From a virus, in IMG/VR virus record IMGVR_UViG_3300025910_000017, positions 1 to 41,229 of that record: 41,229 nucleotides of DNA. One strand, 5' to 3'. Within the stretch, counting starts at the first letter, position 1. Every line of letters starts with the position of its first letter. Under the pieces are notes generated by a model. The model made no database searches. It was not told where the DNA came from and saw only the letters and a program-made list of their open reading frames with translations. Below are positions 1 through 41,229 of the stretch, piece after piece. The translations under genes were made by a program, and so were the position numbers.

Positions 1-509
1 GAAAGATTAAGGCGGTCTTGGTTGATACTAAAGAAGCAGCTTCTCAGGGAATGCGAGATACTTGGGCTGCAATTGAAGCTGAGGTTAAGACATGGCCAGG
101 AAGATTATATGATTGGGGTAGAAACTTAATGCATAGCTTTGCAGATGGAATCAAAAGTGCTATTGGTGCAATTGCCGATGCATTTAGATCAGGAATGGAA
201 GCAGCCAAAAAGTTGGTGCAAGGTCATTCACCACCTGTTGCTGGGCCATTTAAAGACATTGATAAGTGGGGTTTCAATATTGGAAGCTCTTGGGTTCAAG
301 GATTTTATGATGCTTTTGGAGGATTGGGAATACCAAATATGCTTAGTGGTGGTGTAGGTAGTCCAGCTTTTGCAGGAGTGGGGGCTGGTGGAAGCAGTAG
401 CAGTGTTCAGCAAGATGTTAATATATATGTTGATAAGGTTGGAGATATGGGCGATGTTCAATCAATTGGCCGTGAGCTTGGCTTTAGAATAGGACTATTA
501 CCAAAATGA
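1..509 (+). CDS. Tape measure protein, C-terminal part (5'-truncated by window edge)
   Basis: The reading frame is open from base 3 to a TGA at 507-509 (168 residues seen). The sequence is typical of a tape measure C-terminus: amphipathic helices (KTWPGRLYDWGRNL), then a conserved GHSPPVAGPFKDIDKWG stretch, a Gly/Ser-rich segment and a short beta-rich end. A tape measure protein sets tail length and is threaded inside the tail tube. The missing N-terminal part is almost certainly the gene starting at 39817 at the other end of the window, which implies a circularly permuted genome. Direct joining of the ends puts the halves out of frame (the right part ends on a whole codon, the left frame begins at base 3), so bases are missing or wrong at the join. 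The identity of the family is fairly sure. Confidence 0.85.
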   Translation, partial: KIKAVLVDTKEAASQGMRDTWAAIEAEVKTWPGRLYDWGRNLMHSFADGIKSAIGAIADAFRSGMEAAKKLVQGHSPPVAGPFKDIDKWGFNIGSSWVQGFYDAFGGLGIPNMLSGGVGSPAFAGVGAGGSSSSVQQDVNIYVDKVGDMGDVQSIGRELGFRIGLLPK

Positions 510-1351
510 AATTATTAACTATTACAGAACAGCAAGATGGAGATGCATTTACATTTTATGATAATGCTTTAGGTACAATTCTGCGTGGTTTTGAGGGATT
601 TGAATATTCCACAGTCAGAGAATCTATTGATGATGTTGCTGGACCATATGGTTCAACCTACATTACTTCAAAGTTTGGCAGACGAAGAGTAGCAATTACT
701 GGGGATTTAATTTCTGATGATGTCTTTTCTTTAAGAAGAGACTTAGTAAAAGCCTTGAGACAAACTGGAACAATGAAGTTGGTTACTTTCACAACTTATG
801 ATGACCTCAACTTACAATTTGAGGGTGAAGTAGTAAAGGTTGCTAATCCTTATACTCACAAAACTCATACCTTTTTAATTGAGATTATTGCACCTGATTG
901 GAGATTTTATTCTCAGGAAGAAACAACTGCCAATATCTTACTTAGCTTTGTCCGAGGTGGGGCAGAGATTCCAGCAACAATACCGATGGCTATCACAGAA
1001 AATATCAATACCGATGTTGATTTAACTGAGGTTGTTACAAATGAGGGTAGTGAAATGACTGATCCTATTTTTACAATTAGTGGACCAGGAACAGATATTA
1101 TTGTAAGAAATGAAACTACTGAGCAGGAGTTTACTATCAATACGACTTTGGTTACTGATGATGTGCTTGTAATTGATGTTAAAAATAGAACTGTAGTTTT
1201 AAATGGTACCGATAATTACTATCCTTTTATTGATGGGGATTTCTGGAGTTTGGTTCCTGGAGAAAATGAAATTAGATTTTTTGCTGACGGTTTTGAGATT
1301 GATGTTACTGCATTGCAAATAACTTATAGACATGCTTATGGAGGAATTTAA
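506..1351 (+). CDS. Distal tail protein (Dit-like, siphophage tail family)
   Basis: A 281-residue protein starting at an ATG that overlaps the tape measure stop (ATGA). Position right after the tape measure gene, the length, and an N-terminal half rich in beta strands with the pattern GFEGFEYSTVRESIDDVAGPYGS followed by RRVAITGDLISDD match the distal tail (Dit) family, which forms the hexameric hub at the tail tip. The segment around residues 115-140 (HTFLIEIIAPDWRFYSQEE) is also typical of the boundary between the N-terminal ring domain and the C-terminal galectin-like domain. It is translationally coupled to the tape measure gene and followed after 3 nt by the baseplate gene. No lysin domain or insertion is visible. 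Confidence 0.75.
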   Translation: MKLLTITEQQDGDAFTFYDNALGTILRGFEGFEYSTVRESIDDVAGPYGSTYITSKFGRRRVAITGDLISDDVFSLRRDLVKALRQTGTMKLVTFTTYDDLNLQFEGEVVKVANPYTHKTHTFLIEIIAPDWRFYSQEETTANILLSFVRGGAEIPATIPMAITENINTDVDLTEVVTNEGSEMTDPIFTISGPGTDIIVRNETTEQEFTINTTLVTDDVLVIDVKNRTVVLNGTDNYYPFIDGDFWSLVPGENEIRFFADGFEIDVTALQITYRHAYGGI

Positions 1352-1354
1352 TCT

Positions 1355-2386
1355 ATGTATAAGATACAAGTACAGGATGGCAGTGGAAATAATCTAGGAG
1401 AGTTCTCTACTTTTAGGAATCTTCAATTTGGTAAAAGACTTAATAATTATGGAGCATGTTCGTTTCAGGTTCCAATTAACGATCCCAAAGTTAGTTCTTT
1501 GATTGCTTTAAGAATTTATACTGTGAATATTTGGAGAGATGCGACTTTGATTTGGGCTGGAGAACAGGTTAATAGGCAAGGAAATTTAGATAATAAAGGT
1601 GATAACTGGGTTACTGTTTATTGTTTTGATTGGTTTGAACAATTGTTAACTAGATATACTGGTAGTGAAGTAACATTTTCAGGCGTGGATGCGGGCGATA
1701 TTGCTTGGCAACTTATTGATACTTCTCAATCTTTAAGTGATGGTGATCTAGGTATAACTGAGGGCACAATTGAGACTACACAAAATAGAGATAGAACCTA
1801 TTACAATCAAAATATTGCTCAAGCAATTATCAATCTTAGTAATGTTATCAATGGATTTGATTTTGAAATAAATACCTCAAGAGTCTTTAATGTTTATACT
1901 ACACAGGGAATTGATAGAAGCGACTCAATAATTTTAGAGTATGGAGTTAATGTTAGTGATATGCGTATTACTGAGGACTTTAGTAAGCCTGTAAATAAAG
2001 CAATAATCTTGGGAGGTTCTGGTAATCCATCAGTTGCTTTAAGGGTTGAGAGAGATGATGCAGTATTACAAGGTCAATATAAATTAAGAGAGGGTTTATC
2101 AAACGAACTTACAGTCTCGGAAACTGCAACTCTTGAAGAGAGTGGCGATGCTATGATCCGTAAATATGGAATTTCTTTAATGAAGATTAGTATGGGTATT
2201 GTGAGAAAGTCCCCAACGATTGCTGACTTTGCTTTAGGAGACATTATCAGACTTAAAGTTAAGAGTGGAATTTATGATATTGATCAGAGCTTCAGAATCT
2301 TTGAGTGGCAAGTAAATTATAATTCTGATAATACTGAAACATTAACTTTAGTTTTGGGAGACTTTACAATACCAGAAGCATCATAA
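1355..2386 (+). CDS. Baseplate / tail-tip protein (Gp37-like siphovirus tail protein)
   Basis: A 343-residue protein. The start ATG is preceded by GGAGGAATT inside the end of the Dit gene, a good ribosome site. The N-terminus (beta-rich, FRNLQFGKRLNNYGACSFQVP) and a repeated YNQNIAQAIINLSNVING-type segment resemble the ReqiPepy6 Gp37-like / minor tail protein family that sits below Dit at the tail tip and organises receptor-binding proteins. Order (tape measure, Dit, this protein, receptor-binding candidates) fits the usual tail-tip operon. I see no peptidase motif. The family assignment rests on recalled sequence style and gene order, so it is moderate. Confidence 0.6.
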   Translation: MYKIQVQDGSGNNLGEFSTFRNLQFGKRLNNYGACSFQVPINDPKVSSLIALRIYTVNIWRDATLIWAGEQVNRQGNLDNKGDNWVTVYCFDWFEQLLTRYTGSEVTFSGVDAGDIAWQLIDTSQSLSDGDLGITEGTIETTQNRDRTYYNQNIAQAIINLSNVINGFDFEINTSRVFNVYTTQGIDRSDSIILEYGVNVSDMRITEDFSKPVNKAIILGGSGNPSVALRVERDDAVLQGQYKLREGLSNELTVSETATLEESGDAMIRKYGISLMKISMGIVRKSPTIADFALGDIIRLKVKSGIYDIDQSFRIFEWQVNYNSDNTETLTLVLGDFTIPEAS

Positions 2387-2387
2387 C

Positions 2388-2906
2388 ATGGGTGAATTTA
2401 ATACAATTGAACAAGAAGATATTATAAAACTGATTCAAGGAATGGGTAGAACTATCTCTGATTTGGAATCTGAAGTTTTAAGGTTGAGGAGTGGGTCTAG
2501 TACTCTAGTTGCTAAGCCTGCAAATGAAACAGTTAATGGTAGTGATACTCTTCAAGATGATGATGATTTAGTTTTGGCAATAAAAGCTAATGAGGTCTGG
2601 TCTTTTACTCTTTATCTACGATACAATTCTGGTACAACCCCTGACTTTAAGTTCAAATTTACAGTACCCAGTGGAACAACTATGCAGTTTGCTTCTAGTT
2701 ATCATGGTAATGGAGGCTATGATGAAACTGATACTCTTACAATGGATGGGTTTGGTGCTGATAATTGGTCTACAATTTTAACAGGAACAATTGTTGCAAG
2801 CACAACTCCTGGAGATGTTACTTTGCAGTGGGCACAAAATACATCAACAGCATCGGATACTAAAGTTTTAAAGGGAAGTTATATCGTGGCTCACAGAATA
2901 AGCTAA
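2388..2906 (+). CDS. Tail-tip protein with N-terminal coiled coil and beta-rich C-terminus
   Basis: A 172-residue protein starting one base after the previous stop. Residues about 5-36 (QEDIIKLIQGMGRTISDLES) form a heptad-like helix that could trimerise. Residues 50-172 are Ser/Thr/Gly-rich beta sequence ending in VLKGSYIVAHRIS. This short trimerising-stalk plus beta-head plan is common for small receptor-binding or tip-attachment proteins in siphophages. No Shine-Dalgarno is obvious, so translation may be coupled to the gene before. I do not recognise a specific family. Confidence 0.5.
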   Translation: MGEFNTIEQEDIIKLIQGMGRTISDLESEVLRLRSGSSTLVAKPANETVNGSDTLQDDDDLVLAIKANEVWSFTLYLRYNSGTTPDFKFKFTVPSGTTMQFASSYHGNGGYDETDTLTMDGFGADNWSTILTGTIVASTTPGDVTLQWAQNTSTASDTKVLKGSYIVAHRIS

Positions 2907-2937
2907 TTGCAAGGGATAGTTTTTCTTGTGCTATAAT
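2907..2937 (+). promoter_or_regulatory. Extended -10 promoter, near-leaderless
   Basis: TTGCAA at 2907-2912, 19 nt, then TGC-TATAAT at 2929-2937. The ATG at 2947 lies 9 nt after the -10 box, so the transcript should start at or within a few bases of the start codon. It follows the family pattern seen throughout the window. Confidence 0.65.
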
Positions 2938-2946
2938 AAATGTAAT

Positions 2947-3852
2947 ATGGGAGTAAATGTAAGAATCAGAAATGGACTGGCACCAAGTGGTGGAAATGGT
3001 GGAGCTTCTGAGGGCGATCTTCGGGGAGATACTACAGATTTAATTGAATCATTGGGAGGCGTTGTTGATTATGCTGGTGGTCATTTATTGGTGCATCAAG
3101 CTGGAACTCCAGCTATGACAGTTGTTGTTGATACTGGTGTAGGTTATATTCCTAATACTTCTTTTGATGTTATTGATTCAGACTCAGTTAAATTCTGGGA
3201 GGCTGTTGTTTCTGGTACTACTGGTTCAAGAACTCTTACAATTGGTGCTAACTCTTCAGGTTCAACTCGTATTGATTTAGCTTGTTTAAAGATTGATCCA
3301 GGTGCAACTCCCGATGAATTTGCTTCAGATGTTGCAGAACTTATCATAGTTGCAGGAACCCCAGGTGCAGGTGTTCCAGCTACCCCCTCATATCATCTTA
3401 AATTAGCAGAAGTTACGGTGGCAAATGGTGCAGTTTCTATTCTTAATGCAAGTATTACTGATACTCGTACTCAAATTGAGATTAAAGATGAGTTTATTGC
3501 ATCTACCTTAACTGGTAAAAGAATAACAAAAAGAGTTGGGAGTGTGGCTAGTGCAACTTCTATTACTCCTAATATTGATCTTTATGATGAAGTAATCCAA
3601 ACTAATACTGGTGGTTCTGGAACTTTAACTTTGAATGCTCCTACTGGAACTCCAACTGATGGTCAAGTTTTAATTGTAAGAATCAAATCAACCAATGCTC
3701 AGACCTATGCTTTCAATGCAATCTATAGAGCTAGTGCAAATATGCCATTCCCAGAAACTCATATTGGTGGAAGCAAGTTTGATTACTTAGGCTTCATATA
3801 TAATTCACTTGCAACCAAATGGGATTTGTTAGCTTTATTACAAGAGTTCTAA
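2947..3852 (+). CDS. Tail structural / baseplate appendage protein
   Basis: A 301-residue protein. I place the start at ATG 2947 (MGVNVRIRNGLAPSGG) because a perfect TATAAT with an upstream TG sits 9 nt before it; an upstream in-frame non-ATG start would overlap that promoter. The protein is low in Cys, rich in Gly/Ser/Thr, and has a central segment (PSYHLKLAEVTVANGAVSI followed by ITDTR) that recalls minor structural and receptor-binding proteins of tail tips. The C-terminal part (residues about 205-300) looks like a separate beta domain. A specific family cannot be named with certainty. Confidence 0.5.
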   Translation: MGVNVRIRNGLAPSGGNGGASEGDLRGDTTDLIESLGGVVDYAGGHLLVHQAGTPAMTVVVDTGVGYIPNTSFDVIDSDSVKFWEAVVSGTTGSRTLTIGANSSGSTRIDLACLKIDPGATPDEFASDVAELIIVAGTPGAGVPATPSYHLKLAEVTVANGAVSILNASITDTRTQIEIKDEFIASTLTGKRITKRVGSVASATSITPNIDLYDEVIQTNTGGSGTLTLNAPTGTPTDGQVLIVRIKSTNAQTYAFNAIYRASANMPFPETHIGGSKFDYLGFIYNSLATKWDLLALLQEF

Positions 3853-3854
3853 TT

Positions 3855-4040
3855 ATGAAAAAACCTTATTTAGTTTATATCTTTCAGGGTTATCATCTTA
3901 AGACCGAGGACGGAACCTTAGTTGATAATGTTGAAGTTCAATTGATTGATACCAGTTCTGATAAGGCTTTGGCTAGAGCTAAGAAATTGGTAAATAAAGA
4001 GTTCTGGCGATTGTCAATGATTGTTGAAAAGTATCAATAA
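3855..4040 (+). CDS. Hypothetical protein, 61 aa
   Basis: The ATG at 3855 follows the previous stop by 2 nt and gives MKKPYLVYIFQGYHL; an upstream in-frame start would run back into the preceding gene. The short alpha/beta protein (strand, charged turn, helix SDKALARAKKLVNKEFWRL, strand SMIVEKYQ) has no signal peptide or membrane segment. It sits between two tail-tip genes and could be a small chaperone or structural accessory, but nothing in the sequence proves this. Confidence 0.55.
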   Translation: MKKPYLVYIFQGYHLKTEDGTLVDNVEVQLIDTSSDKALARAKKLVNKEFWRLSMIVEKYQ

Positions 4041-4046
4041 AATGTT

Positions 4047-5327
4047 ATGGCTTATATACCTACAGGCGTTATCTTCATCTGGACTGGCACACACGCCAGT
4101 ATTCCTAGTGGATGGCAAAGAGAAACATCTTTAGACGGAAAATTTATTAAGGGTGCTCCTAATGCAACTAATCCTAATGTAACAGGTGGAACTGATACTC
4201 ACTCGCATTCTTCCTCGGCTCACACGCACACCTTAGCTAGCCATACTCATGGAGGGCAAACTTCAAGAGATGGTCCAAGTGAAGATACTGATAGCTCAAA
4301 TTCAAATGCAGCTCGTGATCAGCACGTCCATGATTGGACTTCTGATGGCCCAACTGGTGGTAATTTATCTGACACAATTACCTATCAATCAGTTTCTAGC
4401 TTGCCTCCTTATTATGAGGTTATATTTATTAAACCTAATACTTCTCATGCTGGGGTTCCTGATGGTGCTTTGGCTTTATACAATTCTTCAACGGTTCCTA
4501 CAGGTTGGAATAAATGTGATGGTACAAGCTCAACGCCTAACTTAACTGATAAGTTCTTAAGAGGTGCAGCAACAGCAGGAAATGCTGGTGGTACAGGTGG
4601 GGCAACTTCTCATGCTCATACAGTTGATCATACCCACTCTGCAGTTACGCATACTCATAATGGAACAACTGGCGGTAATTCTGATGGTGGTAAAGCTAGA
4701 GATAGTTCAGGTGCTCAGGTTGTACAAAATGGCCACACCCATACCTTTACTTTACCAGCAAACTCTAGTGAAACAGGATCGGCTTATACTGGAACAGCAG
4801 GAAGTGCTGATACTGGAATTGAACCTTTACACAAAAAGCTATATGCAATTAAAAATAACAATGGTTTTGCTTCAAGACCAAGAACTGTAATTGGTATGTG
4901 GTTGGGAGATTTAGCAGATATTCCTCTTGGTTGGGCTTTGTGTGATGGTAGTAGTGGAACTCCAGACTTACGAGATTATCATTTAAAGATTACAAATACT
5001 GGTGGAGATATAGGCACGACTGGTGGAGCAAATACACATACCCACGCAGCTTCAAATAGCCATACTCATACGGCAGCAGGAAGTCATACTCATGGAAGTA
5101 CAACAACTAGCTCTATCTCAGGAGTAGGAAGCACAGGAGTATCAGGAGACAATGCAGCTAAACCTCATACTCATACAACTGGAACTTCCACATCTGGAAC
5201 TTCGGTTTGGAACAGTACAACAATTGCAGCAAGCTCAAGTAATAATGAACCAGCTTACAGAACAGTTGCTTTTATTCAACTTCTCTTTGATAGATCAGGT
5301 GGTGGCTTCCCTTTAATGGCTCTTTAA
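4047..5327 (+). CDS. Triple tail-collar-domain fibre protein with HxH motifs
   Basis: A 426-residue protein built from three related units of about 130-145 residues. Each begins with a beta segment ending in IPSGW / VPTGW / IPLGW, then CDG or equivalent and a KFIKGA / KFLRGA / YHLKI turn, followed by a Gly/Thr-rich loop full of HxH motifs (THSHSSSAHTHTL, THAHT-type, SHTHTAAGSHTH). This is the phage tail collar family pattern, known from short tail fibres such as T4 gp12. HxH clusters in long and short tail fibres bind metal ions along a trimeric needle. Here three collar units lie in tandem in one chain, which would make a long metal-stabilised tip. It probably contacts the host surface. Confidence 0.75.
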   Translation: MAYIPTGVIFIWTGTHASIPSGWQRETSLDGKFIKGAPNATNPNVTGGTDTHSHSSSAHTHTLASHTHGGQTSRDGPSEDTDSSNSNAARDQHVHDWTSDGPTGGNLSDTITYQSVSSLPPYYEVIFIKPNTSHAGVPDGALALYNSSTVPTGWNKCDGTSSTPNLTDKFLRGAATAGNAGGTGGATSHAHTVDHTHSAVTHTHNGTTGGNSDGGKARDSSGAQVVQNGHTHTFTLPANSSETGSAYTGTAGSADTGIEPLHKKLYAIKNNNGFASRPRTVIGMWLGDLADIPLGWALCDGSSGTPDLRDYHLKITNTGGDIGTTGGANTHTHAASNSHTHTAAGSHTHGSTTTSSISGVGSTGVSGDNAAKPHTHTTGTSTSGTSVWNSTTIAASSSNNEPAYRTVAFIQLLFDRSGGGFPLMAL

Positions 5328-5334
5328 CTTCATC

Positions 5335-5343
5335 TGCTATAAT
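5335..5343 (+). promoter_or_regulatory. Extended -10 promoter, leaderless
   Basis: TGC-TATAAT at 5335-5343, 6 nt before the ATG at 5350. No convincing -35 box; the TGn extension compensates. Confidence 0.7.
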
Positions 5344-5349
5344 ATTTTT

Positions 5350-5724
5350 ATGGCCACTGAATGGACAGTTGATACTTTAAAAGAACACGTTGAAAAAATC
5401 CTTGCAGAAAAAGATAAGGCTATTAACATTGCCTTGGCAGCAGCTAAAGAAGCAGTAGGAGTAGCTGAAACTAATGCTGAAAAGTGGAGAACCAATGCAA
5501 ATGAGTGGCGACAGGCTATGAATGATAAAGACAAGTTGTTGATGACTAGAAGTGAATTTGAAATATATAAAGCTAGTACACAGACTGCTTTAACTATTGA
5601 GAAAACTAGAGCAGACAAAGATGAGGGTAAGGGCCTTGGAATGAATGCGGTCTGGGGATATATAATCGGATTAGTAGGCTTAGTCGCAACCATATTAGCA
5701 ATCGCTAGTAGATTTATACAATAA
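5350..5724 (+). CDS. Coiled-coil protein with C-terminal membrane anchor
   Basis: A 124-residue protein. Residues 8-95 are highly charged and helical with Ala-rich heptads (AINIALAAAKEAVGVAETNA), and residues about 99-122 (NAVWGYIIGLVGLVATILAIAS) form one membrane segment. Such long-helix plus C-terminal-TM proteins are frequent in phage genomes next to lysis genes and may act in holin control or tail-membrane contact. It is the first gene of the membrane/lysis cassette and has its own leaderless promoter. The function is unknown. Confidence 0.6.
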   Translation: MATEWTVDTLKEHVEKILAEKDKAINIALAAAKEAVGVAETNAEKWRTNANEWRQAMNDKDKLLMTRSEFEIYKASTQTALTIEKTRADKDEGKGLGMNAVWGYIIGLVGLVATILAIASRFIQ

Positions 5725-5727
5725 GTG

Positions 5728-5738
5728 TGATATATACT
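5728..5738 (+). promoter_or_regulatory. Candidate -10 element, leaderless
   Basis: TGA-TATATA at 5728-5736 with overlapping TATACT at 5733-5738; the latter ends 7 nt before the ATG at 5746. It matches the spacing of the other promoters, but the box is less perfect. Confidence 0.5.
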
Positions 5739-5745
5739 TGTTTCT

Positions 5746-6021
5746 ATGCAAGGTATAAATTCTTCAGCAATTAGTCTTGTATCTTTCGTCCTCGGTTGGG
5801 CCATCGGTTTTTTTATGAGAGGGTATCTTGATAAAAAAGGGAATAAAACAATTTTTGATTATAGAGTTATTGTTTTAATGATGGTTACTTTGGTTTGGTT
5901 TATCTCCGTTATGTATGAAATATTCAATCCCGCTTACCATACTAGCCCCTTGGTGCATGGTCTAATGGGAGGTATAGTTGGATTTCTATTTAAAAACCAT
6001 GATAAAAGGTCTGATAAGTAA
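5746..6021 (+). CDS. Small membrane protein, holin-like
   Basis: A 91-residue protein with two to three hydrophobic segments (about 8-25, 40-58 and 68-82), a positively charged loop between the first two (RGYLDKKGNK) and a basic C-terminus (KNHDKRSDK). Topology and size fit a holin or holin accessory protein in a cassette that also holds a peptidase. The identity as holin is inference from context. Its end overlaps the next gene. Confidence 0.5.
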   Translation: MQGINSSAISLVSFVLGWAIGFFMRGYLDKKGNKTIFDYRVIVLMMVTLVWFISVMYEIFNPAYHTSPLVHGLMGGIVGFLFKNHDKRSDK

Positions 6022-6604
6022 ATACCGTTTAGCTGAGAGATCGGGTCAAGCAATTATTTTTGCGATGGCTTTTGCAGTGTTAGGTTATTATGTCCCGAAT
6101 CTTTACTACAAATATCTTGATTCAACTCAATATTTAAAGATAACTGAACCTGTATCTGTAGACCAAAGCGTTTATAAACCCTGTGATGGTGTTGTTTTAA
6201 ATACACAATTGGAGGCTTTGGTTGATATAAATGTAAAATCTTTAACTCAGTTGATCTTAATTAAGGAGGGAGATGGGACTGAAAAGACTAATGTTATCTT
6301 ACGAGGGGAACTACCTATTAAAGCGATGGGGCCACATATAGTTAGTGGTCAACTTCCATTACCTTGTGATTTAAAAGAGGCTAGATACTTCTGGCAAGGG
6401 AATTTAACATATAGTATTCGTGGAATTGAGAAAACAATTAGCTTCATTACTGAGAGTTTTGATGTAACTAAGACTGGTAATTTAACTCAAGATTCCCAAG
6501 TTACTAAAGAGACTATTGTAAGACAACCTATTTTTATTACTCCAACTACTGTTACACCTACACCTGTTCCTGGTCCAGCACCTAAGCCAAGAGGCAAAAG
6601 GTGA
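5999..6604 (+). CDS. Membrane-anchored protein with Pro-rich tail
   Basis: About 201 residues from ATG 5999, which overlaps the preceding gene by 23 nt; an in-frame TTG at 5978 is an alternative. Residues about 15-38 (AIIFAMAFAVLGYYVPNLYY) make one N-terminal membrane segment. A beta-rich ectodomain with two Cys follows (VYKPCDGVV and LPLPCDLKE), possibly disulphide-bonded, and the last 25 residues are Thr/Pro-rich (TVTPTPVPGPAPKPRGKR). It looks exported and cell-surface or spanin-like, but no known family is recognised. Confidence 0.5.
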   Translation: MIKGLISKYRLAERSGQAIIFAMAFAVLGYYVPNLYYKYLDSTQYLKITEPVSVDQSVYKPCDGVVLNTQLEALVDINVKSLTQLILIKEGDGTEKTNVILRGELPIKAMGPHIVSGQLPLPCDLKEARYFWQGNLTYSIRGIEKTISFITESFDVTKTGNLTQDSQVTKETIVRQPIFITPTTVTPTPVPGPAPKPRGKR

Positions 6605-6606
6605 TA

Positions 6607-6615
6607 TGATATAAT
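6607..6615 (+). promoter_or_regulatory. Extended -10 promoter, leaderless
   Basis: TGA-TATAAT at 6607-6615, 6 nt before the ATG at 6622. It overlaps the last codons region and stop of the preceding gene. Confidence 0.7.
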
Positions 6616-6621
6616 AATTGC

Positions 6622-6792
6622 ATGGCAAAAGTAAACTTAAATGACTTTGCAGCCAATGTTACGAGAGATGAGGGATTAAAACACTCTATTAATATTGGAC
6701 AAGTAAAAGAAATACTTAGGCTTACTTTTACTAAACTTTCAGGTATGACTATCTTAGAAGTTGCAGAAATAATAAGGAGGTATAAGAAATGA
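6622..6792 (+). CDS. Small phage protein, 56 aa
   Basis: An ORF of 56 codons (MAKVNLNDFAANVTRDEGLK, ending IIRRYKK) starting 6 nt after a perfect TATAAT and overlapping the next gene by ATGA. Its last codons contain AAGGAGGT, the ribosome site of the peptidase gene, so the two are translationally linked. The predicted fold is two helices. Short proteins of this look (NDFAxxVTxxEG) recur next to phage lysis genes, and a role in controlling lysis timing is possible but unproven. Confidence 0.6.
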   Translation: MAKVNLNDFAANVTRDEGLKHSINIGQVKEILRLTFTKLSGMTILEVAEIIRRYKK

Positions 6793-7484
6793 CTTTTTAT
6801 AAACAGACTGAACTCAAATATAAAAATGTTGCTTTAGGCTTCGGGACAGGCTCCATTTATGATTATGGTTGTTACATGGTATCTCTCTGCAATGGTTTGC
6901 AGCAAAAGGGTTATAGCTATGATCCAGAACAACTTAACGATATTCTCAAGATTAAAAATCTTTGGACAGGTACAACTAGAAATTTAATTGATATTACTAA
7001 TATTGTGTCTAGGTGGGGAGATATATTTACTTTATTCAAAAGGGTTGATGCTTGGGGAACAGTACCTAGCCTTGATGAAATACTTAAACCAGATGTAATT
7101 GCTATCGGTGAAGTTGATGCAGCAGGTATTGGAGGCACAGCTAAGGGTCAGCATTTCGTTTTAATTACTAAGAAAGCAACTAATGGTCATGCAATTATTT
7201 ATGATCCTTGGAGAGGGGTAGAAGAAATAATTGATACTCATTGGGGAACTCTTGGCTATATAAAAGGATTGAGACTATTTACTGTAAAGGTTGCAGCATC
7301 AGCCCCTGCACCATCACCAACACCAACACCAATAACGGATCAGACACCTTTGCCTATTCTTGATGCTGTTACTGGTCAGCCAATGGAACTCCAGGCTGTA
7401 AGAGGTGAGCTTTATGATTCAAGAGTTGCAATTTCTGGATATAAGAGTAAATTATTATCTATTAACGAATTATCTAAACCATAA
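6789..7484 (+). CDS. C39-like papain-fold cysteine peptidase, endolysin candidate
   Basis: A 231-residue protein with a strong AGGAGG site 8 nt upstream. The papain-like triad is visible: Cys28 in YDYGCYMVSL, His122 in KGQHFVLI and Asp139 in IIYDPW, the order of the C39-like peptidase family. Residues 170-184 are an Ala/Pro/Thr-rich linker (APAPSPTPTPIT), followed by a 45-residue C-terminal segment that could bind the wall or tail. Position between holin-like genes suggests cleavage of the peptide part of the cell wall at lysis. There is no signal peptide. A role as virion-associated peptidase or host-protein processing enzyme cannot be excluded. Confidence 0.7.
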   Translation: MTFYKQTELKYKNVALGFGTGSIYDYGCYMVSLCNGLQQKGYSYDPEQLNDILKIKNLWTGTTRNLIDITNIVSRWGDIFTLFKRVDAWGTVPSLDEILKPDVIAIGEVDAAGIGGTAKGQHFVLITKKATNGHAIIYDPWRGVEEIIDTHWGTLGYIKGLRLFTVKVAASAPAPSPTPTPITDQTPLPILDAVTGQPMELQAVRGELYDSRVAISGYKSKLLSINELSKP

Positions 7485-7621
7485 TGGGAAGCATATTACT
7501 TTGGACTGGCTTAACAATTATTCTCTGTAAAGATGTATTGAAATTCATCCCAATAAATCCGATCGTTGGTCAGTGGTTAATGGTGATCGGACTTATATTA
7601 CTTGTGGTATTCCGCAAGTAA
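7484..7621 (+). CDS. Tiny two-TM protein, holin candidate, 45 aa
   Basis: The ATG overlaps the endolysin stop (TAATG). The 45 residues contain two hydrophobic segments, about 3-17 (SILLWTGLTIILC) and 31-43 (WLMVIGLILLVVF), joined by a short loop with prolines and ended by RK. A two-TM hairpin directly downstream of, and overlapping, the lytic enzyme gene is a classic small holin arrangement. It is too short for most gene callers. Confidence 0.6.
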   Translation: MGSILLWTGLTIILCKDVLKFIPINPIVGQWLMVIGLILLVVFRK

Positions 7622-7627
7622 AAGTAC

Positions 7628-7647
7628 GCCACAGCTTGTTATGTGGC
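7628..7647 (+). other. Short RNA hairpin
   Basis: GCCAC at 7628-7632 pairs with GTGGC at 7643-7647 around a 10-nt loop. It lies between the holin-like gene and the next membrane gene and would cover a possible GTG start at 7643, favouring ATG 7652. Confidence 0.35.
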
Positions 7648-7651
7648 AAAT

Positions 7652-7882
7652 ATGTTAAAACGAAATGAGAAATACCCTATTGAAGTTGCTCTTGAAAGGT
7701 TTATAAATAACTTAGGGGCAACAATCAGTTGGACTTGGAAGACAGTAGTCAAGTTCTTTTTTGTTATTCCTAAGAAAAAGGAAGATAAAACTATATATAT
7801 GTATGAAACACTTGGTTGGCTTTTAATTGGTATAGGCTGGATTGTAATAACTCTGGTTAGATTCCATGCGTTTGGATTATAA
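7652..7882 (+). CDS. Small membrane protein of the lysis cassette
   Basis: 76 residues from ATG 7652; an in-frame GTG at 7643 sits inside a hairpin and is less likely. Residues about 23-41 (TISWTWKTVVKFFFVI) and 54-72 (LGWLLIGIGWIVITLV) are hydrophobic, with a very basic loop (PKKKEDK) between them. It belongs to a run of four membrane proteins around the peptidase gene. Possible roles include holin or antiholin; no family is recognised. Confidence 0.55.
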   Translation: MLKRNEKYPIEVALERFINNLGATISWTWKTVVKFFFVIPKKKEDKTIYMYETLGWLLIGIGWIVITLVRFHAFGL

Positions 7883-7884
7883 AA

Positions 7885-8181
7885 ATGTTTAAAAATTCAC
7901 TATCAGAAGCAATGACAGAAGCATTAAAGGAGTTTATCCGTAACTTTATCATTGGTGAAATAGTTACCTTGACCGAAGTATTGGGAATAATTTACTTGGG
8001 AATCAATCAAGACCTTGGAACTTTTATGATTAAGTGGAATGTTGCAGGTGCAGTCTTTGCAGGACAAAGCATTTATCTTATAAAGATGTGTCTTTTAACA
8101 GCACTTGATAAGTTTGGACATGAAAAGAAGATTAAGACTCCATTAGACCTTAGACCTTTAGATGCACTTTCTAACGAGTAA
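7885..8181 (+). CDS. Small membrane protein, last of lysis cassette
   Basis: 98 residues starting 2 nt after the previous stop. Two apolar segments are seen, about 21-41 (FIIGEIVTLTEVLGIIYLGI) and 54-75 (AGAVFAGQSIYLIKMCLLTAL), with an amphipathic N-terminal helix and a charged C-terminus. It is probably a holin-family or lysis regulatory protein by context. It is the last gene before the large non-coding region. Confidence 0.5.
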   Translation: MFKNSLSEAMTEALKEFIRNFIIGEIVTLTEVLGIIYLGINQDLGTFMIKWNVAGAVFAGQSIYLIKMCLLTALDKFGHEKKIKTPLDLRPLDALSNE

Positions 8182-8210
8182 CCCCATTAGAAGTATCAGA
8201 TGAGTCATTT

Positions 8211-8224
8211 CGCTTGAGGAAGCG
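8211..8224 (+). other. Short hairpin
   Basis: CGCTT, loop GAGG, AAGCG: a perfect 5-bp stem with a tetraloop 30 nt after the last lysis gene. No U tract follows, so it is not an intrinsic terminator. Confidence 0.4.
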
Positions 8225-8426
8225 TGATATTGATGTTCATTAAATGGTAGGTATGTAGCCTCAGTAAAAATAGGGGGCTTAGAATTGATTACATGAGGTC
8301 TTAGGTTCAGAAAATATAGGAAAATAGGTTCAAAGTATTAAACGATATAGAAAGATGCAGTTTCTTTTTACATGAAATAGGCATTTAATAGTTTTATGTT
8401 GAATCGTTTTAACTTTTCACAATACG

Positions 8427-8513
8427 AAATCTCTTTTAGTCCTGCTTGGGGTGGCGATTCAACATCCTCGTCCTTTAATGGACAACCCGAAGCAGGTCTA
8501 AAGGAGATTTTTT
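8427..8513 (+). ncRNA. Candidate structured small RNA or elaborate terminator
   Basis: Bases 8427-8439 pair with 8498-8510 (13 bp, one G-U). After one mismatch, 8441-8447 pairs with 8490-8496 (7 bp). The 42-nt apical part can form GGGT (8449-8452) with ACCC (8485-8488), enclosing GTCC-TTTAAT-GGAC (8470-8483). The descending arm ends in TTTTTT (8508-8513). A 20-bp compound stem capped by a small branched domain and closed by a U tract is the form of a trans-acting small RNA with its own terminator, or a terminator for the lysis transcript. The promoter for an independent RNA is not clear. Confidence 0.5.
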
Positions 8514-8518
8514 AATGC

Positions 8519-8553
8519 AAAAAAAATACTCCCCGAGGGAATCAGGGAGTATT
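8519..8553 (-). terminator. Intrinsic terminator for minus-strand transcripts
   Basis: On the plus strand A8 (8519-8526) leads into AATACTCCC (8525-8533), an 11-nt loop and GGGAGTATT (8545-8553). Read on the minus strand this is a perfect 9-bp stem followed by eight T, a textbook intrinsic terminator. On the plus strand no U tract follows. It implies an antisense RNA coming from about 8550-8940, although no minus-strand gene is convincing there. Confidence 0.65.
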
Positions 8554-8689
8554 AACTAAATTAACTCTGAAACGTATGTACAGTATAACACGAATTAAAC
8601 TTAAACCGCAAAAAGTAAAGTTCTCCAGTGTCTTATTATCTAATGCTATTAGGTCTTCAGCTGAATATACATTGTTTGGTCGTTTCAAA

Positions 8690-8930
8690 TTTGCCGACTG
8701 GGGTTCAAATGGTAGCGGTCGGAGCACAGAAAAGGCTACCAGCCAAAAACTCTGATGCGTTCCCGACAGCAATCGGGGAGAGGGAAATGAGTATTTGGTG
8801 AGAAAGGGGACATAAGCCTTTGACAAATAGGAGGCCGTTCTCCACCGCTTGAGAAAGTAGCGGTCTGAAGTAATTTGTCGTTTAAAACCTTGTGAGGGGA
8901 GGGGGGTGCCGTTCCTCTTTCTGGGAGTGG
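8690..8930. ncRNA. GC-richer block with multiple stems, candidate structured RNA
   Basis: Base composition rises well above the surrounding AT-rich sequence. Stems visible: TGGTAGC (8710-8716) with GCTACCA (8735-8741); TCCCGA (8761-8766) with TCGGGG (8773-8778) over a CAGCAA loop; ACCGCT (8844-8849) with AGCGGT (8859-8864); and a crossing CCGAC (8694-8698) with GTCGG (8718-8722). GC-rich islands in AT-rich phages are often structured RNAs. The strand is unknown: the minus-strand terminator at 8519-8553 would serve a minus transcript. No known RNA class is recognised. Confidence 0.4.
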
Positions 8931-8940
8931 AAATAAATAT

Positions 8941-9228
8941 ATGAATAACTTAGATCAACTAATAGCAGAAAAAAGATTAGCTTTAGAAAAAAATAAAAAC
9001 GAAAAACCGAAAAGATTTAATATCCTTTGGGAACAAGCAGTTGAGTTTTGTAAATATTGTGGATTCTCTGTGGATAAAGGTATGGTAGTTTTTGTTTTAA
9101 AGCTCTGTAAAGTTTATGGAGCAGGAAAGGTGTTTGGTCTTAAAAGCTGGATCAAAGATTATAATTACGACAAAAATCGTTTACAGGGTTTATTGGTATG
9201 GAAATTGAAACATGATGCTCAAATCTAA
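8941..9228 (+). CDS. Hypothetical protein, 95 aa, first early-type gene
   Basis: Starts at ATG 8941 after a GGGAGTGG purine stretch. The N-terminal 25 residues are a charged helix (LDQLIAEKRLALEKNKNEKP). The rest is mixed, with FCKYCGFSVDKG (a lone CxxC) and a basic C-terminus (DKNRLQGLLVWKLKHD). It overlaps the next gene by 17 nt, so the two are co-translated. The pattern could fit a small DNA-binding or nuclease-accessory protein, but no family is recognised. Confidence 0.55.
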   Translation: MNNLDQLIAEKRLALEKNKNEKPKRFNILWEQAVEFCKYCGFSVDKGMVVFVLKLCKVYGAGKVFGLKSWIKDYNYDKNRLQGLLVWKLKHDAQI

Positions 9229-9697
9229 AATTGTTGATAAGTCCTTTGCTGATAGGTTGAGTTATGGTCAAGAGACTGAAAGGTTAGCTTTAGAAACTAT
9301 AAAGGATAAGTATGATGATAAGGCTTATTTAATTGTAGGTTTGGATAAGGCTAAAGATATTGTGGCTCCTACTATGAAAACTTTAATTGAAGTTAAGGAC
9401 CAACGGACTGCTATTAAGTGTCTCTCGGTTGAGTTTGCTAGAATTTCACCTGATAAATCTTGGCGTTATTCAGGACTTAAAACTACTAAGGCTGATTATT
9501 GGATGTGGTTTTGTAAGGGGGAGTTCTTGGTTATCAATACAAGTTGGCTTTATGGGTTGGCAAAACAGAAGCCTACTAAGATTTATCCGCATAGAGGAGA
9601 GAAATATGCTTTTAAGATTGTTGAGATAAAATCGGTCAAGTCTCTGGCCGATTATGTTTGGACTCCCCGTTTACAACAAGCGGTCGCAAGACTATAA
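9212..9697 (+). CDS. PD-(D/E)XK-like nuclease or resolvase
   Basis: A 161-residue protein. Asp49 in KAKDIVAP, followed by Glu60-Val-Lys62 in LIEVKDQ, gives the D-x10-ExK core of PD-(D/E)XK nucleases, with Glu21/Glu23 in the first helix as a possible additional ligand. The stretch KTTKADYWMWF and the following strand fit the second half of the fold. Such small nucleases in phages act as Holliday-junction resolvases, restriction-like enzymes or recombination nucleases. Start may be 9212 or the adjacent ATG 9215. The assignment rests on motif reading only. Confidence 0.5.
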   Translation: MMLKSKIVDKSFADRLSYGQETERLALETIKDKYDDKAYLIVGLDKAKDIVAPTMKTLIEVKDQRTAIKCLSVEFARISPDKSWRYSGLKTTKADYWMWFCKGEFLVINTSWLYGLAKQKPTKIYPHRGEKYAFKIVEIKSVKSLADYVWTPRLQQAVARL

Positions 9698-9698
9698 T
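9670..9698 (+). promoter_or_regulatory. Sigma70-type promoter, leaderless
   Basis: TTTACA at 9670-9675, 17-nt spacer, TATAAT at 9693-9698, then 6 nt to the ATG at 9705. It lies within the 3' end of the preceding gene. Confidence 0.75.
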
Positions 9699-9704
9699 TG
9701 TTAC

Positions 9705-9854
9705 ATGGAAAACATAGAAAAAGACGAAGCAGCAGTTAAATTAGGGAGTAAGGGTGGCAACACAACTAAGAAGCGTTATGGTTCTGATTATTATCGGGAA
9801 TTGCAGAAGAGGAGTGTTAAGTCAAAGTTAAAGAATAAGAAAAAACGAGGCTGA
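9705..9854 (+). CDS. KGG-motif small basic protein, 49 aa
   Basis: The start at ATG 9705 is fixed by the promoter ending 6 nt before it; an upstream in-frame ATG would lie inside the previous gene. The sequence AAVKLGSKGGNTTKKRYGSDYYRELQ resembles the KGG stress-protein repeat (GSxGGxxTxxxYGxxFYxxI). The C-terminus is strongly basic (KSKLKNKKKRG), suggesting nucleic-acid contact. Small KGG proteins are widespread in bacteria and phages, with poorly known roles. Confidence 0.6.
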   Translation: MENIEKDEAAVKLGSKGGNTTKKRYGSDYYRELQKRSVKSKLKNKKKRG

Positions 9855-9863
9855 AATTGGGTA

Positions 9864-9892
9864 TTGACAAGCGGTTGCCAATGGTTAATAAT
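9864..9892 (+). promoter_or_regulatory. Sigma70-type promoter, leaderless
   Basis: TTGACA at 9864-9869, 17-nt spacer, AATAAT at 9887-9892, then 6 nt to the ATG at 9899. It moves the gene start downstream of the upstream in-frame TTG. Confidence 0.75.
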
Positions 9893-9898
9893 ACGGTT

Positions 9899-10105
9899 AT
9901 GAGCAAAGGAAAGTTTACAAAAAGAATCAACGAGACAATGGATTTTTTGGGAATGTTGATGCCAGGGATGGGAGTTAAAAATAAGGAGACCATGAAGAGA
10001 TGGCTTGATGTTCAGTTCTCACTAGTTCATAGTGATGGTCAGCTTATGGGACTTGAAAAAGGCAAAGCAATAATGGAAGCAACCAAAGAGGAAAAGAAAG
10101 ACTAA
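9899..10105 (+). CDS. Hypothetical protein, 68 aa
   Basis: Starts MSKGKFTKRINETMDFLGML from ATG 9899, chosen because a consensus promoter occupies 9864-9892, upstream of it. The protein is helical, with a Met-rich segment (FLGMLMPGMGVK) and a charged C-terminus. No membrane segment is evident, and I do not recognise a family. It is the first gene of a run of small proteins ahead of the RecB-like nuclease. Confidence 0.55.
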   Translation: MSKGKFTKRINETMDFLGMLMPGMGVKNKETMKRWLDVQFSLVHSDGQLMGLEKGKAIMEATKEEKKD

Positions 10106-10110
10106 TTTAT

Positions 10111-10230
10111 ATGATACCTAATTACGATTACGAAATTGAAAAGAGATACCACCCAGAAAACTTTGAAGAGGAAGTTGAGTTAGATGCAAAAGAAAATTCA
10201 GATAAGGCTTCAAAAAAGAAAAACAAATAA
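10111..10230 (+). CDS. Hypothetical acidic/basic small protein, 39 aa
   Basis: An ORF of 39 codons (MIPNYDYEIEKRYHPENFEE, ending KASKKKNK) starting 5 nt after the previous stop and ending 1 nt before the next start. The tight packing supports it as a real gene. The middle is acidic and the end basic. No family is recognised. Confidence 0.45.
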   Translation: MIPNYDYEIEKRYHPENFEEEVELDAKENSDKASKKKNK

Positions 10231-10231
10231 C

Positions 10232-10387
10232 ATGAATTTCTACCCATACATAAAGACACGAGCAGTTAGGGCTTACTATCGCAAAAATAGAGAACTAATT
10301 TTAGGAGTAATCTTTATAATCTTCTTAGTTTTAACTCTTGGTATTGTAGGTAAAATGGAATTTGAAACTTTAAAAGCAATAAAATGA
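10232..10387 (+). CDS. Single-TM small protein, 51 aa
   Basis: The ATG at 10232 follows the previous stop by one base; an upstream in-frame ATG (10184) would overlap the previous gene. Residues about 23-40 (ILGVIFIIFLVLTLGIVG) form a membrane segment, with a basic N-terminal cytoplasmic part (KTRAVRAYYRKNRE). It overlaps the next gene by ATGA. The function is unknown. Confidence 0.5.
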   Translation: MNFYPYIKTRAVRAYYRKNRELILGVIFIIFLVLTLGIVGKMEFETLKAIK

Positions 10388-11154
10388 AAGTAATACACAA
10401 CAACGAAATAGAGCAGATCACATTTTTGGATGAGAGATATTATCAAGATCCAGAAACACAGGCTTACTATCCCTCAGTTAATACAATTTTAGATGTTTAT
10501 CCTAAGGGTTATGGTTATATTCAATGGCTTAAAGACCTTGGCACTAACTCTGAAGAGGTGCTAAAACGGGCTGGCGAGCAAGGTAGTCGTATTCACGACG
10601 CAATTGATAGGTTCTTAAGAGGTGAGGAATTGAAATGGACAGATGAGGAAAAAGATAACTTTACCTTGGATGAGTGGATGATGTTACTTCGCTTCTTTGA
10701 TTTCTACAAAACTTATAAACCAGAAACAATAATGGTGGAAATGAGTGAGGTTGATGGTGAGTTAGGTTATGGTGGGACCTTAGATTATGTTTGTAAGATA
10801 AATGGTGAGGTCTGGTATATTGATTGGAAGTCGGGCGGATCAGTTTATAAAGGTAATAAGATTCAGGCTTCTGCTTATCAAAAGCTATGGAATAAAAAGC
10901 ATCCTGAAAAGATTGTTAGATTAGGTTGTTTGCATTTGAGAGCTGCAACAAGAGGAGCAGATAAAACTGGTAAGCAGATTCAAGGTAACGGTTGGAAGTT
11001 AGAAGAGGTTGATAACTCGGAGCATCTGTTTAAATTATTTGAACATGCTCAAGCTATTTGGAAAGAAGAGAATCCTAATCCATTACCAAAGAATATGGTT
11101 TACCCTGATAGAATTAGTATTGAAGCTATGAAAAAAGAGGAGGTATTAAAATGA
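10384..11154 (+). CDS. PD-(D/E)XK nuclease, RecB/Cas4-like
   Basis: A 256-residue protein with the RecB-family nuclease motifs in order: His71 in QGSRIHDAID, Asp134 in GGTLDYV, Asp147-Trp-Lys149 in WYIDWKSG and Gln161-x3-Tyr165 in QASAYQ. These are the metal-binding and catalytic residues of Cas4/AddB/lambda-exonuclease-like PD-(D/E)XK enzymes. In phages without a replication module, such nucleases usually act in recombination or DNA-end processing, often with a single-strand-binding partner; an OB-like candidate lies three genes downstream. No Cys cluster for an iron-sulphur centre is seen, unlike classical Cas4. Confidence 0.75.
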   Translation: MKVIHNNEIEQITFLDERYYQDPETQAYYPSVNTILDVYPKGYGYIQWLKDLGTNSEEVLKRAGEQGSRIHDAIDRFLRGEELKWTDEEKDNFTLDEWMMLLRFFDFYKTYKPETIMVEMSEVDGELGYGGTLDYVCKINGEVWYIDWKSGGSVYKGNKIQASAYQKLWNKKHPEKIVRLGCLHLRAATRGADKTGKQIQGNGWKLEEVDNSEHLFKLFEHAQAIWKEENPNPLPKNMVYPDRISIEAMKKEEVLK

Positions 11155-11363
11155 AAACTATAACCTTGGAAGTTAAATATTTTATTGAAGTTGACGAGAA
11201 AAATAGAACCTTAGATGTTGTAGGTACTGAAACAGGAATTTATGATAAAAAAGGTAATGGTTTGAATATGTTAGATTTTCCTCCAACAGAAAGAATTGAA
11301 GAACAGTGGAAAGGAAAAGCTACTAGTGGAACTTATACTAATAGAAAATATGGAATAAAATGA
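11151..11363 (+). CDS. Hypothetical protein, 70 aa
   Basis: Starts at ATGA overlapping the nuclease stop, with a strong GAGGAGG site 7 nt upstream. The N-terminal half has alternating hydrophobic residues (KTITLEVKYFIEVD), suggesting beta strands; the C-terminal half is polar. No membrane segment. It overlaps the next gene by ATGA, so it is part of the nuclease operon. I do not recognise it. Confidence 0.55.
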   Translation: MKTITLEVKYFIEVDEKNRTLDVVGTETGIYDKKGNGLNMLDFPPTERIEEQWKGKATSGTYTNRKYGIK

Positions 11364-11596
11364 AAAGAATAAATGAAACAATTGATCCTCGTACAGTTTT
11401 TGGTAGGGTAATGCTTGTATTCTTTTGGGGTGGTTTAGCAGCCGATATTGTTACTGTGATATTTTCTTTACTCTCAGGAGTCAATCCTATTATTGTAATC
11501 ACTATTGCCTGGACAACTGTCTGGGTTAATATGTGTTTGATTTACTTGAAAGCTCTATTATTTAAGAGTTTTAATAATAGAAAGGAGGTGATTTAA
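11360..11596 (+). CDS. Two-TM membrane protein, 78 aa
   Basis: Hydrophobic segments at residues about 12-34 (TVFGRVMLVFFWGGLAADIV) and 40-66 (NPIIVITIAWTTVWVNMCLI) with a basic C-terminus. It overlaps the upstream gene by ATGA. Its last codons carry AAAGGAGGTGATT, a perfect match to the 16S 3' end, which is the ribosome site of the next gene. The function is unknown; small membrane proteins in early operons can be superinfection-exclusion factors, which is speculation here. Confidence 0.5.
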   Translation: MKRINETIDPRTVFGRVMLVFFWGGLAADIVTVIFSLLSGVNPIIVITIAWTTVWVNMCLIYLKALLFKSFNNRKEVI

Positions 11597-11599
11597 CAG

Positions 11600-11977
11600 A
11601 TGGGCACTTTAGCAGATATAGCAAAAAAGAGGAGTCCGTATCTTCAACTTGAAGCAAACGAATCCATTGTCGCAATTTATAAAGGCTACAAGATGGTTCC
11701 ATCGTCCTTTGACCCCGAAAAAGAGAACTTTAGGTTCTTATTGGGTATTGAAATAGGCGGTGAAATGGAGACTAAGTATTGGGATACTGGCTCTAATAAG
11801 ATAGCTTTAGTTTTTGATACTCTCAAAGAGGGTGATAAGGTAAAAATCACAAAGAATGTGGAAGTCAGCAAAAATGGTAAAGACCAGATTAGCTGGGCAG
11901 CTGAACAGGTTATGGATGATGAGGGTACTGTAACTAAGAAAGATGCAGACAAAATCAATGCCGATATGGCAAAGTAG
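11600..11977 (+). CDS. Possible OB-fold single-strand DNA-binding protein
   Basis: 125 residues with the best ribosome site in the window (AAAGGAGGTGATT, spacing about 9). The central part alternates strands: VAIYKGYKMVPSS, FRFLLGIEIG, KIALVFDTL and GDKVKITKNVEV, compatible with a five-stranded barrel. The strong translation signal suggests an abundant product. Nearness to the RecB-like nuclease supports a recombination or replication single-strand-binding role. No family was identified with certainty. Confidence 0.4.
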   Translation: MGTLADIAKKRSPYLQLEANESIVAIYKGYKMVPSSFDPEKENFRFLLGIEIGGEMETKYWDTGSNKIALVFDTLKEGDKVKITKNVEVSKNGKDQISWAAEQVMDDEGTVTKKDADKINADMAK

Positions 11978-11993
11978 TTTGTTTGTTCCTATG

Positions 11994-12026
11994 CTGGGGA
12001 GGGCGAGCAACCTCCTCAGTAAGGAG
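11994..12026 (+). promoter_or_regulatory. Alternative RNA hairpins over a ribosome site
   Basis: CTGGGGAGG (11994-12002) pairs with CCTCCTCAG (12011-12019), a 9-bp stem with one G-U and an 8-nt loop. In a competing fold, CTCCT (12012-12016) pairs with AGGAG (12022-12026), which is the Shine-Dalgarno of the gene at 12035. The two folds exclude each other, so access to the ribosome site could be switched. Function is inferred from pairing only. Confidence 0.4.
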
Positions 12027-12034
12027 TAAATAAA

Positions 12035-12253
12035 ATGTCAAAAGATACTTATTGGGATAACTTAAAAACTTTGAACTGTCCTAAGTGCTATGGAGATTTA
12101 GAGAGGGATGGTCGTTTGTTTAAATGTGGTGAATGCGATTTTGTTATTAGTGAGATTAGGCTTCGTGAAATTGTTGAGCCAATGTTTGATGAAGCTGGGG
12201 ATCGTTCAGGTAGAGCTAACTTTGAAGATTTAATGGATACATTTGAAATATGA
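12035..12253 (+). CDS. Zinc-ribbon protein, 72 aa
   Basis: CPKC at residues 15-18 and CGEC at 32-35 form a CxxC...CxxC zinc ribbon spaced by 13 residues; a helical acidic tail follows. The ATG has AAGGAG 8 nt upstream. Small zinc-ribbon proteins often bind nucleic acid or RNA polymerase in phages. It overlaps the next gene by ATGA. The partner is unknown. Confidence 0.6.
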   Translation: MSKDTYWDNLKTLNCPKCYGDLERDGRLFKCGECDFVISEIRLREIVEPMFDEAGDRSGRANFEDLMDTFEI

Positions 12254-12357
12254 ATAAAGTTAAAAAAGGATCAGTTACAAATTTTGAGAGAGAACAGAAG
12301 AAGAAACTCTGGGCAAAGGGTAGGAGAAAACTTGTTATACGAAATAAAAAGAAATGA
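12250..12357 (+). CDS. Tiny highly basic protein, 35 aa
   Basis: An ORF of 35 codons (MNKVKKGSVTNFEREQKKKL, ending VIRNKKK) with ATGA overlaps at both its start and its end, which argues that it is translated. About 14 of 35 residues are Lys or Arg, so RNA or DNA binding is plausible. No family is recognised. Confidence 0.5.
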   Translation: MNKVKKGSVTNFEREQKKKLWAKGRRKLVIRNKKK

Positions 12358-12617
12358 CACAAGATATATTTGGTTTTGAAAGTTTTAAAAAGAAAGATGG
12401 TTATATGTCTTTCACTGGTAAGAAAGTTGAGATTTGTTTGGAGCCTTGTCTTAATGGTTGTGATGTTGCAGTTTATGATTTGAATATGGATTTACTAGAG
12501 CCTAAGTATTGTACTAATTTGAATTTGCAATATATGGAAGTGATTGATCAAGTTATTAAAATTAGAGAAGCAGCCTTAATAAAGGCCAAAGAGTTTTACT
12601 TAAAGTATGAAAAATGA
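12354..12617 (+). CDS. Hypothetical protein, 87 aa
   Basis: Starts at the ATGA overlap and ends overlapping the next gene by 11 nt. The sequence shows beta-like stretches (KKVEICLEP, CDVAVYDLNMDLL) and a C-terminal helix (DQVIKIREAALIKAKEFYLKY). Three Cys are present, but no clear zinc site. No recognised family. Confidence 0.5.
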   Translation: MTQDIFGFESFKKKDGYMSFTGKKVEICLEPCLNGCDVAVYDLNMDLLEPKYCTNLNLQYMEVIDQVIKIREAALIKAKEFYLKYEK

Positions 12618-12984
12618 ACTATTAGCTTTAGAGCATGTGGCAGAGGAGATAAAGGCAATCTTAGTTGAAGCAGAATTTACTGCAAGATGGGGTTTGATTG
12701 AGGCTCATCATTCAGTAGGCACACTTATATTAGGATTGGGTGGAGATAAAGCAAAGCTGGTGCAATCCATTGCAGAGAAAATTGATAGAAGTGAAAGAAC
12801 TCTTTGGTATGATGTTAAGTTTGCTGAAAGGTATCCAAAAGTTAATGCATTACCTGAGGGAAAGAATATAAGTTGGAGTAGGGTAATTAAAAAATATCTT
12901 ACTACTCCTCAAGAAGCAAGGGAGCATGAGCATAGTTGGATAACAATTTGTAGTGTATGTAGAGAAAGGAAAGAAAATGACTGA
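12607..12984 (+). CDS. DUF1016-N-like helical protein with possible zinc site
   Basis: 125 residues. The segment IEAHHSVGTLILGLGGDKAK, then LVQSIAEKIDRSERTLWYDV and FAERYPKVN, resembles the N-terminal helical domain of DUF1016 proteins, where (S/T)xRxLxYx2xFxxxYP is typical. The C-terminus has HEHSWITICSVCRE, two His and a CxxC that may bind zinc. It overlaps the Fic gene. It may be a DNA-binding regulator; the assignment is tentative. Confidence 0.4.
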   Translation: MKNELLALEHVAEEIKAILVEAEFTARWGLIEAHHSVGTLILGLGGDKAKLVQSIAEKIDRSERTLWYDVKFAERYPKVNALPEGKNISWSRVIKKYLTTPQEAREHEHSWITICSVCRERKEND

Positions 12985-13465
12985 TAATTTATTAGAATTT
13001 TTAAGAGAGTCTAATGCTATTGAAAGTGTCTATGACGAAGATAGTTTGAATCAGGCTAAATATGCTTGGACTCATTTATCAATTGAAAAAGAAATAAGTA
13101 TTGGAGTGATACTCAAAGTGCATAAAATCTTAATGCTTCATCAACCATTGAGACCTAACGAGAGAGGATACTTTAGAGAGGTTCCAGTTTGGGTAGGAAA
13201 TAGAGAGGGAATTGAAAAAGACAAGATTAGATCAGCTATGGAAAAATGGTGTGAACGAGCCAACTTAATGGTCAAACATCCAGGCTCTCGTATTGAGGAA
13301 GATATTAACAATCATCATATTGAGTATGAAAAGATACATCCTTTCGTTGATGGCAATGGTAGGACTGGTAGGATGTTTCTTAACTGGCAAAGGCAACAGG
13401 TTGGTCTGCCAATATTTGTGATAAAAGAATCTGAAAGGTTTGAGTATTATAAATGGTTTAAATAA
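12977..13465 (+). CDS. Fic-domain protein (AMPylase-like)
   Basis: 162 residues. The start is ATG 12977 (MTDNLLEF), with GAAAGGA upstream and an 8-nt overlap with the preceding gene. The catalytic Fic loop HPFVDGNGRTGR (121-132) is complete: His121, Phe123, Asp125, Gly126, Asn127, Gly128, Arg129 and Arg132. Residues 12-16 (SNAIE) match the SxxxE inhibitory helix motif of class II Fic proteins, with Ser17 in place of Gly/Asn. Fic enzymes transfer AMP or other nucleotide moieties to hydroxyl groups of target proteins. Here it could modify a host target. At 162 residues it is a minimal Fic domain with no fused target domain. Confidence 0.85.
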   Translation: MTDNLLEFLRESNAIESVYDEDSLNQAKYAWTHLSIEKEISIGVILKVHKILMLHQPLRPNERGYFREVPVWVGNREGIEKDKIRSAMEKWCERANLMVKHPGSRIEEDINNHHIEYEKIHPFVDGNGRTGRMFLNWQRQQVGLPIFVIKESERFEYYKWFK

Positions 13466-13467
13466 AT

Positions 13468-14073
13468 ATGTTTAGAGATATGACACCAATAATGAAACAG
13501 TTAAAGATTTTTGTAATAGGAAGTCTTGTACTCTTTGCTATCACAGCAGGAGCTATTATCTATTGGGTAACTCAGCAGGCATTTAATGCTAAGAGAATTA
13601 CTGATGCTCAAGTTGAAGTTTATAAGGCTCAGGCTGAACAGGTGGGTAAGCCTCAGGTAATTGAGCAAAGATATTACAGTCCACAAGATAAAGAAGTTAA
13701 AGGTGCTTCTGCTATGGCTGGTAATGTTTTGAGCCTAGTTAATGCCAAGAGAAAGGAAAAAGGATTGTCAGCTTTGGTTTGGAATCAGAAGATAGCCAAT
13801 GGAGCAAGTCTTAGAGCTAAAAAGATTTCTTCAAATGCTCAATGGTCCCATGATGGATTGTCTCAGGCTCTTTGGAATGCTGGTTTAAGAAACTGGTACT
13901 CTGAAAACTTAGCAAAGGGATTTAAAAATGATCCTACTCAAATAGTAAATGCTTGGGTTAATTCCCCTACTCATGCTGAAAAGATGTTTGACGAAAGATG
14001 TACTCAGGCTGGTATTGGAAGCTATGGAGAGATAACAGTTTTGTGGATGGGAGTTTGTGGTCAACCTAGATAA
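13468..14073 (+). CDS. CAP-domain (SCP/PR1-like) membrane-anchored protein
   Basis: 201 residues. Residues 12-33 (LKIFVIGSLVLFAITAGAIIYW) are an uncleaved signal anchor. Residues about 72-199 form a CAP domain: SLVNAKRKEKGLSALVWNQ, WSHDGLSQAL, SENLAKG, VNAWVNSPTHAEKMF and ITVLWMGVC are the conserved landmarks, including the metal-site His residues (H128, H170). CAP proteins are exported and common in Patescibacteria and Firmicutes; their bacterial role is unclear. A phage copy may act at the host surface during infection. Confidence 0.8.
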   Translation: MFRDMTPIMKQLKIFVIGSLVLFAITAGAIIYWVTQQAFNAKRITDAQVEVYKAQAEQVGKPQVIEQRYYSPQDKEVKGASAMAGNVLSLVNAKRKEKGLSALVWNQKIANGASLRAKKISSNAQWSHDGLSQALWNAGLRNWYSENLAKGFKNDPTQIVNAWVNSPTHAEKMFDERCTQAGIGSYGEITVLWMGVCGQPR

Positions 14074-14075
14074 TT

Positions 14076-14372
14076 ATGGTAAGTAAATACGAAAGCATTG
14101 CTAAAAAGTTTTTAAGAGATGAGGGTTGGATGGTTGATTGGAAAATCAGAGCCAGGATGCCTATGCGTGGTTATTCAGTAGATTACTTTAAAGCGTTTGA
14201 TATTATGGCTTATAAGGAGGGTCAGCTTAGATTTATTAGTGTCAAAGGGGATATGGGAATCTTAAAGGTTCATAGACAGTTGATTGAAAGTTTTAAATTT
14301 CCTCAAGGTGTTGTCAAAGAAATTTGGCAGTATAATAATATTAAGGATGTTAGAAAGGTAATTATAGAATAG
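14076..14372 (+). CDS. Small PD-(D/E)XK-like protein
   Basis: 98 residues starting 2 nt after the CAP gene. An N-terminal helix with ESIAKKFLRDEGWMV, then FDIMAYKEGQLRFISVKGD, shows Asp42 and Ser55-Val-Lys57 in the places of the D...(E/Q/S)xK nuclease motif, followed by a helix. This resembles VRR or Holliday-resolvase-like folds. The Ser in place of Glu weakens the call, so it could be an inactive or divergent member. Confidence 0.35.
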   Translation: MVSKYESIAKKFLRDEGWMVDWKIRARMPMRGYSVDYFKAFDIMAYKEGQLRFISVKGDMGILKVHRQLIESFKFPQGVVKEIWQYNNIKDVRKVIIE

Positions 14373-14383
14373 GAGTATGAATT

Positions 14384-14557
14384 ATGTTTGCTTTACCTAT
14401 GGCCAGCAGTTATCAATTTTACAGGAGAAACAAATTTTGTTGGAGGCATTTAAGATACTTTTATGAAGATGAGGAATGTCCAGTTTGTTGGAGACAAAAA
14501 GAACTTAAAAGGCAAGAAGAGTTACAGAAAAAACGTAAGAATGAAAAAAGAAGTTAA
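14384..14557 (+). CDS. Small basic zinc-finger-like protein, 57 aa
   Basis: An ORF of 57 codons from ATG 14384, with AGGAG about 8 nt upstream. It contains FCWRHLRYFYEDEECPVCW, a Cys-x2-His...Cys-x2-Cys pattern that may bind zinc, and a very basic end (ELQKKRKNEKRS). It overlaps the next gene by 17 nt. Nucleic-acid binding is plausible but unproven. Confidence 0.45.
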   Translation: MFALPMASSYQFYRRNKFCWRHLRYFYEDEECPVCWRQKELKRQEELQKKRKNEKRS

Positions 14558-14945
14558 AAAGGTAGATACATTTAAAGGAGTTAGATGGTTAAAGATTAGA
14601 AGTAATCATCCTCATGCATTTAATTTAGGCTTCAAATTAGCTAAGATTTTTTGGCCATCATGGACAATGTTGGTGTTTGCATTCATAGGACTTATCTGTT
14701 CAATTTATTTATTGGCTGGCTTGAGATTTTATCAGACCTATGGCTACACAGACTTCATGACCGATTGGGATAATCCCACAATTTGGTATTACACAAGTGG
14801 TTTGAGGGTTGAGCATAGATGGTTGAGGTCTGGTAGGGGCTTTACTATGCATAAGATTAGTGAATATGACTACTTAAAGAATTGTCCTAATGGACATGAG
14901 GAGACGCAATACTTTTGGTTTTATCAGAAAGATTGCGAGTATTGA
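14541..14945 (+). CDS. Membrane protein, 134 aa
   Basis: Start chosen at ATG 14541 (MKKEVKKVDTFKGVRW), since the upstream ATG at 14463 lies well inside the preceding gene. One strong hydrophobic segment at about residues 41-62 (TMLVFAFIGLICSIYLLAGL). An aromatic-rich extracellular or cytoplasmic tail with two Cys (KNCPNGHEE, QKDCEY) follows. The function is unknown; it lies between nuclease-like and secreted genes. Confidence 0.5.
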   Translation: MKKEVKKVDTFKGVRWLKIRSNHPHAFNLGFKLAKIFWPSWTMLVFAFIGLICSIYLLAGLRFYQTYGYTDFMTDWDNPTIWYYTSGLRVEHRWLRSGRGFTMHKISEYDYLKNCPNGHEETQYFWFYQKDCEY

Positions 14946-14962
14946 GAGAGGGGGTGAATACG

Positions 14963-15769
14963 ATGAAAAAGATAATATTTTATGTAATAGCAGCAATAGT
15001 TTTATTCTATTTGCTTGTTGTAATTTCAGCTCAGAGTACTGTTAAAGGTGCGGGAAATCCTAATGATGGATTCGTCCCAGTAACTTTGTGTCATGCTTCT
15101 CCAACAGGAGCAGGTAATTCAGGACCAGCAAAGTCCTACGAGACCATAACAGTAGATAATGCAGGTCAACTTAATGGACACACAAATCATCCTAATGATT
15201 TAATCCCAGCTCCAGAGGGCGGATGTCCAGTTCCTGAAGTTGTTGATGTATGTAGTAACCTTGAGGGAGTTCAAGAAGAAACTCCAGAGGGCTATGTCAA
15301 TGATGATGGTGTTTGTACACCTGAAGAGGAAGAGGTTGATGCTTGTCTTAATATTGAGGGCTTTCAAGAAGTGATACCACAGGGCTATCATTTTGAGGAA
15401 GAGGTTGGTTGTGTCATTGACACTCCAGAACCAGGCCCAGAACCTACAAGGGTAGAAACTCCTTTAACTGAAGCAGGTGCTCCAGTTTGTAGTGAGGTTG
15501 CTCCAGCAAAGATTCCTAATATCTTTGTAGTAAATGCAGGTGTTGGAAAGTTGGAAGTCCGATGGATTCCAACAGGAGGAGAGTTTGCTCATATCTTCTA
15601 TGGAGCAGAAGCGGGTAAACCAGAGCATTCTTTAATCAATACTCCTAATGATGGAGTGGAGGTTATTGGAGCATTAAATAGTGGTCAGCACTATTGGTTT
15701 AGCGTTGTTAATGGTGGTGGTTGTGCTTGGAGTTCACTATCTGATTGGTTTGATCCAATTGTTGAATAG
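14963..15769 (+). CDS. Secreted protein with Cys-flanked repeats and FN3-like end
   Basis: 268 residues from ATG 14963, with GAGAGAGGGGGTGA upstream. Residues 4-24 are a signal peptide (IIFYVIAAIVLFYLLVVISA). Residues about 37-92 (VPVTLCHASPTG ... LNGHTNHPNDLIPAPEGGCP) resemble a short exported domain seen in Actinobacteria and candidate phyla. Two repeats follow, CSNLEGVQEETPEGYVNDDG and CLNIEGFQEVIPQGYHFEEE, each closed by Cys. This repeat style recalls surface proteins of Patescibacteria. Residues about 185-268 (NAGVGKLEVRWIP ... GQHYWFSVVN) look like a fibronectin type III domain. There is no sorting signal. It is probably a host-surface protein or a virion decoration acquired from a host. 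Confidence 0.65.
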   Translation: MKKIIFYVIAAIVLFYLLVVISAQSTVKGAGNPNDGFVPVTLCHASPTGAGNSGPAKSYETITVDNAGQLNGHTNHPNDLIPAPEGGCPVPEVVDVCSNLEGVQEETPEGYVNDDGVCTPEEEEVDACLNIEGFQEVIPQGYHFEEEVGCVIDTPEPGPEPTRVETPLTEAGAPVCSEVAPAKIPNIFVVNAGVGKLEVRWIPTGGEFAHIFYGAEAGKPEHSLINTPNDGVEVIGALNSGQHYWFSVVNGGGCAWSSLSDWFDPIVE

Positions 15770-15779
15770 TGAGTTTAAT

Positions 15780-15817
15780 GGGTGGCTTTAGTTGTATGGG
15801 CAGGGCTAGAGCCACTT
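15780..15817 (+). promoter_or_regulatory. Hairpin in the leader of the RRM gene
   Basis: GGTGGCTTTAG (15781-15791) pairs with CTAGAGCCACT (15806-15816), 11 bp with two G-U pairs and a 14-nt loop. No U tract follows, so it is not a simple terminator. It lies 29 nt upstream of an RNA-binding protein gene and may be a binding site for autoregulation or an mRNA stabiliser. Confidence 0.4.
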
Positions 15818-15845
15818 AATTAGAATAGAAAGGTGGTGATATTTA

Positions 15846-16097
15846 ATGAAAAAATTATTTGTAGCAAATCTATCTTGGAATGTAACAGAAGAAGACCTTA
15901 AAAGTCTCTTTGCTGAAGTTGGAAATGTTGCTTTCGCCCAAATAATATTGGATAGGGAAACACAGAAGTCTAGGGGTTTTGGTTTTGTAGAAATGTCTAC
16001 TCCTGAAGAGGCACAAAAAGCAATTGAACTTTTAAATGGTAGAGATATAGATGGCAGAAAGATAAATGTTGCTATTGCTAGACCTAAAACTTTCTAA
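15846..16097 (+). CDS. RRM-domain RNA-binding protein
   Basis: 83 residues, one complete RNA recognition motif. RNP2 is LFVANL (4-9) and RNP1 is KSRGFGFV (41-48), with the aromatic residues Phe5, Phe45 and Phe47 that stack on RNA bases. The order beta-alpha-beta-beta-alpha-beta is intact and the end KINVAIARPKTF is typical of bacterial RRM proteins. A ribosome site AAAGGTGGTGAT precedes the ATG. Such proteins are common in cyanobacteria and candidate phyla but unusual in phages. It could protect or redirect phage mRNA, perhaps relevant to a transcriptome predicted to be largely leaderless. Confidence 0.85.
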   Translation: MKKLFVANLSWNVTEEDLKSLFAEVGNVAFAQIILDRETQKSRGFGFVEMSTPEEAQKAIELLNGRDIDGRKINVAIARPKTF

Positions 16098-16098
16098 G

Positions 16099-16127
16099 TT
16101 GACACGCATTTTAGGCCATAGTAATAT
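16099..16127 (+). promoter_or_regulatory. Consensus promoter, leaderless (twin of 39162)
   Basis: TTGACA at 16099-16104, exactly 17 nt, TAATAT at 16122-16127, then 8 nt to ATG 16136. From the end of the spacer to the ATG it is identical to the promoter at 39162-39190. Confidence 0.8.
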
Positions 16128-16135
16128 GTATATGT

Positions 16136-16348
16136 ATGAAGATATTTACTAAAATGCATTTGTTAGACTCTCTTAAGAAAGCTGGTTTACCCTCAACTTA
16201 TAAAAGTCTCTTAAAGATGGAACGTGATGGTGTCATCTCAAGGGGAGGAGATGATGCTGAGGGTGTTGGTATGAGTGATCGTTTTTATACTGAACAGGAA
16301 ATAAAAGATATTGTAACTAAAGTCAAAATATATAAGAATGCAAAATGA
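16136..16348 (+). CDS. MerR/excisionase-like small HTH protein
   Basis: 70 residues. LLDSLKKAGLPSTYKSLLKMERDGVI followed after a loop by RFYTEQEIKDIVTKVK has the layout of a MerR-type winged HTH (helix-turn-helix, wing with Arg-Tyr, then helix). It is expressed from a consensus leaderless promoter and overlaps the glycosyltransferase gene by ATGA, so it heads the glycan operon. It may regulate that operon or other phage promoters; the target is unknown. Confidence 0.55.
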   Translation: MKIFTKMHLLDSLKKAGLPSTYKSLLKMERDGVISRGGDDAEGVGMSDRFYTEQEIKDIVTKVKIYKNAK

Positions 16349-18354
16349 CAGATTATTCAAAACTTGCCGAGAAATATATAGTTAAGCAGGAGAGATTTTA
16401 TAATAGACCTCTTAGAGCTTTAAATAAATTCTTAATTAAAGACTTCGCTGAGTCGCTTCAAAAGGTTATAGAAACAAATGCCCCAATAAGTAATGTTCAA
16501 GATACAACTTGGCTGGAATTAGATCGTAGTAAGATTGTGGTGGCTTTAATTACTGAGGATGTTGGACACTTAACTGGTGGTAGGTATTACACTTGGTTTA
16601 TCTCTTCAGCTTTATTAGAGTTGGGTTATGATGTTACGGTTTATACGAACAAGAAGCCAGTTTTTCAGGATGACTTTAGAAAATATAAACAACCTAAAAT
16701 TGAAGTGATTGCTCAAAAGGCAAAAGATTTAGAGAACATTGATATTAAAGCTGATATTTATTTAGGTTCTCCAATCTCAGGTAATATTGCAGCTGCTCGT
16801 TTAGGTAAGAAATATAATAAACCCTCGTTTGCCTTGATCTTTGATCCGTTTCCTATGATGGCTAAATATCTTGGAGACAAAACTTATGCAGGTTGGACAC
16901 CTTTGATCAAGGAATTGAGAGAAACTAACTGCAATATCATTTCACTTTGTCAGACTTCTTCTGAATATATTTATGATTGGCTTAATAAAACTAAAGAGCA
17001 AGTTTTTCCTATCTTCCCCTGTATCAATAGTAGAGAGAATCTAATTCCTGAGGTTTTACCAGAACGTGAAGACTATGTAGTTTTCATTTCACGATTGGTT
17101 AATCACAAGAACTTTGATCATGTAGTTAAAGCCTGTAAGAACTTAGGAGTTAAATTAAAGGTTATCTCTAGTGTAGATGGTATTCAGGCTAAGGAAATAG
17201 TAAGCCGATTGGATATGAAAAAGCATGTTGAATTTCATATGGAGTGTACTGATAAAGAGAAGTTTGAAATTATATTAAAGAGTCAGGCTGTAGTTAATGC
17301 TTCAATGTTTGAGGGATTTGGTATGTATTTGGCTGAGGCTATTGCATGTGGTACTCCTTGTGTCTGTTATGAATATCCAACTTTTAAAGAAATTCAAGAA
17401 TTTGCTAAAGCCGATAATATTTATATGGCAAAGTGGAATGACCCTCATAGTTTACAGCTTAGCCTTGAGTTAGCTTTAAAGGAAAAGAAGTTTAGAAAAA
17501 CTGTGGATAAGTTTGATTTTGAGAAAATGGTAGATAGAGTAAGAGAGGTTTTTGTTTTAGAGCCAAAGATTGGAGTAATAACAATTGCTTTAAATGAGGA
17601 ACAATATATTGAGGCTTCTCTTAGATCGGTTATAAGGCATCCTAATGTTAAAAAGGTAGCAGTTGTTGAGGGAGCGGTGAATCTTTTTGCTCATGCTGCT
17701 ACTGAGGATGGATTGAGCTTGGATGATACGGCAGATAAAGTCTTTGGAGTTCAGCGTAGAGAGAATGGAGACAAGATTATTTATGAGCGTTATGGTTGGG
17801 CGTTAGATAAATCTGAACTTAGAAACCGAGCTTTAATGCTTTTAGGTAGAGATATTACTCATGTTTTAGTTGTTGATGGTGATGAAGTTTGGAAGCAGGA
17901 AGACTTAGATAACTTAGTACAGGCTATGCGTGAAAATCCTAAGACAGGTGTTTTCTTGTTTAATCTCTATCATTTCTGGAAGCAAAAGGATTTGATAGCT
18001 GTGGGTGGACAATGGGACTCTACACTTTTTAGGTGTTTTAAATACCACAATAAAGCCTTGCATTGGAAATTACATCAGCTACCAGTGGTGGATTCTGAGG
18101 GGAGATTTATAAATGTTACCGATGGCTCAATTAAATTAGATAATGTTCATGTCTACCACTTTGGTTATATGAAGAGTGAGAAAAATGTACAGGACAAACT
18201 TGAGTTTTATCGCAAGAGAGATGGTGGAATATTAACTGTTAAGGATACTTGGACAAATTGGAGAGTGGGTCAAGAGACACAGCCTACTCATGGGGGTGGC
18301 ACAGCAGTTAAATTTAATGGTGAGTTGCCAGAGGAAGTGAGGAATATTGTATGA
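16345..18354 (+). CDS. Bifunctional glycosyltransferase, GT4 fused to GT2
   Basis: 669 residues. Residues about 60-405 are a GT-B fold family 4 enzyme: VGHLTGGRYYTWFISSALL near the N-terminus, YVVFISRLVNHKNFD (244-258) and the E-x7-E nucleotide-sugar motif in FEGFGMYLAEAIACGTP (Glu323 and Glu331). Residues about 408-650 form a GT-A family 2-like enzyme: IGVITIALNEEQYIE and the metal-binding VVDGDEVW (Asp511-Asp513). It probably adds two sugars in sequence to a surface glycan, nucleotide or virion component. It overlaps its neighbours at both ends, so it works within a four-gene cassette. Sugar and acceptor cannot be told. Confidence 0.8.
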   Translation: MTDYSKLAEKYIVKQERFYNRPLRALNKFLIKDFAESLQKVIETNAPISNVQDTTWLELDRSKIVVALITEDVGHLTGGRYYTWFISSALLELGYDVTVYTNKKPVFQDDFRKYKQPKIEVIAQKAKDLENIDIKADIYLGSPISGNIAAARLGKKYNKPSFALIFDPFPMMAKYLGDKTYAGWTPLIKELRETNCNIISLCQTSSEYIYDWLNKTKEQVFPIFPCINSRENLIPEVLPEREDYVVFISRLVNHKNFDHVVKACKNLGVKLKVISSVDGIQAKEIVSRLDMKKHVEFHMECTDKEKFEIILKSQAVVNASMFEGFGMYLAEAIACGTPCVCYEYPTFKEIQEFAKADNIYMAKWNDPHSLQLSLELALKEKKFRKTVDKFDFEKMVDRVREVFVLEPKIGVITIALNEEQYIEASLRSVIRHPNVKKVAVVEGAVNLFAHAATEDGLSLDDTADKVFGVQRRENGDKIIYERYGWALDKSELRNRALMLLGRDITHVLVVDGDEVWKQEDLDNLVQAMRENPKTGVFLFNLYHFWKQKDLIAVGGQWDSTLFRCFKYHNKALHWKLHQLPVVDSEGRFINVTDGSIKLDNVHVYHFGYMKSEKNVQDKLEFYRKRDGGILTVKDTWTNWRVGQETQPTHGGGTAVKFNGELPEEVRNIV

Positions 18355-18986
18355 ATAAAAAAGAATTTTATAGATTTATTGAACAAGGTGCTTTGCAGGG
18401 ATCATGCCGTTATTTTGAATACTGGTTTGTTTATCAGAATGTGCCTAAGGGTTCTAAAGTCTTGGAGATTGGTGGTGGATTCTCGGCTCTAGGTCAAGCT
18501 CTAAAAGAAAAAGGTTGTGAAGTACATGGCTTGGAAGTTGATCAGAAAGCTCTTGAGTATCAGGTTAAGCATGGAATCCCTACTGCTTACAATGTAGAAA
18601 ATTCTGATTACAAAGGTTACTTTGATGTTGTGGTTGCTGCTTCTTCAATAGAACACTTTAGTCCTGAGCATGATGGAGATATACAACAGATTCAAGATGT
18701 CTTAAAGGCATTAAAACCTAATGGATTATTTGTAGTTACTATTCCTACAGGCAAGACTTATATCAAAAGTAGGGGTATTCCACCTGAGAAAGTTTATACA
18801 GACAAGGAATTTACGAGGAGGTTTCTGCAAGACTTTGCACTAGAGAAGATGGTTTTATACAGAGGCACAAATGTTCCACCTACTGACTTTACTCCTAAAA
18901 GAACTTGGAAAGGCAATATTAACTTTGAAATTGTAAACGATATTCAGGAGGGTACTGGACTTTGTGCAGTTTTAAAAAAGATATGA
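18351..18986 (+). CDS. Class I SAM methyltransferase
   Basis: 211 residues. Motif I is VLEIGGGFSALGQAL (residues about 36-50), motif II acidic loop GLEVDQKALEY, motif IV FDVVVAASSIEHF and a post-loop LKALKPNGLFVVTIP. This is the Methyltransf_11 style of class I SAM enzymes that act on small molecules or sugars. Placement between two glycosyltransferase genes with ATGA overlaps suggests methylation of a sugar in the same glycan. Confidence 0.75.
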   Translation: MNKKEFYRFIEQGALQGSCRYFEYWFVYQNVPKGSKVLEIGGGFSALGQALKEKGCEVHGLEVDQKALEYQVKHGIPTAYNVENSDYKGYFDVVVAASSIEHFSPEHDGDIQQIQDVLKALKPNGLFVVTIPTGKTYIKSRGIPPEKVYTDKEFTRRFLQDFALEKMVLYRGTNVPPTDFTPKRTWKGNINFEIVNDIQEGTGLCAVLKKI

Positions 18987-19621
18987 ATAAACAAACTATT
19001 GGTTTAATGATGGTAGTTAGAAATGAAGCTAAAAGAATTAAGGAGTGCTTGGAGTGGCATTTGCCTTATGTTGATCAGGTTGTTATTTGTGATCAAGAAA
19101 GTGATGATGGAACTTTGGAAATCGTTAAAGAATGCTTAACAAAGTGGAATGGAGACTGGCAGGTTATTACTGATAAGCAGTGGGGTTATTGTGAACCCTC
19201 TAAACAAAAGGCAGCTGATCTTTTAATTACAGATTGGATTCTTTATGTTGATGCTGATGAGAAGTTTCCTCAATCCTTTTTAGAAGATATGCACGAGATT
19301 GTTAAGACTGATAAGTTTGATGGCTTTAGATTTCCTCGTTATAACTACTTCAGTGTGCAGGTATTTGGAGAGAATGTACCTATTAAACCTAAGTGGATTA
19401 CAGTTTTGCATCCAGCCAAAGATCCACAGTTGAGACTTACTAGGAGGAGCTTGAGTATATTTCCTATCTATTTACATAATCGTGTAAGAATCTTTAGAGC
19501 CGATGGCAAGAAGTATATGCAAGACTTACCTTTTCCAATTGAGCATAGGAAGACTGTTACTGAGCAGTGGGATGATGAGAAGCGTTATAAGGTGGCTAAT
19601 GGGAAAGGAGAAAGCGAATGA
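18983..19621 (+). CDS. Family 2 glycosyltransferase
   Basis: 212 residues from ATG 18983, which overlaps the preceding stop (ATGA); an upstream in-frame ATG at 18962 is less likely. IGLMMVVRNEAKRIKECLEW, QVVICDQESDDGTLEIV and ILYVDADEKFP (DxD motif) identify a GT-A family 2 enzyme of the short TPR-less WaaE/KdtX-like type. The sequence is related in style to the C-terminal half of the GT4-GT2 fusion. An AAAGGAG in its 3' end serves the next gene. Confidence 0.75.
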   Translation: MNKQTIGLMMVVRNEAKRIKECLEWHLPYVDQVVICDQESDDGTLEIVKECLTKWNGDWQVITDKQWGYCEPSKQKAADLLITDWILYVDADEKFPQSFLEDMHEIVKTDKFDGFRFPRYNYFSVQVFGENVPIKPKWITVLHPAKDPQLRLTRRSLSIFPIYLHNRVRIFRADGKKYMQDLPFPIEHRKTVTEQWDDEKRYKVANGKGESE

Positions 19622-20196
19622 CTTACTCTTCTGATTGGTTTTCTCCAAATATTAAGAATTGGGAGGTTTGGCTTAAAGACTTTAAAGGAAGAGCAAGGTT
19701 AAATTTCTTAGAGATTGGTTGCTTTGAGGGTAGGGCTACAGTTTGGTTATTAGAAAATATCTTGGGAGACTTTGGTCAGATTACTGTTATTGATACTTTT
19801 GGTGGTGGAATGGAAGATGGAGATAAGGGAGCTTTCTTTAATGAGAATGCTGAGAAGAACTTTATGGATAATATCAAGGGTTATGAGAATTTTGTTAATG
19901 TTTATAAGGGGCTTTCACAAGAGGTATTAAGAAGTGCTGAGTTTCAACTTAGTGAGTTTGACTTTGTTTATATTGATGGGTCTCACAGAAGTGCTGAGGT
20001 TTTAGAAGATACAATCTTGGCATGGCGTTTACTTAAAAAGGGAGGGCTTTTGATTTGGGATGATTATGCTTTACATCGTTATCCAGACAAATTAAAGAAT
20101 CCAGGCCCAGGAATTGATGCTTTTCTTAATATATTTGATGGTAAATATGAGGTAATTAGTAAGGGTTACCAAGTTTGTATAAAGAAAGTACTCTAA
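19618..20196 (+). CDS. Class I SAM methyltransferase (TylF/Methyltransf_24 style)
   Basis: 192 residues. FLEIGCFEGRATVWLLENIL is motif I, ITVIDTFGGGMEDG motif II, and FDFVYIDGSHRSAEVLEDTILAWRLLKKGGLLIWDDY is the highly characteristic motif of the Methyltransf_24 group (VYIDGSH and GGxxIWDDY). Members methylate sugars and other small substrates. It closes the glycan cassette, with AAAGGAG 9 nt upstream of its ATG. Confidence 0.8.
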   Translation: MTYSSDWFSPNIKNWEVWLKDFKGRARLNFLEIGCFEGRATVWLLENILGDFGQITVIDTFGGGMEDGDKGAFFNENAEKNFMDNIKGYENFVNVYKGLSQEVLRSAEFQLSEFDFVYIDGSHRSAEVLEDTILAWRLLKKGGLLIWDDYALHRYPDKLKNPGPGIDAFLNIFDGKYEVISKGYQVCIKKVL

Positions 20197-20201
20197 AATA
20201 A

Positions 20202-20288
20202 ATGGCTTATTTAACGCAAAACTTGAGGGAATTGATTAAAAGTACGATAGGGGAGTGGGCTTACAGGCTCGGATGGGGTGGCATATAA
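20202..20288 (+). CDS. Possible micro-ORF, 28 aa
   Basis: An ORF of 28 codons (MAYLTQNLRELIKSTIGEWA..) between the methyltransferase and ParB-like genes, with a weak purine stretch upstream. The amphipathic helix is reasonable but no further support exists, and the same stretch contains G-rich tracts that may have another role. Confidence 0.2.
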   Translation: MAYLTQNLRELIKSTIGEWAYRLGWGGI

Positions 20289-20330
20289 TGGAGTGGGGGA
20301 GAGTAGGGGAGTTGAGGAGAATATAAGGTA
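20250..20330 (+). other. G-rich polypurine tract, possible G-quadruplex
   Basis: Runs of G at 20250-20253, 20256-20258, 20275-20278, 20295-20299 and 20306-20309 lie within 60 nt in an otherwise AT-rich genome, all on the plus strand. This 137-bp gap separates the glycan cassette from the ParB, methylase and terminase genes. A structural or packaging signal is possible; there is no direct proof. Confidence 0.35.
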
Positions 20331-20333
20331 ATT

Positions 20334-20927
20334 ATGGAAATATTTGAAATAGACATAAACATTTTAAAGCAGGCTGAATACAATCCTAGAGGTATGACTG
20401 AGGAGGAAGCTCAAGGGCTTCGTGAGTCATTATCTAACTTTGGGATGGTTGAGCCTATTGTGGTTAATAAATTTAAGGGGAGAGAGAATGTTATTGTAGG
20501 TGGACACCAGAGATATTTGATTTGTAAGGAAACGGGGCTTAAGACTATACCAGTTGTTTATGTTGAGCTTGATGAAGAAAGGGAAAAGGAACTGAATCTT
20601 AGATTGAATCGTAACTTAGGTCATTGGGATTGGGACATGTTGGCTAATCTTTCTGAGGATTTACTGAGGGATGCAGGTTTTGATAGAGATGAAATGGCAA
20701 GGCTTAGCGGTATGAAGATAGATGACCTTGTTGACAATCAGGATGTTGATATTACTCGCTTTGATGTTGTTATGGTAGATGGTCCCAACTCTCCAAGATT
20801 AAAGAATAGGAAAGGATTTTATTTTGAAACGATTGAGGAATTTAATGAGGTGGTTGAGTTCTTTAAAACGAACCTAGAATACAAACTTGATGGTAAGAAG
20901 TTAATAGAGTTTATTAAACAAAAATGA
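20334..20927 (+). CDS. ParB-like nuclease-domain protein
   Basis: 197 residues. The ParB N-terminal fold is marked by AEYNPRGMTEEEAQGLRESL (NPR at 17-19), VEPIVVN and the VIVGGHQRYLICKE motif (GGHQR at 56-60). Phage ParB-like proteins of this type often lie beside a DNA methyltransferase and terminase and may act as CTP-dependent clamps or nucleases. It ends 4 nt into the cytosine methyltransferase gene (ATGA overlap). Upstream TATAAG lies 6 nt before the ATG but lacks a TG, and GAGGAG is 14 nt away, so its translation mode is unclear. Confidence 0.75.
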   Translation: MEIFEIDINILKQAEYNPRGMTEEEAQGLRESLSNFGMVEPIVVNKFKGRENVIVGGHQRYLICKETGLKTIPVVYVELDEEREKELNLRLNRNLGHWDWDMLANLSEDLLRDAGFDRDEMARLSGMKIDDLVDNQDVDITRFDVVMVDGPNSPRLKNRKGFYFETIEEFNEVVEFFKTNLEYKLDGKKLIEFIKQK

Positions 20928-21784
20928 AATACTTATCTTTATTTACAGGTATAGGTGGTCTTGACTTTGGATTAGAACAAATTGGTGTTAAGTGTGTAGG
21001 ATTTTCTGAGGTTAAAGAATCTTCAATAGATATTTACATGAGGCATTATCCTGAGGCAAGGAATTTTGGGGATATAACACAAATTAAATATGCTGATATA
21101 CCAGATTTTGATATTCTAACTGGCGGATTTCCTTGTCAGTCGTTTTCAATGGCGGGACTAAGGAAAGGGTTAAATGATCCTAGAGGAGTAATGATTCTTC
21201 ATATTTACAATTTGCTTCAAGTAAAGAAGCCAAAATATATAGTCTTGGAAAATGTTAAAGGTTTATTGAATCATGATAAGGGAGCTACTTATATTAAGAT
21301 TCATAAGTTGTTATCAAATGCTGGTTATAAGTTAAGGGTGATTCTTTTGAACTCAATGAATTATGGTAGTGCTCAGAGTAGAGAGAGGATAATTTTCTTG
21401 GGTTCTTTAGAGGACTTTGAATTAAAGAGACCTCAGGTGTTGGATAATACTAAAAGGTTTAAGGACTTTAGGGATGTAGATGCAGATAAAATTGGAAGTA
21501 AGACTGAGTTTGAAGAGTTGAGGAACTTTGATCTTGAGCTTATTGGAGATTATGACAGGGTAGGAACTCTTACTACTGGCTCTGGATGTGGTAATAAAAA
21601 GGTTGCATTAGGGGAAAGTTTTAGGGACCTATCAGTTACAGAATGTGAGAGACTTCAAGGTTTTCCAGAGGGTTGGACATTTGGAATAAGTGATAGGAAT
21701 AGATATTGGGCGTTAGGAAATGCTGTAAATTGTAATGTAAGTAAGTATCTATTTATGGACTATTTGAAAGGAGTGTGGTTTTAA
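20924..21784 (+). CDS. DNA (cytosine-5) methyltransferase
   Basis: 286 residues with all core motifs: I FTGIGGLDFGL (7-17), IV GGFPCQSFS with catalytic Cys71, VI LENVKG (108-113), VIII QSRERIIFLG (151-160), and IX/X LQGFPEGW and ALGNAVN near the end. The target-recognition region between VIII and IX is short, so the target is probably a short palindrome. There is no cognate endonuclease nearby, so it is an orphan enzyme that probably masks phage DNA from host restriction or guides ParB or packaging. Confidence 0.9.
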   Translation: MKYLSLFTGIGGLDFGLEQIGVKCVGFSEVKESSIDIYMRHYPEARNFGDITQIKYADIPDFDILTGGFPCQSFSMAGLRKGLNDPRGVMILHIYNLLQVKKPKYIVLENVKGLLNHDKGATYIKIHKLLSNAGYKLRVILLNSMNYGSAQSRERIIFLGSLEDFELKRPQVLDNTKRFKDFRDVDADKIGSKTEFEELRNFDLELIGDYDRVGTLTTGSGCGNKKVALGESFRDLSVTECERLQGFPEGWTFGISDRNRYWALGNAVNCNVSKYLFMDYLKGVWF

Positions 21785-22233
21785 TGGAAGAAAATAACAA
21801 TCAGCCTCAAACTCTTCCAGTAATACAGGAAGAAAACAAGAAGACAGCAACTAATAATCCTACTGGTATTGGTGGGTTTAAAGATCACCCAGAGTTAATA
21901 AATAAGAATGGTAGACCCCCAAAGGGTTGGGCATGGTCTGAACTCTTAGAGGATATTGGGGATGAGGTTGAGCCAAAATCAGGTAAGCAATTTAAAGAGC
22001 TTGTTGGTAGAAGACTTTGGCTTGAATGTGTTAATGGGAATATCATGGCAGTAAAAGAATTGTTTAATAGAATGGAGGGATTACCAAGACTTAAATTAGA
22101 GGTTGATGGAAAGATTGATATGAAGATACCTCAATTAGTTGAAGCCCTAGATAAAATCATAGCGGCTAAAGAATCAGATGCAAATGATAATGTCACACCA
22201 GGAGAAGTTACAGGAGATCAAAAGGACAGTTAG
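21784..22233 (+). CDS. Terminase small subunit-like protein
   Basis: 149 residues from ATG 21784 (TAATG overlap with the methyltransferase stop; AAAGGAG 9 nt upstream). GGFKDHPELINKNGRPPKGWAW is the recurring N-terminal motif of small DNA-binding proteins just ahead of large terminase genes (a DUF5681-like stretch), followed by a helical segment (FKELVGRRLWLECVNGNIMAV) and an acidic tail. It probably recognises phage DNA for packaging. It overlaps the large terminase by about 56 nt. Confidence 0.6.
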   Translation: MEENNNQPQTLPVIQEENKKTATNNPTGIGGFKDHPELINKNGRPPKGWAWSELLEDIGDEVEPKSGKQFKELVGRRLWLECVNGNIMAVKELFNRMEGLPRLKLEVDGKIDMKIPQLVEALDKIIAAKESDANDNVTPGEVTGDQKDS

Positions 22234-23488
22234 AACTATCTTCAAAAATTCTAAGGGATTACCTTATGAGTTAACAGATGGTCAAGCTGAGATATTTCTT
22301 TCGGTTATTGATCCTCAATGGAAATGGCTATGGATTTCAGCCCCTACTCGTTATGGGAAAACTGATATTCTTGCTATGGCTATTCTTTATTTGGCTTCAT
22401 ATAAAAAGTTAAAGATTCCTATCGTTGGAGGTAGTGAGGATAAAGCTAAGAAGATAATGGAGTATGTTGTCGCTCACTTGGCAGATGATTCTAGTTTATA
22501 CCGAGGGCTTATAAATATTGAGGATGCACATGATGTTGATAAATTAAAGGTTACTGTTAGTAAGGATGCTTTGAGATGGAAAGATGGTGGTTGGATTTAT
22601 ATAACTTCAGTTGATTCAAGAGGTGTTAAGTCTGAGGGAGAGAAAGTTGTCGGTGAGGGAGGAGATGTTGTTTTACTTGAAGAGGCTGGACTTATTAGAA
22701 AGAAAGAACAATTTTCAAAGATTGTGCGTATGCCTGAGGAGGATAGAGGTTGGGGAAAACTTATCATGTCAGGTAACTGTGTAGAGAACTCTGTATTTGA
22801 TGATGCTTTCAAGGACCCACTTTATCACAAAGTTAGAGTTGATCTTGAACAGGCAATTGAGGAGAAAAGATTTACTAGGGAGTACTTGGAGGAAAAGAAA
22901 ACTCAGACTACAGCTAAGGATTGGAAGCGTTATTACTTAGTTGAGTTTCCTCTTGCAAATGAGTTTAGTATATTCAAACCAAAGAAGTATGACATATTAC
23001 CTAATGACCTTAAGTATTATGGTGCTGTTGATTTAGCATTGGGAGAGGCGAAGAAAGGGAGCTTGGTTGGTATTGTTAATCTGGGTATTGATGGTAAAGG
23101 TCAGGTTTATGAGGTTGATAGCTTAGGTGTACAGATTCAACCCGATGAGACTATGCGTACAATTTTTAACTTCCCTTATAAGTATCAGCGTTTTGGTGTT
23201 GAGAAAGTACAGTTTCAGGCTTACTTCTTAAAGGTAATTGAGGAGCGAAGTAAAGCGGAGGGTAAATATATTCCATTTCAGGGTGTTACTCAGACTAAAA
23301 AGAAAGAAGAGCGTATTGAAAGTATGGAACCATTTATAAATACTGGTCAGATTTTATTTAAAGGAGATAATGAATTGTGGCAAGAAATGCAGGACTATCC
23401 AAATAGTGAGAATCTTGATGTGCTTGATGCTTTAGAGATGGCTTGGAGAACAATGGGAATAGGCAATTTTGAATTTACAGTGATATAA
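22178..23488 (+). CDS. terL: Terminase large subunit
   Basis: 436 residues. The ATPase part has Walker A SAPTRYGKTD (residues 54-63) and Walker B GDVVLLEEAG (162-171) with the catalytic Glu pair. The RNase H-like nuclease part begins near 280 with YGAVDLALGEAKKGS (Asp285) and ends with LDVLDALEMAW, which carries the C-terminal Asp residues. It packages DNA into proheads. In-frame ATGs at 22178, 22184 and 22190 are all possible starts; none has a good ribosome site and translation is probably coupled to the small subunit. Confidence 0.9.
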   Translation: MQMIMSHQEKLQEIKRTVRTIFKNSKGLPYELTDGQAEIFLSVIDPQWKWLWISAPTRYGKTDILAMAILYLASYKKLKIPIVGGSEDKAKKIMEYVVAHLADDSSLYRGLINIEDAHDVDKLKVTVSKDALRWKDGGWIYITSVDSRGVKSEGEKVVGEGGDVVLLEEAGLIRKKEQFSKIVRMPEEDRGWGKLIMSGNCVENSVFDDAFKDPLYHKVRVDLEQAIEEKRFTREYLEEKKTQTTAKDWKRYYLVEFPLANEFSIFKPKKYDILPNDLKYYGAVDLALGEAKKGSLVGIVNLGIDGKGQVYEVDSLGVQIQPDETMRTIFNFPYKYQRFGVEKVQFQAYFLKVIEERSKAEGKYIPFQGVTQTKKKEERIESMEPFINTGQILFKGDNELWQEMQDYPNSENLDVLDALEMAWRTMGIGNFEFTVI

Positions 23489-23489
23489 T
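23481..23489 (+). promoter_or_regulatory. Extended -10 promoter, leaderless
   Basis: TGA-TATAAT at 23481-23489, 7 nt before the portal ATG at 23497; it overlaps the last codons of the terminase gene. No -35 is needed for an extended -10. Confidence 0.75.
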
Positions 23490-23496
23490 AAAATCA

Positions 23497-24705
23497 ATGA
23501 ACATCTTGCAAAGAGTCGGAAAAACAATAGGTAAATTCTTCTTAGGCACGAGTATTCCTGGGTCGTGGAGTTGGTCGCTTCCAGGTCAATGGAATAAGAA
23601 AGGAATGCTAGAACAATATACTAGATATGTTTATGCAGTTGTTTCTGCAATAGCTTCTGAAGCAGCAAAAATTGATTTGGAGATGTACAAAAACGATAAG
23701 GTGGTTGAAAACCATCCTTTCCTTACTCTTATTAAGAAGCCAAATCCAGACACTTCACAGTTCCAATTCTTAGAGATGCACTTCACATTCATGTTATTAG
23801 CAGGAGAGAGCTATTGGTATCTTGCTCGTGGAGTTAATAGCTTAAAGACTAAAGAGCTTTATTTACTTAGACCAGATTTAATGCAAGTTGTTGTTGATAA
23901 GACTGATCCTAGAGGAATGGTTGCAGGTTATGTTATGAGTAAACCTGATGGAACAAAAGAGACCTTTGATAAAAAAGAGATTCTTCATTTTAAGATGCCT
24001 AATCCCCTTGATCCTTATTATGGTTTGGGTACTATTCAGGCTGCTAAGACTTATATTCAAACCGAGGAATATGCTTCTACTTGGACAAAGAACTCTATAT
24101 TTAATTCAGGTAGACCAAGCGGAATCCTTAATATTAAAGGTACGATTGATAAGGACGAGTTTGAACAATTAAAGAAACAGTTTAAAGAAACATACTCAGG
24201 AACCGAGAATGCTGGTAAGACTTTAATGCTTAAAGGTGCTGATGGAATTGATTATACAAAGATGGGTATGGAGTTGGGTGAGGTTGCACTTAAAGAGTTA
24301 AAGGACATGACTCGTGACGACATCATGGTAATGTTTAGAGTAAGCAAAACTATTCTTGGAATAACTGATGATGTTAATAGAGCAAGTGCAATGGAGGCTA
24401 GAGCAGTCTTTACTCGTAATGTTGTTACCCCAGCTGTAGATAGAATGCTTGATCATATAAATGCTTTCTTGATTCCAGATTGGGGAGATGGATTCTTATT
24501 AACTTATGAAGATCCAACAATGCAAACTGATGCAGACAGGTTGGCTGAGTGGACAGCAGGACATAATAAGTGGCTTACTACAAATGATATTCGTGCTGAG
24601 CGTGAGCTTGATCCTATTCCAGGTGGAGATGTTATCAGAGAACCAATTACACTTGTACCTACTTCAGGTGGTAAAGCTGTTAAAAGGCTAAAAAAAAAAG
24701 TTTAA
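23497..24705 (+). CDS. Portal protein (HK97 family)
   Basis: 402 residues. YVYAVVSAIASEAAKIDLEMY, HPFLTLIKKPNPDTSQFQF, LAGESYWYLAR, ILHFKMPNP.DPYYGLG and a conserved VSKTILGITDDVNRASA (residues about 283-300) are standard HK97-type portal landmarks. The portal forms the dodecameric gate for DNA. The gene has its own leaderless promoter. Its last codons are CTA AAA AAA AAA GTT TAA inside an A10 tract (24690-24699): a -1 slip there would read through into the MuF frame, giving a portal-MuF fusion (see the site below). Confidence 0.9.
   Translation: MNILQRVGKTIGKFFLGTSIPGSWSWSLPGQWNKKGMLEQYTRYVYAVVSAIASEAAKIDLEMYKNDKVVENHPFLTLIKKPNPDTSQFQFLEMHFTFMLLAGESYWYLARGVNSLKTKELYLLRPDLMQVVVDKTDPRGMVAGYVMSKPDGTKETFDKKEILHFKMPNPLDPYYGLGTIQAAKTYIQTEEYASTWTKNSIFNSGRPSGILNIKGTIDKDEFEQLKKQFKETYSGTENAGKTLMLKGADGIDYTKMGMELGEVALKELKDMTRDDIMVMFRVSKTILGITDDVNRASAMEARAVFTRNVVTPAVDRMLDHINAFLIPDWGDGFLLTYEDPTMQTDADRLAEWTAGHNKWLTTNDIRAERELDPIPGGDVIREPITLVPTSGGKAVKRLKKKV
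24690..24699 (+). promoter_or_regulatory. A10 slippery tract, candidate -1 frameshift portal-to-MuF
   Basis: Ten consecutive A; in the portal frame they read A-AAA-AAA-AAA, an ideal slippery heptamer. The -1 frame is open from 24684 to the MuF stop at 25466 with no stop codon. Residues encoded between 24699 and the MuF ATG (SLNTTRELQKVIYIESLF) look like genuine MuF N-terminal helix, not random translation. Either frameshifting or polymerase slippage could fuse the two genes, or the homopolymer is miscounted. Confidence 0.55.
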
Positions 24706-24770
24706 ATACAACTAGGGAACTTCAAAAGGTAATCTATATTGAATCATTATTTAGTATTCAGGATAGGTGG

Positions 24771-25466
24771 ATGGAGATTTATGACAACTTCATGGATAAA
24801 GAGTTTGCGATTCAGTTAAAAGAAATCTTAGCTAATAATAAAAAGGGTGCATTTACTGAATGGTTATTTGATCTTGATGCTTCACAGGCCAGAATTGTAG
24901 GTAAGTTATTCCCATTAGGTATTGAGCTAATGAAAGCAGCAGCAAAGGTTGCATTTGAAATGTCAGGGGATACTGAGACTGAGTTAGAAGTTATTAACAG
25001 AATTACTGATTATATTAAAGATAGAACTGATAGACTTGCAACTACTACAAATGATGAAAGTATAAAGGCTATTGAAGCAGCAATCTCTGAGGGTACTTCT
25101 CAAGGTGAGTCTGTAAATAAACTTAGGGATCGTATTAAGGATGTTTATGCTTATGCTACCGATGTTAGAGCTGAGCGTATTGCCAGAACTGAGAGTTTGG
25201 CTGTAAGCAATGAGGGAGCTTTAGCAGCATACCGACAATCACCCCTTGTTACTGGAAAAGAATGGAGTGCAGTTGGAGATGCTTGTGAGTTCTGTTTAGA
25301 ATTGGATGGTAAAGTGGTTGAGATCAATGACAACTTTGCTAACTTAGGCACAGACTTTGAGGGTAGTGATGGTGGGAAGTTACCGATTGCTTACGAAGAT
25401 ATTGAGCATCCACCAATTCATCCTAATTGTAGATGTGTACTTTTACCTGTTGTCCTAGAAAATTAG
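24771..25466 (+). CDS. MuF-like head morphogenesis protein
   Basis: 231 residues from the first ATG in frame; the frame is open upstream to 24684 within the portal's end, so the true product may be longer or a fusion. The helical N-terminal part ends in RAERIARTESLAVSNEGALAAY (the MuF motif RxxxIARTE), followed by a zinc-binding element: Cys172 and Cys175 in DACEFCLELDG, then His213, His217, Cys220 and Cys222 in EHPPIHPNCRC. MuF proteins sit inside the capsid near the portal and are needed for head assembly. There is no toxin domain at the C-terminus. Confidence 0.85.
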   Translation: MEIYDNFMDKEFAIQLKEILANNKKGAFTEWLFDLDASQARIVGKLFPLGIELMKAAAKVAFEMSGDTETELEVINRITDYIKDRTDRLATTTNDESIKAIEAAISEGTSQGESVNKLRDRIKDVYAYATDVRAERIARTESLAVSNEGALAAYRQSPLVTGKEWSAVGDACEFCLELDGKVVEINDNFANLGTDFEGSDGGKLPIAYEDIEHPPIHPNCRCVLLPVVLEN

Positions 25467-25475
25467 TGATATAAT
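25467..25475 (+). promoter_or_regulatory. Extended -10 promoter, leaderless
   Basis: TGA-TATAAT at 25467-25475, 6 nt before the ATG at 25482; the TGA overlaps the region of the MuF stop. Confidence 0.75.
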
Positions 25476-25481
25476 AATTTT

Positions 25482-25847
25482 ATGGCAAGACCAAGAGGCG
25501 AGATCAACAAAAGAGATAATAGCAATTTTGAGATTACTATTGTTGATGAAGATGGAAATGCAATCAATTTAACTGATGGTACAGTTTTCTTCACTGTTAA
25601 AAAGAAACCTACTGATACTGATGAGGAAGCAATAATTAAAAAAGATATAACAGCATTTGATGATCCTACAAGTGGAGTTTGTCTTTTGAATTTAACCCCT
25701 GAAGATACTAATATCTCTCCTGGAGTTTACTGGTTTGATATTCAATTTAAGGATGCAACTGATGGGATTACTTCAAGTAGTGCTGGTAAATTTCTTGTAA
25801 GACAAGACATCACAATTAGAACGACCCTTGACAACGAATTGTCCTAA
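25482..25847 (+). CDS. Virion protein with BppU-N-like beta domain
   Basis: 121 residues. FEITIVDEDGNAINLTDGTVFFTVKKKPTDTDEEAIIKKD and SGVCLLNLTPEDTNISPGVYWFDIQF are the pattern of the N-terminal beta-sandwich of baseplate upper protein (BppU/DUF2479) and related adaptors. As a single small domain it could be an adaptor that attaches fibres. It opens the appendage block located between MuF and the capsid gene. It has its own leaderless promoter. Confidence 0.5.
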   Translation: MARPRGEINKRDNSNFEITIVDEDGNAINLTDGTVFFTVKKKPTDTDEEAIIKKDITAFDDPTSGVCLLNLTPEDTNISPGVYWFDIQFKDATDGITSSSAGKFLVRQDITIRTTLDNELS

Positions 25848-25856
25848 GACTATTAT
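25828..25856 (+). promoter_or_regulatory. Consensus promoter, leaderless
   Basis: TTGACA at 25828-25833, 17 nt, TATTAT at 25851-25856, then 6 nt to the ATG at 25863. It lies at the very end of the preceding gene. Confidence 0.8.
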
Positions 25857-25862
25857 ATTTGT

Positions 25863-26366
25863 ATGGCAGCCACAGTTGAAATTGATGAAGCAAATGGAGC
25901 AGGTGAGACCCTCACACATAGCATATCTGACACAGATATGGGTAATTCTGATTCTGCAACAGTTGATCCAGTAGCATTTCCAATAACCCCAGGTAACAAT
26001 ACTTATGAGAAATTTCAAAAAGTTCATGTTACTGCAATGGGAGGTTCCTCAAAGATTGATAACTTACAGGTTTGGAGAACTGGTGCTCTAGGTGGAGCAG
26101 CTACTCATTTAACAAATGCCAGAACATCCTCATATGGTGGTGCATTATCTTACGCAACTCCTGATACTACAGAAGCAGCATCCTCAACTCAAACAATGCC
26201 TACATCAGACCCAGCAGCAGCCAATCTTGGAATTGCTGGATCACTTACTGGTTCATTAACTGCTACTGGAAGTTCTGACTATTTGAATCATATAATTAAA
26301 ACTAACGCAGCTGATACAGCAGGAAGCACATCAACAATGAATTATCAGTACGACGAAACAGCTTAA
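25863..26366 (+). CDS. Virion structural protein, 167 aa
   Basis: Ala/Thr/Ser/Gly-rich protein without Cys or membrane segments. Residues about 44-78 (NTYEKFQKVHVTAMGGSSKIDNLQVW) look like a conserved beta core and the rest is low-complexity beta sequence (TDTTEAASSTQTMP). This composition and the flanking genes suggest a minor capsid or fibre-base protein. No family is recognised. Confidence 0.5.
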   Translation: MAATVEIDEANGAGETLTHSISDTDMGNSDSATVDPVAFPITPGNNTYEKFQKVHVTAMGGSSKIDNLQVWRTGALGGAATHLTNARTSSYGGALSYATPDTTEAASSTQTMPTSDPAAANLGIAGSLTGSLTATGSSDYLNHIIKTNAADTAGSTSTMNYQYDETA

Positions 26367-26370
26367 TACT

Positions 26371-26562
26371 ATGGAAGAAACTAAAAAACATATTTGTGGA
26401 CAATGCGGAGAGGGATTTGATACTGAAGATCAGTACCTAGATCATAAGTGTGCAAAAACTGAATACACTCCTCGTGATCCAGAACACCAAGGTGAATCTT
26501 TTAAAGCTATTAGCGAAGCAGCCTTAGCTAGAGGTGAAGCCAAAAAGAAAGCTAAAGAATAA
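26371..26562 (+). CDS. C2H2-like zinc-finger protein, 63 aa
   Basis: HICGQCGEGFDTEDQYLDHKC (residues 7-27) gives Cys9, Cys12, His25 and Cys27, a C2HC finger of the classical zinc-finger spacing, followed by a charged helical tail (ALARGEAKKKAKE). It has no clear ribosome site. Single C2H2-like fingers near phage structural genes are recurrent but unassigned. DNA or RNA binding is likely; the target is unknown. Confidence 0.6.
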   Translation: MEETKKHICGQCGEGFDTEDQYLDHKCAKTEYTPRDPEHQGESFKAISEAALARGEAKKKAKE

Positions 26563-26584
26563 ACCCCTTACTTAGGGCAATACA

Positions 26585-26995
26585 ATGCAAAACTACACAT
26601 TCATCAGAGACGGAAAACCAGAAAGAGTAATACCAGAATTGTGGCGTTGGGAAGCTACTTATATTGATGGTACAGTCTTAAAACAATTTGGTGATGATGG
26701 TATTTTCCATCAGTTTGGTGAAATTGACCAAGAGAAATTAACAGTCTTCAAAATGGTTAGTCCAGATTTTCCTCAAGTTTACAGTATTGCTATCAATCCA
26801 GGAGAAATGAAAGTAATTCATTATTACAAGAATCTTATATTAGGTGCAGGTTCTCCAAGTGAAGCAAGAGTAAAGATATATGTCTTTGGATTTGAGCAGA
26901 AAGTATTTGGTCATGTTGCTAAAAGCCTATTCGTTATTACTCCTAGTAACGAACTCGTTTGTACAAACGATATAAATAAGTTACAATTTACTTAA
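26585..26995 (+). CDS. Hypothetical virion-module protein, 136 aa
   Basis: The start is ATG 26585, with AGGG about 8 nt upstream. The beta-rich sequence (WRWEATYIDGTVLKQFG, GIFHQFGEIDQEKLTVFKMV, YVFGFEQKVFGHVAKSLFVI) has no membrane segment. The pattern of a small enzyme-like or structural adaptor cannot be refined. It is followed by a terminator, so it ends a short transcript unit. Confidence 0.5.
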   Translation: MQNYTFIRDGKPERVIPELWRWEATYIDGTVLKQFGDDGIFHQFGEIDQEKLTVFKMVSPDFPQVYSIAINPGEMKVIHYYKNLILGAGSPSEARVKIYVFGFEQKVFGHVAKSLFVITPSNELVCTNDINKLQFT

Positions 26996-27000
26996 GTTTA

Positions 27001-27072
27001 GCTGGATGCAACCAGTAGTAAGTCTTAATACAATAAGCGAATGATTTAACCAGCTTAACGGCTGGTTTTTTT
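27001..27072 (+). terminator. Intrinsic terminator with alternative pairing
   Basis: AACCAGC (27048-27054), 6-nt loop, GCTGGTT (27061-27067) and seven T (27066-27072) form a good plus-strand intrinsic terminator. GCTGG at 27001-27005 can pair with CCAG at 27011-27014 nearby or with CCAGC at 27050-27054, the latter blocking the terminator stem. This would permit attenuation of the fibre gene that follows. The terminator is clear; the switch is inference. Confidence 0.65.
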
Positions 27073-27083
27073 ATTTAAACAAT

Positions 27084-30000
27084 ATGGCTACACTATATGC
27101 AAAGGCAGCAGGAGGTAACTGGTCAGCAGCAGGAACTTGGTCAACAACAGGTTCAGGTGGTGGCGATTCTTCTGGTCCACCAACAGCAGCAGATGATGTA
27201 GTCTTTCAAGTTGGCTCAGGAGCTGTAACAGTTGATGCAGGGGCAGTTTGTCGTAGCATTGATACTAATGCCTACACTAATACTCTAACCCATTCCTCAG
27301 GAGTAACTCTTACTATTGGTGATGGTACGGCAGGAGCAGGTAATATAGCTTTTAGATTTGGGTCTGGAATGACCTACACTAAAGGAAGTACCACGACTTC
27401 TGCAATTGCTTTTGTTTCAACTTCAGCTACGCAGCAAACAATAACTACTAATGGAAAGATTTTAGGAAATGTTACTTTTAATGGATCGGGAAGTTCTTAC
27501 TTATTCTCTGATAACTTTAGTGCCAATGGTTCCACTTCAACCACTCTTACTCTTACTACTGGAACTTTAAATATGAATGGTAAGACTGTTGCTTTGGGAC
27601 GATTGTCTTCTACTGGAACAGGAACAAGAACTCTTACCTTGGGAGCAGCGACCATAACAACTAATTCTGTATGGGACTTTACTGATCCGACAAACTTAAC
27701 TTTTAATGCAAATACTTCATCAATAACTCAATCAGGAGGTAACTTCTTTGGAGGAGGTAAAACTTTTAATACTGTTGCTTTTACTCTTTCAACGTCAATT
27801 ATTATTACAGGAGCAAATACTTACGCTACGCTTACAATAACAGGTGTGGGACAAGTTAGAGTTAGGGCTAATCAAGTGGTATCAGGAACCTTAACTATTA
27901 CAGGAAACGATGCAGCTGTAAGTAGAATCTGGGTTTTGACTGGACAATTTTATGACTCTACTAATTTTGCGACACAATACACAATTACAGCAGCTGCTAA
28001 GTCATTAACAAATGTAGACTTTACTTCAATAATTGCAGCAGGAGCAGCCTCACCATTTACTGGTACGAGCTTAGGTAATGGAGGTAACTGTTCCAATATT
28101 ACTTTCACAACACCTGTTACTAGATATTGGGTGGGTAATGGAGGTAACTGGTCAAGTACTACTCATTGGTCAACATCAACTGGTGGAGGTTCTGGAGCAA
28201 GTGTTCCACTTTTACATGACACAGTTGTTTTTGATGGAAGCTCAATAAGCTCTGGAAGTCAAACAATCACAATGGATGTTCCTAGAGTTCCAAGTCTGGA
28301 TTTTACAAACATTACAAATACTCCAACACTTAGTGATAGTGGTACCAATAGAGAGATATTTGGATCATTAAAGTTGATTACAGGTATGAATGTAAGTCTT
28401 ACTGGATGGTTTAACTTTATATCTTTTACCCCAATTACTTTGACTAGTGCAGGTAAAACAATTACAGAAATAGATGTCTATACACCATCTACAACTTTAA
28501 CTTTGCAAGATAATTTACTTGCTGAATATCTTTATCTTGAGTTTGGGACCTTTGATGCTAATGGTAATAATGTAACCCTTAAAAGAGATTTTTATGGAGA
28601 TGGTTATGATGGTATCTCTTCTCTTAAAATGGGATCAGGTATCTGGGTAATAGGTGGTTATGGAAATACTTGTACTTGGATTACAACAGGAACAGGAATT
28701 ATAAATGCTCAGACTTCAACTATAAGGGTTCAAAATAGTAATGTCAGTGTATATTTTTATGATTTCTCAAATAGTACTTATTACAATCTTGAAATTTTAC
28801 CTGCACACAATGGTGGTTATATGGAGATTGATAATTCGGGAACTACTACTTTCAATAGTATAACCTTTGGAGCAAGTGCATATGTCTTTATTTATGGGAA
28901 TACATCAATAGTTGCAACTACTTATGTATGTAGTGGATCTTCTGGAAATCATGTTAGGTTGGAGGGGTCTTCTATTGCGGGGATTAGCTTCTCAAAATCT
29001 AGTGGTACTGTAACTTTTGATTATGTGATTATGAAGTATATCCAGGCAACTGGTGGAGCGATATTTAATGCAGGTGAAAATAGTGGAGATGGTGGAGGGA
29101 ATACTGGATGGAACTTTGCAAGTTCAACAGCAACAACAACTAAGAGGCAGTTATTGGTTGCTGGTTCTTCAGCAGCAACAAGTAGCTCAGGATTATCAAA
29201 TACATTAAATGGTGGTCAAGAGGGAGGATCAGCTGGCTGGATTAACTCTCTTACTGGTAGAACTTTTATTGTTCCTGTAGAGGGAATATTAAAGCAGACA
29301 AAGTTATTTTTAGGTGCTGCTCCAAGTGGAGGTACATTTAATTGGAGGGTACAGGTTTATGATAAGGATGGTAACTTTGTTTGGTCTCAATCTACTGGAG
29401 CAAGCAGTGATCAGTTCCCAGTTCTTAGTTTAAATATTCCTGTATCTCCTGGTTATAGATGCAGAATCCAATACATAATTGGTGGAAGCCCTACAGCTGT
29501 AACTGCGACTTGGGTAACTGAGTTCTTGATGTATTCAAAGAGATTCGTTTTGGGGGATGGATCATTTACTTTATGGGGTAATGACAATACAAGGCGTTAT
29601 CACTCCCCTGCTTCAGGAGGTTGGTTTGAGGGTGTAACAACAGCACAACATATTCCTGTTCCTATTGCTTGTACATTAAGAGAGTTGTTTGTGAACTTAA
29701 GTACTTCTCCAGGAGCTGGAAAGTCTTACATATTAAGTATTTATAAAAATGGTTCTGAAGAGGCTTCTACTATATTAACTGTAAGTGATAGTGCTTTTTA
29801 TGGAAGTCTTACTGGTTTGAATGTGGCTTTTGCTGCTGGAGATACAGTAATGATGTCATTCATTTCTTCTGGAACACCAGCCAGTAATCCATCGGGAGAT
29901 TGGTCGCTTTCTTTTGAGCCTACTGGTACTGATGGGGAATCTTTTGTTGGAACTGTAGCAACGAGTAACTTGAATACTGGTGCAACAGCTTATGCTCCTA

Positions 30001-31121
30001 TTGCTTCTAATGGACACACTTGGAGTACGACTGAGGCTGATCGTAAAAGATATATAGCTGTTAGAGCAGTAACTCTTAAGAATATGAGAATCTTGCTTGA
30101 TGGTTCTCCTGGAGCTGGTAAGAGTTATGCCTTTACTGTTAGAAAGAATGGAGCGGGAACTGCCATAACAGCAACAATTGCCGATGCTGCAACTTCTGCA
30201 AATGATACTACTCACACAGTTGATATAGCTGAGGGTGATTACATTGATATTGAATGTGTACCTAGTGGAACTCCTACTGCAAGAAAGGCGGAGATTGGGT
30301 TGGCTATGGTTACAAGTAGCCCTGTGGAGCCTATTACAAAGTCATTAAAGTATACGGTTTTGAAGTCTTTAACAATAACAAAGACCCTTATTTACAAGGT
30401 TAAGGCTCCTGTTACTATTACGAAGTCTCTTAAATATACAACTAAGAGTGCTCATGCAGCTATTACTAAAAGTCTTAAATATACTGTTAAAACAACTCCA
30501 TCAACTATAACAAAGAGTTTAAAGTATACAGTTGTTAAAAGTATTACGATTCAGAAGACTCTTATTTATAAGGTTAGAGCTTTCCCAACAATAACAAAGT
30601 CGCTTAAATATACGACTAAAGCTCCAGTTACTATTACAAAGTCTTTGAAGTATACAATTCTCAAGGCTCTAACTATTACAAAGAGTTTGACTTATGCAAT
30701 CCGAAAGGATGTTTATAGCCGAGAAGTTGATGATACTTTGCAGGCCAATGACCTTAACTTAGATGTAATTTACACAGAAGCAGAAAGAACTGATGTTGCC
30801 ACAGATGACGGAACTTATGTTGATATTCAAGGGACAACTGATCAATATGCTTTACATCAATTTAAAGAGATAAATGCAAATGATACTGATGCTTTAGTGA
30901 TTCATTGGAATGGTAAGACAACTGTTGCAGGTTCACTCTCAACAATCTATTTGCAAATTTATAATCGCAATACTACAACTTGGGAAACTCTTGATTCAAA
31001 TAATAGTGTGGCTGTTCTTACTGACTTTGATTTGGATGCAATGGTTACTTCAAACTTATCTGATTATTATGATGCTGACAATTTAATTTCAGTTAGGGTT
31101 TATCAGTTACAAGTAACATAA
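27084..31121 (+). CDS. Giant modular appendage protein with NWS modules and ITKSLKY repeats
   Basis: 1345 residues, low in Cys, with several module types. NWS modules: GGNWSAAGTWSTTGSGG near residue 12 and GGNWSSTTHWSTSTGGG near 352, each followed by a long beta-solenoid-like stretch; the second ends with GGGNTGWNFASS. Beta-sandwich modules at about 690-1080 contain two copies of SPGAGKSY (near 875 and 1010) in similar frames (xxxKNG). Residues 1084-1208 hold nine copies of the ITKSLKYTV repeat, and a 136-residue unique domain ends the protein. This looks like a long fibre or adhesin extended by a repeat stalk. It lies just after a terminator. Confidence 0.7.
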   Translation: MATLYAKAAGGNWSAAGTWSTTGSGGGDSSGPPTAADDVVFQVGSGAVTVDAGAVCRSIDTNAYTNTLTHSSGVTLTIGDGTAGAGNIAFRFGSGMTYTKGSTTTSAIAFVSTSATQQTITTNGKILGNVTFNGSGSSYLFSDNFSANGSTSTTLTLTTGTLNMNGKTVALGRLSSTGTGTRTLTLGAATITTNSVWDFTDPTNLTFNANTSSITQSGGNFFGGGKTFNTVAFTLSTSIIITGANTYATLTITGVGQVRVRANQVVSGTLTITGNDAAVSRIWVLTGQFYDSTNFATQYTITAAAKSLTNVDFTSIIAAGAASPFTGTSLGNGGNCSNITFTTPVTRYWVGNGGNWSSTTHWSTSTGGGSGASVPLLHDTVVFDGSSISSGSQTITMDVPRVPSLDFTNITNTPTLSDSGTNREIFGSLKLITGMNVSLTGWFNFISFTPITLTSAGKTITEIDVYTPSTTLTLQDNLLAEYLYLEFGTFDANGNNVTLKRDFYGDGYDGISSLKMGSGIWVIGGYGNTCTWITTGTGIINAQTSTIRVQNSNVSVYFYDFSNSTYYNLEILPAHNGGYMEIDNSGTTTFNSITFGASAYVFIYGNTSIVATTYVCSGSSGNHVRLEGSSIAGISFSKSSGTVTFDYVIMKYIQATGGAIFNAGENSGDGGGNTGWNFASSTATTTKRQLLVAGSSAATSSSGLSNTLNGGQEGGSAGWINSLTGRTFIVPVEGILKQTKLFLGAAPSGGTFNWRVQVYDKDGNFVWSQSTGASSDQFPVLSLNIPVSPGYRCRIQYIIGGSPTAVTATWVTEFLMYSKRFVLGDGSFTLWGNDNTRRYHSPASGGWFEGVTTAQHIPVPIACTLRELFVNLSTSPGAGKSYILSIYKNGSEEASTILTVSDSAFYGSLTGLNVAFAAGDTVMMSFISSGTPASNPSGDWSLSFEPTGTDGESFVGTVATSNLNTGATAYAPIASNGHTWSTTEADRKRYIAVRAVTLKNMRILLDGSPGAGKSYAFTVRKNGAGTAITATIADAATSANDTTHTVDIAEGDYIDIECVPSGTPTARKAEIGLAMVTSSPVEPITKSLKYTVLKSLTITKTLIYKVKAPVTITKSLKYTTKSAHAAITKSLKYTVKTTPSTITKSLKYTVVKSITIQKTLIYKVRAFPTITKSLKYTTKAPVTITKSLKYTILKALTITKSLTYAIRKDVYSREVDDTLQANDLNLDVIYTEAERTDVATDDGTYVDIQGTTDQYALHQFKEINANDTDALVIHWNGKTTVAGSLSTIYLQIYNRNTTTWETLDSNNSVAVLTDFDLDAMVTSNLSDYYDADNLISVRVYQLQVT
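30333..30710 (+). repeat. ITKSLKYTV tandem repeat array 1, nine units
   Basis: Nine consecutive 14-15-residue units with consensus ITKSLKYTVxxxxxT (variants ITKTLIYKV, IQKTLIYKV). Alternating polar and apolar residues predict short beta strands joined by 5-residue linkers often containing Pro. Codons for the same residues differ widely between units (for example ATTACAAAGTCATTA versus ATAACAAAGAGTTTA), so the array is conserved as protein but diverged as DNA. Confidence 0.85.
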
Positions 31122-31125
31122 AAAA

Positions 31126-33822
31126 ATGGCAAGACTATGGACATCAGGATTTGAATTTAATACACTCACGGCCGACCTTGAGTTTACTTCCACGTCTGGT
31201 ACACCAGTAATTCAAACAGGCACAATAAGAAGTGGAACTTATGCTGGGCAAATTACCAGCTTAGGTTCTGGAACCCCCAAGTATTTTGCTTACCAGTATT
31301 TAGCTGCTGAAGCAACAAGTCATAGATATTTTAGAGCTTATTTTAGAGCAGCAACCTTACCATCGGCAGAAAACAGAATCATGGTATGGAATGACGGAGC
31401 AGCTGTTTCTACTCCAAGCGTTTATGTTTCTATTGATAACTCTGGTGTATTAAAAATTTATGATGAGGATGGTCAAATTACAGGAACAGCTACTTTATCA
31501 ACTGGAATTTGGTACAGAATTGAAGTAAAGATAGATACTACCCCAGCGGGAGGTTCACAAGTTGTTGAATTAAAAGTTGATGGTGCTGTTATTGCAACTT
31601 CTTCAACAAGAAATATAGCAGCTACAAATCAAGGCTTTCATTGGTTGTTGGGAGGTAATTTAAATTCAGAGGCACAAACAACTGGTAATTGGTTCTTTGA
31701 TGACTTAGCTATAAATGATAGTACTGGTTCGTTTCAAACTTCTTATCCAGGAGAGGGAGAGGTACTTGTTTTAAGACCTAGTACAGCAGGAGATAATACA
31801 GCTTGGTCAAGTGATGTAACAAGTGTAGATGAAGTAACTCCTGATGATGCAACTACTATTGTTACAAGTAATACTTCTGGTCAAATTGATGATTACAACA
31901 TTGATGATACCCCAGCAGCAATGGGTTCTACAGATACAATAAATGTTGTTCAGGTGGGTGTGAGATGGGCAACTTCTTCTTTAACAGGTGGTGAACCAGA
32001 CTTTGTATTGCGTATTAAAGCTAGTGCTTCTGGAACAGTTGAGGAAAGTGCAGCGTTAAATGGATCGGGATCAACATCATATCTTACAAACTCTTTAAAT
32101 TTACCAAGAGACTATCCACTAACTTTATATGATTTGCCAGGAGCTTCTAGTACAGCTTGGACAAAAGCTGATCTTGATACAACTCAAATAGGTATGCGTG
32201 AGACAGTTTCAGATACTCATTTTATTAACGTTACAGCTGTTTGGTTAGTTGTAGACCATAAACCAACTCCTACTGCAACGACAATTACTAAAGACCTTAA
32301 ATATACAGTTATTAAGGCTGTTACTGTTACTAAAAGTTTAAAGTACACAGTTAAGACCTCTGTTTCTGCCATCACAAAGTCGTTGAAATATGCTGTTAAG
32401 ACTACGCCTGCAACAATAACTAAAAGTTTAAAGTATACAGTTAAAGCTCCTGTAACAATCCAGAAGTCTTTGAAGTACACAACCTTAACTTCTCATGCTG
32501 CTATTACTAAATCACTTAAGTATTCGGTTGTTACTACACCTGCAACTATTACTAAGAGCCTTACTTATGAGATTCAGGCGGGAATAATTTTAAGTACAGA
32601 TGAATTTAGTTTGGAGTTCGTACCTATTACTACTGAGACAATAACCAAATCTCTTAAATATGCGGTTGTCAAAGCTATCTCAATAACAAAAAGTCTTAAG
32701 TACACAGTATTTAAAGCTCTCTTAATAACTAAAAGTCTTACTTATGATGTCATCAAAGCATTAAGCATTACTAAATCTTTGAAGTATGCGGTTGTTAAAG
32801 CAACAACAATAACTAAATCTCTTAAATATACAGTCTTAGCAGCTCAGGCAATAACAAAAAGTCTTAAGTATACGGTTGTTACAACTGGCTCGGCTATTAC
32901 TAAGAGTTTAAGGTATGCAATTGGACGATCACCTACGATTACTAAAAGTCTTAAATATACAGTTTTAGCTCCTACGTCAATAACTAAGAGTTTAAAATAT
33001 ACGATCTTAAAGGCATTAACTCTTACTAAGAGTCTTAAATATACAGTTAAAGCACCAGTTACTATTACCAAATCTTTAAGATATGAGGTTGTTATTACAC
33101 CAGCATCAATAACTAAGAGTCTCAAGTATTCGGTTGTGAAAGCTATAACTACGACAAAGAGTTTGCATTATGCAGTTGTAACAAGTCCAACAATCCAACT
33201 TCAGTTAGAGTATCAGATTTTGGGGTATCAAACCTTTACAGTTCAAAAGTCTTTGAGATATGCAGTGGTTGTTCCTCACTCAATTACCAAGAGTTTACGC
33301 TATGCAGTTGTTCCGTCAATTGCTATTACTAAAAGTTTGCGATATGAGGTGGTAGCTCCACAGACAATCACAAAGAGTTTGAAATATGCGGTGGTAGTTA
33401 CTCCAGCTACGATTACCAAGAGCTTGCATTATGAGGTTGTGGTAGCTAGTGCGATTACCAAATCTCTTAAGTACACAGTAGTTGCACCTCAAAATGCAAT
33501 TACAAAGAGCTTAAGGTATGAGGTTGTTTCTGCTAATGCTATTACCAAATCCTTACAATACTTGGTAACAACGCAGGGATTGATTACTAAATCCTTACAT
33601 TATGAAGTGGTTGCACCTTTTGCAATTACTAAATCACTTACTTATAGAGTGATTATCAACGCAGAAGCCATTACCAAATTATTAACTTATGCTGTTAAAA
33701 TAAAAGTTAGAGGTATATTTGTCTCACTTAGAAAGCTGGGTCCAACATTCTCAATTAGAAAACTTGATCCAGGGATAACGATTACAAAGAAAGGCAAATC
33801 AATTACTATTGATAAAATATAA
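31126..33822 (+). CDS. Giant repeat appendage protein, LamG-like head plus 32-unit repeat stalk
   Basis: 898 residues. Residues 1-200 (WTSGFEFNTLTADLEFTS, YRIEVKIDTTPAGGSQVVEL, WFFDDLAIND) look like a concanavalin/LamG jelly-roll, a common carbohydrate-binding fold. Residues 205-385 are a second beta domain. Residues 387-862 hold about 32 units of the ITKSLKYTV repeat, interrupted once by a degenerate segment (residues about 483-505) and once by a weak unit (IQLQLEYQI). A 35-residue basic tail closes the protein. It shares its repeats with the preceding gene, and the two probably assemble together. The role as a fibre or decoration is inferred. Confidence 0.7.
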   Translation: MARLWTSGFEFNTLTADLEFTSTSGTPVIQTGTIRSGTYAGQITSLGSGTPKYFAYQYLAAEATSHRYFRAYFRAATLPSAENRIMVWNDGAAVSTPSVYVSIDNSGVLKIYDEDGQITGTATLSTGIWYRIEVKIDTTPAGGSQVVELKVDGAVIATSSTRNIAATNQGFHWLLGGNLNSEAQTTGNWFFDDLAINDSTGSFQTSYPGEGEVLVLRPSTAGDNTAWSSDVTSVDEVTPDDATTIVTSNTSGQIDDYNIDDTPAAMGSTDTINVVQVGVRWATSSLTGGEPDFVLRIKASASGTVEESAALNGSGSTSYLTNSLNLPRDYPLTLYDLPGASSTAWTKADLDTTQIGMRETVSDTHFINVTAVWLVVDHKPTPTATTITKDLKYTVIKAVTVTKSLKYTVKTSVSAITKSLKYAVKTTPATITKSLKYTVKAPVTIQKSLKYTTLTSHAAITKSLKYSVVTTPATITKSLTYEIQAGIILSTDEFSLEFVPITTETITKSLKYAVVKAISITKSLKYTVFKALLITKSLTYDVIKALSITKSLKYAVVKATTITKSLKYTVLAAQAITKSLKYTVVTTGSAITKSLRYAIGRSPTITKSLKYTVLAPTSITKSLKYTILKALTLTKSLKYTVKAPVTITKSLRYEVVITPASITKSLKYSVVKAITTTKSLHYAVVTSPTIQLQLEYQILGYQTFTVQKSLRYAVVVPHSITKSLRYAVVPSIAITKSLRYEVVAPQTITKSLKYAVVVTPATITKSLHYEVVVASAITKSLKYTVVAPQNAITKSLRYEVVSANAITKSLQYLVTTQGLITKSLHYEVVAPFAITKSLTYRVIINAEAITKLLTYAVKIKVRGIFVSLRKLGPTFSIRKLDPGITITKKGKSITIDKI
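32284..33713 (+). repeat. ITKSLKYTV tandem repeat array 2, about 32 units
   Basis: About 32 units of 14-15 residues, core ITKSL(K/R/H/T)Y(T/A/E/S)V, filling more than half of the protein. The Lys-Ser-Leu core is almost invariant, while linkers vary (KAPVT, TTPAT, APQNA). Synonymous codons are strongly scrambled between units. The sixth residue drifts from Lys in early units to Arg or His in late units, suggesting gradual amplification. Confidence 0.85.
33810..33818 (+). promoter_or_regulatory. Extended -10 promoter, leaderless
   Basis: TGA-TAAAAT at 33810-33818, 6 nt before the ATG at 33825, inside the end of the repeat gene. Confidence 0.55.
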
Positions 33823-33824
33823 AT

Positions 33825-34406
33825 ATGGATATGACTTGGGAGCAACATCAAGAGTGGGAAGCTAATTGGCATAAGCATAATAATAATTGTGCCAACTCTT
33901 ATAATGAGGAAACTAAGCAGTATAAGTATGCCAGTAAAATGGGCTTGGATGAATTTATAACTAACTGGTTTGGTGCTCATGGTTGGGACTTCAAAGATAA
34001 AACTGTATTGGATGTTGGGGGTGGACCATACTCAATCCTATTAAAGAGTAAGGCTAAGCGAATGGTTGTGCTTGATCCTTGTGAATATCCTAATTGGACT
34101 CAGGTCAGATATAAGGAATGCGGAGTGGAAGTTATTAAAGAGAAAGCTGAGGAAATGAAGTTTAGCGAACCATTTGATATTGTGCTTTGTTATAATGTGC
34201 TCCAGCATGTTGTTGATCCAGAAGAGATTTGTAAGAGAATGCGGGCTGTTGGTAAGGTGATTTACTTTTTTGATTGGGTAGGAGTAGGTGGAACACCTGG
34301 ACATCCTCATATTTTAGAAGCAGATAAATTGGATCAATGGCTTGGAGGAAAAGGAACAGTTGAGGGAGCAGCTTATTTTGGTAAGTTTCAAGGTGAAGTT
34401 ATATGA
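33825..34406 (+). CDS. Class I SAM methyltransferase
   Basis: 193 residues. VLDVGGGPYSILLKSKAKRMVVLDP is motif I and II, FDIVLCYNVLQHVVDPEEICKRM motif IV, followed by VIYFFDWVG. This is a Methyltransf_11-like enzyme with an N-terminal His/Asn-rich helical extension (WEQHQEWEANWHKHNNNCANSYNEE). It follows the giant fibre genes and could methylate a glycan or the fibres, as methyltransferases and glycosyltransferases do in the earlier cassette. The substrate is unknown. Confidence 0.75.
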   Translation: MDMTWEQHQEWEANWHKHNNNCANSYNEETKQYKYASKMGLDEFITNWFGAHGWDFKDKTVLDVGGGPYSILLKSKAKRMVVLDPCEYPNWTQVRYKECGVEVIKEKAEEMKFSEPFDIVLCYNVLQHVVDPEEICKRMRAVGKVIYFFDWVGVGGTPGHPHILEADKLDQWLGGKGTVEGAAYFGKFQGEVI

Positions 34407-34531
34407 AAATATTAAATATATTAAAAAGTTTTTATTGGTTTTTGAGTGATAGGTGTGAGTATTGTGGTGGTGATCTTAATATCTGGGATTATAAAAGAGC
34501 TTATTGTAAAGAGTGTGGGAGAAAAAATTGA
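34403..34531 (+). CDS. Tiny zinc-ribbon protein, 42 aa
   Basis: An ORF of 42 codons overlapping the methyltransferase stop by ATGA. RCEYCGGDL (CxxC at 18-21) and YCKECGRKN (CxxC at 35-38) form a compact zinc ribbon. The first 15 residues are a hydrophobic/basic helix (MKILNILKSFYWFLS). It is a small metal-binding protein without known family, missed because of its size. Confidence 0.5.
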   Translation: MKILNILKSFYWFLSDRCEYCGGDLNIWDYKRAYCKECGRKN

Positions 34532-34534
34532 TTG

Positions 34535-34543
34535 TGATATAAT
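34535..34543 (+). promoter_or_regulatory. Extended -10 promoter, leaderless
   Basis: TGA-TATAAT at 34535-34543, 6 nt before the ATG at 34550. Confidence 0.75.
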
Positions 34544-34549
34544 TTTATT

Positions 34550-34843
34550 ATGCAAATCAGTGTTACTAAACCAGACTTCACAGCAGACTTCAAAGCTCGT
34601 ATTGCTAGAGCTAATGCAAAGGGTTGCAGTGCTAAGATTGTAGTTGATGATACGAGTGTTTTTGTCCAAGTAATGGCTAGTGGTAGATTGGTAGGCAAGT
34701 TTGTATTTGAAAAAGATGAGGACAATTGTATTCTCCAGAAGTTTCATATTATTGAGAGAGAGTTTTGTCCATTGGAGTTTACAATTGCTACTTTAGCTAA
34801 GGCCTTGAAAAGAAAGAAGATTAAGTTTATAGTTTGGATGTGA
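34550..34843 (+). CDS. Hypothetical protein, 97 aa
   Basis: An alpha/beta protein: helix FTADFKARIARANAKG, strands KIVVDDTSVFVQVMASG and LVGKFVFEKD, and a C-terminal helix LEFTIATLAKALKRKKIKF. It has its own leaderless promoter and precedes the capsid gene, so it may be a small head-assembly or regulatory protein. No family is recognised. Confidence 0.5.
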   Translation: MQISVTKPDFTADFKARIARANAKGCSAKIVVDDTSVFVQVMASGRLVGKFVFEKDEDNCILQKFHIIEREFCPLEFTIATLAKALKRKKIKFIVWM

Positions 34844-34849
34844 TATACT
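34841..34849 (+). promoter_or_regulatory. Extended -10 promoter, leaderless
   Basis: TGA-TATACT at 34841-34849, 7 nt before the capsid gene ATG at 34857. The TGA is also the stop of the preceding gene. Confidence 0.7.
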
Positions 34850-34856
34850 AAATTTT

Positions 34857-36812
34857 ATGGACGAACTCATAAAGATATTGGCTAAGAAAGTAGATGAACG
34901 CTCTAGTGTAGAGCTTGAATATATTAAACTTCATAAAAAGGAATTAACCACAACTCAACTTCAGCAATTGGAGGATGAAAAATCATCAGTTGTTGTATTA
35001 GAGGGTGCTAATAAAGAGGAATTTCAATCTAATATTGAAAGCAAAGACTTGGGAGATGGTGAAATTGAAACAGTTGTTGCTTCAGATTCTTTAGATCGTC
35101 ATGGTGAGAAGATTAGTATTGATGGAATGGATACTCGTAAGTATATGAAGAACCCAGTAGTTCAATGGGCACATGATTATGATTTGCCCCCTATTGGTAA
35201 AGCAACAAAGGTTTGGAAAGATGGCGGGAAGTTAATGGCAAGGATGAAGTTTGCTATTACTGAGAATCCTTTTGCTAAAACTATCTATGATTTAGTTAAG
35301 GGTGGTTTTCTAAATGCCGTTTCAATTGGATTTATTCCTTTAGAGATGGATGGCAATATGTTTACTAAGAGTGAGATGGTAGAGTTCTCAGTTGTGCCTG
35401 TACCAGCCAATTCTGATGCTTTAATATCTGCCAAAAAATTGGGTATTGACACTGATATACTGAAATCCTATACTGATTCTAAGATGTACGAATTGAAAGA
35501 AATCCTAGAAAAAGAAGTTGACGCCTTAACAATGGGCGAGATAAAGTTTCTTCGTGAGAATGTTGAAAAATTAACCAAAGCACAAGCAAAGAAATTTGCA
35601 TCTGTTCTTAAAGAAGAGGAAGAGGAAGAAGTAGAAACTCCAAAAGTTCCTGAAACACCAGTTGCTCCTGTAACACCAGAAGCTCCTAAAACTGATGAGG
35701 AAGTTAAAGAAACCCTTAAAACAATCCAAGCTGATCTTGAAGTATTAAAGAATGCTGATCCTATTGCTTACAAAAACTTTGCCTTAGGTAAAGGAAAAGG
35801 AAAAGGTGAAGTATCTAAAGAAATGAAGTTCATGCTTTATGCTAGGGGCGTAAAAAGCGGTAACTTCTCTGAATATCTTTCAGTAGTTGGTAAAGATGCA
35901 ATGAATACTACAGAAGATGGTGTAGTTTTACCTCCACAAGAATTTGTTACTGAGATCACAAGACTTGAAGAATCGTTTGGAGTAGCACGAAGATTTGCTA
36001 CGGTTAGACGATCTGCTTCTGGTTCTGGTATTAAATTCCTTTTGGGTGACGATGATGTAACAATATTTGACACAGCTGAGGGTGGAGTTAAGAAATCCAC
36101 ATCTCTTAGCTATGATTCTCAGCAACTACTTTGGAGAAAATTTGCAGCTATTCTTCCTATAACTGATGAACTTTCAGAAGATTCAGCTATTGATCTTTGG
36201 GCAGATGCAACAAATAGGTTCGCAAGAGCTTATGCAAGACAAGAAGATAACTTAGTATTTAATGAAACCTCTGGTTCTTCTCCTAAGAACAAAGGTATCA
36301 CTCAAGTATCTGGAACAAATGTAGTTGAGATTGCAAACCTTGCAGATCTTAGCTTTGAAGATTTGGTAGACATGATTTATGGAGTACCATCAGCATCAGG
36401 TGATAATGGTAGATTCTTCTTGAATAGAACAATGCTTGGTGAGGTTATGAAGATGAAAGATCAAAATGATAGACCACTTTGGTTACCAGGAGTAGCAAGT
36501 GGAGCACCTGCAACAATCTTAAACAGACCTTATGAATTAACTGAAGTATTAAACTCAGTTGATGATGCAGACGCAGGAGAAGCAATAGCAGTTTACGGAG
36601 ATTTGAAATTCGTAACACTTGGAGAAAGAAATTCACTTAGCGTTAAAATCTTTGATACAGGATTAGTTGGAGATCCAGATGACGAAGATCAATCAGATCA
36701 AATCAACCTTATGACTCAAGATGCACAGGCAATGAGAGTTGTAAAGAGAATGAATGCAATCGTAAGATTCCCAGCAGCTTTCTCAGTACTTAAGTTAGCA
36801 TCAGGAAGTTAA
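34857..36812 (+). CDS. Prohead protease fused to HK97-fold major capsid protein
   Basis: 651 residues. Residues about 66-192 are an HK97-type (S78) prohead protease: His106 in VVQWAHDYD, Ser156 in LNAVSIGFIP and Glu176 in MVEFSVVPVPAN are the likely catalytic residues. Residues about 200-310 form an acidic/Pro helical linker (EEEEEEVETPKVPETPVAP) that would be a scaffolding delta domain. Residues about 325-651 are the capsid fold, with FVTEITRLEESFGVARRFATV, DLSFEDLVDMIYGVP and VKRMNAIVRFPAAFSVLKLA. The chain presumably cleaves itself between the parts during maturation. Protease-capsid fusions are known but uncommon. It has its own leaderless promoter. Confidence 0.85.
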   Translation: MDELIKILAKKVDERSSVELEYIKLHKKELTTTQLQQLEDEKSSVVVLEGANKEEFQSNIESKDLGDGEIETVVASDSLDRHGEKISIDGMDTRKYMKNPVVQWAHDYDLPPIGKATKVWKDGGKLMARMKFAITENPFAKTIYDLVKGGFLNAVSIGFIPLEMDGNMFTKSEMVEFSVVPVPANSDALISAKKLGIDTDILKSYTDSKMYELKEILEKEVDALTMGEIKFLRENVEKLTKAQAKKFASVLKEEEEEEVETPKVPETPVAPVTPEAPKTDEEVKETLKTIQADLEVLKNADPIAYKNFALGKGKGKGEVSKEMKFMLYARGVKSGNFSEYLSVVGKDAMNTTEDGVVLPPQEFVTEITRLEESFGVARRFATVRRSASGSGIKFLLGDDDVTIFDTAEGGVKKSTSLSYDSQQLLWRKFAAILPITDELSEDSAIDLWADATNRFARAYARQEDNLVFNETSGSSPKNKGITQVSGTNVVEIANLADLSFEDLVDMIYGVPSASGDNGRFFLNRTMLGEVMKMKDQNDRPLWLPGVASGAPATILNRPYELTEVLNSVDDADAGEAIAVYGDLKFVTLGERNSLSVKIFDTGLVGDPDDEDQSDQINLMTQDAQAMRVVKRMNAIVRFPAAFSVLKLASGS

Positions 36813-36828
36813 GTTAATCCCCAATGAA

Positions 36829-36847
36829 TAGGGAAATAACTTCCCTA
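36829..36847 (+). other. Hairpin after the capsid gene
   Basis: TAGGGAA, loop ATAAC, TTCCCTA: a perfect 7-bp stem 16 nt after the capsid stop. There is no U tract; it may cap or stabilise the capsid mRNA 3' end or pause transcription. Confidence 0.5.
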
Positions 36848-36861
36848 ACTTAAATCCACAA

Positions 36862-36908
36862 CATTACAATGCTTACATTATGATGTCGTAAAAAGCTACA
36901 TTATAATG
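36862..36908. promoter_or_regulatory. Triple palindromic decamer, operator candidates
   Basis: CATTACAATG (36862-36871), CATTATGATG (36876-36885) and the perfect palindrome CATTATAATG (36899-36908) lie in the 145-bp gap between capsid and connector genes, upstream of the promoter at 36943. Three near-identical palindromes of 10 bp suggest binding sites for a dimeric regulator. The binder is unknown. Confidence 0.4.
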
Positions 36909-36942
36909 CTGACCTCTTTATCTACCCACTACTTTTAGTTTG

Positions 36943-36951
36943 TGGTAGAAT
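36943..36951 (+). promoter_or_regulatory. Extended -10 promoter, leaderless
   Basis: TGG-TAGAAT at 36943-36951, 6 nt before the ATG at 36958. Confidence 0.6.
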
Positions 36952-36957
36952 TATGTT

Positions 36958-37572
36958 ATGTATACAGATCAAGCTCGTGTAGAAGCGTACCTCAAAAGAG
37001 AACTCACGGATGATGAAGTTACAATCCTTGATGAGATAATACTTCATAACTCTTCTTACATTAACGGTTATACTAATCGTGAATGGCTATCTGTTGATAC
37101 TGAATTGGACGATGAGTTGGAAGATTTGGAACCATCAATAAGAGTATTTGATGGTAAGGGAACTCGTGAACTATTTATAGATGACTTTACTTTAATTGAA
37201 TCAGTCAGCGTTTTAGATAGTCAGGGTGATGAACTTATTAAATATGAAGATGCAGAAACCGATTGGTTACTCTACCCTCTTAATAAGAATCCTAAGCAGT
37301 CAATTCACTTACGCAATGCTCGTTTCCCTATTGGTGCTGGCAATGTGGAAGTTAATGCTGTCTGGGGGGCTGGTATAGTCCCTGCTGATGTTGTAATGGT
37401 GTGTACTGGACTGGTGGGTAGGTATCTTCAAAAGGCTGGAACTTCTACTGGAATGTTCAAGAGTGAATCTATTGAGGGTTATTCTTACCAGCTTTTAACT
37501 AGCGGTGAGATTGATGCAGATACATCATCCCTTATTAAAAACCTAGACAAATGGAAAAAGTTTATTTTATAA
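36958..37572 (+). CDS. Head-tail connector protein (adaptor, gp6-like)
   Basis: 204 residues. Begins MYTDQARVEAYLKRELTDDE with a helical N-terminus (ILDEIILHNSSYINGYTNREW) and a beta middle (GTRELFIDDFTLIESVSVL), the arrangement of the HK97 gp6-like adaptor that binds beneath the portal. Position as first gene after the capsid supports this. It is longer than typical gp6 (about 100-110 residues), so it carries an extra domain. It is led by a leaderless promoter. Confidence 0.65.
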   Translation: MYTDQARVEAYLKRELTDDEVTILDEIILHNSSYINGYTNREWLSVDTELDDELEDLEPSIRVFDGKGTRELFIDDFTLIESVSVLDSQGDELIKYEDAETDWLLYPLNKNPKQSIHLRNARFPIGAGNVEVNAVWGAGIVPADVVMVCTGLVGRYLQKAGTSTGMFKSESIEGYSYQLLTSGEIDADTSSLIKNLDKWKKFIL

Positions 37573-37573
37573 A

Positions 37574-37900
37574 ATGGGAATCATCAGTCATATACTCGGT
37601 CAAACTGCAAAAATAGTAACCACTAGCACTGATAGGCACGGTGATCAGCTTCTTGTTTCAGAGACTTCAATAGCTTGTCGCTTTCGTTATATTACTGAGC
37701 TAGATCGCAATACAAATCGTGAGGGTGTTGAGGCTTTTGATGCGATTATTTGGTTTGAACCTACTGCTCCTATAAAGGAAAGCACTATTGTTTTTGCAGA
37801 TGAGAATTACTGGAGGATTAACAGATTGGTAAAAGCTCGTAAGTTGAGTGGTAGTACTGTAGAATTTCTAAAAGCCTTTGTTAAGAAACATGAACTATGA
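37574..37900 (+). CDS. Head closure / stopper protein
   Basis: 108 residues starting 1 nt after the adaptor gene. Beta-rich with AKIVTTSTDRHGDQLLVSETSIACRFRYITE, then IKESTIVFADENYWRINRLVKARKLSGSTVEFLKAFVKK; size and position fit the head-closure (HK97 gp7/SPP1 gp16-like) protein that plugs the portal after packaging. It overlaps the next gene by ATGA. Confidence 0.6.
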   Translation: MGIISHILGQTAKIVTTSTDRHGDQLLVSETSIACRFRYITELDRNTNREGVEAFDAIIWFEPTAPIKESTIVFADENYWRINRLVKARKLSGSTVEFLKAFVKKHEL

Positions 37901-38253
37901 TCAAAATTGTAGATAAGATGGTCGCTTTTATTAAAGAGAATGCCAACATAATGGATAGGGCACTTAATCGTATGGCTGTTGATATTGAGAGGCTATCTAA
38001 GGCACAGGTTCCATTAGATAAGGGACAACTTAGATCATCGGGTCATTTCACACGTACAGGGCCACTAAGCTATCAGGTGTCTTACAATTCAGAGTATGCT
38101 AGGTTCCAAGAGTTTGGTGGAGATCATAAAAGAACTGTTAAGAAATATACTACTCCTGGAACAAAGAAGTTTTACTTAAGAGACCCAGGTCAGCAAATTT
38201 CAGCTAAGGCATTTGAATATTTTAGAAATGAATCTAAAATGGCACACATATGA
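37897..38253 (+). CDS. Tail completion protein (HK97 gp10-like)
   Basis: 118 residues. AQVPLDKGQLRSSGHF and YQVSYNSEYARFQEFGGDHKRTV are the well-known signature of the HK97 gp10-like family (PVDTGxLRxS ... YAxxxExG). These proteins join tail to head. ATGA overlaps on both sides put it in the connector operon. Confidence 0.8.
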   Translation: MIKIVDKMVAFIKENANIMDRALNRMAVDIERLSKAQVPLDKGQLRSSGHFTRTGPLSYQVSYNSEYARFQEFGGDHKRTVKKYTTPGTKKFYLRDPGQQISAKAFEYFRNESKMAHI

Positions 38254-38633
38254 TAATAGATAAAATCTTAGATTACTTAGAGGATCAGGGAGTTGGCAAT
38301 ATATTTATTGGTGAACTTCCTGTGGATGAAACTGATTGTGCTTCAATGTTAGCTAGCATTTCTCCTGATCCAAATAAATCAATTCCTTACTACACTCAGG
38401 TTGTTGATGTGTGGGCTAGGTATAGCAAATACGATGAGGGTTATAAAAAATTGCAGGATATTATGGATGTTTTACATAGAGCTGAGAATTATGATATTGA
38501 TGGTTACCATATTTATCTTTCTTATGCTATTGGTATGATTACTGATCTTGATAGGGATGCTCAGAGAAGACATCTTTTTAAAGTATCATTTGGTTTTGTT
38601 TATCGTTTAGGAGAATCTTTTGACTTATCATAA
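38250..38633 (+). CDS. Tail terminator protein
   Basis: 127 residues. Helix-strand pattern IIDKILDYLEDQGVGNIFIGELPVD, QVVDVWARYSKYDEGYKKLQDIMDVLHRAENY and RHLFKVSFGFVYRL is the tail terminator (gpU/gp11-like) plan, which caps the tail tube. The order after gp10-like and before the tail tube is standard. It is followed by a promoter. Confidence 0.7.
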   Translation: MIIDKILDYLEDQGVGNIFIGELPVDETDCASMLASISPDPNKSIPYYTQVVDVWARYSKYDEGYKKLQDIMDVLHRAENYDIDGYHIYLSYAIGMITDLDRDAQRRHLFKVSFGFVYRLGESFDLS

Positions 38634-38641
38634 GTGGACTC

Positions 38642-38676
38642 TTGACACGGATGTTGTGAAGACTTACAATTATAAT
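38642..38676 (+). promoter_or_regulatory. Consensus promoter before the tail tube gene
   Basis: TTGACA at 38642-38647, 17 nt, TACAAT at 38665-38670, with an overlapping TATAAT at 38671-38676 ending 4 nt before the ATG at 38681. Either box places the transcript start at or within a few bases of the start codon. Confidence 0.65.
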
Positions 38677-38680
38677 CAAT

Positions 38681-39160
38681 ATGGACGGACCATCAAACTT
38701 CAGAATAGGTGCAGGCTCACTAGCTATTGATGGCTCTGATGTTGGGCTTACTTCAGAAGAGGGAGTAGTCGTAAATTACGAACCAGATATTCATTTACAC
38801 ATGTCAGGTAAGTATGGAAATACCCCTGTTAAGGCTTCACTTATTGGACAAACTCTTACTTTGGAAGTTTGGATTGCTGAACACACACTTGAGAATATTG
38901 AAAATGCATATGCTGGTGTTGTTGAATCTAATGGACAAATTAACTTTGGTGGATTAGCAGGCCGTGAAGTTGAGGGACATGAGTTAACTCTTACACCTTT
39001 TGATGGTACTCCTAGTTGGTACTTCAGAAATGCAGTTCCTACTTCAGCAGTTGATGCGAACTATAAAGTTAATGATGAAAGAATAATCCACGTTACATTC
39101 ACAGCTTTGGTAGATACTAATGCCTCAGACGAAGACAATTTGGGCTACATACTTTCATAA
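38681..39160 (+). CDS. Major tail (tube) protein
   Basis: 159 residues, beta-rich, no Cys. RIGAGSLAIDGSDVGLTSEEGVVVNYEPDIHLHMSGKYGNTPVKASLIGQT followed by LTLEVWIAEHTLENIENAY has the shape of siphophage tail tube proteins, and it sits just before the tail chaperones. A strong promoter of its own fits the high copy number of a tube subunit. Confidence 0.75.
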   Translation: MDGPSNFRIGAGSLAIDGSDVGLTSEEGVVVNYEPDIHLHMSGKYGNTPVKASLIGQTLTLEVWIAEHTLENIENAYAGVVESNGQINFGGLAGREVEGHELTLTPFDGTPSWYFRNAVPTSAVDANYKVNDERIIHVTFTALVDTNASDEDNLGYILS

Positions 39161-39161
39161 C

Positions 39162-39190
39162 TTGACACTTCTTAAAAGCAATAGTAATAT
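39162..39190 (+). promoter_or_regulatory. Consensus promoter, leaderless (twin of 16099)
   Basis: TTGACA at 39162-39167, 17 nt, TAATAT at 39185-39190, 8 nt, ATG 39199. ATAGTAATATGTATATGTAT here is identical to the same positions of the promoter at 16099. Confidence 0.8.
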
Positions 39191-39198
39191 GTATATGT

Positions 39199-39528
39199 AT
39201 GGCTGATATACTAGACTTAGATGTAATTGATCCAGAGTTAAGGAAAATTAAAGTAAATGGTAAGATTTACGAGATTCGTCCTGCTAGAGTTAATGCCACA
39301 CTTAAACTTTTAAAACTTCAAAAGATAACAAAGGGTAAAACAAATGAAGAGATGGCAGAAATGTCTGAAGAAATCCTTGAAACTTTGCAAAGTATTATTC
39401 CTAATGCTGAGGAAATGGATTTAAATATGGCTCAACTCACAGCTTTAATTGCTTTCTTACTTAAACCAACTGAGGCTAATAATGCTCCAACTGAAGAAAA
39501 AAAAATTTCAGAATCTCCGACTCAATAG
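39199..39528 (+). CDS. Tail assembly chaperone, short form (gpG-like)
   Basis: 109 residues. RPARVNATLKLLKLQKITKGKTNEEMAEM and a helical middle end in an acidic/polar tail (APTEEKKISESPTQ). Position between tail tube and tape measure and the slippery A9 near its end are the hallmarks of the short tail chaperone. A -1 slip produces the long form. Chaperones coat the tape measure protein during tail assembly. Confidence 0.75.
   Translation: MADILDLDVIDPELRKIKVNGKIYEIRPARVNATLKLLKLQKITKGKTNEEMAEMSEEILETLQSIIPNAEEMDLNMAQLTALIAFLLKPTEANNAPTEEKKISESPTQ
39498..39505 (+). promoter_or_regulatory. Slippery A tract, -1 frameshift in tail chaperone
   Basis: A9 at 39497-39505; in the zero frame it reads A-AAA-AAA-ATT after GAA, so a tandem -1 slip is possible. 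The -1 frame is open from here through 39809. This is the standard gpG-gpGT arrangement of siphophages. Confidence 0.75.
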
Positions 39529-39809
39529 CTTTCTTCATTAGACACTATCCCTCTTATACAGTTGAGGATGTATTGAACGAATATTATGTTAGATTTGTTG
39601 AGATGTTGTCGGCTGCTCGGAGGTTAGATGCCTCTGAAAAGTTAGACTATATAAATATAGTGTCTGTTCCTCATCTTAAAAAGAGAGAGGGTAGCAAAAT
39701 TGTTGATTACTTTAAGAAAATGTTACAGACAGATACTAAAGTTGATGCTGAAACTATTAAACGAGATCGTCAACTCTTACTTAAAAAGCTAAAAGGTAAA
39801 GTGCTATAA
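39504..39809 (+). CDS. Tail assembly chaperone, frameshift extension (gpT part of gpGT)
   Basis: Read only after a -1 shift at 39498-39505: the extension begins NFRISDSIAFFIRHYPSYTV and runs through LNEYYVRFVEMLSAARRLDA to KKLKGKVL, about 101 residues, giving a fused gpGT product of about 203 residues. A TTG at 39573 is the only canonical start in the frame and lacks a ribosome site, supporting frameshift expression. Its stop overlaps the promoter of the tape measure gene. Confidence 0.75.
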   Translation, partial: NFRISDSIAFFIRHYPSYTVEDVLNEYYVRFVEMLSAARRLDASEKLDYINIVSVPHLKKREGSKIVDYFKKMLQTDTKVDAETIKRDRQLLLKKLKGKVL

Positions 39810-39810
39810 T
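39802..39810 (+). promoter_or_regulatory. Extended -10 promoter, leaderless
   Basis: TGC-TATAAT at 39802-39810, 6 nt before the ATG at 39817. Confidence 0.75.
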
Positions 39811-39816
39811 TGAAAT

Positions 39817-41229
39817 ATGGCTCAAGGAACACAAGTTGGATCAATTTATTACGACCTTGATCTTGATGACAGCAAATTTAAGACAAAAGCTCAAGGTGCT
39901 TCCAAAGATATTCAAGGAATAAGGGGTGCTTTAAACGATGCTGAAGCAGGATCAAAGGCTTTTGCAGTTGGTATTGGAATAGCAGCCACAGCAATTGTTG
40001 GCTTTGGAATGGCTTCTGTTAAAGCATTTTCAGAATCACAGGATGTTGCAGCTCAGTTAGATGCGGTTTATAAGTCCACAGCAGGGGCGGTAGGTATAGC
40101 AAAAGAACAGATTGTTGAACTCTCAAGGGAACTTCAAAGACAAACTACTTACTCAGATGAGGCTATTTTATCAGGTGAGAATATGCTTTTAACCTTTACT
40201 AATATTGGTAAAGATGTATTTCCTCAAGCAACTCAGACTATTTTGGATATGTCTACTGCTTTGGGACAAGATTTAAAGAGTTCATCAATCCAATTAGGTA
40301 AAGCATTAAATGATCCTATTCAAGGTGTTACTGCACTTAGAAGAGTTGGTGTAGCTTTCAATGAAGAACAATTAAATACAATCAAAAATTTACAGGAGTC
40401 TGGTAACTTGATGGGTGCACAAAAGTTAATTCTTGCTGAGTTAAGTAAAGAGTTTGGAGGTTCAGCTACCAATGCAGCTAAAACATTTAGTGGTCAAGTT
40501 GCACAAGCTAAGAATACCTTTAATGATTTTCAAGAGTTAATTGGTAAAGCTATTATGGAGAAACTAGAACCATTGGTTAAATCATTTAACGATTGGTTTG
40601 CAGCAATGGGTGGACCCGAGGGAGTAATGAAAAGATTTAATGAAGATATATTCCCTAAACTTCAGGCTAACTTACCTATTATTATTGGAATAATCGTTGG
40701 TGGTTTAGTACCTGCTTTCTATGCATTAGCTGTTGCTACATGGGCAGCAATGGCTCCTTTACTTCCTTTCATAGCTCTTGGTGCAGGACTAGGAATCATA
40801 ATCGTTTACTTAATGAATCTATTTAAAGAGTGGCCAGCATTGTTTCAGCAAAGTGCACAGGCTTGGTCTGACCTTTGGAATGGAATAAAGGCTATTGCTA
40901 CAGCGGTTTGGACGGCTTTAGTTTCTTTCTTTACAGTTGCAATCCCAGCTTTTATTGAACAGTTTATTGGATTGCTTAAAGCATTACCTGGACAGATACT
41001 TGATTTTGTTTGGAATGTAATAATCTTAGGATTTGTAACTTTCTTAGGTATGTTGGTTGGCTTTGCTGTTTATGGAATACCAAAACTTATTGAAACAATA
41101 ATAGGATTCTTAATAGCTTTACCTGGAATGATTTGGAATATTCTTGTAACAATTTATAACTTCTTTGTGCAAAAGTGGACAGAAATTTCTGAATGGTTAA
41201 AAGTTAATGTACCTATGATGATTGAGAAT
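39817..41229 (+). CDS. Tape measure protein, N-terminal part (3'-truncated by window edge)
   Basis: 471 codons seen, open to the window edge. SIYYDLDLDDSKFKTKAQGA is the usual start of a tape measure protein; residues about 45-220 (ELSRELQRQTTYSDEAILSGE, LGKALNDPIQGVTALRRVGV) belong to the TP901 core domain; then come several hydrophobic segments (IIIGIIVGGLVPAFYALAV, LPFIALGAGLGIIIVYL) and Trp-rich amphipathic helices (WSDLWNGIKAI). It continues, most likely, into the part at 1-509, giving a protein of about 640 residues and a tail of moderate length. It has its own leaderless promoter. Confidence 0.9.
   Translation, partial: MAQGTQVGSIYYDLDLDDSKFKTKAQGASKDIQGIRGALNDAEAGSKAFAVGIGIAATAIVGFGMASVKAFSESQDVAAQLDAVYKSTAGAVGIAKEQIVELSRELQRQTTYSDEAILSGENMLLTFTNIGKDVFPQATQTILDMSTALGQDLKSSSIQLGKALNDPIQGVTALRRVGVAFNEEQLNTIKNLQESGNLMGAQKLILAELSKEFGGSATNAAKTFSGQVAQAKNTFNDFQELIGKAIMEKLEPLVKSFNDWFAAMGGPEGVMKRFNEDIFPKLQANLPIIIGIIVGGLVPAFYALAVATWAAMAPLLPFIALGAGLGIIIVYLMNLFKEWPALFQQSAQAWSDLWNGIKAIATAVWTALVSFFTVAIPAFIEQFIGLLKALPGQILDFVWNVIILGFVTFLGMLVGFAVYGIPKLIETIIGFLIALPGMIWNILVTIYNFFVQKWTEISEWLKVNVPMMIEN

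Follow-up and report, generated by a model that had tools for sequence, protein, structure and literature searches.

Triple β-spiral shafts, homotrimers found in adenovirus and reovirus, are built from about 15 residues per repeat. In each such repeat, a tight Gly/Pro turn connects two antiparallel strands (PMC7565637). The head-fibre shaft of Orsay virus delta, termed a β-bracelet, is a pentamer in which each repeat contributes one 5-residue strand and a 3-residue loop, with a Val/Leu-based consensus and a hydrophobic inner face (PMC7565637), and the triple-stranded β-helix of T4 gp5 follows a VxGxxxxx repeat (PMC4576200). Viral fibrous β folds are few, and each is informative on protein stability and assembly. 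With regard to accessory appendages, the neck passage structure proteins of the 936 lactococcal phages are encoded separately from the receptor-binding protein of the tail tip, are located where head and tail of the virion join and carry variable, C-terminal carbohydrate-binding modules on a trimeric coiled-coil stalk (PMC6669499). Repeat stalks under exchangeable phage adhesin heads are already known; the 14–15-residue repeat described here is, apparently, not.

The repeat was found in an IMG/VR virus record (IMGVR_UViG_3300025910_000017; 41,229 bases, hereafter the window) with the gene content of a tailed phage (Table 1). Counting the units in proteins A and B returned exactly the numbers that had been proposed from the sequence at the outset, i.e. 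nine in the first and about 32 in the second, and the basic tail claimed for B is likewise present. Units are spaced 14 or 15 residues apart throughout, save for a 17-residue insertion and a degenerate unit 21 in B (IQLQLEYQILGYQTFT). The original prediction of a ~476-residue array in B matches its length, with the insertion included in that figure, while the single span initially given for the repeats (30333–33713) holds both arrays along with the non-repeat A C-terminal domain and B head (30717–32283).

Table 1 Features of the window around the array genes and in the packaging, head and tail modules.
Feature	Position	Strand	Description or evidence
Distal tail protein Dit	506..1351	+	phrog_33, E 5e-25
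Terminase	22178-23488		context
Portal protein	23497..24705	+	phrog_2662, E 3e-68; phrog_12, E 2e-65
Protein A	27084..31121	+	1345 aa; appendage protein; holds an array of 9 units
A array	30333..30716	+	9 units; aa 1084 to about 1211-1212; first core at 30333
A C-terminal domain	30717..31118	+	about 133 aa
Protein B	31126..33822	+	898 aa; head, 32-unit array, basic tail
B head	31126..32277	+	aa 1-384; phrog_14065 family; ConA-like jelly roll (predicted) and second β domain
B array	32284..33711	+	32 units; aa 387-862
Insertion between B units 7 and 8	32590..32640	+	17 residues
Basic C-terminal tail of B	33712..33819	+	36 aa; 8 K/R vs 2 D/E
HK97-type major capsid protein fused to prohead protease	34857..36812	+	PF05065, E 2.5e-36; PF04586, E 1.7e-7
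Head-tail adaptor	36958..37572	+	phrog_442, E 4e-12
Tape measure	39817 to window end		context

Both the motif density and the self-identity of the B array lie far above those of shuffled sequences, which excludes chance as its origin. Its 32 motif copies compare with a shuffle mean of 0.05 and a maximum of 2 (2000 shuffles), and its self-identity reaches 0.37 at lag 14 and 0.21 at lag 15 (expected, 0.10; largest shuffle, 0.15). A six-frame count over the whole window yielded 42 motif matches, of which 41 are the units and one is stray.

Searching IMG/VR with a three-unit DNA pattern that required K..L..Y retrieved 71 stretches, and a second DNA pattern at least 119. Upon scoring with a hidden Markov model (HMM) of the unit, arrays were present in at least 72 open reading frames (ORFs) at at least 69 viral loci besides the window, bearing out the expectation that other phages would carry them; the patterns being strict, this is an undercount. 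The 72 ORFs contain 3–72 units each (median 22; 1769 in total), with a spacing of 14 (n = 923) or 15 residues (n = 606). Among about 85,000 species of bacterial and archaeal genomes, the same pattern hit 43 stretches, only one of which holds a real array (L115; 8 units), in a protein that also bears a head related to that of B, and host genes were consequently dismissed as the source of the repeat; two further candidates, L107 and L081, were weak and short and were left out of the count. None of 50,697 phage records contained a convincing array; a match in a 735-kb phage was dropped, as it proved to be a YxEYIAE-type repeat with 24% identity. Judged from these sequence searches, the repeat family is essentially viral and known mostly from metagenomes.

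Three unit positions are nearly constant. Within a loosely matched set of 42 units, K3 was kept in 40, and L5 and Y7 in all 42; conservation figures for K, L and Y are partly ascertained by the K..L..Y search pattern, for which a slot count partly corrects, as ~90% of the expected 14- or 15-residue slots in array ORFs hold a recognized unit. At the DNA level, the window units are far less alike. In 54% of comparisons, one and the same residue is spelled by different codons; Ser4 is encoded by AGY and TCN and Leu5 by CTN and TTR alike, and third codon positions differ twice as often as the first and second. Neighboring units share 56% DNA identity, as compared to 54% for all pairs, and no pair exceeds 79%. 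Recent duplication of DNA therefore does not explain the units, and selection at the protein level keeps them alike. As to the variable positions, lysine or arginine is practically never found at positions 2 and 4 flanking the constant lysine (0.00 among some 1600 units from 67 array ORFs), and position 2 of these units is often acidic (D/E, 0.23).

The B head and array were modeled separately, because arrays were pulled onto the head when full-length proteins were aligned. The AlphaFold2 (AF2) model of residues 1–384 reached a pLDDT of about 70–95 over most of its length. Foldseek against the PDB returned glucuronan lyase (2zzj; E 2.6e-9) as the best match, with others to Cip1 (3zyp), PL7 alginate lyases and sialidase lectin domains; among viral structures the best match had an E-value of 7e-20, and the arrangement is common to many phage proteins. 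The model hence supports a concanavalin A (ConA)-like jelly-roll fold, so that the lectin-like head originally proposed holds at the level of the fold, and presumably the head binds glycans. On the sequence side, Pfam gave no significant domain match on the B head, and a single PHROGs family matched B, mostly across the head (phrog_14065; E 2e-56). Laminin_G_3 heads were detected by Pfam on other array proteins (L073, L072, L032 and L048). The phrog_14065 proteins of the isolated Streptomyces phages Hiyaa (gp13) and Galactica (gp11) share the ~380-residue head of B at 32–36% identity and are encoded in a similar position, between the capsid and adaptor genes, but their heads are followed by yet another kind of repeat.

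In about eleven other contigs, a B-type head precedes STS, SPS or GQASETDLAQ repeats, or almost nothing (L199 and L205). Conversely, comparing array proteins L033 and L050, the heads are 36% and the arrays 88% identical, the tails agree at 24 of 24 positions and the lengths differ by three units, a pattern to be expected if the head faces the host and the stalk is bound to the virion. Heads and stalks are exchanged independently of one another. A PY...PY tail terminates 22 of the 72 array ORFs, L033, L050, L053 and L021 among them; it is short and basic, lies directly behind the array, repeats PY...SPY motifs and is perhaps a virion anchor.

Several further arrangements were observed. Long STS- or SPS-type low-complexity repeats follow the B-type head in L195, L197, L204 and L207, with L204 having two heads and such repeats in between. 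In L200 and L206, the head is followed by a ~20-residue tandem repeat (GQASETDLAQAITVLK), which from its sequence may be another undescribed stalk repeat; an assignment by eye of the L200 C-terminus as a minor head protein found no support in PHROGs or Pfam. Array proteins L011 and L040 end in a sequence that, by eye and unscored, resembles the A C-terminal domain.

In the window, the genes for A and B follow the portal gene and precede the capsid-protease fusion gene, which begins 1 kb past B. We examined the gene position in 25 array records, in 11 of which an HK97-type capsid gene was detectable. In ten of the 11, the array shares the strand of that gene and lies 2–4 kb away from it; the remaining one (G014) would agree with this only as a circular record. 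In L045, the array is located between the capsid protein and the head-tail adaptor. Arrays are not confined to the head module, as indicated by L031, where the array is found amid tail-fibre-like genes, and L012, where 8 units are fused to a protein with a tail-protein match. The window also encodes a separate tail-tip set far from the arrays, comprising Dit, a Gp37-like hub protein and a Collar-domain protein. Proximity to the capsid gene combined with this separate set favors an accessory head or neck appendage over a tail-tip fibre, an assignment we make for A and B with moderate confidence from gene order. It would resemble the neck passage structure in being an accessory appendage coded apart from the tail tip and in displaying variable carbohydrate-binding modules on a stalk. 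B differs in its predicted β-type repeat and N-terminal head, and its putative place on the virion is suggested by gene position (the portal-capsid interval).

Most likely, the array is a stalk made of strands by which a head of sugar-binding type is kept at a distance from the particle. The explanation that best accounts for the data overall, which we hold with middling confidence, is a length-adjustable stalk of a virion appendage whose strands pair between chains. A and B would be appendage proteins coded in the head module, and each unit would form a ~9-residue β strand (I-x-K-x-L-x-Y-x-V, with alternating faces) plus a 5–6-residue linker, often with proline. Several protein copies probably associate, with I, L, Y and V turned inward along with the aliphatic portion of the constant lysine, and the number of units would set the length of the stalk. 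In B, the array would keep the ConA-like head, a presumed glycan binder, at a distance from the basic tail, and this tail presumably contacts the virion close to the capsid or neck; the array of A would join two globular parts. Consistent with one strand per unit, β propensity peaks at unit positions 1, 5, 7 and 9. Proline accounts for about 27% of the residues at position 13 of the units in array ORFs and for 35% of those at position -2. A 10-unit single-chain AF2 model built from 35 aligned array segments contained ten strands, each on unit positions 1–9. The proposal of a β strand per unit is thereby reproduced, in a model of very low confidence (mean pLDDT 44, pTM 0.30).

Assembly between chains in the manner of the Orsay virus delta β-bracelet (PMC7565637) is the reading we prefer; the array would share with it a head-fibre shaft with one short strand plus loop per repeat and a hydrophobic inner face. 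The phage array differs in its longer predicted strands and linkers and its constant K, L and Y, and the 8-residue β-bracelet period is absent (spacing 14 or 15 in 1529 cases). Triple β-spirals share the approximate repeat length, the alternating hydrophobic residues and the position of the stalk below a receptor-binding head, but have two strands per repeat instead of the one predicted by our low-confidence model, and a Gly/Pro turn where the B array is poor in glycine (5 in 476 residues). Nor do array unit frequencies contain the 8-residue VxG pattern of T4 gp5. That the arrays constitute a fibrous β fold absent from solved structures (a homo-oligomeric rod with one 9-residue strand per 14–15-residue unit and a Lys-Leu-Tyr signature, with which a wide range of tailed phages would mount exchangeable heads at adjustable length on capsid or neck) is a bolder proposition that we advance tentatively. 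A new fibrous fold would make the finding much more interesting, and a rod, if confirmed, might provide a building block for designed rods. A widespread repeat of so simple a signature, in few to 72 copies and under many heads, would be a compact system in which to study the building and exchange of phage appendages.

Alternatively, the array could be a flexible or mostly disordered spacer whose strand-like spelling is incidental, any hydrophilic repeat being sufficient. AF2 confidence on the array is low (pLDDT 31–44), and the relatives of the B head that carry STS/SPS low-complexity or 20-residue GQASETDLAQ repeats, or none, imply that the head can function in the absence of an ordered rod. 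Yet K3, L5 and Y7 persist in about 90% of slots across divergent phages while synonymous codons turn over, and the B array falls on the folded side in charge-hydropathy (H 0.53 vs boundary 0.46). Low pLDDT is no proof of disorder, as an obligate oligomer modeled as one chain would look alike. We consider a flexible spacer rather unlikely; even so, the repeat would still annotate about 70 viral loci whose array proteins lack a family name.

Folding of the array on itself within one chain, as an antiparallel meander or β-solenoid, is less probable still. The one-chain model did place ten strands for ten units, and antiparallel neighbors would set K3 beside Y7 and I1 beside V9. However, its confidence was very low, and units modeled behind the B head had a pLDDT of about 31, so structure prediction did not uphold the regular β-solenoid originally envisaged; the disorder that would have spoken against it is not demonstrated by such values either. 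Charge coupling and covariation between successive units gave no sign of parallel or antiparallel pairing, in a test that was itself uninformative, and 32 lysines would come to lie on top of one another in a parallel solenoid. Inside a unit, positions 0/2 and 6/8 carry paired opposite charges, to which we attach little weight, as repeated unit subtypes could cause this.

Binding by the array itself, as a multivalent basic adhesin that targets acidic polymers of the cell surface or other virion proteins, would fit the net charge of +56 over the 476 residues of B and the many near-identical sites. This charge is not conserved, ranging from -1.06 to +2.71 per unit and being negative in 11 of 72 array ORFs, and we regard such a role as improbable.

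The claim that the repeat belongs to no recognized family withstood comparison with databases: NCBIfam had no match for A or B, a PDB sequence search returned nothing credible for the array, and a literature search found no printed instance of the motif. The exception was Pfam YTV (PF07639), a family of cysteine-rich planctomycete wall proteins (PMC8567305), which scored B at 28.4 bits against a cut-off of 21 and likewise exceeded the cut-off on isolated arrays. The phage arrays contain the YTV tripeptide at a similar period, and this accounts for the match. Artificial YTV in unrelated filler reached 40–43 bits at periods 14 and 16, above the phage arrays, and YTVCKPV peptides scored 85–86 bits, about double YTV alone, indicating that the model favors a cysteine-containing motif. 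Membership in the planctomycete family is scarcely credible, since filler outscores the arrays, the A and B arrays contain no cysteine and YTV matches 2 of 35 array segments, fewer than PulA_N1. Matches of PulA_N1, DUF4906 and TIP49_C on arrays were judged artefacts of the same kind.

Some array ORFs show additional internal order. Short LLQENGDKIL-type modules occur before or inside the arrays of 16 ORFs, including those of L006, L148, L056 and L067, and L004, L005 and L030 have higher-order repeats of several units, one of which contains IFLGS. Between B and the capsid gene, the window encodes a 193-aa ORF (33825–34406) of a family without functional annotation (phrog_3603), with a methyltransferase-like motif by eye; a gene annotated as methyltransferase is also found near the head protein of Hiyaavirus. 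Finally, a 669-aa protein with glycosyltransferase matches (16345–18354; phrog_2170, E 4e-12) is encoded upstream of the packaging genes.
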